From assembly GCF_000092845.1 (NCBI RefSeq), contig NC_014150.1, positions 1,512,919-1,576,918 of the forward strand: a stretch of 64,000 bases of DNA, read 5' to 3'. The translations under genes were made by a program, and so were the position numbers. Under the pieces are notes generated by a model. That model did no database searches, was not told where the DNA came from, and was given only the letters and a program-made list of their open reading frames with translations. Within the stretch, counting starts at the first letter, position 1, and the number at the start of each line of letters is the position of its first letter. Shown one piece after another: positions 1-64,000 of this stretch. Source of the stretch: Brachyspira murdochii DSM 12563 (GTDB lineage: Bacteria; Spirochaetota; Brachyspiria; Brachyspirales; Brachyspiraceae).

Positions 1-39
1 CTTATTGTTTTTTTTTTCTTGCACACTTGTTTGACTCAT
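1..39 (-). CDS. N-terminus of next phage structural gene (partial)
   Basis: Thirteen codons are visible, starting at an ATG on the minus strand (position 39) with an AAGGAG ribosome-binding site just upstream. The gene runs off the window. It directly follows the tail-terminator-like gene in the head-to-tail order, the usual place of the major tail tube (or sheath) protein. That identity is inferred from position only; the visible residues (MSQTSVQEKK...) are not diagnostic. Confidence 0.6.
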   Translation of the reverse strand, partial: MSQTSVQEKKNNK

Positions 40-119
40 AATATCTCCTTATTGTTATTATGCTAGCTTTATATTAATATTTATATAATATTTCTATTAT
101 TGTCATTGTCTGATATGCA

Positions 120-446
120 TTATCTATACGAGAATGGGCTTTCATTGCTTATATCACAGCCGCATATCTCAATATTATCTATCTTTTTTTTCAAACTATT
201 AAAATACTTACCTATTTTTTTCTGAAGAGTTAATGCATGTTCTAAACTTGTAGAATAAACACTAACTTGATAAATATCTCTTGAATATTCAAACTCATAT
301 TTAGGATTTGAACTTTGAAGAGAATAAACTATATAGCTTTTATCATTATCTACATTGCTGTCCTCAACAAAATCCAAATAAACACCTGCCGTTTTTTTAT
401 CTTCTTGAGTAAGACTTTTTAATAATTGATAAATTACTCTATGCAT
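120..446 (-). CDS. Phage tail terminator / tail-completion-like protein
   Basis: A 108-residue protein that would cap the tail tube and help join it to the head. No strong motif is visible; the call rests on size, a mixed alpha/beta pattern with a helical N-terminus (MHRVIYQLLK), and position. It lies 11 bases after the gp10-like gene and before the probable tail tube gene, the slot taken by gp17/DUF3168-type terminators in HK97-like and SPP1-like phages. The start ATG has only a weak ribosome-binding site, consistent with coupled translation in the late operon. Confidence 0.55.
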   Translation of the reverse strand: MHRVIYQLLKSLTQEDKKTAGVYLDFVEDSNVDNDKSYIVYSLQSSNPKYEFEYSRDIYQVSVYSTSLEHALTLQKKIGKYFNSLKKKIDNIEICGCDISNESPFSYR

Positions 447-457
447 ATTTATAAACT

Positions 458-916
458 CTATTTATTATTAGCTTTTTGTATTACTATATTCAAAGCACTT
501 TTGACTGCCTCTTCTATATTCTCTCTGTTTGATTCAAATAGAGGTATTAACAAAGGCACTTCATTTTTATATTTATTTCCATATTCATTAAAAAAAGCAT
601 AATACCTATCGCCTTGCTCTTTATACCATTTTATTTTATTTTTCTCAGGTGCTGTGCCTCTTTTTCCGCTAATTGTAGTAATCTTAACATTGCTTTCAGT
701 ATTACTCTTTTTGTTTATTCTTGTTTCTTTTACAGTAAAATATTTATCAAAAGTCCAGCCTCTGCTTTTTGCTTTTGCATTAGCTTCTTTTGCTATTCTT
801 CTAGCTTCTTTTAATGAGGCTTTTTTTACTTCATTCTTAAAATCAATTCCTAACTCTTCTAAAGTTTTCCTGAACTCATCAAACCCTGTAAGAGTTACTT
901 TATTTTTTTCAGACAT
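458..916 (-). CDS. HK97 gp10-like head-tail protein
   Basis: A 152-residue member of the HK97 gp10 family, small virion proteins at the neck made between the head-closure and tail-terminator genes. The N-terminus shows the family pattern (GFDEFRKTLEELG, then a Lys/Arg/Ala-rich helix). The C-terminal half has the hallmark YYAFFNEYGN followed by a proline-containing PLLIPLFE segment. The start ATG at 916 lies right after the stop of the upstream head-closure gene, whose 3' end (AGAGAG) supplies the ribosome-binding site, so the genes are probably coupled. Length is normal for the family. Confidence 0.8.
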   Translation of the reverse strand: MSEKNKVTLTGFDEFRKTLEELGIDFKNEVKKASLKEARRIAKEANAKAKSRGWTFDKYFTVKETRINKKSNTESNVKITTISGKRGTAPEKNKIKWYKEQGDRYYAFFNEYGNKYKNEVPLLIPLFESNRENIEEAVKSALNIVIQKANNK

Positions 917-917
917 A

Positions 918-1271
918 TTACTCTCTATTGTCAGCTTTTTTATTATTTACTAATTTCTTTATTGTAAATATGCATTCTATATTTTTATATGAAACATTCT
1001 CCATATTAATGACTTCATAGATATCATTTTCACGGTTTATTTTGGCCATCATTCCTTTGGTATCAAACTCTTTGAAATAATGAGTATGTACTTTCAAAGT
1101 TCTTGTTAAATCTTTTCTTTTACCCTGCTGTATATCTTTATATGTTATATCTTCAATAGAGCATTTTACTTTTCTTAATTCTATTAATTCATTACTTCCT
1201 GTTCCGTTTCCATTATCTATATACTTTGTTCTATAAAAAGTTATAGTATGAATTAATTTTCCAACTTTCAT
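918..1271 (-). CDS. Phage head closure / head-tail adaptor (SPP1 gp16-like)
   Basis: A 117-residue protein with the features of the phage head-tail joining family: an N-terminal strand beginning MKVGKLIHTITFYR, a Gly-rich turn (DNGNGTGSN), a central strand with VKCSIEDI, and a C-terminal strand pair ending in IECIFTIKKL. In related phages it seals the connector after DNA packaging and provides the tail docking surface. It sits between the connector and gp10-like genes, as expected. Its start is separated from the upstream connector gene by 67 bases that contain a palindromic repeat. Confidence 0.75.
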   Translation of the reverse strand: MKVGKLIHTITFYRTKYIDNGNGTGSNELIELRKVKCSIEDITYKDIQQGKRKDLTRTLKVHTHYFKEFDTKGMMAKINRENDIYEVINMENVSYKNIECIFTIKKLVNNKKADNRE

Positions 1272-1288
1272 TATTGTTATATTCGCCT

Positions 1289-1327
1289 CGCCTAATAAAA
1301 GCGAATAAGTAAACTTATTCGCTGGCT
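1289..1327 (-). repeat. Short palindromic element P1 (intergenic)
   Basis: An inner inverted repeat GCGAATAAG / CTTATTCGC (1301-1309 and 1314-1322, four-base loop) is flanked by GCC on one side and GGC on the other. On the minus strand the right flank reads TTTATTAGGCGAG. The element at 17532-17577 has nearly the same flank (TATATTAGGCGGG) around a different hairpin, so both appear to belong to one family. It lies between the connector and head-closure genes. Confidence 0.6.
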
Positions 1328-1338
1328 TGGCTCATCTC

Positions 1339-1779
1339 CTATAGAGTAAACTTTTCCCTTGCAATGGCCAATAATCTATGAACACCTTTCAAAGCAACTT
1401 CCTCACTTTGACTGGCTTCTCCTGTTTTGCTTTCAAAATAATGAGCAGCAAGTCCAAGAATAGCATACCTAACTTCAGGAGGACAATCGGCTCTTTTGTA
1501 TTCTATTTCATTAGCTTTATTACAATAGCCGATTGCACTGTCTAAAGTCAGATGCAGTATATCATCATCATAGTCAATGCCTTCTAAGTTTAGAAACTTT
1601 TTGAACTCTGACAAAGTAACTACTTTATTATCTTCGCTCGCTACAAGCCCCGACAATCCCGAGTGATTAGTATCACTCGGCGGGCTTTCCGCTTGCTTTT
1701 CTTCGTCATCATCACCTTCTTCGACTACTTTTCTGACATCAATGTCTATACTATTAATATCTTCAGTATCACTGCTCAT
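1339..1779 (-). CDS. Head-tail connector (gp6-like)
   Basis: A 146-residue protein. Residues from about 52 on match the gp6-like connector family: VTLSEFKKFLNLEG, a two-helix core (DDDILHLTLDSAIGYCNKA), CPPEVRYAILGLAAHYFE and a short C-terminal helix. In HK97-like phages it forms a ring below the portal. The first 50 residues are an acidic, low-complexity extension that includes SPPSDTNHSG, encoded by a G+C-rich palindrome (1646-1686) apparently inserted in frame. The extension falls outside the folded domain, so the protein may still work. Confidence 0.75.
   Translation of the reverse strand: MSSDTEDINSIDIDVRKVVEEGDDDEEKQAESPPSDTNHSGLSGLVASEDNKVVTLSEFKKFLNLEGIDYDDDILHLTLDSAIGYCNKANEIEYKRADCPPEVRYAILGLAAHYFESKTGEASQSEEVALKGVHRLLAIAREKFTL
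1646..1686 (-). repeat. Short palindromic element P2 inside connector gene
   Basis: Perfect inner inverted repeat CCGAGTGAT / ATCACTCGG (1659-1667 and 1672-1680) with a four-base loop, enclosed by an outer stem AGCCC / GGGCT (1646-1650 and 1682-1686). It is in frame in the acidic N-terminal extension of the connector gene. Its G+C richness and CCGAG...CTCGG ends match the palindromes at 3210, 13294 and 17532. Confidence 0.7.
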
Positions 1780-1803
1780 ATATAAAAGCCTTATTAAAAA
1801 TTA

Positions 1804-3087
1804 TTAAGCTGCATACGCTTGATCATTTGGAAGTAATCTTACAAATGCTGATTTTTGAATAGGGGCACCGTCTCCCCAATATCCTACTTGGAAACCTACC
1901 TGATTTGTTTTGCTGTATAACTCATGCAAAACTTGAAGTTCCATAGACAAGCTGTCAAAAATCCAATAATATTTTAAGTTTGCTAAGAACCCAAAATATT
2001 TTGTAGCTTCCAGCTTATCTTCTATAAAGTCATTTTGCACAACTGGTATACCAAGTAAAATACTAGGCTGTCCCGCTATTAAACTTTCCTGCCAAATAGG
2101 ACGGTCCTGCTTATCTTTTAATTTTCTTAAAGCAGCAACTGCTTTTTTATTAAGCATCCATACCGCTCCGTTTTGATATCCGCCTTTCAATCCGCTTACT
2201 GCATCTACTAAACCATCATAAGTTATAGCAGCACTTGCAGTTCCTACTTTTATATCTCTGTCAGTTGGAATAGCTGCTGTATTATCTGAAGTTTGAGCAA
2301 ATATACCTAGAGGTTTATCCTGTCCATTTCCATATAAATAATTATGCTCTAATGTAGAAGCCAATTTATATACTATTCTCTCCTCAACTAAACCTTGAAT
2401 ATCTATGTTGCTTTGCTTTATTAATCTTTTACTAAGTTTAACTAACTTAGTTAATTGATTAGCCTTCATTTCTCTTTTTCCAAAAGACATATTTGTATCT
2501 TCTGTAACTTCTGCGATTTCTGCTGTCCAATCAAGATCATTTAAATCACTGTCAAGTGTAGGTATTCCTATGCTTGCATATCCGTTCATAGCAGGAATGA
2601 TATTTGCTCTTTTTCTTATCTGTACTGCATCATCTAAGTCTTTTATAATTTGCTTTACTAGATACTGAGGTGCTATAGTATATCCGCCGCCTTCGGCAAC
2701 GCCTGCCTGAAGTGTTTCTCTTATTTCTTTATCATTGCCTGATCTAAACCATCTGTCAACTTTAGCTCTTAATTCAGCTTCGTTATCATCAGCAGATGAA
2801 TTGTCCAAATTATCAGCTAAATTTCTTTTATTCATAGAAGATTTAGTTTGAAGTGATAGAAGTTTATCATTTCTCTCTATTTCCTTATTTCTATTTTCTA
2901 TATTCTTCATTAAAGTATCTATATCATTATCTAGTTTTGATATATCTTCTTTTTTATTTTCTCTCTCTTCAATACTCATAGCAGAATATGCTTGTCTTTT
3001 TTGCATAAGTTCATCAATAGATTGTAAATCTAAAGCATTTTCATTTTTTAGTTTTTCTATTAAAGCTCTCAATTCTTCTGGTGACAT
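1804..3087 (-). CDS. Major capsid protein, HK97 fold
   Basis: A 427-residue major head protein. Residues 1 to about 95 are a charged coiled coil (SPEELRALIEKLKNENA...), the delta/scaffold region that HK97-type phages remove with the prohead protease. The capsid domain then begins near RAKVDRWFRSGNDKEIRETL, followed by GGGYTIAPQYL, a P-domain-like PTLDSDLNDLDWTAE and the C-terminal VQNDFIEDK and YWGDGAP segments. Length with scaffold is typical. The adjacent protease gene (3107-3770) carries a frameshift, so scaffold removal may be impaired. Confidence 0.93.
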   Translation of the reverse strand: MSPEELRALIEKLKNENALDLQSIDELMQKRQAYSAMSIEERENKKEDISKLDNDIDTLMKNIENRNKEIERNDKLLSLQTKSSMNKRNLADNLDNSSADDNEAELRAKVDRWFRSGNDKEIRETLQAGVAEGGGYTIAPQYLVKQIIKDLDDAVQIRKRANIIPAMNGYASIGIPTLDSDLNDLDWTAEIAEVTEDTNMSFGKREMKANQLTKLVKLSKRLIKQSNIDIQGLVEERIVYKLASTLEHNYLYGNGQDKPLGIFAQTSDNTAAIPTDRDIKVGTASAAITYDGLVDAVSGLKGGYQNGAVWMLNKKAVAALRKLKDKQDRPIWQESLIAGQPSILLGIPVVQNDFIEDKLEATKYFGFLANLKYYWIFDSLSMELQVLHELYSKTNQVGFQVGYWGDGAPIQKSAFVRLLPNDQAYAA

Positions 3088-3106
3088 AATTTGATACTCC
3101 TTATTA

Positions 3107-3770
3107 TTATTTATTTTTTATTTTTAGATATTTTATTTTTTGTTCATATTCTTTATTTCTATAATCAAAATCATCATTCTCTATAGGTATAGATTTATCA
3201 GGCGGTTTTGCCGATAGGCACCTACTCGGTGGAATATATACATCTTCATTTTTATGCCTAACATTCGTTTGAGGATAAGCTGGAAATGTTACTAATGATA
3301 TTTCATGCAAAGTGATTTCTTCTACTTCACGTATAGGCATTCCGTATTCTTTTAATGTTTCTTTATCATCAATCCAATTATCTCTCACTACTTTGAATCC
3401 GAAAGACATCTGCTTTATATCGCCTCTGTCCACGCTTTCTTTCAAATCTCTTGCCCAAGTAGTATTTGGCATAGAAACTTCAAAATATAACCCTTTTTCA
3501 TCTTCTCTTAAAATTAATGTGCCAGAACTCTTTCTGCCTAGAACATATCTTGTATCATGTCCCCCATAAACATACTTGATCATTTTCTAATAATGATTTA
3601 GTGAAAGCTCCTCTGTTTATACGCTCTCTAAATAAATCTCCATAGAGAGGCTCACTTAAAGAATTATATACAATAGCATAGCCTCTTAATTTAAGAGGCT
3701 CACCTTCTGTGTCTGTACTTTTTTGAATATTAATATCTATACTTCTAATTTCATTATTACTTGCTGGCAT
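3107..3770 (-). pseudogene. Prohead protease (HK97 gp4-like), frameshifted
   Basis: Two overlapping frames together encode one S78-type prohead protease. The first (3555-3770, 71 residues) has the N-terminal LRGYAIVYNSLSEP and GAFTKSLLENDQ segments and stops at LWGT. The second continues with HDTRYVLGRKSSGTL, the serine region IKQMSFGF and LHEISLVTFPAYPQT. The frames join at a run of five Gs (minus strand, about 3562-3566); four Gs would give LWGHDTRY. The putative catalytic His and Ser are both in the second frame. It could be a decayed gene, a slippage-controlled gene or an assembly indel. The C-terminal tail also contains a palindromic insert (3210-3231). Confidence 0.8.
3209..3231 (-). 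repeat. Short palindromic element P3 in protease tail
   Basis: A G+C-rich near-palindrome with half-sites CCGATAGG and CCTACTCGG in the C-terminal tail of the protease gene, where it encodes PPSRCLSA on the minus strand. Bases 3209-3231 occur as an exact reverse complement at 13294-13316, inside the SSB gene. The sequence beyond this core differs at the two sites. Confidence 0.85.
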
Positions 3771-5034
3771 CTTTATATTCCTCTTCTAATTTTTTATTTT
3801 CATTATTATTTATATTAAAGTCTTGATTGCTCTCATTTTCTGAAGTTTCATAAACTGTTTTTATTGGTCTTATTTGCTGAGAAACGAAATACTCATCTCC
3901 GTATTCATCATCTACTTCGTTAAGGTTTTCCAGTATCCGCCATTCATTTCTAGTGAGAACACCATTATTTAATTTTATTTGGTTAGCCTGCTGCCTTGTA
4001 AGAGTATCGCCTCTCAAAAGTCCGTCTAAATTAAACTCTATATTATATTTTTTTCTTTCTAAATTATTTAATAAATAGCCATTCAATGCTTTTTCTATAC
4101 GAACGCACCACGGTCTTATTGTGTGCGTTACAAACTCTATACTTTGATGTTCTATATTATTATTTGTACTCCTGCTTAAATCACCAATTAAATGTGGAGG
4201 TACACGGAACACTCGGCATATTTCCTCTACTGAAAATCTTCTGCTTTCTAAAAACTGTGCATCTGACAAGTTCATTGTGATAGGGTCTATTTTCATTCCT
4301 TCTTCAAGAACAACAATACCTTTTTCCCAAGCATCTCTGAAACTTTCTTTGAGATTTTGTTTGGCTTCTTTGCTTAATTGTTGCGGATGCGAAATAATTG
4401 GAACTTTTTTAACACCATTAGAAAAGAAATCTAATGCAAAATTATCCTGATAAAGTCCAGTAGTTATTTGCTTACGCATCATAGCTATTGGACTGTATCC
4501 TATCACTCCGTTCCATCCAAGTCCTGCTATATGCATAACTTGAGACGGAGATAAAGTAATTATTTCTCCATCATCTGAATATTCAAACATTTTATTGCCG
4601 TTTGAATCTCTATATATTTTAATCTTATTTGAATCTATTAGATAAAGTTCTGTTACTCTGTTGAAATTATCCCTTACTACTTCTACAAAGCCGTTGCCTT
4701 GAAGAAGTATTTGAGTGATTAGACTTTCTATAAATGATACTGATGTGCATTCTTCATTAGGAGCGTCATGCAATAATCTATATAAAGAATGATCTTTAGC
4801 TTTTATTTTATTATTTCCATTTACTTTATATACAAAAAGCGGTAAAGTAGCTATTGTTTCAGCAATAACTCTCACGCATGCAAATACTGTAGAGAAAGTT
4901 AAAGCAGTATTTGGATTGACTGCTGATAAAGTTTTATCATTTTGAATTGATAAAAAATTACTGCTGTCAATATAGCTGAAATCAGGAAACAGCCATTTTT
5001 TTATATAATTCCTTATATTTTTTATTACAGACAT
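3757..5034 (-). CDS. Phage portal protein (HK97 family)
   Basis: A 425-residue portal protein, the dodecameric ring through which DNA enters the head and to which terminase docks. Family features are seen along the chain: NPNTALTFSTVFACVRVIAE near residue 40, HDAPNEECTSVSF, the LLQGNGFVEVVRD loop, HIAGLGWNGVIGYSPI, SRRFSVEEICRVFRVPPHL, and a C-terminal QQANQIKLNNGVLTRNEWR. The 3' end overlaps the protease start by 14 bases. No clear ribosome-binding site precedes the ATG at 5034. Unusually, it is transcribed away from the adjacent terminase genes. Confidence 0.92.
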   Translation of the reverse strand: MSVIKNIRNYIKKWLFPDFSYIDSSNFLSIQNDKTLSAVNPNTALTFSTVFACVRVIAETIATLPLFVYKVNGNNKIKAKDHSLYRLLHDAPNEECTSVSFIESLITQILLQGNGFVEVVRDNFNRVTELYLIDSNKIKIYRDSNGNKMFEYSDDGEIITLSPSQVMHIAGLGWNGVIGYSPIAMMRKQITTGLYQDNFALDFFSNGVKKVPIISHPQQLSKEAKQNLKESFRDAWEKGIVVLEEGMKIDPITMNLSDAQFLESRRFSVEEICRVFRVPPHLIGDLSRSTNNNIEHQSIEFVTHTIRPWCVRIEKALNGYLLNNLERKKYNIEFNLDGLLRGDTLTRQQANQIKLNNGVLTRNEWRILENLNEVDDEYGDEYFVSQQIRPIKTVYETSENESNQDFNINNNENKKLEEEYKDASK

Positions 5035-5054
5035 ATATATATAAAAAAAATATA

Positions 5055-5091
5055 AGGAAATATAAGTTTTATTTTATATTTCCTATTTTTT
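5055..5091. terminator. Inverted repeat between divergent portal and terminase genes
   Basis: Eleven-base perfect arms AGGAAATATAA / TTATATTTCCT (5055-5065 and 5074-5084) with an eight-base loop, flanked by T-runs on either strand. It has the form of a bidirectional terminator, yet it lies in the leader between two divergent operons, so attenuation or an operator is possible. Confidence 0.45.
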
Positions 5092-5163
5092 TAATGTATT
5101 TATAGTCATAAATTATTATATTCATTACTATTTAATGAGCATTATTTTTTAATGGAGTCTATT

Positions 5164-5562
5164 ATGCAAAATAAAAATGATAAAAAAAGATATAAAATAC
5201 AAGCTCCTCCTAATTATTTTAATAAATATTCTATAAAAAAATGGAAAGAACTTGCACCTATCTTTGCCGAAAAAAATATGCTCGGACCTGCTGACATATC
5301 AGCTTTTGAGCTTTTATGTCTTCATTACGGCGATGCTATGAATCTTTATGAGGCTATGATTAATGAAGGAGGTTCTATAGCTGGTTATTTATCAGGTAAA
5401 AACTCTCAGACTATGGGAGAATATTTAGCTTATCATAAAGCTATAACGGCATATACAAAAATGCTTACCGAGTTTGGTTTAACTCCTGCTTCAAAAAAGA
5501 AAGTACCATATCCTGAAACTATAGAAGAGGATGATCCGCTTGAAAAAATGATAAATGGTTAA
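5164..5562 (+). CDS. terS: Terminase small subunit (P27 family)
   Basis: A 132-residue DNA-recognition subunit of the packaging motor. The N-terminal part has IKKWKELAPIFAEKNMLGPAD, the middle helices LLCLHYGDAMNLYEAM and EYLAYHKAITAYTKML, and the C-terminus has the P27-type signature FGLTPASKKK. The ATG at 5164 is chosen because GGAG lies six bases upstream; the in-frame ATG at 5152 has no ribosome-binding site. It is followed after 8 bases by the large subunit gene. Confidence 0.85.
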   Translation: MQNKNDKKRYKIQAPPNYFNKYSIKKWKELAPIFAEKNMLGPADISAFELLCLHYGDAMNLYEAMINEGGSIAGYLSGKNSQTMGEYLAYHKAITAYTKMLTEFGLTPASKKKVPYPETIEEDDPLEKMING

Positions 5563-5570
5563 ATAATATA

Positions 5571-7343
5571 ATGTATACCTATGAAGAATATATCAATAAA
5601 GTTATAAATAAAGAATTGCCAGTGTGTCAAGCTGCTTTTTTATCTGTAAAAAGGCATTTGGACGATATAGAAAAATCAAAAAATAATGATTATCCTTTTT
5701 ATTTTGATGATAATGAAGCTAAACGTCCTATCATGTTTATACAATCTTTAGTACATACAAAAGGAGAATGGGCAAATCATAATATTATACTAGAGCCTTG
5801 GGAACAGTTTATAATAGCAAGTATATTCGGATGGAGAAGAAAGGAAAATAAACTCAGACGTTACAAAAAAGCATACGTTCAAGTGAGCAGGAAAAATGGA
5901 AAAACTACTTTTGCATCTGGCATTGGTAATTATTGTTTTTTCTGCGACAGTCCTGCAGAGGCTGGAGTTGAAATATATTATATAGCTACTAAAAAAGATC
6001 AAGCGAAAATTGCATGGAGCGAAAGCGAAAGGCAAATAAGAAAAGCAAAAGCTCTTAATAAAGAAGCGATTACATATAAACAAACTTCTACAATTACAAA
6101 GAAAAAAGATACTGCATCAAAATCCAAACCGCTTGGACAGGACAGCAACACTGAAGACGGATTAAATCCTCATTTAGTGATAGTAGATGAGTACCATGCA
6201 CATCCTGATAATGAACTACTAAATGTTCTTGAATCTGGAATGGGAGCTAGAAGGCAGCCGCTTGTATTTATAATTACTACTGCTGGTTTTGATAAATCTT
6301 CAGTGTGTTTTTCTGAATATGAATATGCAAAGCAAATATTAAAAGGTTCATTAAATAATGATGAATACTTTACAATAATATATGAGCCTGACAACATCAA
6401 TGATATTTGGGTATTTATGTCCGAATATAAAGAAAAATTAAATAAAAATGAAGATGTTTCTAAGCAGGAAGAATTAATAAATAAAATTATTTTTCAAGCT
6501 AATCCTAATATAAATGTTTCTGTAAAAGACAGTTATCTCAAATCTAGGCTTTTAGAAGGGCTAGATAAACCTATTCAAAGAACTGATATACTTACAAAAA
6601 ACTTGAATGTTTGGACACAGGCTAGTGAAGTTTGGATATCTTCTGACAGATGGATTAAATCTTATTCACATCAAAATATAAATATAAATGAATTAAAAGG
6701 CAGGAAAGCCTGCATCGGTTTGGATTTAGCAACTACAAGAGATATAGCAGCTTATGTTTTATGTTTTGATTCTATTGATAATGGTCCGTATATACTTCTG
6801 CCTCGCTTCTTTATGCCTAAAGAAAATATAAGGCAGCGTTCTAAAGAAGACAGAGTGCCTTATGAATTATGGGCTTCGCAAGGTTTAATTACTTTAACAA
6901 GCGGTGATATAATAGATTTTGATGTTATAGAATCCTCAATACTAAATGATGCGAAAGATTTTGAAATTATAGAAATAGCTTATGACCCTTGGAAAGCTAT
7001 TGAAATAGTAACACACTTAGAAAGTGAGGGCTTCAAAATGGAACAGGTTAGGCAATCTTTTGCAGTCGGCGGTTTATCTGAAGGAACTTCTTTATTTGAA
7101 AAAACTATAGATGAACGAAAACTCCTTCATGGTAATAATGCAGTTCTTAATTGGATGATAAGCTGCTGTGAAGTAAAAACGGATGGGAGGGATAATTATT
7201 TGCCTGTAAAACCTGACAGAAGAAGATCATATAAAAGAATAGATGGTGTTGTAGCCTCCATTATGGCTCTTCATAGAGTGATTAAAAATCATTTTGAAGA
7301 TACTAAAAGTATTTATGAAACTGAAGGCGTTTTTACATTATAA
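5571..7343 (+). CDS. terL: Terminase large subunit
   Basis: A 590-residue packaging ATPase and nuclease. The ATPase domain has the Walker A motif SRKNGKTT (residues 106-113), the Walker B VIVDEYH near 203-209 and a coupling segment FIITTAGFD. The nuclease domain begins near residue 380 with CIGLDLATTRDIAAYV, whose first Asp is the expected metal ligand, and later carries IAYDPWKA. Length and motif order fit the Terminase_1 family and the gene looks intact. With terS it forms a two-gene plus-strand unit, opposite to portal and capsid. Confidence 0.93.
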   Translation: MYTYEEYINKVINKELPVCQAAFLSVKRHLDDIEKSKNNDYPFYFDDNEAKRPIMFIQSLVHTKGEWANHNIILEPWEQFIIASIFGWRRKENKLRRYKKAYVQVSRKNGKTTFASGIGNYCFFCDSPAEAGVEIYYIATKKDQAKIAWSESERQIRKAKALNKEAITYKQTSTITKKKDTASKSKPLGQDSNTEDGLNPHLVIVDEYHAHPDNELLNVLESGMGARRQPLVFIITTAGFDKSSVCFSEYEYAKQILKGSLNNDEYFTIIYEPDNINDIWVFMSEYKEKLNKNEDVSKQEELINKIIFQANPNINVSVKDSYLKSRLLEGLDKPIQRTDILTKNLNVWTQASEVWISSDRWIKSYSHQNININELKGRKACIGLDLATTRDIAAYVLCFDSIDNGPYILLPRFFMPKENIRQRSKEDRVPYELWASQGLITLTSGDIIDFDVIESSILNDAKDFEIIEIAYDPWKAIEIVTHLESEGFKMEQVRQSFAVGGLSEGTSLFEKTIDERKLLHGNNAVLNWMISCCEVKTDGRDNYLPVKPDRRRSYKRIDGVVASIMALHRVIKNHFEDTKSIYETEGVFTL

Positions 7344-7523
7344 TAATATCACTAATTTTATAAGTACCCCCTAATAAAAAAATTATCGCCATGCACAAAA
7401 GACTCCCCACTCGTTGCACCGATTGAAAGCCTGTAGAGATTTTCCCCACCCCCCGCCAAGCAAATATAAATCACTTATAATTTTGTTAAAGAAAAAAAGT
7501 TATTAATTTTAATTGAAAAATAG
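7344..7523. other. Non-coding region after terL with G+C-rich island
   Basis: No convincing gene. Bases 7363-7465 include several C-runs (TACCCCC, ACTCCCCAC, CCCCACCCCCCGCC), out of keeping with the A+T-rich surroundings. A packaging or cohesive-end site, or a decayed gene, could lie here; nothing in the sequence decides. Confidence 0.3.
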
Positions 7524-7551
7524 TTGACATTTTTTCAAGATATGCTATAAT
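7524..7551 (+). promoter_or_regulatory. Consensus sigma-70 promoter for membrane peptide 1
   Basis: TTGACA (7524-7529) and TATAAT (7546-7551) with a 16-base spacer; TATGC just before the -10 resembles an extended -10. Transcription would start near 7558, giving a leader of about 27 bases before the ATG at 7585. Confidence 0.85.
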
Positions 7552-7584
7552 ATAATTAATCCTAGATAAAAGGAGGAAATAATT

Positions 7585-7671
7585 ATGGAAGTCTTAACTT
7601 TCATAGCTACAATTATTGATATAATGACCCTTATCGTAATTGTGGTTAAGCTGATAAAGATTAAAAAATAA
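7585..7671 (+). CDS. Tiny hydrophobic peptide 1 (28 aa), type I toxin-like
   Basis: A 28-residue peptide: a short acidic start (MEVLTFIATIID), a hydrophobic stretch (IMTLIVIVVKLI) long enough to span a membrane, and a basic KIKK end. It has a consensus promoter and an excellent AGGAGG ribosome-binding site eight bases before the ATG, so it is almost certainly translated. This layout is that of type I toxin peptides (TxpA, Fst, Ldr styles) and of small phage membrane effectors. Downstream bases 7719-7734 are complementary to the start region 7578-7593, which could block translation through folding. Homology to any named toxin was not recognised. Confidence 0.7.
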   Translation: MEVLTFIATIIDIMTLIVIVVKLIKIKK

Positions 7672-7690
7672 TTTTTATTAGCTTACGAAA

Positions 7691-7734
7691 GGGAGCTGAG
7701 TTTGCCGACTTGGCTCCTGACTTCCATAGTTATT
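7691..7734 (+). promoter_or_regulatory. Hairpin plus anti-start sequence downstream of peptide 1
   Basis: A hairpin (7692-7701 with 7708-7717, two G-U pairs, six-base loop) is followed at once by GACTTCCATAGTTATT (7719-7734). The latter pairs with AATAATTATGGAAGTC (7578-7593), which spans the peptide 1 start codon and the bases just after its ribosome-binding site, over 16 bases with one wobble. Such 5'-3' pairing is typical of translationally inert type I toxin messages; the role here is inferred. Confidence 0.6.
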
Positions 7735-7763
7735 ATTATATATATAATATAGGAGTTGTCAAG

Positions 7764-7853
7764 ATGTTAACAACTATAAATGCAATATTATCTTTAGTAT
7801 CATTATCACTTAATATAGCAGTTTTAGTTCTTTTATTTAAAAGAGGTAATTAA
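7764..7853 (+). CDS. Tiny hydrophobic peptide 2 (29 aa)
   Basis: A 29-residue peptide with one hydrophobic segment (INAILSLVSLSLNIAVLVLL) and a basic FKRGN tail. An AGGAG ribosome-binding site lies upstream of the ATG at 7764. The start codon sits in the loop of a small hairpin formed by AGTTGT and ACAACT. Its stop overlaps the ATG of the ribbon-helix-helix gene (TAATG), so the two are translationally coupled. It may be a membrane toxin, a holin-like peptide or a membrane partner of the downstream system. It resembles peptide 1 in design but not closely in sequence. Confidence 0.65.
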   Translation: MLTTINAILSLVSLSLNIAVLVLLFKRGN

Positions 7854-8059
7854 TGGATAATAAAAAAAATACTCATGGTGGTGCTAGAATTGGAGCTGGC
7901 AGAAAAAAGAAAGATGATAAGGATAAAAAGCCTAGCTATAGAATATCTTTTAGATTAAATGAAGAAGAAAATAAAATGCTTGAAGAAGCCGCAAAAAAAG
8001 AAGGAATGAGCATAGGACAATATGCTAGAAAATGTGCTTTGGAGAAATTTAAAATATAA
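7853..8059 (+). CDS. Ribbon-helix-helix DNA-binding protein (68 aa)
   Basis: A 68-residue basic protein. It starts with GGARIGAGRKKK, a motif common in small phage and plasmid DNA-binding proteins. A MobC/CopG-like ribbon-helix-helix follows: a strand (YRISFRLN), helix (EEENKMLEEAAKKEG) and helix (SIGQYARKCALEKF). It probably binds palindromic DNA as a dimer; the hairpin at 8085-8110 just downstream is an obvious candidate site. It is coupled to peptide 2 and lies 63 bases before the GHKL-nuclease gene, so it may regulate the cargo operon. Antitoxin or autorepressor roles are both possible. Confidence 0.7.
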   Translation: MDNKKNTHGGARIGAGRKKKDDKDKKPSYRISFRLNEEENKMLEEAAKKEGMSIGQYARKCALEKFKI

Positions 8060-8084
8060 CAAATAAATAATTTATATATATTAG

Positions 8085-8108
8085 GTGTTGCGATAATAAA
8101 GGTTATCG
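8085..8108 (+). repeat. Left boundary inverted repeat of cargo block
   Basis: GTGTTGCGATAAT, four variable bases, then GTTATCG. The same 24-base pattern (20 of 24 identical) occurs in the opposite orientation at 12094-12117. The sequence also forms its own hairpin (GCGATAA / TTATCG) ending a few bases before the ribosome-binding site of the GHKL-nuclease gene. It could be an operator, a cassette end or a leader hairpin. Confidence 0.6.
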
Positions 8109-8122
8109 TATTGGAATTCATT

Positions 8123-10000
8123 ATGTATGTAAAAAAAGAAAGTAAATTAATAAAAGTAAATGGAAGATTAATAACAAATTCTTTAGTAGATAAAAGCAAT
8201 ACTTTTTTAGCTTTATGTGAACTTATAAATAATTCTATTCAAGCATCTGCAAATAATATAGAAATAAATATGACATCTGATTCTGAAGGTGAAATGATAA
8301 AAGATAGTATAACTTCTTTATCAATAAAAGACGATGGAGAAGGTGTATCTCTTAGTGATTTTCAAAAGAAAATATTAGAAATAGCTACAGACATAAAACC
8401 TAAAGGAAAAGGAACAGGAAGATTTTCAGTCTTTCAATTTGGTAAAACTGCTTATTTTGAAACAGTTTCTTATGATAAAATTTTAAATAATTATACAAAG
8501 ACATCATGTACATTAAATTTAAATGAACTTCAAAATGGATATATAGATAAAGAAGTAGAACTTGAAAGTTATATTTTTAATTCAAAAAAGGATACATATT
8601 TTTTTATAGAAGTAAGAGACATATTTACTAAAGATTATGAAAATTATAACAGTAGAAAACATAAAATTTGTGATGCATTAAAAACAGAAAATATAGGTTT
8701 ATCATTATTTACTATGTATCCTATAGAAATGTTAGATAAAAATATTCAATTTTTTGTAAATGGTATAAAAATTGATACTAAAAACTATCAGTTGGATAGA
8801 AACAAATTTGAAAGACAATATAACGATTATTCAATAGAATATGATGTTATAGAACATAAGTCTAAAAAAAAGAAAGAAGAAAAAGTACTTTGTATAAGAA
8901 CTGAAAATAACAATATAAAAAATATATTAAATTATTTTGATATAGAAATGGATATACCTTATAAAGAAAAATCGGAAGTTAGTTGGCATATATATGTGGA
9001 TTCTGAATACATAGATAAAAATGTAGAATCATTTGAAAATATAGATTTAAAGGATATGAATATTGATGTAAAAAATTTTTTAAATCAAATAGAAACAGAT
9101 ATCAAAAATTTTTTCTTAAATAATTATGAAGAATATTTTAATTTTAGAGATAAACTAATAAAAAATGATAACTATCCATATAAAAACAATATTAGTTCAT
9201 CTAAAAGTAAAGAAATAGCATTTATACAAATAGCGTATTCTATAGAAGATAAATATAAATTATTGTCATCTAATAATAAAGATTTGATGAAAATTATTTA
9301 TCCATTATTAGATGGTTGTTTAGATAATCCAAATTTAAAAAAAATAATTAATAGTATTAATACGCTAAAAAAAGAACACATCAAACAATTTGAAGAATTA
9401 ATAGATAAAACAGAATTAGATGAAGTTATAACTTTTTCTGATAATGTTGCTAATAAAATGGCATTTTTAGATTTTTTACATGAAATTAATTATAGTGATG
9501 ATATATCTAAATATATATTAGAACGTAAACAGTTACATAAAGTACTAGAGAAAAATTTATGGATATTTGGAGAACAATATATTTATAGTAGTGCTATAAT
9601 AGAAAGTGATACTAATTTAGGAAAAAATTTAGAACGATTACGAGCAAATATTATGAAAAATAATTGTGAAGAGTTTGATGAAATAAAATCAGATGATAAT
9701 ATAACAAAAATAACAGATTTATTCTTTTATTCAGACTTTAAATTTAATAAAAAACATGAGGTATTAGTTGTAGAATTAAAGAGACCTAGTGTTAAATTGG
9801 GTAATAAAGAAATTGAACAAGTAAAAAGATATGGATCTGAGATATCAAAATCCAGTAGTATAAGTAAACAAAATGTAAATTTTAAAATCATATTAATAGG
9901 TTCAAGTATTAATGAAGATGATGCAATATATATAAGCAATAATGAACCATTATATAAAACAGGAAATATTGAAATATGGGTAATGAACTGGGCTGATTAA
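8123..10000 (+). CDS. GHKL ATPase fused to Shedu/DUF4263-like nuclease
   Basis: A 625-residue protein. The N-terminal GHKL (Hsp90/MutL-type) ATPase shows the N-box CELINNSIQA (32-41), the G1 motif KDDGEG (69-74) and the G2 loop GKGTGRFSVF (95-104). A long helical middle follows. The C-terminus has LEKNLWIFGEQY, typical of the start of DUF4263, and a PD-(D/E)xK core: D532 in ITDLFFYSDF, E551 and K553 in VVELKRP, then a QVKRYG helix. Shedu nucleases with varied sensor domains defend bacteria against phage; a GHKL sensor fits that theme. ATG 8123 has GGAA six bases upstream. Codon use is extremely A+T-rich, suggesting recent transfer. Confidence 0.75.
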   Translation: MYVKKESKLIKVNGRLITNSLVDKSNTFLALCELINNSIQASANNIEINMTSDSEGEMIKDSITSLSIKDDGEGVSLSDFQKKILEIATDIKPKGKGTGRFSVFQFGKTAYFETVSYDKILNNYTKTSCTLNLNELQNGYIDKEVELESYIFNSKKDTYFFIEVRDIFTKDYENYNSRKHKICDALKTENIGLSLFTMYPIEMLDKNIQFFVNGIKIDTKNYQLDRNKFERQYNDYSIEYDVIEHKSKKKKEEKVLCIRTENNNIKNILNYFDIEMDIPYKEKSEVSWHIYVDSEYIDKNVESFENIDLKDMNIDVKNFLNQIETDIKNFFLNNYEEYFNFRDKLIKNDNYPYKNNISSSKSKEIAFIQIAYSIEDKYKLLSSNNKDLMKIIYPLLDGCLDNPNLKKIINSINTLKKEHIKQFEELIDKTELDEVITFSDNVANKMAFLDFLHEINYSDDISKYILERKQLHKVLEKNLWIFGEQYIYSSAIIESDTNLGKNLERLRANIMKNNCEEFDEIKSDDNITKITDLFFYSDFKFNKKHEVLVVELKRPSVKLGNKEIEQVKRYGSEISKSSSISKQNVNFKIILIGSSINEDDAIYISNNEPLYKTGNIEIWVMNWAD

Positions 10001-10189
10001 TAAAAAGAAAATAGAGATAAATTAACTTATATGAGTAATGAAATAAAAGTTAAAGATAATTATATATTAAATAATATTGAAAAAAAAATATCCCTGAAAT
10101 AAACTTCAATAATATTAAATTGAAGTTAAATGTGAAAAAATAATTATTAATTATATATTAATATAAAATAAATATTTTGGGAATACATT

Positions 10190-11911
10190 ATGGAATATGA
10201 AAAACTTATTACAAAATTAGCATATGATTATAACATATTTAATAAAGATTCTAGTATAGAAAATATTTTAGAGCTTTTTAAAGATACAAATGAAATTAGT
10301 ATTAAAGAATTAAATTTATTAATATTCATTATTATCAATGAAAAAAGTTACTCTAATTTTTGTAAAGAATTAAAAAATATAACTAACATATATTCAGATG
10401 AACAATTAAGTAGTCTATTTTTAAGTTTTATAGCAATTGCTAATTCTGATAGCATAGATATCACTATGCAGTATAGAAATAAATTAGAAAATGAAAAAGA
10501 ATTAAATATGGTATCTATGACAAATAGTAATATAAAATTAGAAAATAATTATTTTTCATGTAATGATATTATTGACACTACTGTAGATCTTTTAGACTTT
10601 AATTTTAAATTATTTAAGTATATAACTAACAATAAGGAAATAATATCATCTACTATCAATTATATGAATATTGATCTAGTAAGAGAAAATAATAAATTTT
10701 TAATTTTAAAAACTATTTATGAATATATATGTTTTGAAAATGCATTTTTATCTGAAGTTAGTATTTATAAATATAAAATAGAATATAAAGATAAGTTTCA
10801 TATATTAAAATATATTAATTTATTGAAGGTTAATGAAAAATTAATATCTTCTCTAATGAATACTCATAACTTGAAAATATATTATTTTGATAACATATAC
10901 ATAGAAAATTTAAAAATAAACGAAATGACTGGTGAAATATTTTTTGATATAGAAAAAAAGTCGGTAAAAAATATGTATATAGAAGGTAGAATGAAATTAT
11001 ATATAAATAGTTTAGTAATATACCATTATTACTATGATAAAAATTATAATGATATGGCACTAAATTTTTTCAGAGTGTTTATTGCATTAGATTATATACT
11101 ATACAATGTATCAAATTATATAACTGATACAAAGCATAATATCAATTTTTATTTATTTAAAATAAATAAAAAATTACTATCTGAATATTGTACAAAAATA
11201 ACTAATTTAGATAGTAATATTTGTGATGATATAATAGAATATTTAACTTATGATAATAAATCTAGTTTTTGGAATAAACCTTTAATAAAAAATGGTGATT
11301 TTTATCATTTATTAATTACACCTATAAAATATGGCAATATTATATTTATTGTAGATGAATATATGAATAATAAAACAACTTGTTTTAAAGATAAAAAAGG
11401 AAATCTATTTGAAAAATTTGTCGTAGATGAAATTACACTTCTATTATCTGAAAAAAAATTTTTTTATAAAATAGATCATGGTAAATATAAAATTTCTAAA
11501 AAAGAGATGGAGGAAATAGATTTTATATTAGAAACAAAAAATACAATTATAGTAGCTGAAATTAAATGTATTAGATATCCATTTAATTCACAGTTAATAC
11601 AAAGATATGAAACTATTATTAATAAAGCGGTTGATCAAATAATAAGAAAAACTACATTTTTAATAAAAAATAATAAAAAATTTCAAAATAAAAAAATTTC
11701 ATTTCAAAATAAAAAAATTATTAAATGTGTTATAACAAATTATAGTTTATTTTCTGGAACAGAAAGATCTGGAGTTTATATTATAGATATAAATATGCTT
11801 CGTAAATATATTAATGTTGGTAAAGAAGGATTTATCAAGTATGACTTAAGTACTAGAGAAAAACATGAAATAGCTAAAAACTTATATAATACTGAAGATG
11901 GAATTTTCTAA
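10190..11911 (+). CDS. Unknown protein with C-terminal PD-(D/E)xK nuclease domain
   Basis: A 573-residue protein whose first 390 residues match no family I recognise; they look mostly helical, Asn/Ile/Tyr-rich and soluble. The C-terminal 170 residues carry a restriction-type core: GNLFEKFVVDE (E408), EEIDFILE (D444) and IIVAEIKC (E457, K459), followed by a helix with YETIINKAVDQI. It lies 190 bases after the GHKL-nuclease gene in the same direction and has the same extreme A+T composition, so the two probably form one functional unit. The ribosome-binding site is weak (TGGGAA). A second effector nuclease or a target-recognition partner is plausible. Confidence 0.65.
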   Translation: MEYEKLITKLAYDYNIFNKDSSIENILELFKDTNEISIKELNLLIFIIINEKSYSNFCKELKNITNIYSDEQLSSLFLSFIAIANSDSIDITMQYRNKLENEKELNMVSMTNSNIKLENNYFSCNDIIDTTVDLLDFNFKLFKYITNNKEIISSTINYMNIDLVRENNKFLILKTIYEYICFENAFLSEVSIYKYKIEYKDKFHILKYINLLKVNEKLISSLMNTHNLKIYYFDNIYIENLKINEMTGEIFFDIEKKSVKNMYIEGRMKLYINSLVIYHYYYDKNYNDMALNFFRVFIALDYILYNVSNYITDTKHNINFYLFKINKKLLSEYCTKITNLDSNICDDIIEYLTYDNKSSFWNKPLIKNGDFYHLLITPIKYGNIIFIVDEYMNNKTTCFKDKKGNLFEKFVVDEITLLLSEKKFFYKIDHGKYKISKKEMEEIDFILETKNTIIVAEIKCIRYPFNSQLIQRYETIINKAVDQIIRKTTFLIKNNKKFQNKKISFQNKKIIKCVITNYSLFSGTERSGVYIIDINMLRKYINVGKEGFIKYDLSTREKHEIAKNLYNTEDGIF

Positions 11912-11930
11912 TAACTTTGAAATATATTTT

Positions 11931-12050
11931 ATGAGCTCAAATTCTTTTTATGAAGATAGAATTAAAATAATAACTAAGAAATTAAAAATAGGAAATTTTG
12001 AAATATCTATACCTACAATAATAGAGAATAAATTGTTTCATTACGAATAA
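11931..12050 (+). CDS. Possible small protein (39 aa)
   Basis: An ATG-initiated 39-codon frame beginning MSSNSFYEDRIKIITKK and ending FHYE. It lies 19 bases after the unknown nuclease gene with no good ribosome-binding site. It could be a short third gene of the cargo block, a gene remnant or chance. Confidence 0.25.
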   Translation: MSSNSFYEDRIKIITKKLKIGNFEISIPTIIENKLFHYE

Positions 12051-12089
12051 TAATACCTCTGCGTAAGCTTTGTGTAGTATTATTATATA

Positions 12090-12117
12090 GTTGCGATAAC
12101 ATAAATTATCGCAACAC
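12090..12117 (-). repeat. Right boundary palindrome / inverted repeat of cargo block
   Basis: A perfect inverted repeat GTTGCGATAA / TTATCGCAAC (12090-12099 and 12106-12115, six-base spacer). Read on the minus strand, 12117-12094 repeats the pattern at 8085-8108. It starts five bases past the stop of the small ribbon-helix-helix gene that ends at 12123. Function may be operator, 3' hairpin or recombination core. Confidence 0.65.
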
Positions 12118-12122
12118 TGTAT

Positions 12123-12251
12123 CTAATTGATATAATCTAAAATAAGTTTTTTAATATACTTACGTACGCTCATATTATTTTCTTTAGCTAATCTTTTTAA
12201 TAGCTTATATTCTTTATAATTAAATCTGCAAACTACTAATCTTTTTTTCAT
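12123..12251 (-). CDS. Small ribbon-helix-helix protein (42 aa) coupled to integrase
   Basis: A 42-residue basic protein (MKKRLVVCRFNYKEYKLLK...) with the strand-helix-helix plan of minimal CopG/Arc proteins: VVCRFN strand, KEYKLLKRLAKENN helix and SVRKYIKKLILDYI helix. A GGAGG ribosome-binding site lies inside the integrase 3' end, and its ATG overlaps the integrase stop (TAATG). It could be an excisionase-like directionality factor or an integrase regulator, binding the palindrome at 12090-12115 just beyond its stop. Confidence 0.7.
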   Translation of the reverse strand: MKKRLVVCRFNYKEYKLLKRLAKENNMSVRKYIKKLILDYIN

Positions 12252-13198
12252 TATTCTACCTCCAAACTTTTTAAGTATATTCCTGTTATAGCTATACTGC
12301 TATGATTTAATGCCTGTCTAATGAGTTCTATATCTTTGGTTTGTTTGTATAAAGTAACAGCAAAATAATGCCTTATATCATGTATAGAATATGCAGCTTT
12401 TATTTTACCTTGCTGATATAAACGCTTTGAACTTCTATAAAAAATGTTTCTTATCACTTCAGAACTTTTATTTTTGAAAGGATTATTAAAAGAAAGATTA
12501 TTCTGTTTCGCTCTGCGGGCTTTAGCCAATAATTTAATAACTTTATCTGTAACTTTCCAGCTTATTTCCTTGCCTTTTGAATATGAATAATATTTGTTAT
12601 TTCTTATTTCTAGTTTAGGTAAAGCACCAACACGTACTCCGCATTCCATTATAAAAATGATGGCCACTTTTATAAGAGGATCTGCTATATCTTTAATTAT
12701 TAATTCAATTTCTTTTTTAGTTGGGACTTCAAGTCTTTTTTTGTTCTTCACAGGCGGACGAGTTTTTGTACCTCGAAAAGGATTTTTCATAAACGGATAT
12801 CTTCTCTCTAAAAAAGAAAAGAAAGAGGAACATGAAGAAACTAATGCACGTATACTTAAATTAGAAAGTTCACTTGAATTGACTTCCGTTATAAAATCAT
12901 CAGCTTCTCTTGCTTTAATAAATAAAATATTTTTCTTATTCATTTTGCAGTATTCCTCTAGTTTATTAAGTCCGTTTCTATATTGTCTTTTTGTGTGATT
13001 GCTTTTTGTTTTTGAACATTGCTTAAAAAAGTTTTCTTTTTCTATTTCATAATCTATCTGTTTAATAAGCTGCTCTTCTTTCATATAGTCAAGTATATTT
13101 AAGTAGTTAGCTTGCTTAATGAGAAGTTCCGCTTGTTTTTCTGTTATTATATTATTATTGTTTTGTACTATTAATTTATTATTGCTTTTAGAAGCCAT
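12251..13198 (-). CDS. int: Tyrosine recombinase / phage integrase
   Basis: A 315-residue site-specific recombinase. An N-terminal SAM-like core-binding domain spans roughly residues 55-150 (HTKRQYRNGLNKLEEYCK...). The catalytic domain holds R189 (ECGVRVGALP), H273 and R276 (SIHDIRHYF), H299 (ALNHSSIAIT) and the nucleophile Y308 (GIYLKS). It is intact and would integrate or excise the prophage. It lies in the middle of the visible prophage rather than next to a recognisable att site. Its 3' end is coupled to a small ribbon-helix-helix gene. Confidence 0.92.
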   Translation of the reverse strand: MASKSNNKLIVQNNNNIITEKQAELLIKQANYLNILDYMKEEQLIKQIDYEIEKENFFKQCSKTKSNHTKRQYRNGLNKLEEYCKMNKKNILFIKAREADDFITEVNSSELSNLSIRALVSSCSSFFSFLERRYPFMKNPFRGTKTRPPVKNKKRLEVPTKKEIELIIKDIADPLIKVAIIFIMECGVRVGALPKLEIRNNKYYSYSKGKEISWKVTDKVIKLLAKARRAKQNNLSFNNPFKNKSSEVIRNIFYRSSKRLYQQGKIKAAYSIHDIRHYFAVTLYKQTKDIELIRQALNHSSIAITGIYLKSLEVE

Positions 13199-13276
13199 GT
13201 TTATACCTTTTTATTAAATTAAAGACAAAAGCCTTCATTTAATAAAAAGAATATAAACTTTTATAACTATGTATTA

Positions 13277-13684
13277 TTAAAACGGTACCTCCTCACCGAG
13301 TAGGTGCCTATCGGCATCATCTTCCTGACTATTATTTTCTACTGCATTATTCACATCTTTTTTATCAGCAAGCATCTGCATTGACTGCATAATTATTCTC
13401 ACTTTAGATTTAGTAGTGTTTGTATTTTTATCCTGCCATCTTTCCTGCCTTAGTGTTCCGCATATTAAAACTTGCTTTCCTTTTATAAGATATTTACTTA
13501 CTGTTTCTGCTAATTTTCCAAAAGCTACTATATCAAAATAATTTACTTCTGTAGTATTTTTTGTAATTACATAATAATTGTTTGCTATAGAAAACTCAGC
13601 AATTTCCATTCCTCCTTGTGTATATTTTCGCTGCGGGTCAGCAGTTAGCCTTCCTATTAATGTTACAATGTTATGATCGCTCAT
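13277..13684 (-). CDS. ssb: Phage single-stranded DNA-binding protein
   Basis: A 135-residue SSB. The OB fold runs from NIVTLIGRLTADPQRKYTQGG through INYYVITK-like strands to KGKQVLICGTLRQERWQDK and VRIIMQSMQML. The C-terminus ends GEEVPF, the acidic tip that recruits replication partners. Just before this tip a palindromic element (13294-13315) is inserted in frame, encoding ADRHLLG in the flexible linker, where length changes are tolerated. It belongs to the minus-strand early operon, 26 bases after the repaired end of the MmcB-like gene. Confidence 0.92.
   Translation of the reverse strand: MSDHNIVTLIGRLTADPQRKYTQGGMEIAEFSIANNYYVITKNTTEVNYFDIVAFGKLAETVSKYLIKGKQVLICGTLRQERWQDKNTNTTKSKVRIIMQSMQMLADKKDVNNAVENNSQEDDADRHLLGEEVPF
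13294..13316 (+). repeat. Short palindromic element P4 inside ssb
   Basis: Exact reverse complement of the element at 3209-3231 in the protease gene, here in the linker of ssb before its acidic tip. Half-sites are CCGAGTAGG and CCTATCGG. The two copies are read by their host genes in opposite orientation. Confidence 0.85.
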
Positions 13685-13710
13685 TATATTTCACTCCATA
13701 TTAATTAATG

Positions 13711-14209
13711 TTATTCATATTCTATATAATCCCTAATTAAAATATTGCTGCATTTGCCATGCTTAATTCTTTTTATAGTATTAATTAAAAGCCTGTTTTC
13801 AAGTCCTTTATCAATTTTGAATGCACCGCTTTTTTTCTGTATTTTAAAATTACCATTATCATAATACCATATTAATCCCCATCCGATAGGGTAAGTCCTC
13901 TTTTTTTATTAATCCTTCAGGACATACATAATATCTATTTGTACCTATAGAAGATTTAAAAGTTTCTATACGCATTTTACTATCTAATTTATAAACTATC
14001 CTATGTGGTTTTAATAAATCCCTTCTAAAATCTTTTATATCTGTTTTTATTTCATAAAGAGTTGTATTTGAATAGTTATCAAATATTAATACATCAGGAT
14101 TTTCCTTCACTAATAAACATTTATATTCTATCAAAGCAATACTTTCCAAAAAATATTTAGCTGTAAGACAGCATAGATCCGAATGTGTTATTTTTTTTAT
14201 TTTTTTCAT
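13711..14209 (-). pseudogene. MmcB-like PD-(D/E)xK phage protein, frameshifted
   Basis: The first 116 residues (stop at 13859) contain a restriction-like core, NPDVLIF then LYEIKTDIKDFRRDLLKPHR, and the motif RYYVCPEGLIKKEDLP, as in DNA-repair/MmcB-like phage proteins. The other frame then continues without a break as GWGLIWYYDNGNFKIQ to ...RDYIEYE, stopping at 13711. The join is a CCC run (minus strand; GGG at 13889-13891): one C fewer gives DLPIGWGLIWYY. The full gene would be about 165 residues and would end 26 bases before ssb. It is either inactivated or affected by an assembly indel. Confidence 0.75.
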
Positions 14210-14231
14210 TTTACTATACCTATTTCATTGC

Positions 14232-14402
14232 TTAAAAGTTTAGCTTTATTAATATATCACAAAGTAAAGAAGCAATATTTGATAAAAAGAAACAAAGTAA
14301 ATAGAAAGCCTTAGCTATATCATTTTTTGATGTTATACTAATAAAAATACATATAACACTAAATATTCCAAAACTTATAGAACCTATTTGATAAACCATC
14401 AT
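14232..14402 (-). CDS. Small two-helix membrane protein (56 aa)
   Basis: A 56-residue protein with two hydrophobic segments (ISFGIFSVICIFISI and AFYLLCFFLSNIASLLC) separated by a short TSKNDIAK loop. Its first ATG overlaps the stop of the upstream gene (ATGA at 14402-14399), a coupling arrangement that supports it as real. The ATG directly after (14399) is an alternative start. Function is unknown; phage inner-membrane accessory proteins of this size are common. Confidence 0.6.
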   Translation of the reverse strand: MMVYQIGSISFGIFSVICIFISITSKNDIAKAFYLLCFFLSNIASLLCDILIKLNF

Positions 14403-14629
14403 TTTATAACCTTATTCAATATATTTTCTATTGCCTGCATATAAAACCCCAAACTATGATGACACTCCAATCTCTCATTATTTATAGTTAAAAATAATTC
14501 ATTTTTCTTTTTTACTTTTTTATAACTAACATTAATATTTTTGTATTTATATTTTAATATTCCTAGAATATCATTCATTCTTCTGAACTCATCATTTACA
14601 TCATTATAATTAATAATCGCTTTAATCAT
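14399..14629 (-). CDS. Hypothetical phage protein (76 aa)
   Basis: Not recognised. A 76-residue basic protein with a helical start (DVNDEFRRMNDILGILKYKYK), a beta pair (INVSYKKVKKKNELFLTINN) and a C-terminal helix (LGFYMQAIENILNKVI). It sits three bases after the previous gene and overlaps the next membrane-protein gene, so it belongs to the tightly packed early operon. Confidence 0.6.
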   Translation of the reverse strand: MIKAIINYNDVNDEFRRMNDILGILKYKYKNINVSYKKVKKKNELFLTINNERLECHHSLGFYMQAIENILNKVIK

Positions 14630-14632
14630 TTT

Positions 14633-14833
14633 TTATATCTCTACTATATCAAATAATGAGCTTAGAACATTATAATATTTATTATATTCATCTTCTGAAT
14701 CACATTCTATTGTTGTAGGCAATCCGCTATCTAAAGTAAATATCCTTATGCTCTTTTTATTTTCATCAAAATAAATATTTGATATACAGTTTATATTTAT
14801 TAAATATTTTTTAATAAAAATACCTTTCAGCAT
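14633..14833 (-). CDS. Hypothetical phage protein (66 aa)
   Basis: Not recognised. A 66-residue protein with predicted strands KYLININCISNIYFD and SIRIFTLDS and an acidic helix SEDEYNKYYNVLSSLFDIV. This is a compact alpha/beta layout common in small phage early proteins. Three bases separate it from each neighbour, supporting operon membership. Confidence 0.55.
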   Translation of the reverse strand: MLKGIFIKKYLININCISNIYFDENKKSIRIFTLDSGLPTTIECDSEDEYNKYYNVLSSLFDIVEI

Positions 14834-14836
14834 AAA

Positions 14837-15031
14837 TTACTCCTCATATTCACAAACAATCGTTATTGGAATACCCATATACTTTGATAAACCTTCTAAG
14901 CATGATATACAAAGTTTACCTTCTTTTTCTTTCTCTTTTTCTATACCATCTTTATCTTTATATTTAATATTTATTTGTCCTTCCAATATCTCATCATCAT
15001 TTATATTTTTTTTACATATATCACAAATCAT
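14837..15031 (-). CDS. Small zinc-ribbon-like protein (64 aa)
   Basis: A 64-residue protein with two cysteine pairs, CDIC at residues 3-6 and CISC near residues 41-44, separated by a charged strand-rich loop (KYKDKDGIEKEKEKEGK). This spacing suits a zinc ribbon, so a nucleic-acid or protein-binding role is likely; partners are unknown. It is part of the minus-strand early operon. Confidence 0.6.
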   Translation of the reverse strand: MICDICKKNINDDEILEGQINIKYKDKDGIEKEKEKEGKLCISCLEGLSKYMGIPITIVCEYEE

Positions 15032-15061
15032 TTTTACACTCCGTTTTTTATTATTTAAGGT

Positions 15062-15781
15062 TTATATATCTTTTATTAATTCCAACATTTTATTGCACTT
15101 TTTTTCTATCCGAAGTCTTTCACCGCATCTATTTAAAATATATCCGAGTGTATAAAACCTATCAAAAACTTCCATACTTAATGTATTGCAATGCTGTATT
15201 AAAGCAGAAGCTCCTATTAAGTTTAATTGTATAAATGACATATATACACACATCAAATCTAAATCATTAATATTCCATATTAATTTTTCTGCATAATTAT
15301 AGCCTAATTCTTCTACTATCTGACATGAAGCTATAACAATTCCTCCGCTTCCTGCTGCTGGTTCATTGCAGTAAATAAAAGATTTACTTTCCAATAATGA
15401 TTTATCAAAATTAATTTTATTCATACAGTATGATAATTCATAAGGTGTAAAAAATTGACCTTTGAAATCATTTTTTAATTCAAGTTCTTGAAATAAAACT
15501 CCTAATACATCCTGATATCTGTTACTCTGGTATTCATTTACTAATCCTAATTTAAATGCATTAAAAAACTCCATTTCATTTTCATCATAAGCAACAGCAA
15601 TTTTTTTAAATTGTTCTATTCTTTTTTCCTTATCTTCCATATTAAGACTTATTCCTATTGCAATATTTAATGCTGTCATAGCTATAAAATCATAAAATAC
15701 TTTAGCTATTGTATGTTTATAAGCAACATTCTTTAATATGTTATACAGATTTTTATATTTAGATGATTTTAATTTATTCAT
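15062..15781 (-). CDS. N-6 DNA methylase-like phage protein without NPPY motif
   Basis: A 239-residue protein resembling the core of HsdM-type adenine methylases. It has the upstream FKGQFFTPYELSYCM motif, the SAM-binding loop EPAAGSGG (140-147), then DLDLMCVYMSFIQLNLIGASALIQHCN. The catalytic NPP(Y/F) motif does not follow where expected; the chain ends about 55 residues later. Short phage proteins of this kind are widespread, and methylation activity is uncertain. It overlaps the previous gene by four bases. Roles could be SAM binding, protection against host restriction, or a structural remnant. Confidence 0.7.
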   Translation of the reverse strand: MNKLKSSKYKNLYNILKNVAYKHTIAKVFYDFIAMTALNIAIGISLNMEDKEKRIEQFKKIAVAYDENEMEFFNAFKLGLVNEYQSNRYQDVLGVLFQELELKNDFKGQFFTPYELSYCMNKINFDKSLLESKSFIYCNEPAAGSGGIVIASCQIVEELGYNYAEKLIWNINDLDLMCVYMSFIQLNLIGASALIQHCNTLSMEVFDRFYTLGYILNRCGERLRIEKKCNKMLELIKDI

Positions 15782-16215
15782 TTTTTATTTCCCTTATTCT
15801 TTTTTATATATTTATACAAAGTTTCTTTATTATCTTTGACTTTATATAATATATCCAAAACAACATCTTCAGGTTTTTTCTTAGTGTTTATAGCAGTTTG
15901 ATATATAAGTGTTGCATATCCTATTAAAATATCTTCATAGCTGCCTTTGGTTTTTATCAGGGTTTGATTTTCTTTTGTATTATCAAATATTATAATAGTG
16001 TCTTTCATTATATCTTTCCATTTATCATATTCATATATCTTGTTTTTATTATTAAGTTCTTCTATAATTAAATCTATTTTTTCCCTATCTTCTTCAGATT
16101 GTTTAAACTCCCATGAATAAGGCTCTTCTAAATCGATAAGTTTAATAAAATGCTTTTTAATAATCAAAAAGCATTTTATTGCCTTCGCTATCAACTTTAT
16201 CACCATCTGCATCAA
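15778..16215 (-). CDS. Hypothetical phage protein, start uncertain (up to 145 aa)
   Basis: Not recognised. The convincing part begins near LEEPYSWEFKQSEEDREK and runs through SYEDILIGYATLIYQTAIN to a basic KKNKGNKK end. The nominal start at 16215 lacks a ribosome-binding site and overlaps the preceding gene by 59 bases, and its first 30 residues look like out-of-frame translation. A long inverted repeat (16144-16180) spans the presumed start region, so a non-ATG start or coupled re-initiation is possible. The frame overlaps the methylase-like gene by four bases. Confidence 0.5.
   Translation of the reverse strand: MMQMVIKLIAKAIKCFLIIKKHFIKLIDLEEPYSWEFKQSEEDREKIDLIIEELNNKNKIYEYDKWKDIMKDTIIIFDNTKENQTLIKTKGSYEDILIGYATLIYQTAINTKKKPEDVVLDILYKVKDNKETLYKYIKKNKGNKK
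16144..16180. repeat. Perfect 15-base inverted repeat at a gene junction
   Basis: Arms AATAAAATGCTTTTT and AAAAAGCATTTTATT (16144-16158 and 16166-16180) around a seven-base loop. It covers the stop codon of the 284-residue gene and the unclear start of the next gene. It could act as an intra-operon terminator, an mRNA processing site or a translation control hairpin. Confidence 0.65.
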
Positions 16216-17011
16216 AATCCCAATTATTTATATTATCAGTATCTACACTTAATGGATCTTCATCTTCATCTATTATTTTATAATTAGACTGTTCTTCATC
16301 TTCTGAGAAAGACATTATCTCATTGTTTTCTTTTAATGTTTCTTCAAAAGATTTATTTTCTCTTTTATCAATTTCTTTTTGTATATCTTCTTTATAATGA
16401 TCATTCATTGTAACTTTATTCAATTCTTTTAACTCATCAATAGTAAGCTCTGATAGTCTTCTGCCCTGTGTTATTTTATTTTCAAGCTCTCTGCTTTTAT
16501 TAAACTTCCTGCCTTGTAAAATATGTTTTGCAGTTTCTGTGGTATTATATAAAGCTGATAATTCTTTATCTAATGGAATTATTTTCTCAAGTTCTTCGTC
16601 TGTCAGTTCATTGTATGCTCTGCCATTTGTTATAGATTGTATTTTATTTTCAAGCTCAGTTTTTCTTGATATTTCTTTTATTGGTTTTTCTACTTCTTCT
16701 ATATTGTTATCATCAATATATTCACCTCGTTTTTTCAATTCTTCTATAACTCTATTTCTATATCCTTCTTGTAAATTATAATTTGAAAGATATTGTTTTA
16801 ATGAAATAGTATTTATTAGAATCCATACAGTTCCTTTGTACTCACCTATAGGACATACAGAAAAATCAATATTTTCTTTTTTCTCATTGCTGCTATTTTT
16901 TGATATAAACCTCTGTATAGCATTCATAATAGTATTAGCTTCTGCTTTATTGTCAGACTTAAAAGTTATGCCAAAAAGTCCATTATCTTCTACAAAGTTT
17001 AGCTCTCTCAT
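16157..17011 (-). CDS. Hypothetical acidic phage protein (284 aa) with internal repeat
   Basis: Not recognised. The first 95 residues look like a folded domain (FVEDNGLFGITFKSD...VCPIGEYKGTVWILINT). The middle contains two related segments, ELENKIQSITNGRAYNELTD and ELENKITQGRRLSELT, each followed by a DEL helix, probably a duplicated helical hairpin. The last 60 residues are strongly acidic and disordered (EDEEQSNYKIIDEDEDPLS...DFDADGDKVDSEGN). Its start overlaps the upstream gene by four bases. A role as a recombination or replication accessory protein is possible but unsupported. Confidence 0.6.
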   Translation of the reverse strand: MRELNFVEDNGLFGITFKSDNKAEANTIMNAIQRFISKNSSNEKKENIDFSVCPIGEYKGTVWILINTISLKQYLSNYNLQEGYRNRVIEELKKRGEYIDDNNIEEVEKPIKEISRKTELENKIQSITNGRAYNELTDEELEKIIPLDKELSALYNTTETAKHILQGRKFNKSRELENKITQGRRLSELTIDELKELNKVTMNDHYKEDIQKEIDKRENKSFEETLKENNEIMSFSEDEEQSNYKIIDEDEDPLSVDTDNINNWDFDADGDKVDSEGNKMLFDY

Positions 17012-17241
17012 TCTTCATTCCTTTTTTCTAATTCCGTTTTTAATCTTACTGCCTCTTTTATAATATCAATAAAACCATCAGCAGGTACATTTTCTTTATT
17101 GGTTACAAAGTATATAAACTCAGTCAACAAATAAATAGTATCTTCGCTGCTAATATTTTTAGCATCGATAATAATACGTTCTTCTTTATTATCTCGTTCT
17201 ATATGTATATATTGTTTTTGACTATCTATTTTCATAATCAT
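17008..17241 (-). CDS. Hypothetical phage protein (77 aa)
   Basis: Not recognised. A 77-residue acidic protein with an N-terminal beta pair (KQYIHIERDNKEERIIID) and two helices (EDTIYLLTEFIYFVTN and GFIDIIKEAVRLKTELEKR). It overlaps the following gene by four bases and lies six bases after the HNH gene, so it is co-transcribed with them. Confidence 0.6.
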   Translation of the reverse strand: MIMKIDSQKQYIHIERDNKEERIIIDAKNISSEDTIYLLTEFIYFVTNKENVPADGFIDIIKEAVRLKTELEKRNEE

Positions 17242-17247
17242 ATCCTA

Positions 17248-17517
17248 TTAATAATCTTTCTTTTTATTTCCAAAAGCTCCATCTTCTTTTGCTGTTTTTC
17301 TGCTATGACACCTTTTGCATAAAGCCTGCAGATTATTTTTATCATAAAACAGAGGATCATCTTCGCTTTCTATTCTTTTTATATGGTCCACATGTTCAGC
17401 AAAGTTATGGCATTCCTCAAAGTTTTTGCAAAGCGGATTTTCTTTCAAAAAACTTTCTCTAAAAGCACGCCATTTTTTGCTTTTGTATCTTTTATATGCT
17501 TTTTCATCTCTTCTCAT
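17248..17517 (-). CDS. HNH endonuclease
   Basis: An 89-residue stand-alone HNH nuclease. The core reads HVDHIKRI, DPLFYDKNNLQALCKRCHSRKT, giving the His, Asn and His of the motif. An upstream C..C pair (LCKNFEEC) with CKRC makes the structural zinc site. In many HK97-type phages such a protein lies beside terminase and helps DNA cutting for packaging; here it is in the early operon about 10 kb from terminase. It is preceded by a palindromic element in the gap to the DUF1599-like gene. Confidence 0.88.
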   Translation of the reverse strand: MRRDEKAYKRYKSKKWRAFRESFLKENPLCKNFEECHNFAEHVDHIKRIESEDDPLFYDKNNLQALCKRCHSRKTAKEDGAFGNKKKDY

Positions 17518-17531
17518 TGCTGCTATGTTCG

Positions 17532-17577
17532 AACCCGCCTAATATACCCGAGCAAACAAGTTTACTCGGCGGCGGTT
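17532..17577. repeat. Short palindromic element P5 (intergenic)
   Basis: Inner stem CCGAGCAAAC / GTTTACTCGG (17548-17557 and 17560-17569, one mismatch), enclosed by an outer stem AACCCGCC / GGCGGTT with one bulged base. The minus-strand flank TATATTAGGCGGG matches that of the element near 1290. It fills most of the gap between the HNH and DUF1599-like genes. Confidence 0.65.
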
Positions 17578-17579
17578 TC

Positions 17580-17870
17580 TCACTTTCCTCCTTTATTACT
17601 ACCTTGTTCTTTTAGATAAATACTAAAAAGAACTGCATAGCCTGCTATATCAAATACAGTATCAATAATACTTTCCTCTACCATTGGCTTTTCTTTTGAT
17701 AGTATAAGAGTTTTTAATCTGTTTAATTTATCTTCTATTCTTATTAATCCTATGCTTATACCGTACTCATGCAATGTTTTATCATAACTATTTCCATAAT
17801 CTTTATTCTTCTTAATTAATAAGTTTTTAAGCTCTTCACATTCATTAATAATTAAATCTTCTTTATTCAT
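17580..17870 (-). CDS. DUF1599-like (nucleotide modification-associated) protein
   Basis: A 96-residue all-helical protein. Motifs are KKNKDYGNSYDKTLHEYG, IRIEDKLNRLKTL and ESIIDTVFDIAGYAVL, which together match DUF1599/MazG-like phage proteins thought to act on nucleotides or to be associated with modified bases. The acidic ED/ES residues would bind a metal. A GGAGG ribosome-binding site precedes the ATG. It is in the early operon between helicase-loader and HNH genes. Confidence 0.75.
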   Translation of the reverse strand: MNKEDLIINECEELKNLLIKKNKDYGNSYDKTLHEYGISIGLIRIEDKLNRLKTLILSKEKPMVEESIIDTVFDIAGYAVLFSIYLKEQGSNKGGK

Positions 17871-17904
17871 TTTTTACCTCCTGATTTTTGAACATCTTAT
17901 TTAC

Positions 17905-17929
17905 AAGTTATCAACATTGTTGACAACTT
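17905..17929. promoter_or_regulatory. Inverted repeat upstream of DUF1599-like gene
   Basis: AAGTTATCAAC and GTTGACAACTT (17905-17915 and 17919-17929) with a three-base gap, one mismatch per arm. It lies in the 185-base gap between the helicase loader and the DUF1599-like gene and may be an operator or a translational control hairpin. Confidence 0.45.
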
Positions 17930-17941
17930 ATAAACATAGAA

Positions 17942-18022
17942 TTATTCATTATTAGCTATCTCATCTTCTATATCAGTTAGCACTGATTCAAAATCTTCAT
18001 ATTTTCCTCTTTTAATAAAATC
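17942..18022 (-). other. Open frame resembling a gene tail without a start codon
   Basis: A 26-codon frame, DFIKRGKYEDFESVLT then DIEDEIANNE, looks like the acidic C-terminus of a real protein but follows a stop codon and has no ATG, GTG or TTG at its head. An ATG with an AGAGGA ribosome-binding site (about 17996) is out of frame and gives only seven codons. It may be a gene remnant or use a rare start. Confidence 0.3.
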
Positions 18023-18055
18023 TTATATAAATAATCAAAATAATATTTTGACTAT

Positions 18056-18907
18056 TTAAGCAGTTATTAATTCTTTATACTTCTGCATTTCTATTTCTAT
18101 AATTTTTAAGTTTAATAGTCTGCTTGTAAGTCTGCCTTTCATATATTCAGAATCAGTTTTTTTATTCAAACTCTTTAATAAATCATCATAGCTTTTATTT
18201 GATGTCAGTATCACAGTTTTTTCTCCGCTTCTTATATTATCAAATATTTTATAGTATCCATCTATGGCATAATGAAAGCCTACGCTGTCAATATCATCTA
18301 TCATAATAATATCTGCATTTTTGGCATTATCTATTTTTTTATCAATAGTGGCTTTCATATCTTTATCTTTAGCATTTTGATTAAATAAATTTTTATGCAA
18401 ATCTTCAAAATGGCTAGCCTTCATATACATTACTTTGATGTTATTAATAACATATATCTGCCATAACATTTTTAGCATTGTAGTTTTACCTGTTCCGCTC
18501 TTCCCTCTGAAATATAATGACATTGTACTTCCTACATTCAAATATTTTTTTATAGAATTAATCAGCTCAGTTTGATTAAATCTTTTTGCAAAAATATCCA
18601 AAGTCATTTCATTATCTAATGTGCCGAATACTAAATTATATGTTTTTATAAGGTTATCAATTCTTTCTATCTTTTCTGATATTTTAGTTTTTTCATCGCT
18701 TACACAGTCGCACATAGTAGGCAGACTGTATCGTCTTCCTGAAAAACTTAAATCATCTGAAACTTTTAAAAATCCATCCTCATCGCATTTAGTACATTTT
18801 GGGTCTTTTCCGTCCCTTGCTGTTTTTTTTAATTCTTCCAAATATTTTTTATAGCTTTGCAGACAATATCCGTTATCCGCAATTTGCAATTTGTGAATAC
18901 GCATCAT
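18056..18907 (-). CDS. DnaC/IstB-like replicative helicase loader
   Basis: A 283-residue AAA+ ATPase that would load the replicative helicase at the phage origin. An N-terminal zinc motif is formed by CTKC (38-41) and CDC (66-68). The ATPase has Walker A GKSGTGKTT (135-143), Walker B IIMIDDID (200-207), a sensor segment VILTSNKS and an Arg-rich end region (GRLTSRLLN). The ATG at 18907 has AAGGAGG upstream, inside the end of the DnaD-like gene; the two genes overlap by 35 bases. This is the standard initiator-loader pair of phage replication modules. Confidence 0.88.
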   Translation of the reverse strand: MMRIHKLQIADNGYCLQSYKKYLEELKKTARDGKDPKCTKCDEDGFLKVSDDLSFSGRRYSLPTMCDCVSDEKTKISEKIERIDNLIKTYNLVFGTLDNEMTLDIFAKRFNQTELINSIKKYLNVGSTMSLYFRGKSGTGKTTMLKMLWQIYVINNIKVMYMKASHFEDLHKNLFNQNAKDKDMKATIDKKIDNAKNADIIMIDDIDSVGFHYAIDGYYKIFDNIRSGEKTVILTSNKSYDDLLKSLNKKTDSEYMKGRLTSRLLNLKIIEIEMQKYKELITA

Positions 18908-19772
18908 CTAGGTTTCCTCCTTCTTCTATAATTTTTAATAAATAATTCAGTTTATCAATTCCGCTTGGTATTGTGTATTTTTTTGTTTCTTCGCTTTGAG
19001 TTTTATTTTCTTTGTTATCATTATTTTTTGTACTTTCATTTTTTTGGCATAAAGCCATTTTCAATAAATCCTGCAGTTTCATAGCATATCTTTTTTCTAC
19101 TGGTAATTTATAAAATGCATTTTTTGTAATTTCTAAAACATCATCAATATTGTTATTTACTCTGTTTTTAAAGATTTTTATTAAATGCATTTTATAAGGA
19201 GCTCTTACCGAGTAGTCTAATTTTTCAAGCAATAACTCTTCATACAATTTTTTAAACTTTTCTAAAAACTCACTTTGAAGCTGAAGCTCTTTTATCTCTT
19301 CATCATCTGTTAAAAGTTTTGCAGGATATATTGGATTTTCGTCCACATCTTCATTAAACAAACTAGGCTCATCATATATCACAGTAACAGGAGCTTCGAG
19401 ATTCTGAAGTTTTTTATCCTCTTCTTTCAGCTCTTCAATTTTATTTTTCAAATTAGTAAAATCGTATACAAGACCTTTTCTTATAACTTTTTTGTCTTTA
19501 TACTCTGTAGCTATTTTTATTTTTAAATAGCCTTTTGCTTTTAAACTTTTTCTTTGTTTTGAAAAATGAGTTTTTCTGCTAGTTATATATTTGTCTTTTA
19601 TATCTTGTATATTTTTATTTGTTAAATGAAATATCCAGCATATAAACTCAAACTCGCTTAATGATAATCCTAATCTGTTTCTGTATTCCATAATTTCAAA
19701 AGGTATTGCCAACAGATCTGCAGGATAATCTATTTTTCCGTAAAGTGCTGAAAACTTTTCTAACTCTGCCAT
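18873..19772 (-). CDS. DnaD-like replication initiation protein
   Basis: A 299-residue protein. The N-terminal 90 residues form a winged helix (IPFEIMEYRNRLGLSLSEFE..., then SKQRKSLKAKGYLKIK). The middle is charged, and the C-terminal part contains a helical domain (DVLEITKNAFYKLPVEKRYAMK) similar in layout to DnaD/DnaB-type primosome domains. It precedes and overlaps the helicase loader, the usual order. Its ATG overlaps the stop of a 16-codon leader peptide. The family call rests on layout and context more than on motifs. Confidence 0.7.
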   Translation of the reverse strand: MAELEKFSALYGKIDYPADLLAIPFEIMEYRNRLGLSLSEFEFICWIFHLTNKNIQDIKDKYITSRKTHFSKQRKSLKAKGYLKIKIATEYKDKKVIRKGLVYDFTNLKNKIEELKEEDKKLQNLEAPVTVIYDEPSLFNEDVDENPIYPAKLLTDDEEIKELQLQSEFLEKFKKLYEELLLEKLDYSVRAPYKMHLIKIFKNRVNNNIDDVLEITKNAFYKLPVEKRYAMKLQDLLKMALCQKNESTKNNDNKENKTQSEETKKYTIPSGIDKLNYLLKIIEEGGNLDDAYSQIANCG

Positions 19773-19822
19773 TATTCTGCCTCACCAAATATATTTTTAT
19801 AAGTCAATTTTCGTACTAACAT
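19772..19822 (-). CDS. 16-residue leader peptide of the early operon
   Basis: MLVRKLTYKNIFGEAE, preceded by a perfect GGAGG ribosome-binding site seven bases upstream, and with its TAA overlapping the ATG of the DnaD-like gene. The arrangement suggests translational coupling that sets expression of the replication initiator. A longer frame reading through from 19996 has no comparable start signal. Confidence 0.5.
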   Translation of the reverse strand: MLVRKLTYKNIFGEAE

Positions 19823-20051
19823 TAAACCGCCTCCGTGATAGTATTTTTTTATTACTCCTTCTGCAGTGATAAAAATTATTAAGGCAAAGAACTGCCTAAA
19901 TGATTTAAATAAATTTATGCTGCATTTGTTTTTGATATTTTTTAGCAGGAATGCTAATTGATGAAATAAACTCTGTTCTTTATCTAAAAAAGTCAAGCAT
20001 AACTTTTTAGTTGCAATTATTATCGAGATTTTTAAGGATTGTTGTTGTTTT

Positions 20052-20084
20052 AAATCTAGTATGCGATGAACACATACTAGATTT
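20052..20084. promoter_or_regulatory. 12-base inverted repeat upstream of the early operon
   Basis: AAATCTAGTATG and CATACTAGATTT (20052-20063 and 20073-20084) around a nine-base loop. The right arm runs into TTTATT on the plus strand. It may be the operator of the early phage operon or a terminator. The 19,823-20,223 stretch otherwise holds no gene I can support and probably contains the prophage end. Confidence 0.55.
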
Positions 20085-20223
20085 TTTATTGTGTCGATTT
20101 TTATTGTGAAAGAATATTGTAAAACTCGTACCGCTTTCCATAGTCTTAGAAAATTCGTTAAAATTAAAAATTTTCAGTATATACTAATTATCTATAAAAA
20201 ATTTAATCAAATAAAAACAATAA

Positions 20224-20249
20224 GGCAGTACATATAAAAATGCACTGCC
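20224..20249 (-). terminator. Terminator of rubredoxin-flavoprotein gene
   Basis: GGCAGT...ACTGCC arms extend to a ten-base stem (one wobble) and lead on the minus strand into a T-rich stretch. It follows the gene that ends at 20280 and marks the host side of the prophage junction. Confidence 0.7.
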
Positions 20250-20279
20250 AATTGGGGTAAAAATTAGTTTGATTTATTA

Positions 20280-20945
20280 TTATGAGATTTTTTCAAAATT
20301 ACTTTTAGGCTCTCCGCATATAGGACATACCCAATCGCTAGGTAAATCCTCAAATGGAACACTGCCCTTATACTCAAATCCGCATATTTTACATCTGTAA
20401 ACAGCTTTAACCTCTTCTTTTTTTTCTTCTTTCTTCTCTTCTTTGTATGCATTTGCAGTAGAAGCATTAGGAGGAGTTTTACCTTTAACTACATTGTGAT
20501 AGTAGGCATATGTCATAGAATTAGCCTCATTATCAAATATGTCGGCATCGATTAATTCTCCTATAAATATAGTATGAGTATAAACTTCTAATGTATTAAC
20601 TACTTTGCATATTAAATAAGCATTAGCAGCCTTTATTATAGGAAGACCTTCCTTCATTTCATAAGATACATTTTCAAATTTATTAACATCTCTTGAACTT
20701 CTAAACCCAAATCCGCCTATCAAAACACCATCGCTTTTCTCAGAAAGAATAGAAAGAGCAAATTTACCAGTTTTCTTTATGCATTCATTAGTGTAGTTAT
20801 TTTTATTAACACTAATCATTATAGTAGTAGGAGTAGAAGTTATTTGAGTAGAAGTATTAATAGTGCACCCTACAGGTTTATCTCCGTCAAGAGTAGTTAA
20901 AATATACATTCCGTATGAAAGTTTAGTTAAAGCAAAAGTGTTCAT
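20280..20945 (-). CDS. hrb: High-molecular-weight rubredoxin (flavin reductase + rubredoxin)
   Basis: A 221-residue fusion. Residues 1 to about 155 form an FMN-binding flavin-reductase domain ([20 protein letters not shown], then [20 protein letters not shown]). After a Lys/Glu linker the C-terminal 50 residues are a rubredoxin, with [10 protein letters not shown] and [14 protein letters not shown] giving the four iron ligands. In anaerobes such proteins pass electrons from NAD(P)H to flavodiiron proteins or peroxidases for oxygen and nitric oxide defence. It is the first host gene beyond the prophage and has its own terminator. Confidence 0.9.
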
Positions 20946-21035
20946 AAGAGCTGTCCTTATTAATAATAATTACTAATTATATATTAATTCTATAAAAAAT
21001 CAATACTAAATAGTAATTTTAAAATAAAAATAATA

Positions 21036-21064
21036 AAAAACCCCGCTTATAATTTAAGCAGGGT
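21036..21064 (-). terminator. Terminator of the alanine symporter gene
   Basis: Arms CCCCGCTTA / TAAGCAGGG with one mismatch, four-base loop, and a run of Ts after the hairpin on the minus strand. It lies 29 bases beyond the symporter stop. Confidence 0.8.
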
Positions 21065-21092
21065 TATAAATATAAAGTTATATAAAAAATTA

Positions 21093-22466
21093 TTAATCTT
21101 TCATTCTAGTAGAATTAGGATCTTTTAAATAATCTCTAGTAAGCTGAGCGATTTTTGGGGAAAGGATTAAAAGCCCTATTAAGTTAGGTATAGCCATAAG
21201 TCCGTTTAGAGTATCAGCTATAGCCCAAATCAAATCTAATTGGCTAACAGCACCTACAATACCAACTGCCAAAAATATCACTCTGTAAGAAAGAGAAGCA
21301 ATTTTATTTCTTTTAGTAAGATAACCCAAAGCAACAACGCCATAATGCGACCAACCTACAAAAGTGGAGAAAGCAAATAATATTAAAGAAATAGTAAGAA
21401 CTACAGAACCAGCATGTCCTAAATTAGCTCCGAAAGAAGCCGAAATCAATTCAGCACCATTTAATTTAGTGCCCTGATTCATTTCTAAGAATATGATAGC
21501 CATAAGCCCAGTTAAAGTACAAACGAAAAAAGTATCAATAAGTACTTCAAATATACCCCACAAACCTTGTTCTATAGGGTTTTTAGAGTTACTCGCACCA
21601 TGAGCCATAGGAGCAGTACCTAAACCAGCTTCGTTAGAAAATACACCGCGTGCAAAACCGAATTTCATACCCATCATAATAGTATATCCCATAAATCCGG
21701 CACCTACTTGTTTTAAAGAAAATGCTTCTTGAAATATACGCTGGAATGCATGAGGAATTCTGCCTGCATTCATAATAAGTATAACTATACCAGCAACTAT
21801 ATATATAACACACATTACTGGAACTAATTTTTCTGTAACAGTGGCTATTCTTTTGATACCGCCTATAATTATAACAGCAGTTAAAGCCACTACTATGACA
21901 CCGGTTACTATATGAGGCACTCCGAAGTTCTGATTAACAACAGCAGCCATAGCATTAGTCTGTGTCATATTTCCAGCCCCGAAACAAGCTAAAGCAGCAA
22001 AAGCAGCAAATATACTTCCAAGCCAAGGAAGATTAGCACCTTTAGATATATAGTACATAGGTCCTCCATGGTGATGACCTTCGCTGTCTTTTACTCTATA
22101 ATGCACAGCAAGGAGCACTTCCGAGTATTTTGTAACCATACCGAAAAAAGCAGCAAACCACATCCAAAATAATGCCCCGGGACCGCCTGCTACAATTGCA
22201 GTGGTAACGCCTGCAATATTTCCGGTTCCAACAGTGCTAGCCAATGCAGTACTAACTGCTTGGAAAGGGGTAATATTATCGTCTGGGTCTTGTTTTTTTG
22301 CCAATGCTCCGAAAGTATGCTTTACCCATAAAGGAATCTTGGTTATTTGCAAAAAACCTGTCCTAATGCTTAAAAATATTCCAGTACCTACTAATAGTGT
22401 AAGCATTACTGGACCCCATACAAAACTGTTAATGATGCCGTTAATTTTTGCTATCATTTCTACCAT
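21093..22466 (-). CDS. Sodium:alanine symporter (AGCS family)
   Basis: A 457-residue integral membrane transporter with about ten or eleven hydrophobic segments. AGCS signatures are present: GTGIFLSIRTGFLQ near the N-terminus, ALASTVGTGNIAGVTTAI, GGPGALFWMWFAAFFGM, HHGGPMYYIS and FSNEAGLGTAPMAHG. It would import alanine or glycine with sodium. An AGGAG ribosome-binding site precedes the ATG. The alanine racemase gene lies 78 bases upstream in the same direction, so uptake and racemisation of alanine for the cell wall may be linked. Confidence 0.93.
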   Translation of the reverse strand: MVEMIAKINGIINSFVWGPVMLTLLVGTGIFLSIRTGFLQITKIPLWVKHTFGALAKKQDPDDNITPFQAVSTALASTVGTGNIAGVTTAIVAGGPGALFWMWFAAFFGMVTKYSEVLLAVHYRVKDSEGHHHGGPMYYISKGANLPWLGSIFAAFAALACFGAGNMTQTNAMAAVVNQNFGVPHIVTGVIVVALTAVIIIGGIKRIATVTEKLVPVMCVIYIVAGIVILIMNAGRIPHAFQRIFQEAFSLKQVGAGFMGYTIMMGMKFGFARGVFSNEAGLGTAPMAHGASNSKNPIEQGLWGIFEVLIDTFFVCTLTGLMAIIFLEMNQGTKLNGAELISASFGANLGHAGSVVLTISLILFAFSTFVGWSHYGVVALGYLTKRNKIASLSYRVIFLAVGIVGAVSQLDLIWAIADTLNGLMAIPNLIGLLILSPKIAQLTRDYLKDPNSTRMKD

Positions 22467-22544
22467 AATACTCTCCTTTTTTGTTTAATTTATTTTATGT
22501 ATTTTTAGTATAACTCCTTATTAAAGATATTATTTTATTTTTTA

Positions 22545-23654
22545 TCAGGCATTTTTATAAACTCTGGTAACTCTATCTCCTATATTAACTAAAACCTCAT
22601 GGCTGATGCTGTCTATACGTTTAGCCAAAGTATTGGCATTAAGTCTTTTATCATTACCAAATATTAAAACATCATCTTCTGTTTTTATATCATCATTTCC
22701 TATCTCTATAATGATAGAATCCATACACACTCTTCCGCGTAAAGGATAATATTTGCCGTTAATTTTTACCTCCCAATTATTAGATAATTTTCTTGAAACC
22801 CCATCAGCATAACCTATAGGAACAACAGCTATATTAGTATCCCTATCTGCCCTCCAAGTCATACCATATGAAATACTCTCCCCCTTTTTTATTTTTCTAA
22901 TTAAAACAACTTTTGATTTCAAATTAAGTATTGGCTTGATACCTAAATCATATGCCTCATCATATGTATAGCCGTATAATATTATACCTGCTCTTACCAT
23001 ATCAAAATATGTATTTTTATATGAAAGTAAAGCAGCAGAATTAGCTGTATGGACATTATTTATCACTATTCCATTACTTTTCAGAGTAGTTATTACATTA
23101 TTAAAAATGTCTATCTGTCTTTGAGTAAACTCTCTAGAATAGTCATCTTGCATATCAGCAGCAGCATAATGCGTATTTATACCTTCTATACTTAAAGTAC
23201 TGTAAGATAAAACTTTTTTAGCCAAATCCAAAACGTCCTCAGCCCTAGCCCCCATTCTATTTAGTCCAGTATCTACTTTGATGTATAGTTTCAAAGAACC
23301 GCCGTATTTTTTTAGATATCTGTCATAATACTCTAAACATTCATCATTACTTATAATAGGAATCAAATCATACCTGCATACCAATTCTGCTTCCTGTTTA
23401 AAATGCTGAAATAATACTATTATAGGCAGTTTAACTCCGCTCTCTCTTATTTTTATACCTTCTTCCACTGTAGCAACACCCAAAGCATCTGCCCCAAACT
23501 GCTCTGAAGCCTGAGAAATTTCAACTAAACCATGCCCATAAGCATTAGCCTTTACTATATTTAGTAATTTAACACCATTTGCTATAGAATGTATAATTTC
23601 AATATTATTTTTTAGTATTGATAAATCTACTTCCGCTATAGTATAATTAGTCAT
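22545..23654 (-). CDS. alr: Alanine racemase
   Basis: A 369-residue PLP enzyme interconverting L- and D-alanine for peptidoglycan. K35 in NIVKANAYGHG would bind PLP. The C-terminal domain has the catalytic tyrosine in ISYGMTWRA, the IGYADGVSR phosphate-contact segment and GRVCMDSIIIEIG. Length is normal. A consensus promoter (23686-23714) lies upstream, 32 bases from the ATG, and the alanine symporter gene follows. Confidence 0.95.
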   Translation of the reverse strand: MTNYTIAEVDLSILKNNIEIIHSIANGVKLLNIVKANAYGHGLVEISQASEQFGADALGVATVEEGIKIRESGVKLPIIVLFQHFKQEAELVCRYDLIPIISNDECLEYYDRYLKKYGGSLKLYIKVDTGLNRMGARAEDVLDLAKKVLSYSTLSIEGINTHYAAADMQDDYSREFTQRQIDIFNNVITTLKSNGIVINNVHTANSAALLSYKNTYFDMVRAGIILYGYTYDEAYDLGIKPILNLKSKVVLIRKIKKGESISYGMTWRADRDTNIAVVPIGYADGVSRKLSNNWEVKINGKYYPLRGRVCMDSIIIEIGNDDIKTEDDVLIFGNDKRLNANTLAKRIDSISHEVLVNIGDRVTRVYKNA

Positions 23655-23685
23655 GATTACTTTCCATAATAATTTTATATTTCCT

Positions 23686-23714
23686 AGTATAACTATTTTT
23701 TATTTTTTTGTCAA
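23686..23714 (-). promoter_or_regulatory. Promoter of alr
   Basis: On the minus strand TTGACA (23714-23709) and TATACT (23691-23686) are separated by 17 bases, a near-perfect sigma-70 promoter. Confidence 0.8.
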
Positions 23715-23767
23715 TAAAATAGTTTTTTATTAATAATTTGATGTGATTTTTTACACTTAAAGAATAC

Positions 23768-23797
23768 AAAAAAGAGTGAGATATTATATCTCACTCT
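23768..23797 (-). terminator. Terminator of chemoreceptor gene
   Basis: Perfect arms AGAGTGAGATA / TATCTCACTCT (23773-23783 and 23787-23797), three-base loop, followed on the minus strand by six Ts. Confidence 0.85.
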
Positions 23798-23821
23798 ATA
23801 GTATATAACAATAATATTAAT

Positions 23822-26695
23822 TTACATTGTAAACATTTCAGGATTTTTATAATCGTCCTTTAACATCTGCAAAACATCTTCATCGCTTTTGAAGTCTTCA
23901 TTATCCTTTTTGAATTCCTCTTCAAGGCTTTTAAGTTCCATATCCATTTTCTTATCTACTGACATGTCAGTACTATCATTATCTTTTTTATCATTTTCTT
24001 CTACATTATCAGCATTAGTAATAAATTTGCTCATAAGTTCATTAAATTTACTGAATATTTCATTCAGCTTACTTGTAGCATTATAGAACTCTTTATTACC
24101 TTCAACAGTTTTTACAGAAAGTTCATTCAAAAAGCTCATAGCATGTACAACTTCTTTTGCTCCTGCACTGTTTGCTTCAATAATATCGGAAACTTCTCTG
24201 GTAATCTGGTCAAGCAAAGTAATCTGACTGTCTACCACATCACCGCTGTTCATTTGTTCTTTTACGCTTTCTTTAACACCTGTAGTAATATTATTTAAGT
24301 GTCTTATAGTTTCAAGTATATCTCTTCCGCCGACTTCAAGCTCGCTGTTTGCAGTATTTATTTCAGAAACAACCCTAGCAGTATTTTCTGACATATCAAG
24401 TATATTATCCAAAGACTTACCGCTGTTGCTTGCAAGTTCCACTGTCTCTTCTATTCTTTTTGTAATAGCTTTAATGATATTTGTAATAGATTTAGTATTA
24501 TCAGCTGTGTGTTCAGCTAAAGACCTAATTTCATCAGCAACAACAGAGAAACCTCTTCCCTGCTCTCCGGCATGTGCTGCCTCAATAGCGGCATTCATCG
24601 CAAGAAGGTTAGTCTGTTCAGCAATACCCTGAATAACGTTAACAATCTCTTTAATTTGATCAGAGCTTTCCTCAATACCTCTAACCGCTTCAATAACCTC
24701 ATCTACTGTATCGCCGCCGTCATGAGCATCAACAAGTAATTTCTTTGAAAAGCTATCTGCTTTATTAACACTCTTTGCCACTGATGTAATATTTGATATC
24801 ATCTCTTCAATAGAAGCAGAAGTCTGTTCTACCGCTGATGACTGACGCTCCATATTATCATTAATCTTATAAATTGTCTGAAGCAGTTCTTCTACAGCAA
24901 TAGAAGCTGAAGAAAATGCATGCCTCTGTTGGTCTGTTGAACTCGTTACATTTTGTATAGAAGTAATAATATTATTAACACTTGCTACACTCTCTGTAAT
25001 GCTTGAACTTTGATCATTGATTCTATTCGTATTCTCATCAATAACTTTCTCTATTACTTTTATCTCATCAAAAACTTTATAGCTTTCTAATTTTAATTCT
25101 CCTATAAGATTGTCCAAACTTGATAAAAACAAATTAAAATTATAAACCAAAAGTCCAACCTCATCATTATTTTTAGAAGGTATCCTTTTCCTTAAATCGC
25201 CGTTTTTACCTATAAGATCTCTCGTAGATAAATTTGCTTTATTTATAGAGATTAAAAGAAGTTTTAATATAATCAAATATATAGCAAACAGCAATATAAA
25301 TAAACATATATGAATAGAAGTATACCAAAATATATCTCTGTCTATATTAGATTCTTTAACTATAGTACTAATATCTTTATAAAATAAAGCAACTACATTA
25401 AGTTCGGATATATAAGAAGCTATAACTACAGACCTGCTGCCTTCTACAGAAACTATAGGAAATATTTGAAAAACTTTACTTCCAAGAGAATTTTCAAAAT
25501 TTTCTACATTTGTACTTAATTCTGATGATGATGACAGTATAGAAGATGCACTTTCTGCTATATATCTGCTGTCAGAACCTAGTATTATATCCTTATTTTC
25601 TAATCTATATAATAAATGCGACCACTTAGATAGTGTATCATTATTTTTTATAAGTCTGGAAATACCTGATATATTATTTTCTGCTATAAAATATCCAATA
25701 TTATTTCCAAATAATCTCAATGTAACATAAGATGAAATAAATATATTATTTCTGTCATATACATTAACATTCATAACTATATCATTATTTTCAATTTCAT
25801 TTTCAAGGAAATTATGCATATATAATGCATCAGAACTTCTTGTTGTATATTTATCTGTACCTGCTTCTTTAGAAATAGTTAAAGAATAAGGTAAATCTGT
25901 ATTAAGGTAAGGAGCTTCAATATTTAATGATATGCTGTCATATACATTCTTAAGTGTATTATTAAAATATGTCAGCCTGTCAAGAAATTCTGTTTGTATT
26001 ATTTCTTTACTTATAACATCTCTGCCGTTATACATATTTAATATAAACTCTTTATATTCGTTCATATCATTTTTTATATTATTATTAAAAGAATTAATAC
26101 GTCCATTTAAATATAAAACTTCATTTAAAGTATCGCTGCTTACCTTATCAAGATATGATGTTTCTTCTAAATTTATATAATTAAGAAGGAAAGTAAATAT
26201 TAAAATAGAAAAGAACATATACACTATAAAGCCCAATTTAGCTATAAGAGGTATATAAAAAGTAATAACATTTTCTTCTAATTCAAAATTATGAGAAAAC
26301 ATCTTAAATATGAGCATAAATGCACATACCAAAAGAGAAGCATTAATTGTAGCAGCAAATACAGCCATTACAGTAGTATATAGGAAAAGTTTATTTACAA
26401 TAGAGTAAATAGCAACTTCTATAACACTTCCAGTCAATGAAACTATAAAAAATACAAGAAGCAGTCTAAGTGCCAATTTTATTTCTACATTAGATTTCCA
26501 TCTTTTTAGATATTTGAAAAAGAAAATAAAGGAAATTATAGCAAATATTATTTTTATTCCATAAATCTGCGGAATTTCTTTATATATAAAAAATAAAATA
26601 ACATTCCAAACTACAATGTCTATTAATAAATAGATTGGAATAGTAAAAACTTTAAGTCTGCTTATAACATGTTGTTTAAGTTTCTCTAAGACCAT
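23822..26695 (-). CDS. Methyl-accepting chemotaxis protein with multi-helix membrane N-terminus
   Basis: A 957-residue receptor. The first 180 residues contain about five or six hydrophobic helices instead of the usual single one. A periplasmic-type sensor region (180-435) follows, then a membrane helix ([20 protein letters not shown]), a HAMP-like linker and the signalling domain with the conserved hairpin tip [20 protein letters not shown]. The last 90 residues are acidic. It would pass an unknown signal to CheA/CheW at the cell pole. The AGAGGA ribosome-binding site and terminator indicate a single-gene unit. Confidence 0.93.
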
Positions 26696-26814
26696 AATAT
26701 CCTCTATTTTGAATAATAATATAGAAAAAGCACTTCTATTTTGAATACTATTATATATTATCGTTTGTTTTTTATCAAAATTTATTTATCAAAAAATGGA
26801 TCATATAATAAAAA

Positions 26815-27663
26815 TTATACTCTTCCAACCTCATTAATAACTCTGCCCACTAAAGTATCATGAGTAGATATAGTTTTAGAGTTTAATTCATAAGCACGCT
26901 GTACTTCTATCATTCTTACCATTTCATTTACTGGATTAACATTGCTCATCTCTAAAAATCTTGATAATACTTTAGGTCTGTCTACACCTTTCTGTGCTAT
27001 GTATGCAGGACCGCTTATATCTGTATCTACCCAGAAAGATTCTCCTTCTTTTTTTAAATATCTTTCATTATCAAAACGAACTATTTTTAAAGTATCAAGT
27101 ATCTCTTCATCTTCCCATTCATTATCATTAAACTGTACAAATGTATTGCCGTCCTGATATCTTCTATTGATACTTACTCTGCCTTCTTCATCTATATTGA
27201 AGTTATTAGTTTTTATCTGTATATATCCATTTTCACCCATAACTTTATAGCCATGTTTAGTTACAAGATAATGATCTTTATCTATTAAAAAACTGCCGTT
27301 TCTTGTATAACGCTCCCCATGAGGAGTTTCTACAGCAAAAAATCCTTTATCCCCCAAAGCTATATCAAGCTGATTGCCAGTCTCTCTTAAAGAACCCTGC
27401 TCCCATTCTGTAAAAACCTCATTAACTTCTACACCTGTACCCATTCTTCCTACATAAGGTCTTACATCTGTTGAACCAAGCGGAAATATTACTACACCGT
27501 CATCTTCTGTTCTTGCTGCCATCATCTCTGGAAAAGATTTGAAGCTTACTGTATCTCTTTTAAATCCCGGTTTATCAACATTAGCCAAATTATTAGCTAC
27601 TACATCAAGTCTTGCCTGTTCGGCCATCATGCCGCTTGCACCTGTATAAACACCTCTTACCAT
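26815..27663 (-). CDS. Flagellar basal-body rod protein, FlgF/FlgG family
   Basis: A 282-residue rod protein of the periplasmic flagellum. The N-terminus MVRGVYTGASGMMAEQARLD followed by VVANNLANVDKPGFKRD is the flagellar rod motif. The middle has GDKGFFAVETPHGERYTRNG, and the C-terminus shows SNVNPVNEMVRMIEVQRAYE. The MVRG start and length resemble spirochaete FlgF (FlhO) more than FlgG, but a single gene cannot settle this. A GGGGGA ribosome-binding site precedes the ATG, and murA lies 19 bases upstream on the same strand. Confidence 0.88.
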   Translation of the reverse strand: MVRGVYTGASGMMAEQARLDVVANNLANVDKPGFKRDTVSFKSFPEMMAARTEDDGVVIFPLGSTDVRPYVGRMGTGVEVNEVFTEWEQGSLRETGNQLDIALGDKGFFAVETPHGERYTRNGSFLIDKDHYLVTKHGYKVMGENGYIQIKTNNFNIDEEGRVSINRRYQDGNTFVQFNDNEWEDEEILDTLKIVRFDNERYLKKEGESFWVDTDISGPAYIAQKGVDRPKVLSRFLEMSNVNPVNEMVRMIEVQRAYELNSKTISTHDTLVGRVINEVGRV

Positions 27664-27682
27664 TTATAATCCCCCTAATTTA

Positions 27683-28960
27683 TTATAATATATCGTCTTT
27701 TTCTCTTTTTGTATCTATATTAACAGCTTTTAATTTTTCTTCCAAATTTTCATAGCCTCTTTCTATATGATAAATTCTATGAACATTAGTAATGCCTTCA
27801 GCTACAGCTCCTGCAGCAACCAAAGCAGCACCTGCACGAAGATCGCTTGCCTGTACATCAGCTCCTGAAAGTTTCTTTCCGCCATTAACTACTATATCAG
27901 AAGTATTGAGCTCAATATCCGCACCCATACGAATAAGTTCCGGAACATGGCTAAATCTGTCCGGATAAATACCTTCTATAAGTTCGCTTTTTCCATTGAT
28001 TGTACAAGCTAATGCTGTATATATTGCCTGCAAATCTGTAGGGAAACCCGGATAAGGCAAAGTTTCTACTTTAAAAGGCTTTAACTCTCTATTTGAGGCA
28101 TCAATCTCTATAGTTGTATCTGTAGTTTTTATATCGCAGCCTATATCTGAGAGCAAATCTAGCACAAAGCTTAAGTGTTTAGGCTCGGCATTTTCTAGTT
28201 TTAATTTTCCTCTTCCAGCTGCTGCTATTGCTAAAAAAGTACCTGTCTCTATTCTGTCTGGTATAACTGTAAACTCAGCACCATGAAGATAATCAACTCC
28301 TTCTATAGTAATAGTATCAGTACCACCACCTGTTATTTTTGCTCCCATAGCATTAAGCAAATCTACAAGATTAACACATTCAGGCTCTTTGGCTGCATTT
28401 CGTATAATAGTAGTTCCTTTAGCTAAAGATGCCGCCATCATAACATTGTCTGTTCCCAAAACTGTAGGTCCGAACTTGCCAGACAAATCCATATCAGCAC
28501 CTATAAGATTATCCTCTACTTTAGCATCAATATATCCGGCTGTTATATCTATTTTAGCTCCTAATGCCTCCATTCCTTTTAAATGCAGGTCTATTGGTCT
28601 CGGCCCGAAAGCACAGCCGCCCGGATATGATACTCGGCAATGCTTTCGTTTCGCTAGAAGAGGCCCTAATACTATAATAGAGCCTCTCATCTTTTTTACA
28701 AGTTTATAAGGAGCTTCTTCACTTTTACCGTTATGCGATATTATCACAGTAGTATTATTCTTAAAATCTACTTTCTTACCTAAAGGCTCTAATATATCTA
28801 TAAGCACATGAACATCTGCTAAATCAGGCACATTATGAAGTATGACAGGTTCATCTGTTAGAATAGACGCTACAAGTAATGGTAACGAGGCATTTTTAGA
28901 GCCGGATACCTTTAATACTCCTCCAATATTCTTTGAACCTTCTATAACGTATTTATACAT
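27683..28960 (-). CDS. murA: UDP-N-acetylglucosamine 1-carboxyvinyltransferase
   Basis: A 425-residue MurA, the first committed enzyme of peptidoglycan synthesis, transferring enolpyruvate from PEP. Conserved features are GSKNASLPLL at the N-terminus, the active-site cysteine C116 in YPGGCAFGPRP and the following DLHLKGMEALG. Further on are EPECVNLVDLLNAMGA, PDRIETGTF, PGFPTDLQ and the C-terminal ADVQASDLRAGAALV. It lies just upstream of the flagellar rod gene and may be co-transcribed with it. Confidence 0.96.
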   Translation of the reverse strand: MYKYVIEGSKNIGGVLKVSGSKNASLPLLVASILTDEPVILHNVPDLADVHVLIDILEPLGKKVDFKNNTTVIISHNGKSEEAPYKLVKKMRGSIIVLGPLLAKRKHCRVSYPGGCAFGPRPIDLHLKGMEALGAKIDITAGYIDAKVEDNLIGADMDLSGKFGPTVLGTDNVMMAASLAKGTTIIRNAAKEPECVNLVDLLNAMGAKITGGGTDTITIEGVDYLHGAEFTVIPDRIETGTFLAIAAAGRGKLKLENAEPKHLSFVLDLLSDIGCDIKTTDTTIEIDASNRELKPFKVETLPYPGFPTDLQAIYTALACTINGKSELIEGIYPDRFSHVPELIRMGADIELNTSDIVVNGGKKLSGADVQASDLRAGAALVAAGAVAEGITNVHRIYHIERGYENLEEKLKAVNIDTKREKDDIL

Positions 28961-29302
28961 ATATTTTCCGCCTTTAAATTTAAAAAAGAATAAAAAATCT
29001 ACTGCCTATATCTTCGGTATTATACCAAATTGCTTAATAATTTTTTAGCTATATATTATGTAAATTATTAGGCGTTTATAATTAAAAATTGTAAATATGA
29101 CTAAATTTTAAATAATTAAAAAATATATAAACTTTATTTTATAAAGGCTTTATTTAAATAATTTTGAGAAATATATCGCATACACTTTATTAAAGCACAT
29201 CTCATATAAGGAATATAATTTTTTATCAGACATATAAAGACTGCATTAAAAACTAATACTGCATTCAAAAAATATAAAAATTAAAAAATTACTTCAGTAT
29301 AA
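28961..29302. other. 342-base gap upstream of murA
   Basis: A+T-rich, no gene seen. On the minus strand a TATAAT-like box (about 29019-29024, TTTGGTATAATACC) lies some 60 bases before the murA start and is the likely -10; its -35 is not clear. The left half holds nothing else I can support. Confidence 0.4.
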
Positions 29303-31462
29303 TCAAAATACCTTATAGTTTTCTATATATATTCTTGCATCTTCGCTGTTTGCATATCTATTGACTTTGAGTTTATAAATAATGTCTATATAATTAGAGT
29401 TTAATAATTTCAAAACCTCTTCTTCGCTGCTGTTCCAAATAATAGCATTTATCTTTTTATCCGACTGTAACAATTCTAATCTTAAATGCAGTTTATTATT
29501 TTTCTGCATTTTCTTTATGTCATTTACTTTTACATTTTTAGAGATGAAAATAGGCTCTTCATTTCCAGAACCATAAGGCTCAAAAAGCTCTAAATCTTTA
29601 GCTAATTTCAAATCTATACTATTAAAATCAAGCTCCAAATCAAATACATCATTATCTTTTTCAGTATTAAAGTTTTGATTAGCAGCATATTTAATAATCT
29701 TACTTTGAAACTTATCAAAATTGTCAGATGATAAAGTAAATCCTGCAGCATTTTTATGTCCGCCGAATTTAGTTAAATACACACTAGCAGCCTCAAGCAA
29801 ATCTCTGGCATTATCATCGCCCCTGCTTCTTATACTTCCTACACAAGTACCGTCATCGCTTTCATGCATTATAACAGCAGTTTTTCCGTATTCGCTTAAT
29901 ACCTTTCCGGCAATAAGTCCTGTTAAACCTTGTTCTATCTTTTTGCTTCTTACTATTATTATAGGAAGTTTTAAACAGCTGTTATTTTTTATATACTCAT
30001 TAACTATATTGAAGTTTGATTCTGTGAGAGATTTTCTCGTTTCATTCATGCTGTATACTGTTTCTGCCAAACTTACAGCCTCCTCCCTAAGCTCGCATGT
30101 AAGAAGTTTTAATGCAGTCTCGGCACTTCCCATTCTTCCAGCAGCATTGATAAAAGGTGCTATTCTCCAGCTTATAACCTGAGTGTCTACTTTTGTATTT
30201 AATAAATTAATCTTCTCAAGCATAACATTATATCTTATATGACTTGGCTTTTCTAATTCTTTTAAAGCACATTTTACATATACTCTATTTTCTTCTATGA
30301 GAGGCACTACATCAGCAACAGTTCCAAACAGTACAAGTATTGATTTTTTTCGTATATAATTCTGAAGATTTTTCTGGCTTATATAAAACATACGCCTGAA
30401 TATTTCTGTTTTGATAATTAAATCTCTGTATTCTATATTGTCATATTTATATATATTAATATTAAGTGCCAAAGCAAAATCATCTAAAGTTTTTGTTGTC
30501 TTTATATTAACATTTCCGTACTTAGCACCAAGCTGAAGCAGATCATAAACGCTGTCATATTCCGGAAGATATATTTCATATTTTTCATATAAAGCTATAA
30601 GCCTTTTTAATCTGTCCTCTCCTCCAGTAAGCACTAATACTGTACCGTCGCCTTCAAACATATAACTTGCAAGTTCTTCAAGCACTTCTTCTTCTGTAAT
30701 AAGCTCATCATAATAATCTATATACATAGACTTATAACTGTTTTCTCCTGCAAGTTCAAAACCAAACACCTCATCGCTTGGAACAAAGTTTACCGACTTT
30801 AATGCCCTTATTCTTTTTAATGTATTTGTCTGTTTATTTATTTCATAATCAAGTACAATTATATCTTTATTATATAGTTTAGTATATGAAAAAACAAAAG
30901 CCTGCATGAGTTTAAAAGCTACAGCACAACCAGAAAAATTTTTAGAAACAAAACCAGTATTTGATATTTTAGGATTAAATAAAGCATAAGCATTAGGCAT
31001 TATCTCTGGAATATCATGATGATCTGTTACTATGATATCAATAGAAAGATCGCGTGCAAACTCCACTTCTTCTACATTCGATATACCGCAGTCAACTGTA
31101 ATAATAAGGCTCACACCTGAATTGGCATACTCCTCTATAACCATTTTTGAAAGCCCGTATCCTGTTTCATGATTAGGAACGAATGCCTCAACATTTTTTG
31201 TAACCATCTTTAATGTATTATATATTATAGAAGCTGCAGTTACTCCGTCAGCATCTTTATCGCCGTATACTAATATCTTTTCGTTACTCTCTATAGCCTC
31301 TTTTAATCTTGCTACAAATACATTAACATCTTTTATACTAAAAGGGTTTGAGAGTGAATATATATCCTGAAAGAAAAAATCAAATATATCCTCTTTAGAA
31401 GTTATACCTCTTAAATTTAATAGTTCTTTCATTATAGGATGCAAATTATCTATGTTTATCAT
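29303..31462 (-). CDS. recJ: Single-stranded-DNA-specific exonuclease RecJ
   Basis: A 719-residue DHH-family 5'-3' exonuclease for recombination and repair. The DHH core has VYGDKDADGVTAASI, ITVDCGISN and IVTDHHDIPE, with NAAGRMGSAETAL and the DHHA1 segment FGGHKNAAGFTL further on. The C-terminal OB-like domain (EPIFISKNVKVNDIKKM) binds DNA. It is longer than many RecJ proteins because of an insertion around residues 205-350, including LVLTGGEDRLKRLIALYEKY, not part of the usual catalytic core. Confidence 0.92.
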   Translation of the reverse strand: MINIDNLHPIMKELLNLRGITSKEDIFDFFFQDIYSLSNPFSIKDVNVFVARLKEAIESNEKILVYGDKDADGVTAASIIYNTLKMVTKNVEAFVPNHETGYGLSKMVIEEYANSGVSLIITVDCGISNVEEVEFARDLSIDIIVTDHHDIPEIMPNAYALFNPKISNTGFVSKNFSGCAVAFKLMQAFVFSYTKLYNKDIIVLDYEINKQTNTLKRIRALKSVNFVPSDEVFGFELAGENSYKSMYIDYYDELITEEEVLEELASYMFEGDGTVLVLTGGEDRLKRLIALYEKYEIYLPEYDSVYDLLQLGAKYGNVNIKTTKTLDDFALALNINIYKYDNIEYRDLIIKTEIFRRMFYISQKNLQNYIRKKSILVLFGTVADVVPLIEENRVYVKCALKELEKPSHIRYNVMLEKINLLNTKVDTQVISWRIAPFINAAGRMGSAETALKLLTCELREEAVSLAETVYSMNETRKSLTESNFNIVNEYIKNNSCLKLPIIIVRSKKIEQGLTGLIAGKVLSEYGKTAVIMHESDDGTCVGSIRSRGDDNARDLLEAASVYLTKFGGHKNAAGFTLSSDNFDKFQSKIIKYAANQNFNTEKDNDVFDLELDFNSIDLKLAKDLELFEPYGSGNEEPIFISKNVKVNDIKKMQKNNKLHLRLELLQSDKKINAIIWNSSEEEVLKLLNSNYIDIIYKLKVNRYANSEDARIYIENYKVF

Positions 31463-31601
31463 ATATATTATTTTTCGCTTAAATTAATAAATATTGTCTG
31501 ATAGTATATTTTATTTATAATAATCTTTCAAGTACTATTTACAAGGTTTGATTATCAAGATATAATAAAAATATACGATACTGTTAATAGGATTTTTATT
31601 T

Positions 31602-32777
31602 ATGAGTGATAAGGATGTAAGTGTATTTCTAAAAAATGCATATAATGCTTTTAATGATAAAGATTATAAAACTGCTATAGACTATTTCTCTGAGGCCATT
31701 AAACTAGACCCCAATTCTGCAGAAACATACTATAATAGAGGAAATGCCAAAGCAAATTTAGATGATAAAAAGTTATATAAAAGTGCAATAGAAGATTATT
31801 CTTGGGCTATAAATCTTAATGATAAATTTGCAGCCGCCTACTATAACAGAGGCATCTTAAACAGAAGTTTTGGAAACAATAAAGAAGCTATTGAAGATTT
31901 TGATAAGGCTATAGAACTTAACTATAATCTTGAAGAAGCCTATTATGTAAGAGGAAATACAAAAGCAAGCCTAAAAGACTATAAAGGCTCTATTGAAGAT
32001 TATAATAAAGCTGTAGAAGTTTATCCTCATTTCTCTGACGCCTATTATAATATGGCTTTATCACATAATGCTATAGGAAACTATAAAGAAGCTATAAAAG
32101 CATATGATAAGGCCATAGAGTATAATTCCCATTTTGCTGATGCCTACAATAACAGAGGAAATGTTAAAGAAAAATTGGGATACTATAATGAAGCTATAGA
32201 TGATTATACAAATGCTTTGCATCTTAATAGGAATTTTATAGAGGCATATTTCAACAGAGCTAATGCCAAATTTAATATAAAAAACTATAAAGGCTCTATA
32301 GAAGATTTTGACGAAATAATAAAAATTGATCCTACATATTCTAAAGCATACTATAATAGAGGAATAGTAAAAACTTCTATGGAAGAATATAAAGATGCTA
32401 TTGAAGATTTTGATAAGGTTATAGAGCTTGAGCCTAAGTTTCCAGATGCATACTATAATAAAGCAGTTGCTATTAATCATTTGGGTATATATGATGAAGC
32501 GGTTGAGTTTTATGATAAGGCTATTGAACTTAATCCCAATTATGCAGAAAGCTACTGCAACAGGGCTATATCAAAATCCAAAATGGCATACATTAGAAAA
32601 GATAAAGTAAGCACTGATGAATATAATAAATTAATACAGGAAGCTGAAAATGATTTTGAAAAGGCATACGGCTTGGCTAATGATAATATAAAAGATATAA
32701 TAAAAGATGGAATAAAAAAATTGGCAGACCTTAATATGGAAGCTGCTGAAAATTTCTGTAAGAAAAATAATATATAA
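31602..32777 (+). CDS. TPR repeat protein (391 aa)
   Basis: A cytoplasmic protein (no signal peptide) built of about nine tetratricopeptide repeats of 34 residues, with the consensus AYYNRGNAK...YKEAIEDFDKAIELNP repeated along the chain. The last 60 residues are a charged non-repeat helix. TPR arrays are protein-binding scaffolds; partners are unknown. It is a single plus-strand gene divergent from recJ. Confidence 0.88.
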   Translation: MSDKDVSVFLKNAYNAFNDKDYKTAIDYFSEAIKLDPNSAETYYNRGNAKANLDDKKLYKSAIEDYSWAINLNDKFAAAYYNRGILNRSFGNNKEAIEDFDKAIELNYNLEEAYYVRGNTKASLKDYKGSIEDYNKAVEVYPHFSDAYYNMALSHNAIGNYKEAIKAYDKAIEYNSHFADAYNNRGNVKEKLGYYNEAIDDYTNALHLNRNFIEAYFNRANAKFNIKNYKGSIEDFDEIIKIDPTYSKAYYNRGIVKTSMEEYKDAIEDFDKVIELEPKFPDAYYNKAVAINHLGIYDEAVEFYDKAIELNPNYAESYCNRAISKSKMAYIRKDKVSTDEYNKLIQEAENDFEKAYGLANDNIKDIIKDGIKKLADLNMEAAENFCKKNNI

Positions 32778-33097
32778 TTGTTTTAATCTATTTTATTTCA
32801 TTGTTTAAAAAAAATAATAATAAAATCTATTATAAAAAATATTAGTATTATATTCATGCACAATACATTCAGAAAAGTCTTGAAAAATAAATTTACATTT
32901 TTATATAAATTTTTAAAAAAAATTTATATCTGCCTAAAAATTTTTGTTATTATTATAATATACTAATAAGATAATTAAAAATAAAAAAAATAACTTATTT
33001 TTATTATAAATGATATAAAAACAAAATTAATGTATACATTATCAATATATAATATCACAAAAAATCAGAATATATTAATTCAAAAGGAGGAAATACT
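32778..33097. other. 320-base gap before a small gene
   Basis: Very A+T-rich with no gene seen. It contains A/T hairpins, for example TATAAATTTTT / AAAAATTTATA near 32900-32928, which could end transcription of the TPR gene, and must hold the promoter of the 59-residue gene that follows. Confidence 0.4.
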
Positions 33098-33277
33098 ATG
33101 ACAAAAAATAATATAATAGCAGAAAATACCATAGAAAAAGAAGAAAATAACAATCATTATAATGACGCATTAATACCAGATGATGCTTTAATATTAAATG
33201 ATGAAAAAGAATACAAATCATTAATTGATGAGTATAATGATATTATAAAAGAAGGAGAAATGATAGACATCCTTTAA
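33098..33277 (+). CDS. Small acidic protein (59 aa) with own terminator
   Basis: A 59-residue acidic protein (start MTKNNIIAENTIEKEENN, end KEGEMIDIL), with no cysteines or membrane segment. AAAGGAGG lies seven bases before the ATG, a perfect ribosome-binding site, and a strong rho-independent terminator follows 20 bases after the stop. It is therefore an independent, probably well-expressed unit. I recognise no family. The IPDDALILNDEKEY motif and high charge suggest a partly disordered binding protein. Confidence 0.7.
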   Translation: MTKNNIIAENTIEKEENNNHYNDALIPDDALILNDEKEYKSLIDEYNDIIKEGEMIDIL

Positions 33278-33297
33278 TAATTAATCATACAAATACA

Positions 33298-33341
33298 AAA
33301 ATAATGACTGCATACTATATGGTTTTCAGTCATTATTTTTT
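33298..33341 (+). terminator. Rho-independent terminator of the small acidic protein gene
   Basis: Long arms AATAATGACTG / CAGTCATTATT with a 16-base loop, then a run of Ts. Confidence 0.9.
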
Positions 33342-33403
33342 TGTATAAAAAATAAAAAAATTATTAATATAAAGATAATAAAATACGAAATACTATAATA
33401 GTT

Positions 33404-33874
33404 ATGAAATATATAAAAAATATTTTTATTACAGGCATCTTTCTTTTAATATGCACTATCTTTTTGTATTCTCAGTCTTTAACAGAAAACTCTCTCCCGC
33501 TTAAAGCAAGAAACTTTATTAATTTAAACTTTCCCGGAAATAATATAGAAACAGTATCGTTGTATCAAAGCGGCGGAGGTTATGAAACATATATAGATTT
33601 CGGGTATCATTTCATATTTTATCATACAGGATTATGGAAAAAAATTACTGCTGTAACAGATGAAGCTAAAAGAAAAGGAATACCAAGAAGCTCTATACAT
33701 AAATCTATGGTTAATGTTATAGACAGCGAATATCCTTCATCAAAAATTACTGATATAGAGAGAAAAGATAAAGTATTTATAATAGTATTAGATGATAAAT
33801 ATCAATTAGAAATAAGCGGATACGGCATTATAATCAATACAACAGTTCTTGATGATAATGATACACAAGAGTAA
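33404..33874 (+). CDS. Secreted PepSY-like (DUF2874) protein
   Basis: A 156-residue exported protein with a signal peptide (IFITGIFLLICTIFLYSQS) and two PepSY-like repeats. The first is LPLKARNFINLNFPGNNIE... followed by YETYIDFGYHFIFYHTGLWKKI; the second is IHKSMVNVIDSEYPSSKI... followed by VFIIVLDDKYQLEISGYGII. Proteins of this type sit in the periplasm and are thought to bind or inhibit other proteins. Its stop abuts the convergent TPR gene. Confidence 0.75.
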   Translation: MKYIKNIFITGIFLLICTIFLYSQSLTENSLPLKARNFINLNFPGNNIETVSLYQSGGGYETYIDFGYHFIFYHTGLWKKITAVTDEAKRKGIPRSSIHKSMVNVIDSEYPSSKITDIERKDKVFIIVLDDKYQLEISGYGIIINTTVLDDNDTQE

Positions 33875-34873
33875 TCAGCCTTTAAGCGTTTTATATTTAT
33901 TAAATGCTATTATAGAATTTTCAGTATCACCTAATGCATTGTAGGCACTTGAAAGAGACATATATATTTCTATATTACTTTCATCTAATTTGGCACATTC
34001 TTCAAGCATATTAACGGCATTATCATAAAGTCCGGCAGAATAATATGATAATCCTAAATAGTAGTATGATGAAGAATAAGTGTTATTTTTTTCTATGGAA
34101 TTATTTAAATACTCTATAGCATTAATATAGTCTTTTATATTATAAAAAGATACTCCTATATAATAATAAAGCAGATAATCGTTATTCTCTATATTAAGAG
34201 CATTATTAAAATAAATTAAAGCATTTGAAAAATCATCAAGCATAAAAAAGCAAAGACCAGCATTGAAATAAGCTGAATAATTATCATTTTCTGCTTCTAT
34301 TATTTTTTTCAATATTTCAGAAGCCTTTTGATAATCATATTTTTCTTTATAGCAAAGTGCTAAATAATAAAAACTATCATAATCATATTTATTAAGCTCC
34401 ATAACCCTTTCAAATGCCTCAATTGCCTCATCAATTCTATTAAGATGATATAGTGCCAAACCCAAATTACGCCAATTAATATATTCTTTCGGAGATATCA
34501 TAAAAGATTGGTTCAATATTTTTACAGCCTCTTCATACCTGCATATCTTTATATAGCAATGTCCAAGCCAGTTCAAACTTATATAATCCTTATTCTCAAG
34601 CTGATAAGCCTTCTTCAAATATATTATAGCTTTATGATAATTTTTTACTTTTATATATGACATACCTATAAGACGGTATAAAGAGTAATCATTATTATTG
34701 ATAGTTAATGCTTTTTTAAATATTTCTATAGCTTCTATATGCCTCCCTAGCTGAGTATAAAAAATACCTAAATCTGTCATGGCTTTATAATTATTAGAAT
34801 CCTGCTCTAATATATTCCTATAATAAGATATCATATCATTAACTCTATTTTCTAAATTATCTTCATTATCCAT
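33875..34873 (-). CDS. TPR repeat protein (332 aa)
   Basis: About nine TPR units (for example YKAMTDLGIFYTQLGRHIEA and YYYIGVSFYNIKDYINAIEY) with no signal peptide, so a cytoplasmic scaffold. It is more diverged from the TPR consensus than the protein at 31602 and richer in Tyr/Asn. It converges directly on the PepSY-like gene with no gap, and is divergent from the CoA-disulfide-reductase-like gene. Confidence 0.85.
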   Translation of the reverse strand: MDNEDNLENRVNDMISYYRNILEQDSNNYKAMTDLGIFYTQLGRHIEAIEIFKKALTINNNDYSLYRLIGMSYIKVKNYHKAIIYLKKAYQLENKDYISLNWLGHCYIKICRYEEAVKILNQSFMISPKEYINWRNLGLALYHLNRIDEAIEAFERVMELNKYDYDSFYYLALCYKEKYDYQKASEILKKIIEAENDNYSAYFNAGLCFFMLDDFSNALIYFNNALNIENNDYLLYYYIGVSFYNIKDYINAIEYLNNSIEKNNTYSSSYYYLGLSYYSAGLYDNAVNMLEECAKLDESNIEIYMSLSSAYNALGDTENSIIAFNKYKTLKG

Positions 34874-34999
34874 AATATATATTAATCCCTATTAAAAAAT
34901 AATATATTAGTATATTCATAATTAGTTTTTTTTTCAACTTTTTAAACTTCTTTAATTACTTTAAATTTTAATAATATAATATAAAATAAGCATTAAAAA

Positions 35000-35028
35000 T
35001 TGACAAATATAAATAAAATGAATATACT
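35000..35028 (+). promoter_or_regulatory. Promoter of CoA-disulfide-reductase-like gene
   Basis: TTGACA (35000-35005), 17-base spacer, TATACT (35023-35028); the ATG is 46 bases downstream with a GGAG ribosome-binding site. Confidence 0.8.
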
Positions 35029-35073
35029 ATATATGGGTATATAGATAAAAATATAATAAAGGAGTTTCTAAAT

Positions 35074-36414
35074 ATGAAAAAAATTATAATAATAGGAGGA
35101 GTAGCCGCTGGAATGAGTGCTGCTGCCAAAGCAAGAAGACTGGATAAAGAAGCAGAAATTACTGTATATGAAAAAACCGATGTAGTTTCTTGGGGAGCAT
35201 GCGGAATGCCTTACTATGTAGGAGGCTTTTATGATAACCCTAATACTATGATAGCGAGAAGTGCTGAAGCTACAATAAAATCTGGAATCAATTTGAAAGT
35301 GAAACATGAAGTGTTAAAAATAGATGCAAAAAACAAAAAAGTGTTGGTTAAAGATATAGATAATAATAAAGAGTTTGAAGACAGTTATGATTCTTTACTT
35401 ATAGCTACAGGGGCTAAATCAATAATACCTAATATTGAAAATATCAATATAGGCAATGTATCTACTTTAAAAGATTTTAAAGATGCTATCAACATGAGAG
35501 AGAAAATGAAAGATGAAAATATAAAAAATGTTGTAGTGTTGGGAGCTGGTTTTATAGCAGTAGAGGCAGCACATGCTTTAAAACACACAGGTAAAAATGT
35601 TACTATGATACAGCGTTCTGATAGAGTATTTGGCGGTAAATTTGATAAAGAGTTTTCTGATATGGTAATAGAACACATAAAAGAAAATATTGATTTACGT
35701 CTTAATGAAAAAGTTTTATCATTAGAAGCTGATAGTAATAATAATGTTAAAGCAGTTGTTACAGATAAAGGCAGATATGATGCTGATTATGTTGTAGTTG
35801 CTATAGGAGTAGTTCCTAATAGTGATTTGGCAAAAGATGCTGGAATAGAGCTAATGAATAACGGAGCTATACTTGTAGACAGAGAAGCTAAAACAAGTAT
35901 TGACGGTATATATGCAGCAGGTGATTGTGCAAGCATATATGACAGAGTTACTGACAGTCAGACTTATGCTGCTCTTGCCACTGGTGCTAATAAACTTGGA
36001 AGAATGTCTGCTAGTAATTTGGTTGGCGGACATGAAAAGTTTGCTGGAAGTTTAACAAGTGCCTGCATACTTGCATTCGAACTTGAAGCTGCAAGAACTG
36101 GCATTACTGAGGAAGAAGCAAAAAAAAGAAATATCGACTACAAAACTGTTACTGTAAAAGATTTGGATCATACTCACTATTATCCGGGATATCAGGATTT
36201 GCATATAAAATTGATATATTTAGCAGATAGCAGAAAAATTATAGGAGGTCAGATATTAGGTAAAAGAGGGGCAGTATTAAGATGCGATGTTATAGCAGCA
36301 TGCATATATGCTGGTATTCCTGTAGATGAATTGGGAATGCTTGATTTGTGCTATGCTCCGCCTTTTGCTAGAACTTGGGATTCACTTAATGTTGCAGGAA
36401 ATGCTGCTAAATAA
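35074..36414 (+). CDS. CoA-disulfide reductase / NADH oxidase-like flavoenzyme
   Basis: A 446-residue pyridine-nucleotide-disulfide oxidoreductase. FAD binding: IIIGGVAAGMSAAAKARR at the N-terminus. The single redox cysteine is C43 in SWGACGMPYYVGG. NAD(P)H binding: VVVLGAGFIAVEAAHAL. The second FAD motif is DGIYAAGDCA. The C-terminal dimerisation domain ends with LDLCYAPPFARTWDSLN. One Cys in this position is typical of CoA-disulfide reductases and water-forming NADH oxidases, which protect anaerobes from oxygen. It is transcribed alone, between its own promoter and terminator. Confidence 0.88.
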   Translation: MKKIIIIGGVAAGMSAAAKARRLDKEAEITVYEKTDVVSWGACGMPYYVGGFYDNPNTMIARSAEATIKSGINLKVKHEVLKIDAKNKKVLVKDIDNNKEFEDSYDSLLIATGAKSIIPNIENINIGNVSTLKDFKDAINMREKMKDENIKNVVVLGAGFIAVEAAHALKHTGKNVTMIQRSDRVFGGKFDKEFSDMVIEHIKENIDLRLNEKVLSLEADSNNNVKAVVTDKGRYDADYVVVAIGVVPNSDLAKDAGIELMNNGAILVDREAKTSIDGIYAAGDCASIYDRVTDSQTYAALATGANKLGRMSASNLVGGHEKFAGSLTSACILAFELEAARTGITEEEAKKRNIDYKTVTVKDLDHTHYYPGYQDLHIKLIYLADSRKIIGGQILGKRGAVLRCDVIAACIYAGIPVDELGMLDLCYAPPFARTWDSLNVAGNAAK

Positions 36415-36468
36415 TAATTAGGCATATTAACAAACATTTTAGTATACTCATTTTTTTAATATTTATTA

Positions 36469-36512
36469 GGGCTTGATATTAGAGTTTTTATTCTAATTCA
36501 AGCCTTAATTTT
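36469..36512 (+). terminator. Terminator of CoA-disulfide-reductase-like gene
   Basis: GGGCTTGA...TCAAGCC stem extended by an inner ATTAGAG / TTCTAAT pairing, then AATTTTTAT. Confidence 0.75.
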
Positions 36513-36525
36513 TATATTATTCGAA

Positions 36526-36853
36526 TTTCACTCCCCGCCCTCTAAATTTTTTAAACATTATAATCTTATCTTTAAATTATTTTTATATATTTACTTCAAC
36601 TGCTATTTCAGCACCCTCCCAAGCGTTTTTTATTTACAATATTTATCCAACGCACGCTTAACCAATTACTATATATCAATTTATCATTTAATTCTAATTT
36701 TATTATATATAAATGTTATATGCTGCGTGCGTAGAGTAAAGTGCAAATTTAAAAAAAGCTAGGGCGGGTGTGCTTAAAAAATATAGGATTTCATATGTAA
36801 TTAAAACCTATTAAAAAAATAAAGTACCCAATCTAAAAGGGCGGGAATTTAAA
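36526..36853. repeat. Nested inverted-repeat element R1
   Basis: Three concentric inverted arm pairs: outer CCCGCCC / GGGCGGG (36534-36540, 36839-36845), middle CACCCTCCCAAGC / GCTAGGGCGGGTG (36612-36624, 36758-36770, two mismatches), inner ACGCACGC / GCGTGCGT (36650-36657, 36725-36732). Related copies lie at 40930, 41275 and, reduced, at 54176. No protein is encoded. It lies between the CoA-disulfide-reductase-like gene and the first ankyrin gene. Confidence 0.75.
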
Positions 36854-36970
36854 GAGAAATTTGAAATTTATTTAGTTAAAGAACAATATTTTTTAGCTTT
36901 AATATATTAAAAATGGAAGAATTACTTAATTTTAATAATGTAAATAAAATTGTAACTCATTAATAGTATA

Positions 36971-36998
36971 TTGAAAAAAAAACTTTTTATGATATACT
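36971..36998 (+). promoter_or_regulatory. Promoter of first ankyrin lipoprotein gene
   Basis: TTGAAA (36971-36976) and TATACT (36993-36998), 16-base spacer, 31 bases before the ATG. The second ankyrin gene has the similar TTGAAA (38629) and TATAAT (38651) with 16 bases between them, and both share GGATATAT near the start codon. Confidence 0.65.
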
Positions 36999-37029
36999 AA
37001 CAAAAACCTGATTATGGGATATATCGTTT

Positions 37030-38244
37030 ATGAAATATTTATTAATTCTTTTTCTTTCTATTATAATATTTTCTTGCTCTAACAATAATAAAGAACAAAA
37101 TAATAATACAGATAATAATATAAATAAAACAGAACAATCAAATACAGACGATAAAGATAATAAATCAAATAATTCATCAATAAATACAAATGAAACAGAA
37201 GAAACAACATATTATTCATACACAGATAAAGAAATTGTATCTTTTATAGAATCAGGAGATTTTCAAACAATCAAAAAATTAATCGAATCAAAAAGTTTAG
37301 ATGTTAATTATAACTTAGGGGATAAATATTCTAAGTCAACCCCTTTAATACAAGCTATAAAATATAAGCAAACTGATATCATAAATTATTTATTAGAAAA
37401 TAATGCGGATCTTAATTTAAAAGAAGAACTTACAGGCTTTACTCCTCTTATGGCAAGCTTCCATGATATTACTATAACAGAGCTTTTAATTGAAAAAGGT
37501 GCTGACATTGAAGCAAGGAATGTTGACGGAATTAATGCTTTAGTTTATGCGGTTTCTTTAAATGATGAAGAGATGGTAAAATTTTTACTTGAAAAGGGAG
37601 CTGACGCCAATACAGTATGCGAAATAGAAAATGAACATATTTATATGCCGCCTACTCCTTTAATGAATGCTGTTTATAACGGAAACACTAATATAATAAA
37701 TATGTTATTGGAAAATGGTGCTGATATTAATTATACCACTGATGAAATGACTCCTTTAATTTATGCTGCTTATAAAGGAAACACTAATATAATAAATACG
37801 TTATTAGAAAATGGTGTTGATATTAATTATACCAATTATTATGGAATGACTGCTTTAATGTATGCAGCAAGTTATAATCAATTTGAAGCTGCAAAAATAC
37901 TTTTAGAAAATAATGCTGATATTTCTATAACTGATGAAGATGGTGATACTGCTTTAATGAATGCTGCTAATAACGGAAACACTAATATAATAAATGTGTT
38001 ATTAGAAAATGGTGCTGATATTAATCATACCAATAATTATGGAATGACTGCTTTAATGTATGCAGCAAATTCAATGTATGCAGCAAATTCTAATCAATTT
38101 GAAGCAGTAAAAATACTTTTAGAAAATAATGCTGATACTTCTATAACTGATGAAGATGGTAGGACTGCACTTGATCTGGCAAAATCAAAAGATAATAAGA
38201 AAGATAATAATGATATAGTTAAGCTTCTTGAAAAATATAATTAA
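37030..38244 (+). CDS. Ankyrin-repeat lipoprotein 1
   Basis: A 404-residue lipoprotein: signal peptide with lipobox ending IIFSC (C16), an Asn/Asp/Lys-rich disordered linker to about residue 60, then about nine ankyrin repeats (TPLIQAIKYKQTDIINYLLE, TALMYAASYNQFEAAKILLE and others). It would be anchored in a membrane and bind proteins. Repeats are near-identical at DNA level (GGAAACACTAATATAATAAA at 37681, 37777 and 37975), and an 18-base tandem duplication encodes MYAANSMYAANS near 38056-38091, so repeat number is probably unstable. A paralogue follows at 38688. Confidence 0.92.
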   Translation: MKYLLILFLSIIIFSCSNNNKEQNNNTDNNINKTEQSNTDDKDNKSNNSSINTNETEETTYYSYTDKEIVSFIESGDFQTIKKLIESKSLDVNYNLGDKYSKSTPLIQAIKYKQTDIINYLLENNADLNLKEELTGFTPLMASFHDITITELLIEKGADIEARNVDGINALVYAVSLNDEEMVKFLLEKGADANTVCEIENEHIYMPPTPLMNAVYNGNTNIINMLLENGADINYTTDEMTPLIYAAYKGNTNIINTLLENGVDINYTNYYGMTALMYAASYNQFEAAKILLENNADISITDEDGDTALMNAANNGNTNIINVLLENGADINHTNNYGMTALMYAANSMYAANSNQFEAVKILLENNADTSITDEDGRTALDLAKSKDNKKDNNDIVKLLEKYN

Positions 38245-38254
38245 TACTTTTTAA

Positions 38255-38502
38255 TATATACCTAAACAAATATATTTTGTCAATTCTAGTTTTTTAAATT
38301 TTATTATTTGTGATGGCACACAGACGTGCCGCTCTGCGTACTTCGTAACACCCCACTTCTTTTGCGACCGAAGGAAGTACTGCGACTGAAAGGAGTACCT
38401 GACGAAATCCACTGTAAGTGTAAGTATGGTATTGCCGCTGTAGCGTGCGGCTGGAAAAAGAACAACATAAAAATTGACAAACTTAAAAATTTTAAGTATA
38501 AA
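38255..38502. repeat. Element T1 with outward-facing promoter-like ends
   Basis: Ends TTTTGTCAATT (38275-38285) and AAATTGACAAA (38471-38481) are inverted. Each is the -35 of an outward promoter-like sequence: minus strand TTGACA, 17 bases, TATATA (38260-38255); plus strand TTGACA (38474), 17 bases, TATAAA (38497-38502). The interior is more G+C-rich and has two tandem GCGAC(C/T)GAA(G/A)GGAGTAC-like units near 38365-38399. The segment CACTTCTTTTGCGACCG is shared with element T2 in reverse orientation. A 63-codon frame inside it is not credible as a gene. Confidence 0.65.
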
Positions 38503-38687
38503 CTAAAAAACAAATAAAGTTAATATTCAAGTATAAAACAATAAACATAAAGGGCGGGGTTTTAAAATAAATTTTCTAAGATTGAATTTCAATAAAAAAT
38601 CATACCCTATAGGGCTTTAATATAAAACTTGAAAAAATACATTTTTATAATATAATAAATAAAAACTTGACTATAGGATATATTATT

Positions 38688-39725
38688 ATGAAATATTTGT
38701 TAATTCTTTTTCTATCTACCATAATATTTTCTTGCTCTAACGATAATAATAACGATACTAACAATAATAAAGAACTAAATAATAATGCAGATAAAGTAAC
38801 TATAAATTTAGATGACAGTACAGATAATAATATAACAGAACAATCAAATACAGACGATAAAGATAATAAATCAAATAATTCATCAATAAATACAGAAGAA
38901 ACGGAAGAAACAGAATATTATTCATACACAGATAAAGAAATTATATCTTTTATAGAATCAGGAGATTTTCAAACAATCAAAAAATTAATTGAATCAAAAA
39001 GTTTAGATGTTAATTATAACTTAGAGATAGATGAATATTCCAAGTCAACACCTTTAATACAAGCTATAAAATATAAACAAACTGATATCATAAATTATTT
39101 ATTAGAAAATAATGCAGATGTTAATTTAACTTTAGGATATTCTACTCCATTAATAGAAGCTATGTATTATGATGAAGGACTTGTTCGTAAACTTATAGAT
39201 TTAGGAGCCGATGTAAATTTAACTACTGAGTCAGGATTTACTCCACTTATGGCAAGTGCAGGTCGTCATAATATTGCTATAGCAGATCTTTTAATTGAAA
39301 AAGGTGCTGATATTGAAGCAAGGGATGATGACGACATTAATGCTTTAGTTTATGCCTCAACTTATAATAATGAAGATATGGTAAAATTTTTACTTGAAAA
39401 GGGAGCTGACGCCAATACAGTATGCGAAATAAAAAATGAACATACGGATATATCTTCTACTCCTTTAATGAATGCTGCTTATAGAGGTAATACTAATATA
39501 ATAAATATGTTATTAGAAAATGGTGCTGATATTAATTATACCACTGACTTTGGAATGACTGCTTTGATGATGGCTGCTAGTTTTAATCAGTTTGAAGCTG
39601 CAAAAGTACTTTTAGAAAATAATGCAGATACTTCTGTAACTGATGAATATGGACGTACTGCACTTGATTTGGCAAAAGAAGAAGATTATAAGGATATAGT
39701 TGAGCTTCTTGAAAAATATAATTAA
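38688..39725 (+). CDS. Ankyrin-repeat lipoprotein 2
   Basis: A 345-residue paralogue of the preceding lipoprotein, with the same signal peptide (MKYLLILFLSTIIFSC), a longer Asn/Asp linker and about eight ankyrin repeats. Long stretches match gene 1 at DNA level (for instance the GDFQTIKKLIESKSLDVNYN region), but the third to fifth repeats differ, as expected from duplication followed by repeat exchange. The ATG at 38688 is chosen because the upstream GGATATATTATT context matches gene 1; an in-frame TTG at 38667 is less likely. Confidence 0.92.
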   Translation: MKYLLILFLSTIIFSCSNDNNNDTNNNKELNNNADKVTINLDDSTDNNITEQSNTDDKDNKSNNSSINTEETEETEYYSYTDKEIISFIESGDFQTIKKLIESKSLDVNYNLEIDEYSKSTPLIQAIKYKQTDIINYLLENNADVNLTLGYSTPLIEAMYYDEGLVRKLIDLGADVNLTTESGFTPLMASAGRHNIAIADLLIEKGADIEARDDDDINALVYASTYNNEDMVKFLLEKGADANTVCEIKNEHTDISSTPLMNAAYRGNTNIINMLLENGADINYTTDFGMTALMMAASFNQFEAAKVLLENNADTSVTDEYGRTALDLAKEEDYKDIVELLEKYN

Positions 39726-39735
39726 TACTTTGTAA

Positions 39736-40048
39736 TATATACTGAAATTTTTTAAGTTTGTCATTTTTTTTGCAACTTTTTCCCGCTGCAAAAAGTGCAA
39801 GTATAAAATTAGTACTAAATCATACTATAATTGTATTACATGTAATATAAACTATTAATTTAAGCTAAAATATAATCTTTCGCAAAGCGTATCCGAACTT
39901 GTCGAGGATATAAGCTTCTTTGCAGCAATACCACAGGCACTCCATACGGTCGCAAAAGAAGTGTGGTGCTCTTCGTAAGGGTAAAGCCCCCACAAACAAT
40001 AAAATTGAAAAAACTAAAATTGACAAAATATAATCGTTTAAGTATATA
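39736..40048. repeat. Element T2 with outward-facing promoter-like ends
   Basis: Left end TTTGTCA (39757-39763), right end TTGACAAA (40020-40027). On the minus strand ATGACA, 17 bases, TATATA (39741-39736); on the plus strand TTGACA, 17 bases, TATATA (40043-40048). The G+C-richer interior contains the reverse complement of the T1 core (CGGTCGCAAAAGAAGTG near 39939). The right-hand promoter would serve the decayed third ankyrin gene. Confidence 0.65.
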
Positions 40049-40079
40049 TAAATAAACTTGATTATAGAATATATTAATG

Positions 40080-40133
40080 ATGAAATATTTTCCTGCTATA
40101 ATGATACATTATTCATCAAATATAATTAATACT
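40080..40133 (+). pseudogene. Remnant of a third ankyrin lipoprotein gene
   Basis: The upstream ACTTGATTATAGAATATATT and the start ATGAAATATTTTCCTGCT match the lead-in, start and lipobox codons of the two intact ankyrin lipoproteins. The following AAATATAATTAATACT matches their 3' end. About a kilobase of coding sequence is missing between the two. A deletion within a tandem array explains it. Confidence 0.65.
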
Positions 40134-40422
40134 ATTTTTTATAAATAATTTTTCCATGATTTTTTATATCATTTATTAATTCTTGATTTTCTATATCATT
40201 ATAAGAAATCACATCGAATTTCAAAAGAGTAGGAAGTTCTGATAATTCTTCTTTTAATCTTTCGCAAAATAGCAAATCAAACTTTCCTATTACAGCCAAA
40301 TCTATATCCGAATTATATTTTTCTTTATCCATTGCCCTAGAACCAAACAGTATAACTTTTTCTATATTCCCATAAGAACTGCATATATTTTTTATACCTT
40401 CTTTTATCTTTTCATCAAGCAT
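40132..40422 (-). CDS. MNT-type nucleotidyltransferase (HI0073-like)
   Basis: A 96-residue minimal nucleotidyltransferase with the motif GSRAMDKEKYNSDIDLAVIG (Gly-Ser, then Asp-x-Asp) and a later Asp in KFDVISYND that completes the metal site. It pairs with the HEPN-like gene just upstream. In HEPN/MNT modules the MNT protein inactivates the HEPN toxin by adding nucleotides to it. The gap is 13 bases. Its 3' end abuts the ankyrin remnant. Confidence 0.88.
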   Translation of the reverse strand: MLDEKIKEGIKNICSSYGNIEKVILFGSRAMDKEKYNSDIDLAVIGKFDLLFCERLKEELSELPTLLKFDVISYNDIENQELINDIKNHGKIIYKK

Positions 40423-40435
40423 TAATATTTATCCT

Positions 40436-40855
40436 TTAATCATTTATTTTATCCAAAAAGAAACTATATAATTCATTAAGTATTTTTAAATAATTATTTT
40501 CTACCTTGATAATAATTTCTTTGAATTTAATAAAATCATAAGTATGCGAAAGTAAATTACGGCTTAACATCATATCAATAAAATCATCTTGATTTTTGAT
40601 AATCTTTGCTGAATATGCTTCTTTAAAAATATTTCTAGGGGAAATATCTATATTGTTTAAACTTCCATTATATTCTAAATAATCTTTCAAAGTTTTCCAA
40701 GCTAATTCATAAGTATATTCAAATCTTTGAACAACACCTTCCTGTTCTAGTAATGATAAGTCATTTATTTCTTTTTCTTCAAATACACTTTTTAATAAAT
40801 TAAAAGCTTTTTCAAAATTATAAAATCTCTGTTTCCAACGAATATTCTCTGACAT
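40436..40855 (-). CDS. HEPN-family toxin / substrate-binding protein (HI0074-like)
   Basis: A 139-residue helical protein of the HI0074 family: RWKQRFYNFEKAFNLLKSVF at the N-terminus, QRFEYTYELAWKTLKDYLE, SPRNIFKEAY and MMLSRNLLSHTYD. The last contains the R-x4-H motif of HEPN RNases. With the downstream MNT gene it forms a two-gene toxin-antitoxin module. The order (HEPN first) and short spacing are typical. Confidence 0.88.
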   Translation of the reverse strand: MSENIRWKQRFYNFEKAFNLLKSVFEEKEINDLSLLEQEGVVQRFEYTYELAWKTLKDYLEYNGSLNNIDISPRNIFKEAYSAKIIKNQDDFIDMMLSRNLLSHTYDFIKFKEIIIKVENNYLKILNELYSFFLDKIND

Positions 40856-40929
40856 AATATTTCCAAATAATTTTTAGCGATTAAATTATATAATTTAGTC
40901 TATATTTATCAAGTTTTAAATTTTATTTT

Positions 40930-41262
40930 AACTCCCACCCTCCAAGATTTATTAATATTATTTTTTGATATTAATATTATTTAGATTTAAAAGTTCAATT
41001 TATATTTGTTAGCACCCACCCAAGTGCTTTTTAAACTCATAATACTATTCAACGCACGTTTAATATATTCTTATATATAAACTAATTATAAATTCTAATC
41101 CGTATTATATATAAATATATCATGCTACGTGCGTAGATGAAAGTGCAAATTTAAATAACATTTTGGGTGGGTGTGCTTTTGAAGTGATTATCTTATGGAT
41201 TTAATCAAAGTACATATAAAAAAAATAAAGCTTTTAAATCTAAAAGGGTGGGGATTAGAGTA
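40930..41262. repeat. Nested inverted-repeat element R2
   Basis: Same plan as R1: outer CCCACCC / GGGTGGG (40934-40940, 41246-41252), middle CACCCACCC / GGGTGGGTG (41013-41021, 41165-41173), inner ACGCACGT / ACGTGCGT (41052-41059, 41127-41134). Outer and inner arms differ from R1 by paired changes that keep complementarity. Intergenic; no gene seen. Confidence 0.75.
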
Positions 41263-41274
41263 AAGTTTTAAAAT

Positions 41275-41520
41275 TTATTCTCACCCCCCTCTAAATTTTT
41301 TAATACTACCTGTTATTTATAAGTTATTTTTCTTTTTTAGCTTTAACTGTTATTTTGGCTGCCCACCCAAGCGTTTTTTAAATTTGGGATATTATACAAC
41401 GCACGTATAACGAAATTAAAAATATATATTTTATTTGAAATTAAAATTTTACTATATTATAAAATTTAATTCTACGTGCGGTGAGTTTATTATAAATTTA
41501 ATTATAACTTTGTAGGTATA
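41275..41520. repeat. Nested inverted-repeat element R3 (right side eroded)
   Basis: Left arms CACCCCCCTCTAAATTTTTT (41282-41301) and GCCCACCCAAGCGTTTTTTA (41361-41380), with inner ACGCACGTA / TACGTGCG (41399-41407, 41473-41480), match R1 and R2. The right middle and outer arms are not recognisable. It lies directly beside R2, making a tandem pair upstream of the phoH terminator. Confidence 0.65.
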
Positions 41521-41565
41521 CTTTTTTATTAAGTAAAAAAATTAATATAATTTTAGTTAAAAATA

Positions 41566-41612
41566 AAAAAGCATAGATGGCTGTATTTATATAATACCAC
41601 TCTATGCTTTAA
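41566..41612 (-). terminator. Terminator of phoH gene
   Basis: AAAGCATAGA and TCTATGCTTT arms with an added TGG/CCA pairing; T-rich on the minus strand after the hairpin. It lies 24 bases beyond the phoH stop. Confidence 0.8.
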
Positions 41613-41635
41613 TTGTTAATAAATATTAAATAATT

Positions 41636-42991
41636 TTATAATACATTAGCAGCAAGCTCTGCAAGTTTTGAACGCTCTCCTTTTTCAAGTGTTACAGTAC
41701 CGCTTAATACTTCTGCTTTTGTGCGGTCTATTAAATAAGTAAGACCATTGTTTCTTTCGTCCAAATACGGAGTGTCTATCTGATGAATATCTCCTGTGAA
41801 CACTATTTTTGTACCTTCTCCCGCTCTAGTTATTATAGTTTTTATTTCATGAGGCGTTAAGTTCTGAGCTTCATCTACTATAAAATATATTTTATTCAAA
41901 CTTCTTCCTCTTATATATGCTAAAGGAGATATAACTATCTTTTCATTTTCAAGCATTTTTTTTATGTTTTTGCTTTCATCACTATCATCAGAATGAATAT
42001 GCTGTATAACAGAAAGATTATCAAATAAAGGCTGCATATAAGGGTCTAATTTGCTATTAATATCACCCGGAAGAAAACCCAAATCTTTATTAGAAAGTGC
42101 AACTACAGGACGTGCTAAAAGTATCTGTCTGTACTCTCTTCTCTTGGCTAAAGCAGCTGCAAGTGCAAGAAGAGTTTTACCAGTACCTGCCTTACCCATT
42201 ATTGTTACTAGAGGTATATCATTATCAAGTAAAACGTCCAAAGCCATAGCCTGCTCTTCATTTCTAGGCTTTATTCCGTAGGCATCAATATTAGTATCAA
42301 CATGAACTATTGTTTTTGTATCATCTTTATATTTGCCTATTACTGCCTCATCATCTTCTTTTACTCTGTAGCAGAAATATGTATTTGGATATATGGAATG
42401 TTCTCCTTTTACTGCTATCTCTTTGTTCTCATTAAGCTCTTTTATATAAATGCGTGCATTATCTCCTGATATACTTTCTATACCTGTAAATAATGATGAT
42501 AATTTTTCTATCTTATCAGTATTATAGTCTTGTGTGTCAATACCTAAACTTCTAGCCTTCATTCTCATATTAATATCTTTGGTTATGAGAATGACACGCT
42601 GATTTTCACATTTTATATTATAGGCACATGATAGTATTTTATGATCTGGAATACTATTTGAAAATATTTTTTTAAAATCATCTCTCTCTTCATTATTAAC
42701 ATCTATAAATACTTTACTTTTATTATCAAGCAAAGCACCTTTTTTAAAAATATCTTTGGTTCCCTGAAGCTCTTCATTTTTCTCTACTATAACATCAAGC
42801 TCTCTTATAAACTCTCTGGCATTAAAATTGATTGTATCGCTTCCTTTTTTGAACTTATCAACCTCTTCCAATACTGTAATAGGTATAACTATATTTGTCT
42901 CTTCAAAAGAAAATATTGACTTAAAATCATGAAGTATCACATTAGTATCAAATACGAATACTTTTTTATTAGGTATGAAATTTTCTATCAT
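41636..42991 (-). CDS. PIN-PhoH fusion protein (PhoH2-like)
   Basis: A 451-residue protein. The N-terminal PIN domain (KVFVFDTNVILHD, later DHKILSCAYN and ILITKDINMRMKA) carries acidic residues of an RNase site. The C-terminal PhoH ATPase has Walker A MGKAGTGKTLLALAAALA, Walker B NKIYFIVDEAQNLTP and the FTGDIHQID sensor. PIN-PhoH proteins are RNA helicase-nucleases. It ends with its own terminator; the upstream gap to the DUF262 operon is 93 bases. Confidence 0.92.
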   Translation of the reverse strand: MIENFIPNKKVFVFDTNVILHDFKSIFSFEETNIVIPITVLEEVDKFKKGSDTINFNAREFIRELDVIVEKNEELQGTKDIFKKGALLDNKSKVFIDVNNEERDDFKKIFSNSIPDHKILSCAYNIKCENQRVILITKDINMRMKARSLGIDTQDYNTDKIEKLSSLFTGIESISGDNARIYIKELNENKEIAVKGEHSIYPNTYFCYRVKEDDEAVIGKYKDDTKTIVHVDTNIDAYGIKPRNEEQAMALDVLLDNDIPLVTIMGKAGTGKTLLALAAALAKRREYRQILLARPVVALSNKDLGFLPGDINSKLDPYMQPLFDNLSVIQHIHSDDSDESKNIKKMLENEKIVISPLAYIRGRSLNKIYFIVDEAQNLTPHEIKTIITRAGEGTKIVFTGDIHQIDTPYLDERNNGLTYLIDRTKAEVLSGTVTLEKGERSKLAELAANVL

Positions 42992-43084
42992 TATTGCAAA
43001 TCCTTTTCCATTTGTATTTTCAGTATATAATACCGCCTACTTATAGTATGGTACATAAAAATAAAAAAATCAAATTCATTAAAA

Positions 43085-45268
43085 TTATTTTATTAACTTT
43101 GCTTCTTTTAATATTCTATTAAATTCAACAAAAATATCAGAACCAATGCCCAAATTTATATTATATTTTTTAGTTCCTATTTTTATTATAGAATTAATAC
43201 TATCACATATAATTTCTTTGTTTTTAGATTTTATTATTATATCAAAGTAAGAATTTTTATTTCTATTATCTTCATATTTATCATATTTCACTTTATCAGC
43301 TTTAAACTCTGAAACTTCTACTTTATCTTTGATATACAAATAGAAAGAATATGATAGTAAATCTATTGATTCTCTTTTACCTTTAGCAGGTGGAAGAAGC
43401 AGACAATCTATAATATGATCATTATTATCAAAATGTTTTCTTATTCTTCCACATTTTTGAAATGTTTCTTCTTTGTCTATATATTCAAATAATTTTTTAT
43501 CTTTTATCAATAAATATTCAAACCATAACTTATTTTTTAAATTTGCATTATTTATAATTGATATTAGTGCTTTTTCAATATCATTTTCTCTATGCAAAAT
43601 TATTTTATCAAATAATTGTTTTAAATAATTTTTATTTCCAAAATCATTTTTATATCCTGACAGTAACCAATTCCACGCCTCTCTGTCTCTGTATACACTT
43701 ACTTGAGGTATATTACCATAATAATAATAATAATTTCTAGAATAAAATCCATAATCTCCAAAAATTAACAAAGCTCTTTGAAATAAATTTAGAAAACCAT
43801 CTTGTTTTATTATTCTATCAATAATTTCAATTGTTAAATTAGTATACTTTGTAAATTTATCAAAATCTTCTTTATTATTTTTTTTACTAAAATCTAATAG
43901 AAATCCTACCCAGCCAACTAAAAAATTATTATCGCTTGTTTTATTCAAAATGTCTTCCCAATTATCCCCACCATATCTGCTTTCTAAAATTAGTTTAGCT
44001 TTTTTTATTTCTAATTCATATATTTCTGTATGAAAAGAACTCAATTTAGATTTACAAGATAAATATTTATATATATCACTATATCCATTAGATAAATCAG
44101 CAAATAAATCATAAAAACTTTTAATATGTTCAGGTTTATCCAATCTATGATTTTCTATAAAATGTCTGCATACTCTGTAATAATCATTAAATATCTTTTT
44201 ATCAAAATTATCATTATTTAATTTTTTTATAAAAAATAAGAAAGCATAAAAGTAGCATATATCTTTTCTTAATAATTTTATATCATCAAATATTTTAATA
44301 TTTAAAATATCTTTATATTTATATAATACTTCAATAGCATTATTAAGTAGTTTAATATTCTTATATAATTTTAGTATACTAAAAAAGCTATGATCTATAA
44401 TTTCAATATTACTATCCAAATAATTTATTAAATCTTTATTAGAAATATTTGAATCGATATGAAAAAACAAAGCAGAATAATATAAGAAAGATAAGGCTCT
44501 ATTATCAAATTTGTCTTTATTTTTTATGTCAAAAAAATAATCACTCCATAAATTATCTATACTTGCAAGTAAATCATAATGTTCTTTTAAATTTAAATCA
44601 CTCTCTATATATGCTTTAAGATTTTCGTACTTACTTAATTGCTTTCCTCTGGCATTCATTTTTATATATAATTCTTCACCTAGATCATATTCACCCATAT
44701 TGAAAATAGAAAAAGTAATATTATCTAAATTATTTTTATATTTATTCAATGTTTGAGTATCTTTATCTTCTATTTTTTTATAAATTAAATCCATCATATT
44801 AAGCATAGCTTTTATAGTAGGATCATTGTTTAATTCATCAGTTTTGCCAAAAGTGCCTGTGCTATTTAAAATATATTCTTTGGGATTTACATCTAACTTT
44901 AATTCTTTATTTATAAGGTTTTTACAAAATTTATATGAACTTTCTCTTATTCTATATGAAAAATTAGATAATAATTCCTTTATATTATCAAAATCATTAT
45001 TAATTTTATATATAATTAAATATAAAAGCCATAATGTTGTTACTCTCTGCTGACCATCTATAAGTATAAAATTATTATCTTCTAAATATCCGTAAATAAA
45101 ATCTATATGTAACTTATTTTGATTACCCTCAAGAACCTCAAATATATTACGCAAAAAAGATTCGGCTATACTAATTTTTGATTTTTTACCTTGTACATAA
45201 TCTCTTTGAAGCATAGGAATAACAACATTATATTCATTTAATAAATTTTTTAAATTATTTATATTCAT
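43085..45268 (-). CDS. DUF262 (GmrS-like) protein with unknown C-terminal region
   Basis: A 727-residue protein. The DUF262 domain (residues 1 to about 220) has IPMLQRDYVQG (17-27) and LIDGQQRVTTLWLL (69-82), the ParB-like nucleotide-binding motifs of GmrSD type IV restriction enzymes. The rest is helical and ends in a strand-rich region (SYFDIIIKSKNKEIICDSIN); no HNH/DUF1524 motif is seen. The ATG at 45268 has GGAG eight bases upstream and lies 19 bases after the previous stop. With the gene at 45288 it forms a DUF262 pair, likely anti-phage. Confidence 0.8.
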   Translation of the reverse strand: MNINNLKNLLNEYNVVIPMLQRDYVQGKKSKISIAESFLRNIFEVLEGNQNKLHIDFIYGYLEDNNFILIDGQQRVTTLWLLYLIIYKINNDFDNIKELLSNFSYRIRESSYKFCKNLINKELKLDVNPKEYILNSTGTFGKTDELNNDPTIKAMLNMMDLIYKKIEDKDTQTLNKYKNNLDNITFSIFNMGEYDLGEELYIKMNARGKQLSKYENLKAYIESDLNLKEHYDLLASIDNLWSDYFFDIKNKDKFDNRALSFLYYSALFFHIDSNISNKDLINYLDSNIEIIDHSFFSILKLYKNIKLLNNAIEVLYKYKDILNIKIFDDIKLLRKDICYFYAFLFFIKKLNNDNFDKKIFNDYYRVCRHFIENHRLDKPEHIKSFYDLFADLSNGYSDIYKYLSCKSKLSSFHTEIYELEIKKAKLILESRYGGDNWEDILNKTSDNNFLVGWVGFLLDFSKKNNKEDFDKFTKYTNLTIEIIDRIIKQDGFLNLFQRALLIFGDYGFYSRNYYYYYGNIPQVSVYRDREAWNWLLSGYKNDFGNKNYLKQLFDKIILHRENDIEKALISIINNANLKNKLWFEYLLIKDKKLFEYIDKEETFQKCGRIRKHFDNNDHIIDCLLLPPAKGKRESIDLLSYSFYLYIKDKVEVSEFKADKVKYDKYEDNRNKNSYFDIIIKSKNKEIICDSINSIIKIGTKKYNINLGIGSDIFVEFNRILKEAKLIK

Positions 45269-45287
45269 GATTTTTTCTCCAATTAGA

Positions 45288-46991
45288 TTATTGTTTGAAA
45301 AATATTTGTAATTTTTCAATAATAGCTTTTATATAATACTCTCTGTCTTCTTTTAAAAAATAATCTTTGTTTTTTATTTTATCTGAAAAAAATTTTTCAA
45401 ATACAAGTTTAGTACATATTGGAATAAGTTTACCCTGCTGACCTAATCTTTCTATTTCCAAACGTTTGCTGCTAAAAATCATATTTCCTATTCTAATATT
45501 TGATTGCTTATCTAATAAACATAAATTGCCTATACCATTCAAAGAATCTTCATCTTTGAAATAATTATCTATTTCATCAAACAGTTTCTCATTATATGGA
45601 TTTTTTTTATTTATTAATTCTTCTATTTTTGGTTTTAGTTCATCACAATATTTGCTTACTTCTTTTAACCAATAAATAATTTTTTCATTATCTTTATTTT
45701 TTATATCTTCTTTTATACTCTTTGAATTCTGAGCATAAATATGTTCGATGCTCCACTGTTCTAATTGAAATCTATTAAACTCAAAATACTTATGAGATCC
45801 CTCATCTTTTAATAAATAAGCTATATTAAATAAAACAAGTATTTTATAAATTATTTTTTTATGATTTTTATCATTAAAATTTAATTCCCGTAAATCTTCT
45901 TCAAAATCATTATCCTTAATTGATTTAAATAAACTAATATTATCTTCTATTGATTTTTTGAGAGATGAAGAGAAATTTATTTTATTCTTATCTTCTATCC
46001 ATATTTTATAAATATCATTAATATCCATTATATTATTTAATATAAGAAAACCAATGTAATGGAAAATATTTCTCTCTTCACCAATACCATTTTGATCTGA
46101 TGAAAAACTGTTTAATGTATCTATACAGCTTTCTAAATTTTCCCAAGTTTCTTTTAATTTATTTTCTTTATATAACTTATAAAAATATTCAAATATAGAA
46201 TAATTTTTATTTTTCATAATAGCTTCAAGATATACTCGAATCCTCAAAAAATCATCATTTAATGTATTATTTTCTTTTGTTATATATCTCTCATCTATCT
46301 TTTTTAATACACAATATCTATAATCATTATTATATCTTAATTCTTTTTCTTCGTCATACCATTTTTCAGCTATTTCATCTATATTTTCAATACCATTACT
46401 TTTTGAAAGAAATAATGCTTTGATATTTTCCTCATCTAATAATGGAATTTTTCCTATATTGAGTCTTATAAAAACATCTTCCTCTTTTTCATCATATGAT
46501 ATTTCATACCACAATACTTTACAGTTATTAAGTAATATATTATAAAAATTATTCTTATTAACTTTACTGCTGAAAAAATCACTTATATTTTTATATGCCT
46601 GAAAAAAATAATAAAAATCAATATTTTTAGCATCATTTTCTTTTTTACTTTGAATATTTTCTAAAAATTCGGAGGATTGCTTTCTAGTTTCATACTCTAT
46701 TGAAAAGAAAGATTGATTTTGAATATATTTAATTATTAAAAAAATAGTTGTTAATCTTTGCTGCCCATCAATAACAATATATTTATCTTTATATTTTTTT
46801 ACAACTATGGGTTGTAGAGAATAAAAATCATTATCACTTTCTTTATAATTAATAAAATCTGTAATATCTCCTAATAAAGCATTTACTTCATTATCCCATC
46901 TATAACCTCTCTGATAACTTGGTATAAAAAAATTTTTATTTGATAACTCATTAATAGGAATAAATCCATTTTCTATTGTTTCTAATTTCAC
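45288..46991 (-). CDS. DUF262-DUF1524 (GmrSD-like) protein
   Basis: A 567-residue protein. The N-terminal DUF262 has FFIPSYQRGYRW (21-32) and VIDGQQRLTTIF (73-84). The C-terminal DUF1524 has the HNH-like WSIEHIYAQN (413-422) and the companion GIGNLCLLDKQSNIRIGN. GmrSD enzymes cut DNA with glucosylated or otherwise modified cytosines. A GTG start at 46991 (GGGG eight bases upstream) fits the family; an in-frame ATG at 47048 would add a hydrophobic stretch that looks non-native. It is the first gene of a two-gene operon. Confidence 0.85.
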   Translation of the reverse strand: MKLETIENGFIPINELSNKNFFIPSYQRGYRWDNEVNALLGDITDFINYKESDNDFYSLQPIVVKKYKDKYIVIDGQQRLTTIFLIIKYIQNQSFFSIEYETRKQSSEFLENIQSKKENDAKNIDFYYFFQAYKNISDFFSSKVNKNNFYNILLNNCKVLWYEISYDEKEEDVFIRLNIGKIPLLDEENIKALFLSKSNGIENIDEIAEKWYDEEKELRYNNDYRYCVLKKIDERYITKENNTLNDDFLRIRVYLEAIMKNKNYSIFEYFYKLYKENKLKETWENLESCIDTLNSFSSDQNGIGEERNIFHYIGFLILNNIMDINDIYKIWIEDKNKINFSSSLKKSIEDNISLFKSIKDNDFEEDLRELNFNDKNHKKIIYKILVLFNIAYLLKDEGSHKYFEFNRFQLEQWSIEHIYAQNSKSIKEDIKNKDNEKIIYWLKEVSKYCDELKPKIEELINKKNPYNEKLFDEIDNYFKDEDSLNGIGNLCLLDKQSNIRIGNMIFSSKRLEIERLGQQGKLIPICTKLVFEKFFSDKIKNKDYFLKEDREYYIKAIIEKLQIFFKQ

Positions 46992-47192
46992 TATTATACC
47001 CCAAACTATTTTAAATATCATTATATATATTAATATCAAATTAATCAATAATATATAATATTAACTATATTTATTAATCTAAATAATAAAATTATACTTT
47101 TTAGGTATAAAAATATATAACACATAATTATTTGATATAATTTAATTTTTCTGTAAAATACAAATAAATCAAAAACATAAGGAAAAACTAAA

Positions 47193-47780
47193 ATGAATAT
47201 GGAAGAGTTTATTAAATACTGCAAAGAGGGCAATCCCATATCAAGCGAAGATAAAGAATTATCACCGCTTTTATATGAATGCTCACAAAATGCAATAAAA
47301 ATCACTATGGAAATCAATAATAAATATCATACTACAGATGAAGTAAGAGAATTATTTGAAGAGCTTACAGGAGAAAAAATAGATAAAAGTTTCACATGCT
47401 TTCCTCCATTTTATACTGACTTTGGAAAGAACATAAAGATAGGAAAGAATGTATTTTTCAACTGCGGCTGTTCTTTTCAGGATAGAGGAGGCATTGTCAT
47501 AGGAGATAATGTATTTATAGGAATGAATGCCACTATTTCAACACTCAATCATGGAATAGAAGTAGAATACAGAAGTATAACTTACCCAAAAAAAGTAGTA
47601 ATTGGAAATAATGTATGGATAGGTTCAGGGGTACATATACTTTCTGGAGTAACTATAGGTGATAATTCTATAATAGCAGCAGGAGCTTTGGTTAATAAAG
47701 ATGTGCCTTCAAATGTGATAGTAGGAGGTATGCCTGCTAAAATTATAAAAGAAATAAATAGATTAAAAATAGCAAATTAA
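47193..47780 (+). CDS. Maltose/galactoside O-acetyltransferase-like enzyme
   Basis: A 195-residue left-handed beta-helix acetyltransferase. After a helical N-terminus (the Mac domain, [14 protein letters not shown]...[13 protein letters not shown]) come hexapeptide repeats ([59 protein letters not shown]). The catalytic His is in ISTLNHG. It transfers acetyl from acetyl-CoA to sugars. It is followed after 27 bases by an alpha/beta hydrolase lipoprotein; the two may be co-transcribed. Confidence 0.9.
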
Positions 47781-47807
47781 ATAAAAAATTAAAATAAAGG
47801 AGAAAAT

Positions 47808-48902
47808 ATGAAAAAAACAATATCATCAATTTTATTATTACTAGCATTTATAATTTCTTGTAATAATAACAGCACACAAAATAATAATTCACAAAAAGGA
47901 GATAATATGGACAGCAGAGTATTCACAGTTTACACAAATATTGAAATGAAAGAAGTAAGATTCAAAAATCGCTATGGTATAGAGATAGCAGGACATTTAT
48001 ATTTGCCTCAAGACTACAGTAACAAAAAAAATCCTGCATTGGTAGTGTCTGGACCATTCGGAGCAGTTAAGGAACAGGCATCTGGTTTATACGCTCAGGA
48101 AATGGCTGTCAATGGTTTTGTAGCATTAGCTTTTGACCCATCTTTTACAGGTGAAAGCGGGGGAGAAGTTAGAAACAATGCTTCACCTGATATATTCACA
48201 GAAGATTACAGTGCTGCTGTAGATTATTTAGGGCTTCTTGATTATGTAGACAGAAACCGTATCGGAGCAATAGGTATATGCGGACTTTCTGGTATGGCTA
48301 TAACTGCTGCTGGTACTGATACTAGAATTAAGGCTGTTGCTGTAGCTTCAATGTATGATATGTCAAGAGATATGAGCAAAGGACATCAAGACTATTATAC
48401 AAAAGAGCAAAGAAGAAAAATAAGAGAGTATTTAAGCGAGCAGCGTTGGAAAGATGCTGAAAATGGAAATTATGCTTTAGGTAATCATGAGCCTACTTTC
48501 GATGCAAATAATAATATACAGGCTTCTGCAATGGTTGTACCTGAAGAGCTTCCAGAAAATGCAGACCCAGTATTTGCTGCATTTTACAACTATTATGCAA
48601 AAAGAGCTTATCACCCTCGTGCGATAAACTTCGTTACTTCTTGGACTGCTACTATGCCTTTTTCTTTCTGGAACTTTAATTTGATGGATAATCTTGGGGA
48701 TTTGGATACTACTCCTGTACTTTTAATAGCAGGCGACAGAGCACATTCAAGATATTATTCTGAAGATGTTTATAATGAAATATCTGGAAATAATAAAGAA
48801 TTAGTAATAATAGAAGATGCAGACCATGTTTCATTATATGATGACATGTCAAAAATACCTTTTGAGAAAATAACACAGTTTTTTAATGCCAATCTAAAAT
48901 AA
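47808..48902 (+). CDS. Alpha/beta hydrolase lipoprotein
   Basis: A 364-residue hydrolase with a lipoprotein-type signal peptide (LLLLAFIISC, C18). The fold is marked by ALVVSGPFGAVKEQA, ALAFDPSFTGESGG, the nucleophile-elbow region IGAIGICGLSGMA and a late DADH-type loop (IEDADHVSLYDD) for the acid and His. The elbow differs from the plain GxSxG pattern, so the nucleophile could be Cys or Ser. A close paralogue lies at 51035. AAAGGAG precedes the ATG. The substrate is unknown. Confidence 0.82.
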   Translation: MKKTISSILLLLAFIISCNNNSTQNNNSQKGDNMDSRVFTVYTNIEMKEVRFKNRYGIEIAGHLYLPQDYSNKKNPALVVSGPFGAVKEQASGLYAQEMAVNGFVALAFDPSFTGESGGEVRNNASPDIFTEDYSAAVDYLGLLDYVDRNRIGAIGICGLSGMAITAAGTDTRIKAVAVASMYDMSRDMSKGHQDYYTKEQRRKIREYLSEQRWKDAENGNYALGNHEPTFDANNNIQASAMVVPEELPENADPVFAAFYNYYAKRAYHPRAINFVTSWTATMPFSFWNFNLMDNLGDLDTTPVLLIAGDRAHSRYYSEDVYNEISGNNKELVIIEDADHVSLYDDMSKIPFEKITQFFNANLK

Positions 48903-48928
48903 TATACAGCTATTATCATTAACTAATA

Positions 48929-48965
48929 AAACTCTCAAGTATTAATTTGCTTGGGAGTTTTTGTC
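48929..48965 (+). terminator. Terminator of hydrolase gene
   Basis: AAACTCTCAAG / CTTGGGAGTTT stem with one G-U pair, followed by TT. Confidence 0.75.
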
Positions 48966-49083
48966 ATATATGTTTGAAATTTAACTATTTTTATCAATTT
49001 CAAGTTCTTCTAAATATTTAAAAGCATAAGGAAAATATGAATAATTTTTAGTAACAAGTATTTATTTTTATATTATAAAAATA

Positions 49084-49515
49084 TTATTCATCAGAATTTC
49101 TACCTTTTCTATAACCTACACCATATCCGCCAAATCCTCCGCCTATAGTACCTACAGCAAAACTTATAATTGGCGGAATAACTATTTTTAAAAATTCAGT
49201 ATTATCTTTAAAAATAATGAGTATTGATAATATTAATAATACAAAAATTACAGTTAAAGATATTGCTAGAATCAAAATAAATTTTCTCTCATCTTTTCTG
49301 TCATCATTTTTACATTTTATAGTTTCTTTTTCAACTTCTATCATATTATCTATATTTTTTTCAGATAATTTTACTATAGGGTTAGAAGATTGCATAACCA
49401 TAGATAGAGTTCTTTTTATCTGACCGTTTATTATTGAAGTTTTAGCATTTTTATCAATAATATTTTGGTTTTGTTCTTTACTAGAATTATCTTTATTATT
49501 TTTATTATTAGACAT
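49084..49515 (-). CDS. Small membrane protein (143 aa), unknown
   Basis: Not recognised. A disordered Asn/Lys-rich N-terminus is followed by a charged helix (NIDNMIEVEKETIKCKNDDRKD) and a strong membrane helix (FILILAISLTVIFVLLILSI). A second, Gly-rich hydrophobic segment (AVGTIGGGFGGYGVGYRKG) could insert as a hairpin. It lies one base after the 66-residue gene, so the two are coupled. Confidence 0.6.
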   Translation of the reverse strand: MSNNKNNKDNSSKEQNQNIIDKNAKTSIINGQIKRTLSMVMQSSNPIVKLSEKNIDNMIEVEKETIKCKNDDRKDERKFILILAISLTVIFVLLILSILIIFKDNTEFLKIVIPPIISFAVGTIGGGFGGYGVGYRKGRNSDE

Positions 49516-49516
49516 A

Positions 49517-49717
49517 TTACTTTTCTATTGCTCTTTTGATTATTTTATTATATGTAGGAATTATATATTTTTCTATAGAATTATTAATTTGTTTTTGTGC
49601 TATTCTGCTATAGCAAAAACTTACGATAGTGTTAAAATCATTTTGAGTTAATTCTTCTCTATGTTTCAAAGCGAGATTAAGTAATTTTTTTTCTTCTTTT
49701 GTGTTATTAGAATACAT
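49517..49717 (-). CDS. Small basic helical protein (66 aa)
   Basis: Not recognised. A 66-residue helical protein (EEKKLLNLALKHREELTQND, then YIIPTYNKIIKRAIEK). AAAGGAGG precedes the ATG, a strong translation signal. It is the first gene of a two-gene unit with the membrane protein at 49084. Together they resemble accessory pairs of unknown role. Confidence 0.6.
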   Translation of the reverse strand: MYSNNTKEEKKLLNLALKHREELTQNDFNTIVSFCYSRIAQKQINNSIEKYIIPTYNKIIKRAIEK

Positions 49718-49833
49718 AATCCCTCCTTTATATTTATAAATATATCGGAAATATATAAATTTCCTCTATATAAATTTTAGCATAAAAATAATATTTGTCA
49801 AGTGAATCATTTTCTATACAGTATATTTAATCA

Positions 49834-49932
49834 CTATATATTATAGCTATATTTATCAATTCTCTTATAAACCTCATCAATACTGCCTTTAAGCTCAATA
49901 GCCTTTCCAATAACAATAGTAACTTTATTCAT
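49834..49932 (-). pseudogene. Possible acyltransferase gene remnant
   Basis: A 32-codon frame MNKVTIVIGKAIELKGSIDE followed by VYKRIDKYSYNI resembles the tail of 1-acylglycerol-phosphate acyltransferases (a VTIVIGKPI-like strand then a helix). No upstream part is present and there is no ribosome-binding site, so it is probably a gene fragment. Confidence 0.35.
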
Positions 49933-49990
49933 GCTATACTGTTTGGAGAATTATATAGCTTTATAATTAGAAAATTTAATAACAAATATC

Positions 49991-50881
49991 TTACAAAAAA
50001 CTTTTATTCATTCTTTCCAAAAATATTTTTGAAGCCCTTGAAAACTCCTGATTTTTCTTCCATACAACATTAAGCCCAGATTCCAATTTAGGCTTTAAAG
50101 GTAAAAAACATATATCTTCATTATGCATATTATCCATAAGTCTGTCTAAAGCAAAAGCATAACCCATACCCTCTCGTACCATAATCAGGGCATTATAAAT
50201 AAGATTATAAGTAGCTGTTATATTCAAACTGCTGAAACTTACTCCTAACCATCTTAAAAAATCATTATTTTTCATCTCATCTTGAATAGTCTGTCTTGAT
50301 ACTATTAGAGGAATATTAAGAATATCCTTTTTTACTATATACTTTTTTTGTGCCAGCTTTGAATCTCTTCTCATAATAAGCCCCCAAGTATCTTTTGCAG
50401 GCATTTTTAAATAATCGTACTTTGACAAATCAGCTGGATCTATCAATACCCCGAAATCTAATAATCCTTTATCGAGCTTCTCTGTAATATCTTCAGAGTT
50501 TCCGCTGTAAATATTATATCTTATATGCGGATAGTCTTTTTGCATATCCCGCATAATAGAGGCAAGCAATGCAATAGCCCAAGTCTCCCCTGCCCCTATA
50601 AATATATCGCCTGCTATTAATTCATCAGTAAAATTGAACTCAGCCCTTGTTTTATCTATCATATTTAATATTTCTTCAGCTCTTTTTTTAAGTAAAATAC
50701 CCTCTGGAGTAAGCTCTATATTATTATGTTTTCTTTCAAATAATTTATGTCCTATATCTCTTTCTAGAATGTTTATCTGACGTGATAAATTAGGCTGTGT
50801 TAAATTGAGATATTTTGCTGCCTTTGTGATGTTTCCCTCTCTTACTGTAGTTAAAAAATATTTTAAAGCTCTTACTTCCAT
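49991..50881 (-). CDS. LysR-family transcriptional regulator
   Basis: A 296-residue LysR-type regulator. The N-terminal winged helix reads LKYFLTTVREGNITKAAKYL, NLTQPNLSRQINILERDIGH and KLFERKHNNIELTPEG. The C-terminal two-lobe effector domain starts near GDIFIGAGETWAIALLASI. It is divergent from the hydrolase at 51035, the standard layout in which the regulator controls the neighbour. A pair of ATTCAT...AATCAATA direct repeats lies between them. AAAGGAG precedes the ATG. Confidence 0.92.
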   Translation of the reverse strand: MEVRALKYFLTTVREGNITKAAKYLNLTQPNLSRQINILERDIGHKLFERKHNNIELTPEGILLKKRAEEILNMIDKTRAEFNFTDELIAGDIFIGAGETWAIALLASIMRDMQKDYPHIRYNIYSGNSEDITEKLDKGLLDFGVLIDPADLSKYDYLKMPAKDTWGLIMRRDSKLAQKKYIVKKDILNIPLIVSRQTIQDEMKNNDFLRWLGVSFSSLNITATYNLIYNALIMVREGMGYAFALDRLMDNMHNEDICFLPLKPKLESGLNVVWKKNQEFSRASKIFLERMNKSFL

Positions 50882-50920
50882 ATATTTAAATCTCCTTTAT
50901 TTTTATAATAATACAAAATT

Positions 50921-50970
50921 ATTCATTTTTAATCAATACCTAAAAAGTATATATATTCATAATCAATAAA
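50921..50970. promoter_or_regulatory. Direct repeats between LysR and hydrolase genes
   Basis: ATTCATTTTTAATCAATACC (50921-50940) and ATTCATAATCAATAAA (50955-50970) share ATTCAT and AATCAATA. They are candidate binding sites for the LysR regulator in the divergent promoter region. Confidence 0.45.
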
Positions 50971-51034
50971 TATTTGCTATAGTTTATTAATTATTATATT
51001 CTATGACTATAACAATTAAACGGAGGATATTATA

Positions 51035-52078
51035 ATGTTTAAAAATATTTTAAAAAGAGCTTTATTATTTTCAGCATATATGCTTTTTCCTATAGGAAGC
51101 ATCATGGCACAGAACAATACATTACAATGGGATAAAACTTTTAAAAAGAGCGATAAAATAAATGTAAAAAAAGTATCATTTTATAACAGACTAGGTATAA
51201 ATATAGCAGCTGACTTATACACACCTGTAAATATTAATACCAATCAAAAATATAAGGCATTAGTTATAGGAGGTCCGTACGGAGCAGTAAAAGAACAGGC
51301 TGCCGGAGTATATGCTCAGGCTATGGCAGAGAGAGACTTTATTGCTATAGCGTTTGATGCATCATACAATGGGGAAAGCGGAGGATCTCCTCATTATACA
51401 GCTTCACCGGAGGCATTCGCAGAAGATTTTAGTGCCGCAGTAGATTTTATAGGTTCATTAAACTATGTTGACAGAAACAAAATAGGAGCTATAGGAATAT
51501 GCGGAAGCGGAAGTTTTGTTTTAAGTGCAGCTAAAATTGACAGCAGAATAAAAGCAATAGCTGCAGCAAGTATGTATGATATGGGAAGAGTAGCACGAAA
51601 CGGAATGTATGATTCTTTAACTGATGAAGACAGAAAAAAAATGATTGAAGCAGTTTCCATGCAAAGATGGAATGAATATAATGGCGGAGAAAAACAATTT
51701 CAAATAGGTACTCCTGAAAATATAGATGAAAACGCTCCAGATATAGTAAAAGAGTTCTACAGTTATTATCGTACAAAGAGAGGTTTTCACCCTCGTGCCA
51801 CAACTGCTATGTCTGTTATAAGCAGCATCAGCTTAATGAATTATTACCCTTTAGAGAATATTGACATTATATCACCAAGACCAATGCTTTTTATAGCAGG
51901 AGAAAAAGCTCATTCAAGATATTTCAGCGAAGATGCGTATAAAAAAGCTAAAGAACCAAAAGAGTTAATCATAATACCTAATGCTAATCATGTTGATCTA
52001 TATGATAGAACAGATTTAATACCTTTTGATAAACTAGCAGATTTTTTTAATACTAGCTTAACAAATAAAAATAATTAA
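51035..52078 (+). CDS. Alpha/beta hydrolase, secreted paralogue
   Basis: A 347-residue hydrolase related along its length to the lipoprotein at 47808: ALVIGGPYGAVKEQAAGVYA, IAFDASYNGESGG, IGAIGICGSGSFV, KAIAAASMYDMG and IPNANHVDLYDR. It has a type I-style signal peptide (LLFSAYMLFPIGSIMAQ) in place of a lipobox. The elbow is ICGSGS. It is divergent from the LysR gene and is preceded by a CGGAGG ribosome-binding site. The pair probably arose by duplication, with different envelope locations. Confidence 0.82.
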   Translation: MFKNILKRALLFSAYMLFPIGSIMAQNNTLQWDKTFKKSDKINVKKVSFYNRLGINIAADLYTPVNINTNQKYKALVIGGPYGAVKEQAAGVYAQAMAERDFIAIAFDASYNGESGGSPHYTASPEAFAEDFSAAVDFIGSLNYVDRNKIGAIGICGSGSFVLSAAKIDSRIKAIAAASMYDMGRVARNGMYDSLTDEDRKKMIEAVSMQRWNEYNGGEKQFQIGTPENIDENAPDIVKEFYSYYRTKRGFHPRATTAMSVISSISLMNYYPLENIDIISPRPMLFIAGEKAHSRYFSEDAYKKAKEPKELIIIPNANHVDLYDRTDLIPFDKLADFFNTSLTNKNN

Positions 52079-52086
52079 AAAATACT

Positions 52087-52120
52087 ATTAATAGGGCTCT
52101 TAAAAAAGCCCTATTATATT
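52087..52120. terminator. Bidirectional terminator
   Basis: Perfect TAATAGGGCT / AGCCCTATTA arms (52089-52098, 52107-52116) between the convergent hydrolase and chemoreceptor genes. Confidence 0.8.
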
Positions 52121-53917
52121 TTAAACATGAAGTTTGAAATATTCAAGTTCTGAATAAACATTATCAGTTCCGTCAGCAACTTCTCTTCCTAGTACAGCAC
52201 TGTCATGCACAAGATTAGCATTTTCCTGAGTAATTTTATTTAATTCATTCATAGCAAGAGCAATTTCCTTAACACTTCCCTCTTCATCAGATACCGCATT
52301 ATGCAAATCAACAAGAACATTAGATACTTCTTTTGCTGAGTTTTCTATATTTAAAAGCACATCAAGAGAATGTTTTACAGATTCATTTCCAGTCTCTATT
52401 TTGGATACAGTATTTTCTATTATATCAGTAATCTTACCAGCCGCATCATTAACATTCTGTGCAAGCGAACGTATTTCAGAAGCAACAACGGCAAATCCCT
52501 TACCCTGCTCACCGGCACGTGCTGCCTCTACTGCGGCATTAAGAGATAATATATTAGTCTGAAAAGCTATTGACTGTATAAGTTTAATAATATCTGATAT
52601 CTCTTTACTCGATTCTGATATATCAAGCATATTATTTGAAATTTGAGTTACAGCTTCAACTCCTGCCTTTGTTTCTTCAGCTACTTTATTGCTCATATCT
52701 TTTACATCATTAGTATGCTTTGAAGTATCCGATATTGAGGAAAACAAACTTTCTATAGAACCGCTTACCTCTTCTATAGCTGCTGCCTGTGATGAAGTTC
52801 TATCTGATAAATTATCTATTCCGTTTGATATCTGACCGCTTGAATTATTAATAGAAGACATATGCATTTTTATTCCAGAAACTATTGAAGATATTTTGTT
52901 TTGCATATCATTAACAGAATTAACCAAATGACCAGACTCATCCTGTAAAGCTAAATCATTTTTATCGAATACGCTATTAAAATTACCGTCTTTCATTAAA
53001 TCTATTATTTTTATAGTATTTTTTAAAGGCTTAACTATTTTTCCTACAAGAAGCCATTCCAAAAGAAGTATAAGAAGCATAACAATAAATACAGCAAGCA
53101 TCAAAAGTCTAAACTGATTATGAACTATACTAGCATCGCCTTTAAATATCAAAACCCAAGGAGCATTATCTGTTTTTTCTATAGCATACCATTCATTACC
53201 TTTTATCTTTATTTCGCCTATATGTGAAGTGAGATTTCCTTTAAACTCAGCAAACATAGGATCTTTAAATAAATTATTATTTTCATTTAAGACATAATCA
53301 CTTTTTTCATGTGTCATATATATACCATTTTCTGATACTATATAAAAACTTCCGTTAAAATGCTTCTTTACGTCCTCCATGATTTTATTCATATTTATAA
53401 AGTCTATAGCAAATACTCCTTTTAAACTGCCGTTTGTATATATTGCCTTGCTGAATGTAATTGTAAGCTCATTAACTGCAAAATCTATATATGGATCACT
53501 TATTACTATATCTCTAGTTTTAAGTGCATCTATATACCAAGGTCTTGAAGTCTGATTATAAGTACGTGGATATTCTTCTAAAGTATTTATATATATGCCT
53601 CCTTCAGAATATGGAACAGTATCTCCAAAGTACATATTTAAATACCCATCATTAGATTTTTCTACATTTGTAATAAACTTTCCAAAACTTATTAAATCAG
53701 GATTTGCTTCTAAATTATTAACTATTAGATTAACTGTATTTTTTATTTCTCTTATATAGCCTTCTGTTTCATTTTTAGCATTTATGGTCTGAAAATATTT
53801 TTCATTCAAGAATTTAGACTTATAAACTGGCTTATAAAATATATAAAATGCAAAAAAAGCAATAAATAAAAATATAGAAAATATGCTTAAAAATTTAAAC
53901 ATTAATCCTTTTCTCAT
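52121..53917 (-). CDS. Methyl-accepting chemotaxis protein with Cache-type sensor
   Basis: A 598-residue receptor of standard layout: N-terminal membrane helix (FKFLSIFSIFLFIAFFAFYI) and a periplasmic dCache-like sensor (YPRTYNQTSRPWYIDALKTR, ISDPYIDFAVNELTITFSKA, GVFAIDFINM). Next come a second membrane helix (LLMLAVFIVMLLILLLEWLL), a HAMP domain (KIVKPLKNTIKIIDLMKDG) and the signalling hairpin (FQTNILSLNAAVEAARAGEQ). Cache sensors bind small molecules such as amino acids. The ligand is unknown. Confidence 0.94.
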   Translation of the reverse strand: MRKGLMFKFLSIFSIFLFIAFFAFYIFYKPVYKSKFLNEKYFQTINAKNETEGYIREIKNTVNLIVNNLEANPDLISFGKFITNVEKSNDGYLNMYFGDTVPYSEGGIYINTLEEYPRTYNQTSRPWYIDALKTRDIVISDPYIDFAVNELTITFSKAIYTNGSLKGVFAIDFINMNKIMEDVKKHFNGSFYIVSENGIYMTHEKSDYVLNENNNLFKDPMFAEFKGNLTSHIGEIKIKGNEWYAIEKTDNAPWVLIFKGDASIVHNQFRLLMLAVFIVMLLILLLEWLLVGKIVKPLKNTIKIIDLMKDGNFNSVFDKNDLALQDESGHLVNSVNDMQNKISSIVSGIKMHMSSINNSSGQISNGIDNLSDRTSSQAAAIEEVSGSIESLFSSISDTSKHTNDVKDMSNKVAEETKAGVEAVTQISNNMLDISESSKEISDIIKLIQSIAFQTNILSLNAAVEAARAGEQGKGFAVVASEIRSLAQNVNDAAGKITDIIENTVSKIETGNESVKHSLDVLLNIENSAKEVSNVLVDLHNAVSDEEGSVKEIALAMNELNKITQENANLVHDSAVLGREVADGTDNVYSELEYFKLHV

Positions 53918-54030
53918 ACATGAATCTCCATAAGTGTATAGACTAATTAAAAACCAAAAATATTGTAAAGAAGATAGTAATAAAAAATTATTTGTTATAT
54001 AGAGAGTTAAAGAAATAAAATAAATTATGA

Positions 54031-54101
54031 GCGGGCGAACGGAATCGAACCGTCATCTTTAGATTGGAAGTCTAAGGTAATAACCATTATACGACGCCCG
54101 C
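54031..54101 (-). tRNA. tRNA-Gly (TCC anticodon)
   Basis: A 71-base cloverleaf on the minus strand. The acceptor stem GCGGGCG pairs with CGCCCGC, the anticodon loop reads CTTCCAA (anticodon TCC), and the T arm has GGTTCGATTCC. CCA is not encoded. No integrated element borders it. Confidence 0.96.
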
Positions 54102-54175
54102 GTTTTTTAAGTGTTAAAATTATAGCATAACAATAAAAAAAATCAATAGCATGGCTAATATTTTTATAAAAATTA

Positions 54176-54258
54176 ACGCATGTTAAACTTATTCTTATAT
54201 ATGAAATAAATTATATTTGTTCATCAAACTATATTAAAAAAATTTCTTCTACGTGCGT
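54176..54258. repeat. Reduced nested-repeat element R4
   Basis: Inner arms ACGCATGT (54176-54183) and ACGTGCGT (54251-54258) correspond to the inner hairpin of R1-R3, with one G-U in place of a G-C pair. Outer arms are absent. Confidence 0.45.
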
Positions 54259-54369
54259 TTTGTAAAACCTTAAATGAAAAAATTATTAATTAAAAAGTAT
54301 AAAAAAATCAAAATAAATAAACTTATAAAGAATATTGATTTTTTATATATTTATTTATATTATAATAAT

Positions 54370-55503
54370 ATGAATATAAGAGATGATAAACAAAATTTAA
54401 ATAGATGGCGTCTAATATTAGGAAGTTTTGCCGAGGATAATTTAAAACTTGACAGTGAATATACTGAAATAGATTCAGCATTAGGCTTTTTATATGACAG
54501 AGAATACAGTAAAGAAGCAGGCTATGCCGACTTTGAAAATGATAAAAATAGAGGCGGAAGAGGAAAAAGCAATTTAACTATTCCATCTTGGGTTTCTAAA
54601 GTAAAAAAATTGTTCCCTAAAAAAACTGTTGAAATAATGCAGACTCAGGCATTAGAAAAATATAAGCTTACAGAGATGATAACTGATGAGGATATTTTAA
54701 AAGAAATGGAACCTAATATGGAGCTTTTAAAAAATGTTCTCACTTTTAAAGATATGATGAACGGCAATGTAAAAAAACTTGCTTATGGTATAGTAAGAAA
54801 AGTTGTTGAAGATATTAAAAAGAAAATGGAAAGCGATATTAAAAAAGTATTTTATGGAAAAAAACTTCCTAACTCTACAACACAAAATAAAATATTCAAA
54901 AACCTTGATATAAAAAAAACAATACGTAATAATCTTAAAAATTATAATATCGTAGATAAAACCATTTTTGTTGATAAATTATACTTCAATCAAAATATAA
55001 AAAAGTATAATCCTTGGCATATAATAATACTTATAGATGAAAGCGGTTCTATGCTTGATTCAGTTATATATTCTTCGATAATGGCTTCTATATTTTCTAA
55101 TATTCCCTATTTGTCTGTAAAACTTGTAATATTTGATACATCTATTGTAGATTTATCAGATCAAGTTAAAGATCCTATAGAAGTATTGTTTAAAGTGCAA
55201 TTAGGAGGCGGTACTGATATATCATTAGCTTTAGAATATGCTAAAAAAATCACAACTGTACCCGATAAAACAATAGTTCTTCTTATAAGTGATTTATACG
55301 ACTATAATTATAAACATATGTACAAAAGTGCTAATGATATAATAGAATCAAGGTCAAAACTTTTTGTACTTCCAGCTTTGGACTATAATGCTAATGCAAG
55401 TTATGATAAAGAGGCAGCAAAACAGTTTGCAAAAATGGGGGCTAAAGTTGCAGCTATTACACCTGATGAGCTATCAAAGTGGATAAGTACAGTAATATCT
55501 TAA
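54370..55503 (+). CDS. VWA (von Willebrand factor A) domain protein
   Basis: About 377 residues. The first 220 are a charged helical region (WRLILGSFAEDNLKLDSEYT..., then LTIPSWVSKVKKLFP). The C-terminal VWA domain has the MIDAS DESGSM, LGGGTDISLALEYAKK and a later LISDLYDY. Bacterial proteins of this shape often work with MoxR-type AAA+ ATPases, but none is adjacent. The in-frame ATG at 54274 would add 32 Lys/Ile-rich residues and has no ribosome-binding site; 54370 fits the domain better, though it also lacks a clear one. Confidence 0.8.
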   Translation: MNIRDDKQNLNRWRLILGSFAEDNLKLDSEYTEIDSALGFLYDREYSKEAGYADFENDKNRGGRGKSNLTIPSWVSKVKKLFPKKTVEIMQTQALEKYKLTEMITDEDILKEMEPNMELLKNVLTFKDMMNGNVKKLAYGIVRKVVEDIKKKMESDIKKVFYGKKLPNSTTQNKIFKNLDIKKTIRNNLKNYNIVDKTIFVDKLYFNQNIKKYNPWHIIILIDESGSMLDSVIYSSIMASIFSNIPYLSVKLVIFDTSIVDLSDQVKDPIEVLFKVQLGGGTDISLALEYAKKITTVPDKTIVLLISDLYDYNYKHMYKSANDIIESRSKLFVLPALDYNANASYDKEAAKQFAKMGAKVAAITPDELSKWISTVIS

Positions 55504-55529
55504 AGTATTAAAAAGAGGTTTAGGAATAT

Positions 55530-56660
55530 ATGGAAATTATTAAATATCTTTTTACTAAGCATATTGAGAAATGCAGAAATATATTAAATGAAATTAATAC
55601 TGATGCAGAAGAATTAAAAAATTATGCTGATAAGGCAAATGATTTTTTAAATACTATAGATATGGAAAATTATACTAGCTTTAATGAGTTTAATAAATAT
55701 ATAGAAAATCTAAACTCATCTTTTACAGCAGATATTTATATAAATAAATTAGAAACATTTTCTTATAATGAAAATTTTGTTAATGATATATATAAGCATT
55801 CAGCAAAGTATTTAAAATCTTTGGATAAATTAATTTCGCTTTCAAAAGAAGATTTTGAAAGCTATAAAACAGAACTTTATAAACATAGAGGAGATGTAGA
55901 AACAGATTTGAACCTATATGATGAAGCTATTGAAGATTATAAAAAGGCATTAGAACTTAATCCCAACTATATCGAAGCTAAAAAAGCATTGGAAGAAGCA
56001 GATAGAAAATTAAAAGAATATAATCTGAATAAATCATTTGATAATTACTATATAGAAGGTGTTAATTACTATAATAAAAAACAATTTGAAGATGCATTAA
56101 AAACGCTTAATAAAGCTATAGAATTAGATCCAAATAAAGCTAAAGCATACCTTTACAGAGGAGTATCCCAATTAGTTATGGGAAGAAATGAAGAAGCTAT
56201 AAAAGATTTTGACAAGGCTATAGAGTTAGACCCAAATTATCCAAAGTTTTACTTATATAGAGGACATTCTAAAAATCTGCTAAAAAAATATGAAGAGGCT
56301 GTAAAAGATTTTGATAAGGCTATAGAATTAGATTCTAATTATGCTAAAGCGTATATGTATAGAGGAGTATCAAAATTGGGATTAAATAAATATGAGGAAG
56401 CTATTAAAGATTTTGATAAAACTATAGAATTAAATCCTAATTATATAGATGCTTACTATCACAGAGGTCTTTCAAAACTCGGTCTAAACCAAAATGATGA
56501 AGGTATTGAAGACTTTGATAAAATAGCAGAACTTAATCCAGACAATTCATTCGTTTATTTTGTAAGAGGCAATATTAAAAAAAGTTTAAACAAAGATGAA
56601 GAAGCCTTAAAAGATTTTCAGAAATATGAAGAGCTTGAAAAACAAAATAGCCAAATATAA
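55530..56660 (+). CDS. TPR repeat protein (376 aa)
   Basis: The N-terminal 120 residues are a non-repeat helical region (FTKHIEKCRNILNEINTDAE...). About seven TPR units follow (AYLYRGVSQLVMGRNEEAIK, DFDKAIELDPNYPKFYLYRG and similar). It has no signal peptide. It lies 26 bases after the VWA gene with an AGAGG ribosome-binding site, so the two are probably co-transcribed and may act together. Confidence 0.85.
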   Translation: MEIIKYLFTKHIEKCRNILNEINTDAEELKNYADKANDFLNTIDMENYTSFNEFNKYIENLNSSFTADIYINKLETFSYNENFVNDIYKHSAKYLKSLDKLISLSKEDFESYKTELYKHRGDVETDLNLYDEAIEDYKKALELNPNYIEAKKALEEADRKLKEYNLNKSFDNYYIEGVNYYNKKQFEDALKTLNKAIELDPNKAKAYLYRGVSQLVMGRNEEAIKDFDKAIELDPNYPKFYLYRGHSKNLLKKYEEAVKDFDKAIELDSNYAKAYMYRGVSKLGLNKYEEAIKDFDKTIELNPNYIDAYYHRGLSKLGLNQNDEGIEDFDKIAELNPDNSFVYFVRGNIKKSLNKDEEALKDFQKYEELEKQNSQI

Positions 56661-56877
56661 TTTTTTAATATTAGGCTTGTTTGAAAACTATTTTGTAATT
56701 TTTAAAAAATTACAGATGCTATTAAATCTATTTTATAAAAATACTTTAATTTTTATCTAGGCTTTCACTATAGATATTATACTGAAAATAATAAATAGTA
56801 TTAAATAATACTAATTATAATATCAACTTCTAAAATATTGCCGCTTTAAATTAAAAAATATATAAAAACTGCATTTT

Positions 56878-57762
56878 TTATTCTACAAAATTTATAAGCT
56901 CTCCTATCCCTTCTATAGAACATGTTATTTTATCTCCATGCTTCATATATTTAGGAGGATTAAATGACATTCCCACTCCTCCGGGAGTGCCTGTTGCTAT
57001 AATATCGCCCGCTTCTAATGTCATACCTTTTGATATATCCGAAACCAAATAATTTATATTATGTATCATATATTTCGTATTTGATGCCTGTCTTACTTCA
57101 TCATTTAAAATACTTTTTACTTCAAGCGGGAATTTTATATCATCTTTATAAACTATACAAGGTCCCATAGCACTATAAGCATCTAAACTTTTTCCTTTAT
57201 ACCACTGAGAATGGCATTTTTGTATATCCCTAGAAGATATATCATTAAAAATACTGTATCCGAATATATAGTCATTAACTTCTTCAGCCTTTATATCTTT
57301 TGCAGTTTTACCAATAATAACAGCAAGCTCAACCTCATAATCAAGGCATTCATCTAAATCAAATCTTCCTTTTATTTTATCCCCAAGCCCTATAATCTCT
57401 ATAGCACGTTTAGAAAAATATACAGGTGCTTTAACTTCTTTAAAATCTTTCATATCTTTTTTTATTTCAGATAAATGATCATTATAATTAACCCCAACAC
57501 ATATAATATCATGAATAGGTTTTCTTATAGGCGAAAGTATCTGTACATTTTCAAGCGAATAAGAACGGGGACAATTCTCTTCAGCATATCTTAATTTTTT
57601 TAGTACATCATCATTCATCATTTTTATTAACTTAATCATAGGATTATCATTTGCTTTAAAGTCAGGTATTATTTCATTTATGGCTATTACTTTTTTTTCA
57701 TCCTTACTTAATATGCCGATAGATTCTGTGTTATTCCATTCTACAAAAGATACAAATTTCAT
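56878..57762 (-). CDS. Fumarylacetoacetate hydrolase family protein
   Basis: A 294-residue FAH-fold enzyme. Motifs are IICVGVNYNDHLSE, the metal ligands in DECLDYEVELAVIIGK, NDISSRDIQ, SLDAYSAMGPCIV and AGDIIATGTPGGVGMSF. Members hydrolyse or decarboxylate 2,4-dioxo acids or oxaloacetate; the exact substrate cannot be told. It is a single minus-strand gene, divergent from the thymidine kinase gene. Confidence 0.9.
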   Translation of the reverse strand: MKFVSFVEWNNTESIGILSKDEKKVIAINEIIPDFKANDNPMIKLIKMMNDDVLKKLRYAEENCPRSYSLENVQILSPIRKPIHDIICVGVNYNDHLSEIKKDMKDFKEVKAPVYFSKRAIEIIGLGDKIKGRFDLDECLDYEVELAVIIGKTAKDIKAEEVNDYIFGYSIFNDISSRDIQKCHSQWYKGKSLDAYSAMGPCIVYKDDIKFPLEVKSILNDEVRQASNTKYMIHNINYLVSDISKGMTLEAGDIIATGTPGGVGMSFNPPKYMKHGDKITCSIEGIGELINFVE

Positions 57763-58036
57763 TTACTGCTCCGTTTATAAAAATTGCAAAACGAACATTA
57801 TTGCAGCTTAAAAGTAAAGCTGTATATTAAAAAATTAATGATGTTTTAAGACAATTTTTAAAAAGTTTTTTAATTTATAATAGTGTTTGCTATATTATAA
57901 TAGATTTATCATTGTTTTTCAATATGCTGTAATTGTTTTAAAATTATTTTTAAAGCGATGTTATAGTTTGATATATACACAATTAAATGATATAATAAAA
58001 AACTATATTTATAATAATTACGGATTTTTCTTTAGT

Positions 58037-58624
58037 ATGAATCATTTAATCACAGGACCAATGTTTGCCGGAAAGTCTAAATATCTGATAAAGACATTAG
58101 ACTATCTCTTAATGGAAAATAAAGACATAAAAATATTATTTATATACCCTGCTGTTTCTTTCCGAGGATATTTCTGCCGGGATAAAAACGTTTACTTAGA
58201 TAAAAGAATCGATATAATTACTGAAGAAGAAATTGAAAAATATTTAGGAAGCAATATAGAAAATATTTACAAATATATTTCAAAGTATAACGTTATAGGT
58301 ATAGATGAGTTTTGCTTTTTAAAAGAACCTAACATATTTGCTGATTTGATGAAAATGTGCAGTAATGATAATATAGACTTCTGTGTTGCTTCTCTTGATA
58401 TGGATTATAAAAGAAATTATTGGGAAAGTGTATCAAATCTTATAGAAGAGGATTTAATAGATATTCATACAAAAGTATTTGGTAAATGCGAATGCGGAAG
58501 AAAGGGTATATATTCAAAGAGAATAGTAAAAGATGTTGATAGAGTTGTAATTGGAGATGATATATATAAATGCGTTTGCCGATACTGCTATGAAGGCGAA
58601 GATGAAGAAAAATTTGATTTATGA
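58037..58624 (+). CDS. tdk: Thymidine kinase (TK1 type), divergent
   Basis: A 195-residue enzyme for thymidine salvage. The P-loop GPMFAGKS is at residues 7-14, the Walker B-like IGIDEFCFL replaces the usual DEAQF, and CVASLDMDYKRN replaces the usual GLDxDF. The zinc lobe has CECGRKG and CVCRYC. The ATG at 58037 starts the P-loop domain at the normal place; upstream in-frame codons would add 50 unlike residues. The substitutions in the substrate region suggest an atypical member. Confidence 0.85.
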   Translation: MNHLITGPMFAGKSKYLIKTLDYLLMENKDIKILFIYPAVSFRGYFCRDKNVYLDKRIDIITEEEIEKYLGSNIENIYKYISKYNVIGIDEFCFLKEPNIFADLMKMCSNDNIDFCVASLDMDYKRNYWESVSNLIEEDLIDIHTKVFGKCECGRKGIYSKRIVKDVDRVVIGDDIYKCVCRYCYEGEDEEKFDL

Positions 58625-58658
58625 TAATAATGCTGATATTAAAAAAGAAAAAAGAATA

Positions 58659-58700
58659 AAATACTGCAAAAATGTTATAAACATTCTCCGCAGTATTCTT
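58659..58700. terminator. Terminator between tdk and the hemerythrin-like gene
   Basis: AATACTGC / GCAGTATT arms with an inner AATGTT / AACATT hairpin, T-rich on the plus-strand side. Confidence 0.65.
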
Positions 58701-58710
58701 ATTGATAAAC

Positions 58711-59598
58711 TTAAGAATTTTTACTATACTTACTTTCTATATCCTCAAAATCTTCTTTAGATAAAGTATCAATGCAAAGCGGTATAAGAATGTTTTCTTC
58801 TTTAAATATCATGTCTAAAATACTAGCATTTATCTCTTCGTATTTTTCTTTTAAATCATCACTATTTAAATTGCTGTCTATAATATATTTTAAACTTTCA
58901 AGTATATCTTTGTCTACCCTTGTCATTACCTTTGAAGGCTCATCATTGCCGTATGACTTCAAAGCTTTAAATAATATGCTCTCTTTTTTATAGTAATGAC
59001 GGCTTAACTTTTTATACAAAATATTAATACTGCTAATATCATTTAATAATTTTTCTATATATCTATTTTCTTTTTTAAATATATTTATAATATTATAATT
59101 GTTTGTAATATTACAATTATCAATAGCATCTCTCAAAAGTAAAGTACGTATATAAAAAAAGCGTTTAGCCTCATCTATACTCATACCGCTATTTATAAGT
59201 TCATGCATAGCATTATGAACCTCTTCAGCTGATACTTTAAATAATTTCTTCTCAAAGTCTATTTTTATGCTATCAATATTTTCACCATTATGAAGCCTTA
59301 CTATAAGAGATTTTAATACTTCATTTCTTTCATCTATAGTTTTATCTGTATTTTTGATGTAAGTATTCAAGCCAATATCAAATCCGTATTCATTAAGTTT
59401 GTCCTTAATATCTTTAATATCAATATCTTTCATTTTTAAAGCATTATTAATAGTCATAAACTTTGATATGGTATTAAACATTATTGGATTTTTTATCTTA
59501 TCAAATCCCAAATCATATAAAGCATCTTTTAATTTTGGATATTTAGTGCATAAATTATATATAGATTCATTAATATTAATATATTCTAAAGTTATCAT
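58711..59598 (-). CDS. DUF1858-DUF438-hemerythrin-like protein, ligands altered
   Basis: A 295-residue protein. Residues 1-75 resemble DUF1858 (ESIYNLCTKYPKLKDALYDL, then GF). Residues 90-160 resemble DUF438 (LKSLIVRLHNGENIDSIK, SAEEVHNAMHELINSGMSID). The C-terminus has the hemerythrin-like RHYYKKESILFKALKSYG and FKEENILIPL. The usual His-Asp iron ligands after PSKVMT are replaced by VDKD, and few His residues remain, so a di-iron site is doubtful. The family is linked to oxygen or nitric oxide response. Confidence 0.75.
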   Translation of the reverse strand: MITLEYININESIYNLCTKYPKLKDALYDLGFDKIKNPIMFNTISKFMTINNALKMKDIDIKDIKDKLNEYGFDIGLNTYIKNTDKTIDERNEVLKSLIVRLHNGENIDSIKIDFEKKLFKVSAEEVHNAMHELINSGMSIDEAKRFFYIRTLLLRDAIDNCNITNNYNIINIFKKENRYIEKLLNDISSINILYKKLSRHYYKKESILFKALKSYGNDEPSKVMTRVDKDILESLKYIIDSNLNSDDLKEKYEEINASILDMIFKEENILIPLCIDTLSKEDFEDIESKYSKNS

Positions 59599-59794
59599 TA
59601 TGTTCTCCTTATATTTGTTAGATTATTCTAACTTATTTTATGCTATTATCAAAAATTGTCAATAATTATTTACAATATATATATTAAAAACCTGATAAAA
59701 TTTTCTTTTTATTGTTGATTTTATAATATCAATCTGTTAATATTAACATATTATTTTATTAATAAAATCTCATTTTGATTTTAAGGATTTTTTT

Positions 59795-60976
59795 ATGAGC
59801 AATTTAAACGAAGTAAAAAATGAGTATCTTCATATGCTAAAAGACAATGTTATACCATTTTGGCTTAAAAACGGTCTGGATAAAAAGCATGGCGGATACT
59901 ACACTGCCTTAGACAGAAAAGGAAACCTTATAGAAAGCGATAAATCCGTATGGTTTCAGGGAAGATTTGCTTGGGTATTATCTACTCTTTACGCTGATTT
60001 TGAAAAAAAAGAAGAATATTTGGAAGCTGCAAAATTGGGAATAGACTTTTTGGAAAAATACTGTTTTGATAAAGACGGCGACGGAAGAATGTTTTTCAGA
60101 GTAACTGAAGATGGTAAGCCAATTATAAAAAGATTAAGATACTACTACTCAGAAACATTCTGTCTTATAGCTATGGCTGCATATTCAAGAGCCAGCGGAG
60201 ATAAAAGCTATGCTAAAAAGGCAAGAAAAATATTGGACGATATAGACAGATATCAAAAAGAAGGTCTTTTAATTCCTAAAGTAAATCCTGTAAACAGACC
60301 TACTATAGCTTTCGGACCTCCTATGATAATGCTTGCTACTGTTCAGGAATTAAGAAAAGCTGATCCTGAAAATAAAGATTATTATAATAAATATATAGAT
60401 AATCTTTTGTCTAATATTCAGTTATTTTTGTATGAAGAGAAAAAGGCAGTATTGGAGCAATGTAATCCGGACGGCACTTTGCAAGATCACTTTGAAGGAA
60501 GACTATTAAATCCAGGTCATGCTATAGAATCATCTTGGTTTATATTAAGAGAGTCTATAGAAAGAGGACATGATGAAAAATTAAAAGCCCTAGGACTAAA
60601 AATATTTGACTGGATGTGGGAATGGGGCTGGGATAAAGAGTACGGCGGTATTATTCAGTATATGGACGTACTTGGAAAACCTAAAAGTGAATATCATCAT
60701 GACATGAAATTCTGGTGGCCTCAGACTGAAGCTGCTATTGCTGCTTTATACTGCTATTATTTTACTAAAGATGATAAATATTTGGAAAAGCATGACATGG
60801 TTAAAGAATACACCAAAAAATTTATTGATACAGAATATGGTGAGTGGTTTGGATATCTTCACAGAGACGGAAGAATATCTACAGACTTAAAAGGCAACAT
60901 GTATAAAGGACCTTTCCATATACCTAGAATGTACATGAAATGTGTTGAAATAATAGATGCTATTAATGCAAAATAA
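59795..60976 (+). CDS. N-acylglucosamine 2-epimerase
   Basis: A 393-residue (alpha/alpha)6-barrel sugar epimerase. Motifs are FWLKNGLDKKHGGYYTALDR, VWFQGRFAWVLSTLY, YYSETFCLIAMAAYSRA, LLNPGHAIESSWFILRE and MKFWWPQTEAAIAALY, which supply the conserved Arg, Glu and His residues of the AGE active site. It probably interconverts N-acetylglucosamine and N-acetylmannosamine, or a related sugar, for amino-sugar use. It is transcribed alone, with its own terminator. Confidence 0.92.
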   Translation: MSNLNEVKNEYLHMLKDNVIPFWLKNGLDKKHGGYYTALDRKGNLIESDKSVWFQGRFAWVLSTLYADFEKKEEYLEAAKLGIDFLEKYCFDKDGDGRMFFRVTEDGKPIIKRLRYYYSETFCLIAMAAYSRASGDKSYAKKARKILDDIDRYQKEGLLIPKVNPVNRPTIAFGPPMIMLATVQELRKADPENKDYYNKYIDNLLSNIQLFLYEEKKAVLEQCNPDGTLQDHFEGRLLNPGHAIESSWFILRESIERGHDEKLKALGLKIFDWMWEWGWDKEYGGIIQYMDVLGKPKSEYHHDMKFWWPQTEAAIAALYCYYFTKDDKYLEKHDMVKEYTKKFIDTEYGEWFGYLHRDGRISTDLKGNMYKGPFHIPRMYMKCVEIIDAINAK

Positions 60977-60999
60977 TTTTTAAAATATAGTTAAATTCG

Positions 61000-61036
61000 A
61001 GGCTAGGCTTTTTTATTAGTACCTAGCCTTTTTATT
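61000..61036 (+). terminator. Terminator of epimerase gene
   Basis: AGGCTAGG / CCTAGCCT arms with a 14-base loop, followed by a T-run. Confidence 0.85.
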
Positions 61037-61136
61037 TTTTTATTGCTATATATATACTATAGTAAATAAATTTGTAATTTTACACGCTATAGGTTACAAT
61101 ATCTGTACTATTTTAATTTTCAAGGTTTTTTATTCA

Positions 61137-62219
61137 ATGTATATTATTGATGATATAAAAAATACAATTATAAAAGGCGATGCATTAGAAGAATTAAAAA
61201 AAATACCAGATGATAGTATAGATTTAATATTTGCAGACCCCCCATATTATATGCAAACAGAAGGTGAACTTTTAAGAACTAACGGAACTAAATTCAGCGG
61301 TGTTGATGATGAATGGGATAAGTTTAAAAATTTTGAAGATTATGATAATTTTTCTATAAATTGGTTAAAAGAATGCAGAAGAGTATTAAAAATTACAGGA
61401 AGTATTTGGGTTATAGGCTCATTTCAGAATATATTCCGCATAGGTAAAATAATGCAGGATTTAGGTTTTTGGATACTCAATGATATAATATGGAGCAAAA
61501 CAAATCCAGTACCCAATTTTGGAGGAACTAGATTCTGCAATGCTCATGAAACTTTAATTTGGTGCGGAAAAAATAAAAATACTAAATATACTTTTAACTA
61601 TAAAACTATGAAACATCTAAATAATGATAAGCAGGATAAAAGTATATGGAATATATCTCTTTGTACAGGTAATGAAAGATTAAAAGATAAAGACGGAAAT
61701 AAAGTACATTCTACACAAAAACCAGAAGAGCTTTTATTTAAAGTAATACTTTCTTCTTCAAAACCAAATGATATAGTTTTAGATCCTTTTTTTGGAACAG
61801 GAACTACAGGAGCAGTTGCTAAAAGACTTTCTAGAAATTATATAGGAATAGAAAGAGAAGATAAATATATATACTACGCAAAAGATCGTATAAAAAATAC
61901 AAATGTAGAAATGACAGATTTAATAAATCTTGATTATGAAGTGAAGCCCCCTAAAGTTCCTATAAAGAATCTTATTGAAAAAGGATATTTGAAAGTTAAT
62001 CAAGTTCTATACAGTAAGAAAGGAGATGAGGTTTGTAAATTGAATGAAAATGGAAATGTTGAAAATGAACTTGGAAATTTTTCTATACATCAAATGAGTG
62101 CAAAACTTCAGAATTTATCTAAATATAATGGCTGGAATTATTTTTATATATATTATAAAGATAAATTTATATCTATAGATGAATTAAGATATATTTATAT
62201 TGGAGATAATCATGAATAG
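61137..62219 (+). CDS. Adenine DNA methyltransferase, M.HinfI-like, with RAMA domain
   Basis: A 360-residue beta-class N6-adenine methylase. The catalytic motif DPPYYMQ is near residue 36, the SAM motif DPFFGTGTTGAVAKRL near 218, and the target region includes KTNPVPNFGGTRFCNAHE. The C-terminal 100 residues form a RAMA-like domain (LIEKGYLKVNQVLYSKKGDE, then NGWNYFYIYYKDK). Order and C-terminal extension match M.HinfI/CcrM enzymes, which recognise GANTC. It overlaps the endonuclease gene by eight bases, so modification and cutting are coupled. Confidence 0.9.
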   Translation: MYIIDDIKNTIIKGDALEELKKIPDDSIDLIFADPPYYMQTEGELLRTNGTKFSGVDDEWDKFKNFEDYDNFSINWLKECRRVLKITGSIWVIGSFQNIFRIGKIMQDLGFWILNDIIWSKTNPVPNFGGTRFCNAHETLIWCGKNKNTKYTFNYKTMKHLNNDKQDKSIWNISLCTGNERLKDKDGNKVHSTQKPEELLFKVILSSSKPNDIVLDPFFGTGTTGAVAKRLSRNYIGIEREDKYIYYAKDRIKNTNVEMTDLINLDYEVKPPKVPIKNLIEKGYLKVNQVLYSKKGDEVCKLNENGNVENELGNFSIHQMSAKLQNLSKYNGWNYFYIYYKDKFISIDELRYIYIGDNHE

Positions 62220-63018
62220 CAATATAAAAAATATTATAAATCAGGCTGTATATAATATCATAAATAATTCTGCCTCAGATAATAAAATAATTGAATTAAA
62301 TAAAAAGCATAATGTTAAAATACACTTTATACCAAAAAGATATAGAATATTTGGCGGATTACTTCAAAGTATGAATATACAATTTGGCAATTTTATTGAA
62401 GAACTTATGAAAGTAATTATCTCAAATGAAAAAAGATATAAAATTATAGATGAATACAGCGGCAAAAAAAGCAATAATTTTTATATTTCTAAGTCAAATG
62501 AAACTAGAATAGATAATTATATAACCAGCTGTCAAACTACCTCAAACACTGATGAACAGTTAGAAGTTTCATTTAAAAATCTGCAAAAAGAAATTATAAA
62601 TGATATAAATAATAATAAAGAAAATATAAATAATTCATTTAAACATGATATAGACCTGCTTTTTGAAGATAAAGAAACCAATATTATTTATTATCTTGAA
62701 ATTAAATATAATGATGATCATGACACAGGTAAATTTGTTGATATAAACAGAAAATTTATAAAAACTTTTGCATATCTTGTAAATGAGCTTAAAACAAAAG
62801 AAATTATACCAATATTATTCTTTTTTAATAATAAGAGAATGAAAGGAAACATTTATATACCAGAAAATACTAATATACGAAGAGGAAAACAATTTTTTGA
62901 GAAGTTTTTATCAATAAAATATGATGATGTAGACAGTTATTTGCAAAATCTATCAGAAAGTAATGAAGTAATAGAAATGTTTGACAATTTATACAAAAAA
63001 GTTATGGAATTAAAATAA
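62212..63018 (+). CDS. Type II restriction endonuclease, HinfI-like
   Basis: A 268-residue endonuclease. The catalytic region reads SFKHDIDLLFEDKETN then YYLEIKYNDDHDTGKFVDIN, giving Asp and Glu-x-Lys of the PD-(D/E)xK fold. The N-terminal half has FIPKRYRIFGGLLQSMNIQF and the SCQTTSNTDEQLEVSFKNLQ segment, seen in HinfI-type enzymes. ATG 62212 has GGAG six bases upstream, inside the methylase 3' end. GANTC specificity is inferred from the partner methylase. Confidence 0.85.
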   Translation: MNSNIKNIINQAVYNIINNSASDNKIIELNKKHNVKIHFIPKRYRIFGGLLQSMNIQFGNFIEELMKVIISNEKRYKIIDEYSGKKSNNFYISKSNETRIDNYITSCQTTSNTDEQLEVSFKNLQKEIINDINNNKENINNSFKHDIDLLFEDKETNIIYYLEIKYNDDHDTGKFVDINRKFIKTFAYLVNELKTKEIIPILFFFNNKRMKGNIYIPENTNIRRGKQFFEKFLSIKYDDVDSYLQNLSESNEVIEMFDNLYKKVMELK

Positions 63019-63069
63019 TAATAAACTATATACGATAATAAGAAATATATTCTATGTTTAAGGAATTTT

Positions 63070-63870
63070 ATGGCATCATTAAGAAAACAGCTGGAAGAAA
63101 GAGAGTTTGAAACTTTAGATTTATTTACTGTTTCTTTTTCTCTATTTACTGCAAATTTCAAAAATTTTTTTATAATAGCTTTAATATGCTCTCTTCCTAT
63201 AATATTAAGCAGCATATATTTTCCTGTAAAAATGTTTAAATCTTCAGATGTAAAAACATTTGAAGATTTAGTTTATCTATTCAAAACAGAGGTAAGCGTA
63301 GGATTTTATGTAAATATTTTTCTCTCTTGGTTTTTAGATGTACTTTCTGTAATATCAGTATCATTACTTGTAGAAAGTTTAATTTTTAAAAGAGTAAAAA
63401 GTGCTACTTGGGCTATTGTAAAAAGTTTTAAATTTATATTTCCTGCTTTAGTTACATCGTTTATATATTTTGTATTGGTATTTTTAGGTCTTACATTTTT
63501 TATAGTACCCGGTATAGCTTTAATTATCTTTTTCGTATTTATAAAAAATATTTGTGCTTTAAGACATACTTGGGGAATAAATGCTTTGAGATATTCATAT
63601 TACCTTGTAAAGCCTAAATTTTTTAAAACATTATTCATATTGCTATTTATATTTTTCTTTCAAAACGTATTTTCGATAACTTTTCTATCATCGCCTATAA
63701 ACAGCAGAGAAGGACTTCTTTCATATTTTATTGCTATGATAGTGCTTTATATATTTGATATTTATTTCAAAATAATAATATCATTATTTTTCTTAAACCG
63801 AGACTATATAAGCAGTACTCAGTCAGATGATGATGAATACGAAGATAATAATGAAGCAGGTGAGCAATAA
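63070..63870 (+). CDS. Multi-spanning membrane protein (266 aa), unknown
   Basis: About six hydrophobic segments: IIALICSLPIILSSIYFPV, YVNIFLSWFLDVLSVISVSL, FPALVTSFIYFVLVFLGLTF, FIVPGIALIIFFVFIKNICA, LFILLFIFFFQNVFSITFL and FIAMIVLYIFDIYFKIIISL. The termini are charged and face the cytoplasm. The layout resembles bacterial DUF975-like or phosphodiesterase-associated membrane domains, but no motif decides. It follows the restriction gene by 51 bases on the same strand. Confidence 0.65.
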   Translation: MASLRKQLEEREFETLDLFTVSFSLFTANFKNFFIIALICSLPIILSSIYFPVKMFKSSDVKTFEDLVYLFKTEVSVGFYVNIFLSWFLDVLSVISVSLLVESLIFKRVKSATWAIVKSFKFIFPALVTSFIYFVLVFLGLTFFIVPGIALIIFFVFIKNICALRHTWGINALRYSYYLVKPKFFKTLFILLFIFFFQNVFSITFLSSPINSREGLLSYFIAMIVLYIFDIYFKIIISLFFLNRDYISSTQSDDDEYEDNNEAGEQ

Positions 63871-63883
63871 CTGATTTATTATA

Positions 63884-64000
63884 TTTATACCTAAACAAAT
63901 ATAGTTTGTCAAAAATTAGTTTTTACACAGCAATACTGCTCAATTAATAATAATTTAATTATTTATTATAAATAGTTAAAATTTGACAAATTATAGTTAT
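63884..64000. repeat. Short element T3 with outward-facing promoter-like ends
   Basis: The left end shares ATACCTAAACAAATATA and TTTGTCAA with T1. On the minus strand it gives TTGACA (63912-63907), 17 bases, TATAAA (63889-63884). The right end AAATTTGACAAA has TTGACA at 63983-63988; its -10 falls beyond the window. The core is only about 80 bases, so this looks like a minimal copy. Confidence 0.6.

Follow-up and report, generated by a model that had tools for sequence, protein, structure and literature searches.

A prophage-borne Brachyspira locus with a self-folding small-peptide message and the predicted anatomy of a type I toxin–antitoxin module

Introduction

What does a strongly folded RNA do between the terminase and integrase genes of a Brachyspira prophage, where two equally perfect promoters face each other across a hydrophobic peptide of 28 residues? 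In hok/sok, a type I system, a small membrane toxin is paired with an antisense RNA, and a first-pass annotation of the locus, made from the sequence alone, had proposed a type I toxin-like reading. The results presented here make it quite probable that the module is a type I toxin–antitoxin system, with its transcripts, antisense action and toxicity predicted from sequence; it looks like a previously undescribed type I family and is apparently the first one in Spirochaetota.

Results and Discussion

Organisation of the locus

The window, i.e., the whole stretch of 64,000 nucleotides analysed (Brachyspira murdochii DSM 12563, NC_014150.1, positions 1,512,919 to 1,576,918), is a prophage with capsid, portal, terS and terL genes before the module and an integrase gene after it; the module is located between terL, which ends at 7343, and the integrase gene (12251). 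The B. murdochii genome contains three identical copies of the module in three near-identical prophages. A promoter scan of positions 6500–9000 revealed two promoters that stand out, equally perfect and on opposite strands, and these delimit the module (Table 1). The sense promoter has a TG element upstream of its −10 box, and the sense RNA is predicted to start at about 7558.

The elements named in the first-pass annotation, namely the consensus sense promoter, the AGGAGG motif, the hydrophobic peptide, a hairpin and a 16-base sequence complementary to the start codon region, are all in place; two hairpins, P4 and P5, precede the anti-start strand, and the 16 bp pairing consists of 15 Watson–Crick pairs and one G-U pair. 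The annotation did not contain the minus-strand promoter, the second small ORF, the ribbon-helix-helix (RHH) gene and the 10-bp AUG hairpin, and the earlier observation is thus correct but understated. The predicted start of the antisense RNA, at about 7728, falls inside the anti-start strand, so the RNA would open with (C)UAUGGAAGUC, letters that it would share with the toxin start region. This strengthens the earlier suggestion that the opposite-strand copy of the start region belongs to an antisense RNA, since the copy is located just where such an RNA is predicted to have its 5′ end. The Shine–Dalgarno (SD) region of ORF2 adjoins the −35 box of the antisense promoter. No intrinsic terminator for the sense RNA was found after P5 in the scan of 6500–9000, and none was found on the antisense strand within the window; the sense RNA may therefore be a long operon message.

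Table 1. Positions of the module elements in the window
Feature	Position	Strand	Basis or remarks
Whole module, sense promoter to antisense promoter	7524–7762		
Sense promoter	TTGACA 7524–7529, 16-nt spacer, TATAAT 7546–7551	+	Promoter scan; near-perfect in all intact relatives
Anti-SD UCCU paired with Shine–Dalgarno AGGAGG	7560–7563 with 7571–7576	+	Fold and covariation
End-to-end helix, 5′ strand, over the start codon	7578–7593	+	Fold and covariation
Local 10-bp hairpin covering AUG	7583–7606	+	Candidate metastable structure; folding, covariation
ORF1, putative toxin, MEVLTFIATIIDIMTLIVIVVKLIKIKK	7585–7671	+	28 codons from ATG at 7585; stop 7669–7671
Helix P2	7598–7602 with 7687–7691	+	Fold and covariation (helix 5)
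Hairpin P3, within ORF1	7606–7646	+	Fold and covariation (helix 6)
Hairpin P4, across the ORF1 stop	7647–7685	+	Fold and covariation (helices 7–9)
Hairpin P5	7692–7717	+	Fold and covariation (helix 10)
End-to-end helix, 3′ anti-start strand	7719–7734	+	Sequence, fold, covariation
Antisense promoter	TTGACA 7762–7757, 16 nt, TATAAT 7740–7735	−	Promoter scan, 12/12 match; conserved
ORF2, second small membrane peptide, MLTTINAILSLVSLSLNIAVLVLLFKRGN	7764–7853	+	
RHH gene, NikA-like	7853–8059	+	Start codon overlaps the ORF2 stop

Predicted folding of the sense RNA

Folding of bases 7558–7740, proposed in the first-pass annotation as a check, gave a structure of −69 kcal/mol that includes the start-hiding pairing; 200 dinucleotide shuffles had a mean of −31.7 (SD 3.5; z = −10.76), and not one of the 200 was as stable. 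ORF1 is entirely inside the structured RNA, in the predicted P2, P3 and P4 helices. When 14 copies were folded singly, the z-scores ranged from −7 to −11 and the energies were near-constant (−59 to −70 kcal/mol).

The AUG hairpin and the end-to-end helix are mutually exclusive. Folding at growing transcript lengths predicts that the AUG of the window is sequestered first by the local hairpin and later by the end-to-end helix, being at most about 12% unpaired at every sampled length from 46 nt on. The hairpin forms from early transcript lengths in several members and is clear in most; it is weak in L106 and L056, where part of the AUG is predicted to stay accessible up to the synthesis of the 3′ strand, and members other than the window generally leave the AUG more open up to that point. 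In 11 of 14 copies, the hairpin is more stable than at least 95% of shuffles, and an alignment of subfamilies indicates changes of its own on both sides.

Covariation and strand selection

Among 29 distinct copies, changes on both sides that keep the pairing are found in 47 of the 62 base pairs, and 88.5% of the cells pair; the fold is thus not a product of chance, as it has been kept with compensatory changes in about 29 distinct relatives. The cells with both-sided changes number 270, versus 90 ± 9 in shuffles and 36–49 when the partner is slid by 1–3 columns. The 29 copies were aligned by fitting to a covariance model, a step biased towards the structure, but alignment A3, made without a model, is in agreement. 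For eight aligned copies, RNAalifold also predicts this fold, and 20 of its 62 pairs have both partners changed.

The end-to-end helix (helices 2–4) has 11 of its 14 pairs changed on both sides and is 87–98% paired; its letters differ and the pairing is kept in L036 (ACCGcAUGG/CCAUaCGGU), L091 (AUGGAGGAU/AUCCUCCAU) and L034 (AUGGAAGUUC/GAACUUCCAU). In the anti-SD/SD stem (helix 1), all four pairs have changed on both sides, and 86.5% of the cells are paired. The end-to-end helix is unsupported in about six members (L060_5999, L055, L110, L117_15201, L104 and L108_1501). In a MAFFT alignment of all subfamilies, the strands of the end-to-end helix are misaligned between subfamilies, so that RNAalifold recovered no more of the structure than the local AUG hairpin and P3; alignment within subfamilies and the covariance model were the remedy.

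The pairs of the structure contain 147 G-U cells versus 50 A-C cells (an A-C cell being G-U on the other strand), and the antisense strand of the 14 singly folded copies reaches −45 to −62 kcal/mol, less than the sense strand. The excess of G-U over A-C, together with the stronger sense fold, shows that selection acts mainly on the sense RNA.

The peptides and the antisense promoter

ORF1 is intact in most copies, encoding a hydrophobic peptide of 25–30 residues with a basic C-terminus in most; the type I toxins of Clostridioides difficile prophages are longer. By sequence comparison, ORF1 is under purifying selection (pN < pS in 31 of the 32 usable pairs, which are not independent of one another). 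ORF1 has no Pfam match at E-values up to 1 and none in NCBIfam or PHROGs, and the profiles of known Pfam toxin families (Hok, Fst, Ldr, TisB, Hol_Tox and others) did not match the peptide. Rfam covariance models yielded two sub-threshold chance matches in the window and none in L114, L117 and L119; judged by these searches, the module belongs to no toxin or RNA family tested. ORF2 is absent in L099, L100 and L089, where there is a direct start of the RHH gene instead and the antisense promoter is kept.

The best minus-strand promoter match within the last 80 bases of each copy has one mismatch at most in 28 of 29 copies, whereas windows placed at random in these loci attain this level in about 0.5% of cases. 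Damage falls on the toxin side: L093 of B. hampsonii has lost the sense promoter and SD, an insertion shifts the ORF1 frame in L087, L053/L111 have lost the SD and contain a stop, and L096 has ACG instead of ATG, plus stops, and in all of these the antisense promoter is good. In no copy is the antisense promoter lost with the toxin side intact; the weakest is that of L089, with two mismatches. The type I toxin-like reading of the first-pass annotation is thus supported by the covarying start-codon pairing, sense-strand selection, purifying selection on the peptide, the conserved antisense promoter and the retention of that promoter in copies that lose the toxin side.

Distribution

When 26 Brachyspira genomes were searched at the DNA level, relatives with 72–92% identity were recovered; related loci come from Brachyspira alvinipulli, B. 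innocens, B. hampsonii and Brachyspira sp. A first covariance model, built from the eight-copy alignment, pointed to 32 places in 18 of the 26 genomes, and a second model found the module in 19 of 26; none of 221 genomes of other Spirochaetota contained it by covariance model. An exact DNA pattern matched seven contigs in IMG/VR, and all seven carry the module according to the model. A blastn search against phages returned nothing beyond promoter-like fragments, the plasmid search gave chance fragments only, and the protein search against phages gave no match. A search of the open-access literature turned up no type I system described from Brachyspira or any other spirochaete.

Genomic context

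The region between terL and the integrase gene (7344–12250 in the window; L112–L123) is a cargo hotspot in Brachyspira prophages; it is rich in anti-phage genes, and most occurrences of the module across the genus lie in it. In the window, the cargo includes a HATPase/HSDR_N-like protein and a NERD protein. The gene at 8111–10000 is a candidate defence gene; its product, of 629 residues, has an HSP90/MutL-like ATPase domain, matches HSDR_N weakly and is related to phrog_6203, a group of unknown function. Matches to PADLOC models downstream of the modules comprise IetS (L120), NsnA/PD-T4-2 with a cytosine methyltransferase (L119), PDC-M19A (L114), PDC-M30A (L112), PDC-M68B/LmuB-like (L115) and methyltransferases. 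The same cargo occurs behind different modules in different genomes, e.g., a methyltransferase pair in L119 and L121. Several modules can share one hotspot: there are three in L114 (7326, 10397 and 11329) and three in L117 (11636, 12838 and 15201), one of the latter on the opposite strand, and the modules of L114 and L117 have RHH genes of different classes.

Three RHH classes match three classes of sense-promoter spacer beyond what RNA similarity accounts for (partial r 0.45, reached in 0 of 2000 permutations). Such coupling of promoter and RHH gene is suggestive only, because the two would stay together, with no functional link between them, if the inner RNA/ORF2 segment were swapped.

Proposed mechanism and alternative readings

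The mechanism that would follow from a type I reading can be outlined. The sense promoter would drive a message for the small membrane toxin ORF1; during synthesis, the AUG hairpin and the anti-SD stem would limit translation and, once the 3′ part has been made, the message would close into the end-to-end fold with the start codon buried. The antisense RNA, starting in the anti-start strand, would run back across the message and remove or block any translatable form of it. If the antisense supply stops, through prophage loss or because a phage shuts off transcription, message that is trimmed or unfolded could be translated, and the peptide would injure the membrane; activation by 3′ trimming is proposed here by analogy with known systems. 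The message probably runs on into ORF2 and the RHH gene, and the RHH protein may repress the sense promoter in an autoregulatory manner. The three near-identical prophage copies and the defence cargo beside the modules fit a toxin–antitoxin system of mobile elements, and prophage stabilisation and abortive-infection defence are its likely uses here.

A more speculative extension, which we consider rather doubtful, sees the module as a composite control unit: the self-locking toxin message, besides its antisense regulation, would answer to an RHH protein that recognises the promoter, and the whole would serve as the interchangeable head of anti-phage cassettes within the hotspot. Loss of the RHH protein or the antisense RNA would then free the toxin, which would both hold the cassette in place and bring about abortive infection, the trigger of release being loss of the cassette or infection by another phage. 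The 5′ end of the antisense RNA, as a copy of the toxin start region, would in such a unit compete with that start for the anti-start strand.

Translational control of a non-toxic membrane peptide or leader ORF in an ORF1–ORF2–RHH operon, tuned by the antisense RNA, would account for the fold as well. The continuation of the unit into ORF2 and the RHH gene, with an overlapping start codon and no sense terminator found after P5, is consistent with such control, as is the spacer class that tracks the RHH class; the retention of the antisense promoter in several copies without the ORF1 side is, however, what is expected of a toxin, and the size, hydrophobicity and basic tail of the peptide and the layered hiding of its start match type I toxins, which renders mere operon control unlikely. 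Within one hotspot, modules stand in front of different blocks of cargo, may follow one another in tandem and are found in either orientation, which might indicate that the inverted repeats act as DNA (a cruciform or folded single strand), i.e., as attC-like recombination sites marking exchangeable cargo cassettes, but the G-U to A-C ratio of 147:50 points to selection on one RNA strand and already made this very improbable, and the stronger sense fold, the purifying selection on ORF1 and the conservation of both promoters also argue against it. ORF1 and ORF2, as two small membrane peptides of a prophage that are encoded close behind terL in several loci, could also be read as a holin/antiholin-like pair for phage lysis, which the folded message and the antisense RNA would keep silent in the lysogen. 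Such a lysis pair is equally hard to believe in, since the module lies in an accessory hotspot before defence genes and not with lysis genes, can be present several times in a prophage (three each in L114 and L117), lacks ORF2 in some copies and has no PHROGs lysis match.

Comparison with known type I systems

Taken as a type I module, the locus resembles aapA/IsoA of Helicobacter pylori (PMC6733600) in its peptide of about 30 residues, which is toxic in aapA, in the 5′–3′ long-distance pairing, which makes the full-length aapA message inert, in the metastable hairpins during transcription, for which the AUG hairpin is a candidate here, in an antisense RNA overlapping the toxin message, which is predicted for Brachyspira, and in the several chromosomal copies. 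The aapA pairing hides the SD via anti-SD motifs (PMC6733600), whereas in Brachyspira the start codon is what the pairing covers, and the SD is paired in a 5′ stem of its own. Unlike aapA/IsoA, the Brachyspira module has its antisense promoter at the outer end, and the predicted RNA starts with the copy of the start region; it also resides in a prophage, has the additional ORF2 and RHH gene, shows no detectable sequence relation and belongs to a different phylum. With hok/sok it would share the small membrane toxin with an antisense RNA (PMC8167048), and it shares the stable final fold of the message, hok activation requiring 3′-end processing (PMC6733600), but it is without an overlapping mok-like frame, its predicted antisense RNA comes from the 3′ side and, unlike Hok, its peptide matches no Pfam family.

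The operon layout is close to that of yonT-yoyJ/SR6 of the Bacillus subtilis prophage SPβ, where a polycistronic message encodes one toxin and, behind it, another small toxin, with one antisense RNA that has its promoter at the junction (PMC5848175). The overlap of SR6 is limited to the 3′ end of yonT and the ribosome-binding site of yoyJ, and its ends are known (PMC5848175); there is no RHH gene, and the account of the system drawn on here describes no covarying end-to-end fold. Anatomically, the Brachyspira locus corresponds to a type I module that combines the self-locking message of hok/aapA (PMC6733600) with the operon layout of yonT-yoyJ/SR6 (PMC5848175).

The par locus of pAD1 (Fst/RNA II; PMC8167048) also has convergent toxin and antisense promoters, a short membrane peptide and repeats at both 5′ ends. 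The par repeats are direct and render the RNAs complementary there (PMC8167048), whereas the Brachyspira repeats are inverted, so that both RNAs would begin alike; a par/Fst-type mechanism was dropped on this ground. A shared bidirectional terminator, as in par, was not found in the Brachyspira module. Type I modules of C. difficile prophages, e.g., CD0977.1/RCd11, are likewise prophage-borne, have a hydrophobic toxin with a lysine-rich tail and use an antisense RNA as the antitoxin, as predicted for the Brachyspira module, and they have been shown to stabilise the prophage (PMC7699646); no sequence relation between these modules and the Brachyspira module was detected.

According to a paper of 2025 (PMC12390103), Proteobacteria, Firmicutes and Tenericutes were the only groups with type I systems found until the cyanobacterial case that it presents; the Brachyspira family, if it is type I, would extend them to Spirochaetota. 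It was found by covariation and not by likeness to known toxins, which suggests that the narrow known range may reflect the search methods. The family would tie RNA-controlled toxins to a prophage defence hotspot, and its approximately 29 natural variants of one self-locking message could be useful for testing co-transcriptional folding as a protection against the toxin.

Sequences preceding the module

A GC-rich segment with CCCC runs at about 7366–7475 is conserved in many relatives after unrelated upstream genes; it has a strong predicted fold on the minus strand (−28.7 kcal/mol) and could be a packaging or attachment site. In many loci, terL is replaced before the module by a gene of 89–90 residues with a coiled-coil-like end, located directly before the module in L113 (9128–9397), with similar genes in L115, L118, L119 and L120. 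Further upstream, a prohead-protease-like gene (3107–3770) is split in the prophage copy of the window; a comparison with the other two copies of the prophage in the genome shows a difference of one C near 3562.

Follow-up and report, generated by a model that had tools for sequence, protein, structure and literature searches.

What a single protein that joins a GHKL ATPase to a PD-(D/E)XK nuclease does in a spirochaete prophage, and from which family its nuclease descends, are two questions raised by one gene of Brachyspira murdochii DSM 12563. The gene is located in the window, which is the whole stretch of 64,000 nucleotides that was analyzed. Judging from its sequence, from fold models, and from its likeness to a protein tested by others, the gene product is most likely a single-protein, ATP-gated nuclease that acts against phages and belongs to the cargo of a Brachyspira prophage. 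For the descent of the nuclease, the predicted structure leans towards Shedu and the sequence leans towards HSDR_N, and neither is decisive. The features of the locus are collected in Table 1.

Table 1. Features of the ATPase-nuclease locus, with positions counted from the first nucleotide of the window.
Feature	Position	Strand	Remarks
Large subunit of the phage terminase, bordering the cargo slot on the left	5571..7343	+	
GHKL ATPase–PD-(D/E)XK nuclease gene (paraMORC3-like / GHKL-Shedu-like)	8123..10000	+	this copy encodes 625 aa from ATG
MORC-like ATPase module (GHKL domain, S5-type transducer, and helices), residues 11-347	8153..9163	+	Pfam and fold matches
Helical lead-in and PD-(D/E)XK nuclease, residues 438-625	9434..9997	+	E467, D532, E551-x-K553, Q566; fold modeled for the domain of the homologue L107
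Altered 3' end, with small indels within or beside homopolymer runs	9998..10092	+	frame open to 672 aa in the two sister copies
Second cargo gene, a 573-aa ORF in which a NERD (nuclease-related) domain is weakly matched	10190..11911	+	Pfam
Phage integrase, bordering the cargo slot on the right	12251..13198	-	

An alternative start of the open reading frame is possible at a TTG (8111). In Pfam, HATPase_c_3 matched residues 29-123 above the cut-off (E 2.7e-13), and the sole match at the C-terminus was a sub-threshold one to HSDR_N_2 (residues 527-575, E 0.0066). Residues 10-624 are spanned by phrog_6203 of PHROGs (E 5.4e-22), which carries no assigned function. A PADLOC search of the window protein gave no match.

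Conservation was followed in an alignment of 98 sequences, consisting of the window protein and 97 near-full-length proteins from 121 loci (L027-L147), with split, partial, and some near-duplicate members left out. E33, N37, D70, G72, K92, G97, G99, R100, and W480 were found in all 98 sequences, and G74 in 97. The nuclease-side residues E467, D532, E551, K553, Q566, and Y570 were likewise found in 97. The sequence-only reading had placed a GHKL ATPase at the N-terminus, which is borne out by the HATPase_c_3 match and by the invariant E33, N37, D70, G72, G97, and G99. Its fusion to a PD-(D/E)XK nuclease also stands, since the conserved catalytic residues and the predicted folds agree. That reading had named six conserved positions, too broadly in one respect: E33, D70, D532, E551, and K553 are kept, but position 71 is D in just 50 of the 98 sequences and N in 38. 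Position 95 is G in 44. Among three Brachyspira homologues, dN/dS is ~0.3-0.45 (dN 0.18-0.24, dS 0.53-0.59), which indicates that the gene is under purifying selection. The one aligned sequence without the nuclease residues belongs to Prevotella histicola (L076, 5986-8019). All of its nuclease residues are missing and its ATPase motifs are intact. The ATPase part may therefore act independently or serve another effector.

The AlphaFold2 model of the window protein is a confident one, with a mean pLDDT of 87.2 and a pTM of 0.68. The best fold matches of residues 11-347 are the ATPase modules of MORC3, MORC4, and MORC2 (Z 14.6-16.9), with Hsp90-type proteins next, and Foldseek matched the model to MORC3 at E 1.7e-10. 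The domain that follows the GHKL domain appears to be of the S5 type, as the predicted fold of the window protein resembles the MORC ATPase modules across residues 11-338 and beyond. When a profile of the full family was compared with PDB sequences, MutL, topoisomerase VI, MORC, and Hsp90 were matched at the N-terminus; phmmer with the single protein and hmmsearch with the nuclease profile gave no match among the PDB sequences. The window protein shares the MORC fold but is missing the MORC-specific motif, GhXhhpXXRhl, which was found in none of the 98 sequences and is likewise missing from paraMORC3. MORC2, MORC3, and MORC4 are not known to possess a nuclease.

An ATP-gated dimer as the sensor of such a nuclease had been put forward earlier as a notable architecture. 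The fusion has already been published, however, as paraMORC3 (Iyer, Abhiman and Aravind, 2008; PMC2292703) and as VcSduA, for which a dimer model and mutants were also reported (PMC12137116). ParaMORC3 was described as a GHKL and an S5 domain with a C-terminal restriction-fold nuclease and an E-D-ExK signature, often encoded by a standalone gene, and it was called prevalent in proteobacteria and bacteroidetes (PMC2292703). The window protein also has GHKL and S5 domains and a C-terminal nuclease with E-D-ExK, and it fits paraMORC3 by architecture and motifs, being set beside the published family by description. It differs in belonging to a spirochaete prophage.

VcSduA was reported in 2025 as a GHKL-Shedu protein (type I-D) from the island VSP-II of WASA Vibrio cholerae; the type I-D class is credited there to Gu et al. 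(2025) (PMC12137116). The protein protects Escherichia coli against Drexlerviridae and, according to the abstract, also protects against vibriophage X29. Its defense is abolished by E27A or K557A, and it is predicted to form a dimer with a clamp-like middle (PMC12137116). As in VcSduA, the window protein has a GHKL N-terminus and a PD-(D/E)XK C-terminus in one chain, and the catalytic E and K are similarly placed in the two proteins. The E-to-K spacing is 530 in VcSduA (E27-K557) versus 520 in the window protein, and the 98 sequences span 499-525. The two also differ in location, an island in one case and a prophage in the other. VcSduA was set beside the window protein by description and not by sequence, so we infer their homology from architecture. 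Listings of the literature on Shedu, DUF4263, and GHKL anti-phage nucleases gave no report of this architecture beyond paraMORC3 and VcSduA, and it was not mentioned in the titles and opening lines of abstracts on Brachyspira prophages and defense. Since the architecture is published and one such protein has been shown to be anti-phage, the window protein extends a known kind of system by a good new example and does not define another. With it, an architecture of which one protein has been tested gains a member from a spirochaete prophage, and near-identical copies of this member occur naturally.

The fold of the nuclease domain was modeled from the homologue L107, which has a complete C-terminus and is 70% identical as a protein and 73% identical to the window protein's domain (pLDDT 87.6, pTM 0.81). 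Its top match is the E. coli Shedu structure 8ps4 (Z 10.1, 161 residues, rmsd 3.9). Among chains pre-ranked by Foldseek, the first three places by Z were taken by Shedu (8ps4, 8ps5, and 8ti9 of Bacillus cereus; Z 9.6-10.1), with the BspD6I nickase tied at Z 9.4. By Foldseek alone, nothing was found at E 0.001; EndoMS came first and Shedu eighth (best Shedu E 0.012).

There is about an even chance that the window protein is a Shedu of type I-D in the strict sense, that is, that its nuclease comes from the DUF4263 nuclease and that only the sensor was exchanged for a GHKL ATPase. The lead of the Shedu structures in the fold comparison is consistent with such an origin. Counterparts of the E - D - (D/E)xK - Q order and of the C-terminal strand-helix ending are present, and VcSduA has been so classified (PMC12137116). 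BspD6I, however, is less than one Z away. SduA from E. coli and from B. cereus, which the nuclease domain resembles most closely in structure, has other N-terminal parts. The E. coli protein is described as a tetramer with an N-terminal clamp that binds and senses DNA ends (PMC12904381).

The profile searches point away from strict Shedu descent. PF14082 (SduA_C/DUF4263) matched neither the window protein nor any other part of its 3.24 Mb genome. It is also absent from the 25 families, out of 37, that were listed for a profile-scan set of 66 family members, which means that at most one of the 66 matches it, at E 0.024 or worse. The model itself works, as it matched in seven of 296 genomes of the phylum, and in a positive control it scored the true Shedu proteins L148 and L151 above the cut-off. 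An alignment of six true Shedu proteins retrieved the solved Shedu 8ti9. The PADLOC SduA model matched just three of the 66 members (best E 0.0034). The earlier proposal of a DUF4263-type nuclease fits the structural ranking, where Shedu is tied with BspD6I, and is not borne out by the PF14082 search. Membership in Shedu by sequence was rejected on the PF14082 result for protein and genome and on the place of HSDR_N_2 ahead of Shedu in the profile-profile comparison.

A possible but less probable alternative is that a nuclease of the HSDR_N or type II-like PD-(D/E)XK kind was recruited apart from Shedu, came under the control of the GHKL ATPase, and converged on the Shedu fold; the protein would then be better filed under paraMORC3. 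HSDR_N_2 is the nearest profile, found in 50 of the 66 members (best E 2.8e-6). It also came first in hhalign (P 2e-5, against 0.0019 for Shedu, 0.046 for Mrr, and 0.14 for the neighboring NERD domain as a single sequence), in comparisons made one pair at a time, outside a database search, with only six sequences on the Shedu side; the nuclease-domain set consisted of 72 sequences, thinned at 75% identity. PADLOC REase_II models matched up to 30 of the 66 members, and in one member viewed closely it was the ATPase part that was matched. The HSDR match, however, is confined to a short D-ExK-Q core of 50-63 columns, whereas the fold comparison, with Shedu in first place, extends over most of the nuclease domain. 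A wider proposal, which we regard as rather unlikely, is that the GHKL-nucleases filed as Shedu type I-D form a class of their own, namely single-protein restriction enzymes gated by an ATP clamp. Their nuclease would be nearer to HSDR_N and type II enzymes, would have converged on a Shedu-like fold, and would have been spread by prophages, satellites, and plasmids. The comparison casts a testable doubt on the common descent of GHKL-Shedu proteins and Shedu.

The genes around the window gene encode portal, capsid, and head protease proteins, the small and large terminase subunits, an integrase, and an SSB. The GHKL-nuclease gene is cargo of this Brachyspira prophage, located between terminase and integrase. 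There are three copies of the gene in the genome, each inside a prophage stretch, and these stretches align to the window at 98.8-99.9% over 24-27 kb. Within 7020-13280, the only differences in the two other copies are small indels, near 9999-10092 and near 11900, although the aligner renders some copy-to-copy indels as neighboring mismatches. The window copy stops at 9998-10000, and its last 47 residues are absent (625 vs. 672 aa). The indels of the GHKL gene fall within or beside homopolymer runs, so an assembly error at its 3' end is possible; otherwise, the window copy may be defective. Just upstream of the window, at positions -1338 to -829 (L021), there are two 240-bp stretches, each ~96% identical to the other's counterpart in the sister prophages, which form a near-identical, tandem-like repeat.

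The region between terminase and integrase was also explored in 13 further Brachyspira stretches downstream of a terminase. Eleven of these have both flanks (in L164 the integrase is in the opposite orientation, and in L165 the terminase is cut short); L162 and L167 are without an integrase and were not counted. None of the 11 contains the GHKL gene. Annotation covered chosen ORFs, and 17 of the 20 chosen slot proteins matched Pfam at E 0.001. By Pfam, defense-type or near-defense genes are present in the slot of nine of the 11 loci. These are DUF5131 and DUF3800, an N6/N4 methyltransferase with Mrr_cat, ABC-3C pairs, C5 methyltransferases, an EcoRI-type methylase, a subtilase with AAA, GmrSD_N with HEPN, and a RAMP gene. 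The slots of L156 and L159 contain small ORFs only. GHKL homologues fill the slot in G016, in G007, and in the IMG/VR loci L107-L109 (L107 with the integrase side only). The terminase–integrase slot of Brachyspira prophages is marked as one that collects defense-type genes.

Several of these loci show further features. In L108 and L109, two genes come after the GHKL relative. In L108 (7390-9267), the first of them is an ORF whose N-terminus is hydrophobic, and the second, tested in this locus, is Abi_alpha (PF14337, E 1.2e-28). Similar genes are present in L109 and G007; perhaps these form a multi-gene defense set. The RAMP-superfamily gene (PF03787, E 5e-8) is in L165 (4158-5039, + strand), among several short unassigned ORFs, and could be part of a stripped CRISPR-like cassette.

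Directly downstream of the GHKL gene is the NERD gene, and the two could be read as a two-gene system. They are on the same strand, 189 bases apart, and occur together in the three prophage copies. The NERD gene is shortened in the window copy by the indel near 11900 (open frame 579 vs. 625), and it has a weak match to PADLOC PDC-S01 (E 1e-4). However, it was found in the window genome alone among 26 of the genus, it has no relative in the plasmid collection, and the GHKL relatives of G016, G007, and L107 occupy the same slot without it. It was thus rejected as an obligate partner, and a two-gene system is improbable.

Relatives of the GHKL-nuclease were also searched for elsewhere. Four of 61 genomes searched gave a match, all in the genus of the window and including the window genome. 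A search of genome contigs found 243 relatives among 466 candidate stretches. Among the best 80 of the 243, which were kept, the nearest relatives in named records are loci of Brachyspira alvinipulli and B. catarrhinii. Among viral contigs, an alignment-based scan found 41 loci, and a scan with the single sequence came up empty. A viral scan with one Shedu protein likewise gave nothing. In E. coli, relatives were found in 11 of 5426 genomes. The one E. coli region that was inspected is a P4-like satellite, in which the gene has the phage polarity suppression gene on one side and, on the other, an integrase beside ssrA. Eight annotated plasmid and phage regions were inspected. The Psychrobacter relative is beside Drt2 and a methyltransferase/LlaMI endonuclease (R-M) pair, the Phaeobacter relative adjoins a type ISP R-M gene, and in Deinococcus a DNA methyltransferase gene is <2 kb away. 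In two Pasteurella phages, the relative sits among tail genes. No R-M gene is among the listed features of the Sinorhizobium, Salmonella, and Streptomyces regions.

The anti-phage reading draws on the conserved residues, the MORC and Shedu fold matches, the variable defense-type slot, the relatives near defense genes, and the VcSduA mutants. The VcSduA spacing just outside the family range, the lost 47 residues, the tie of Shedu with BspD6I, and the PADLOC result for the window protein weigh against it. The present analysis established the order of the domains, the invariance of the catalytic residues, the folds as predicted, the place among the prophage cargo, and purifying selection. That ATPase and nuclease residues are both needed for defense was demonstrated by others for VcSduA. 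As an ATP-gated nuclease, the protein could bind ATP with its N-terminal GHKL/S5 module and close as a dimer, as MORC and MutL do. The helical middle and the closed ATPase would then form a clamp on invading DNA or on a protein bound to it. Nucleotide-driven closure or hydrolysis may finally license the C-terminal PD-(D/E)XK domain to cut the engaged DNA.

A phage gene for DNA replication, repair, or packaging is an improbable reading: the gene adjoins the terminase and MutL-like ATPases work in repair, but it is missing from most related prophages, where unrelated defense-type genes occupy the slot instead, and it is also found on plasmids, satellites, and chromosomes.
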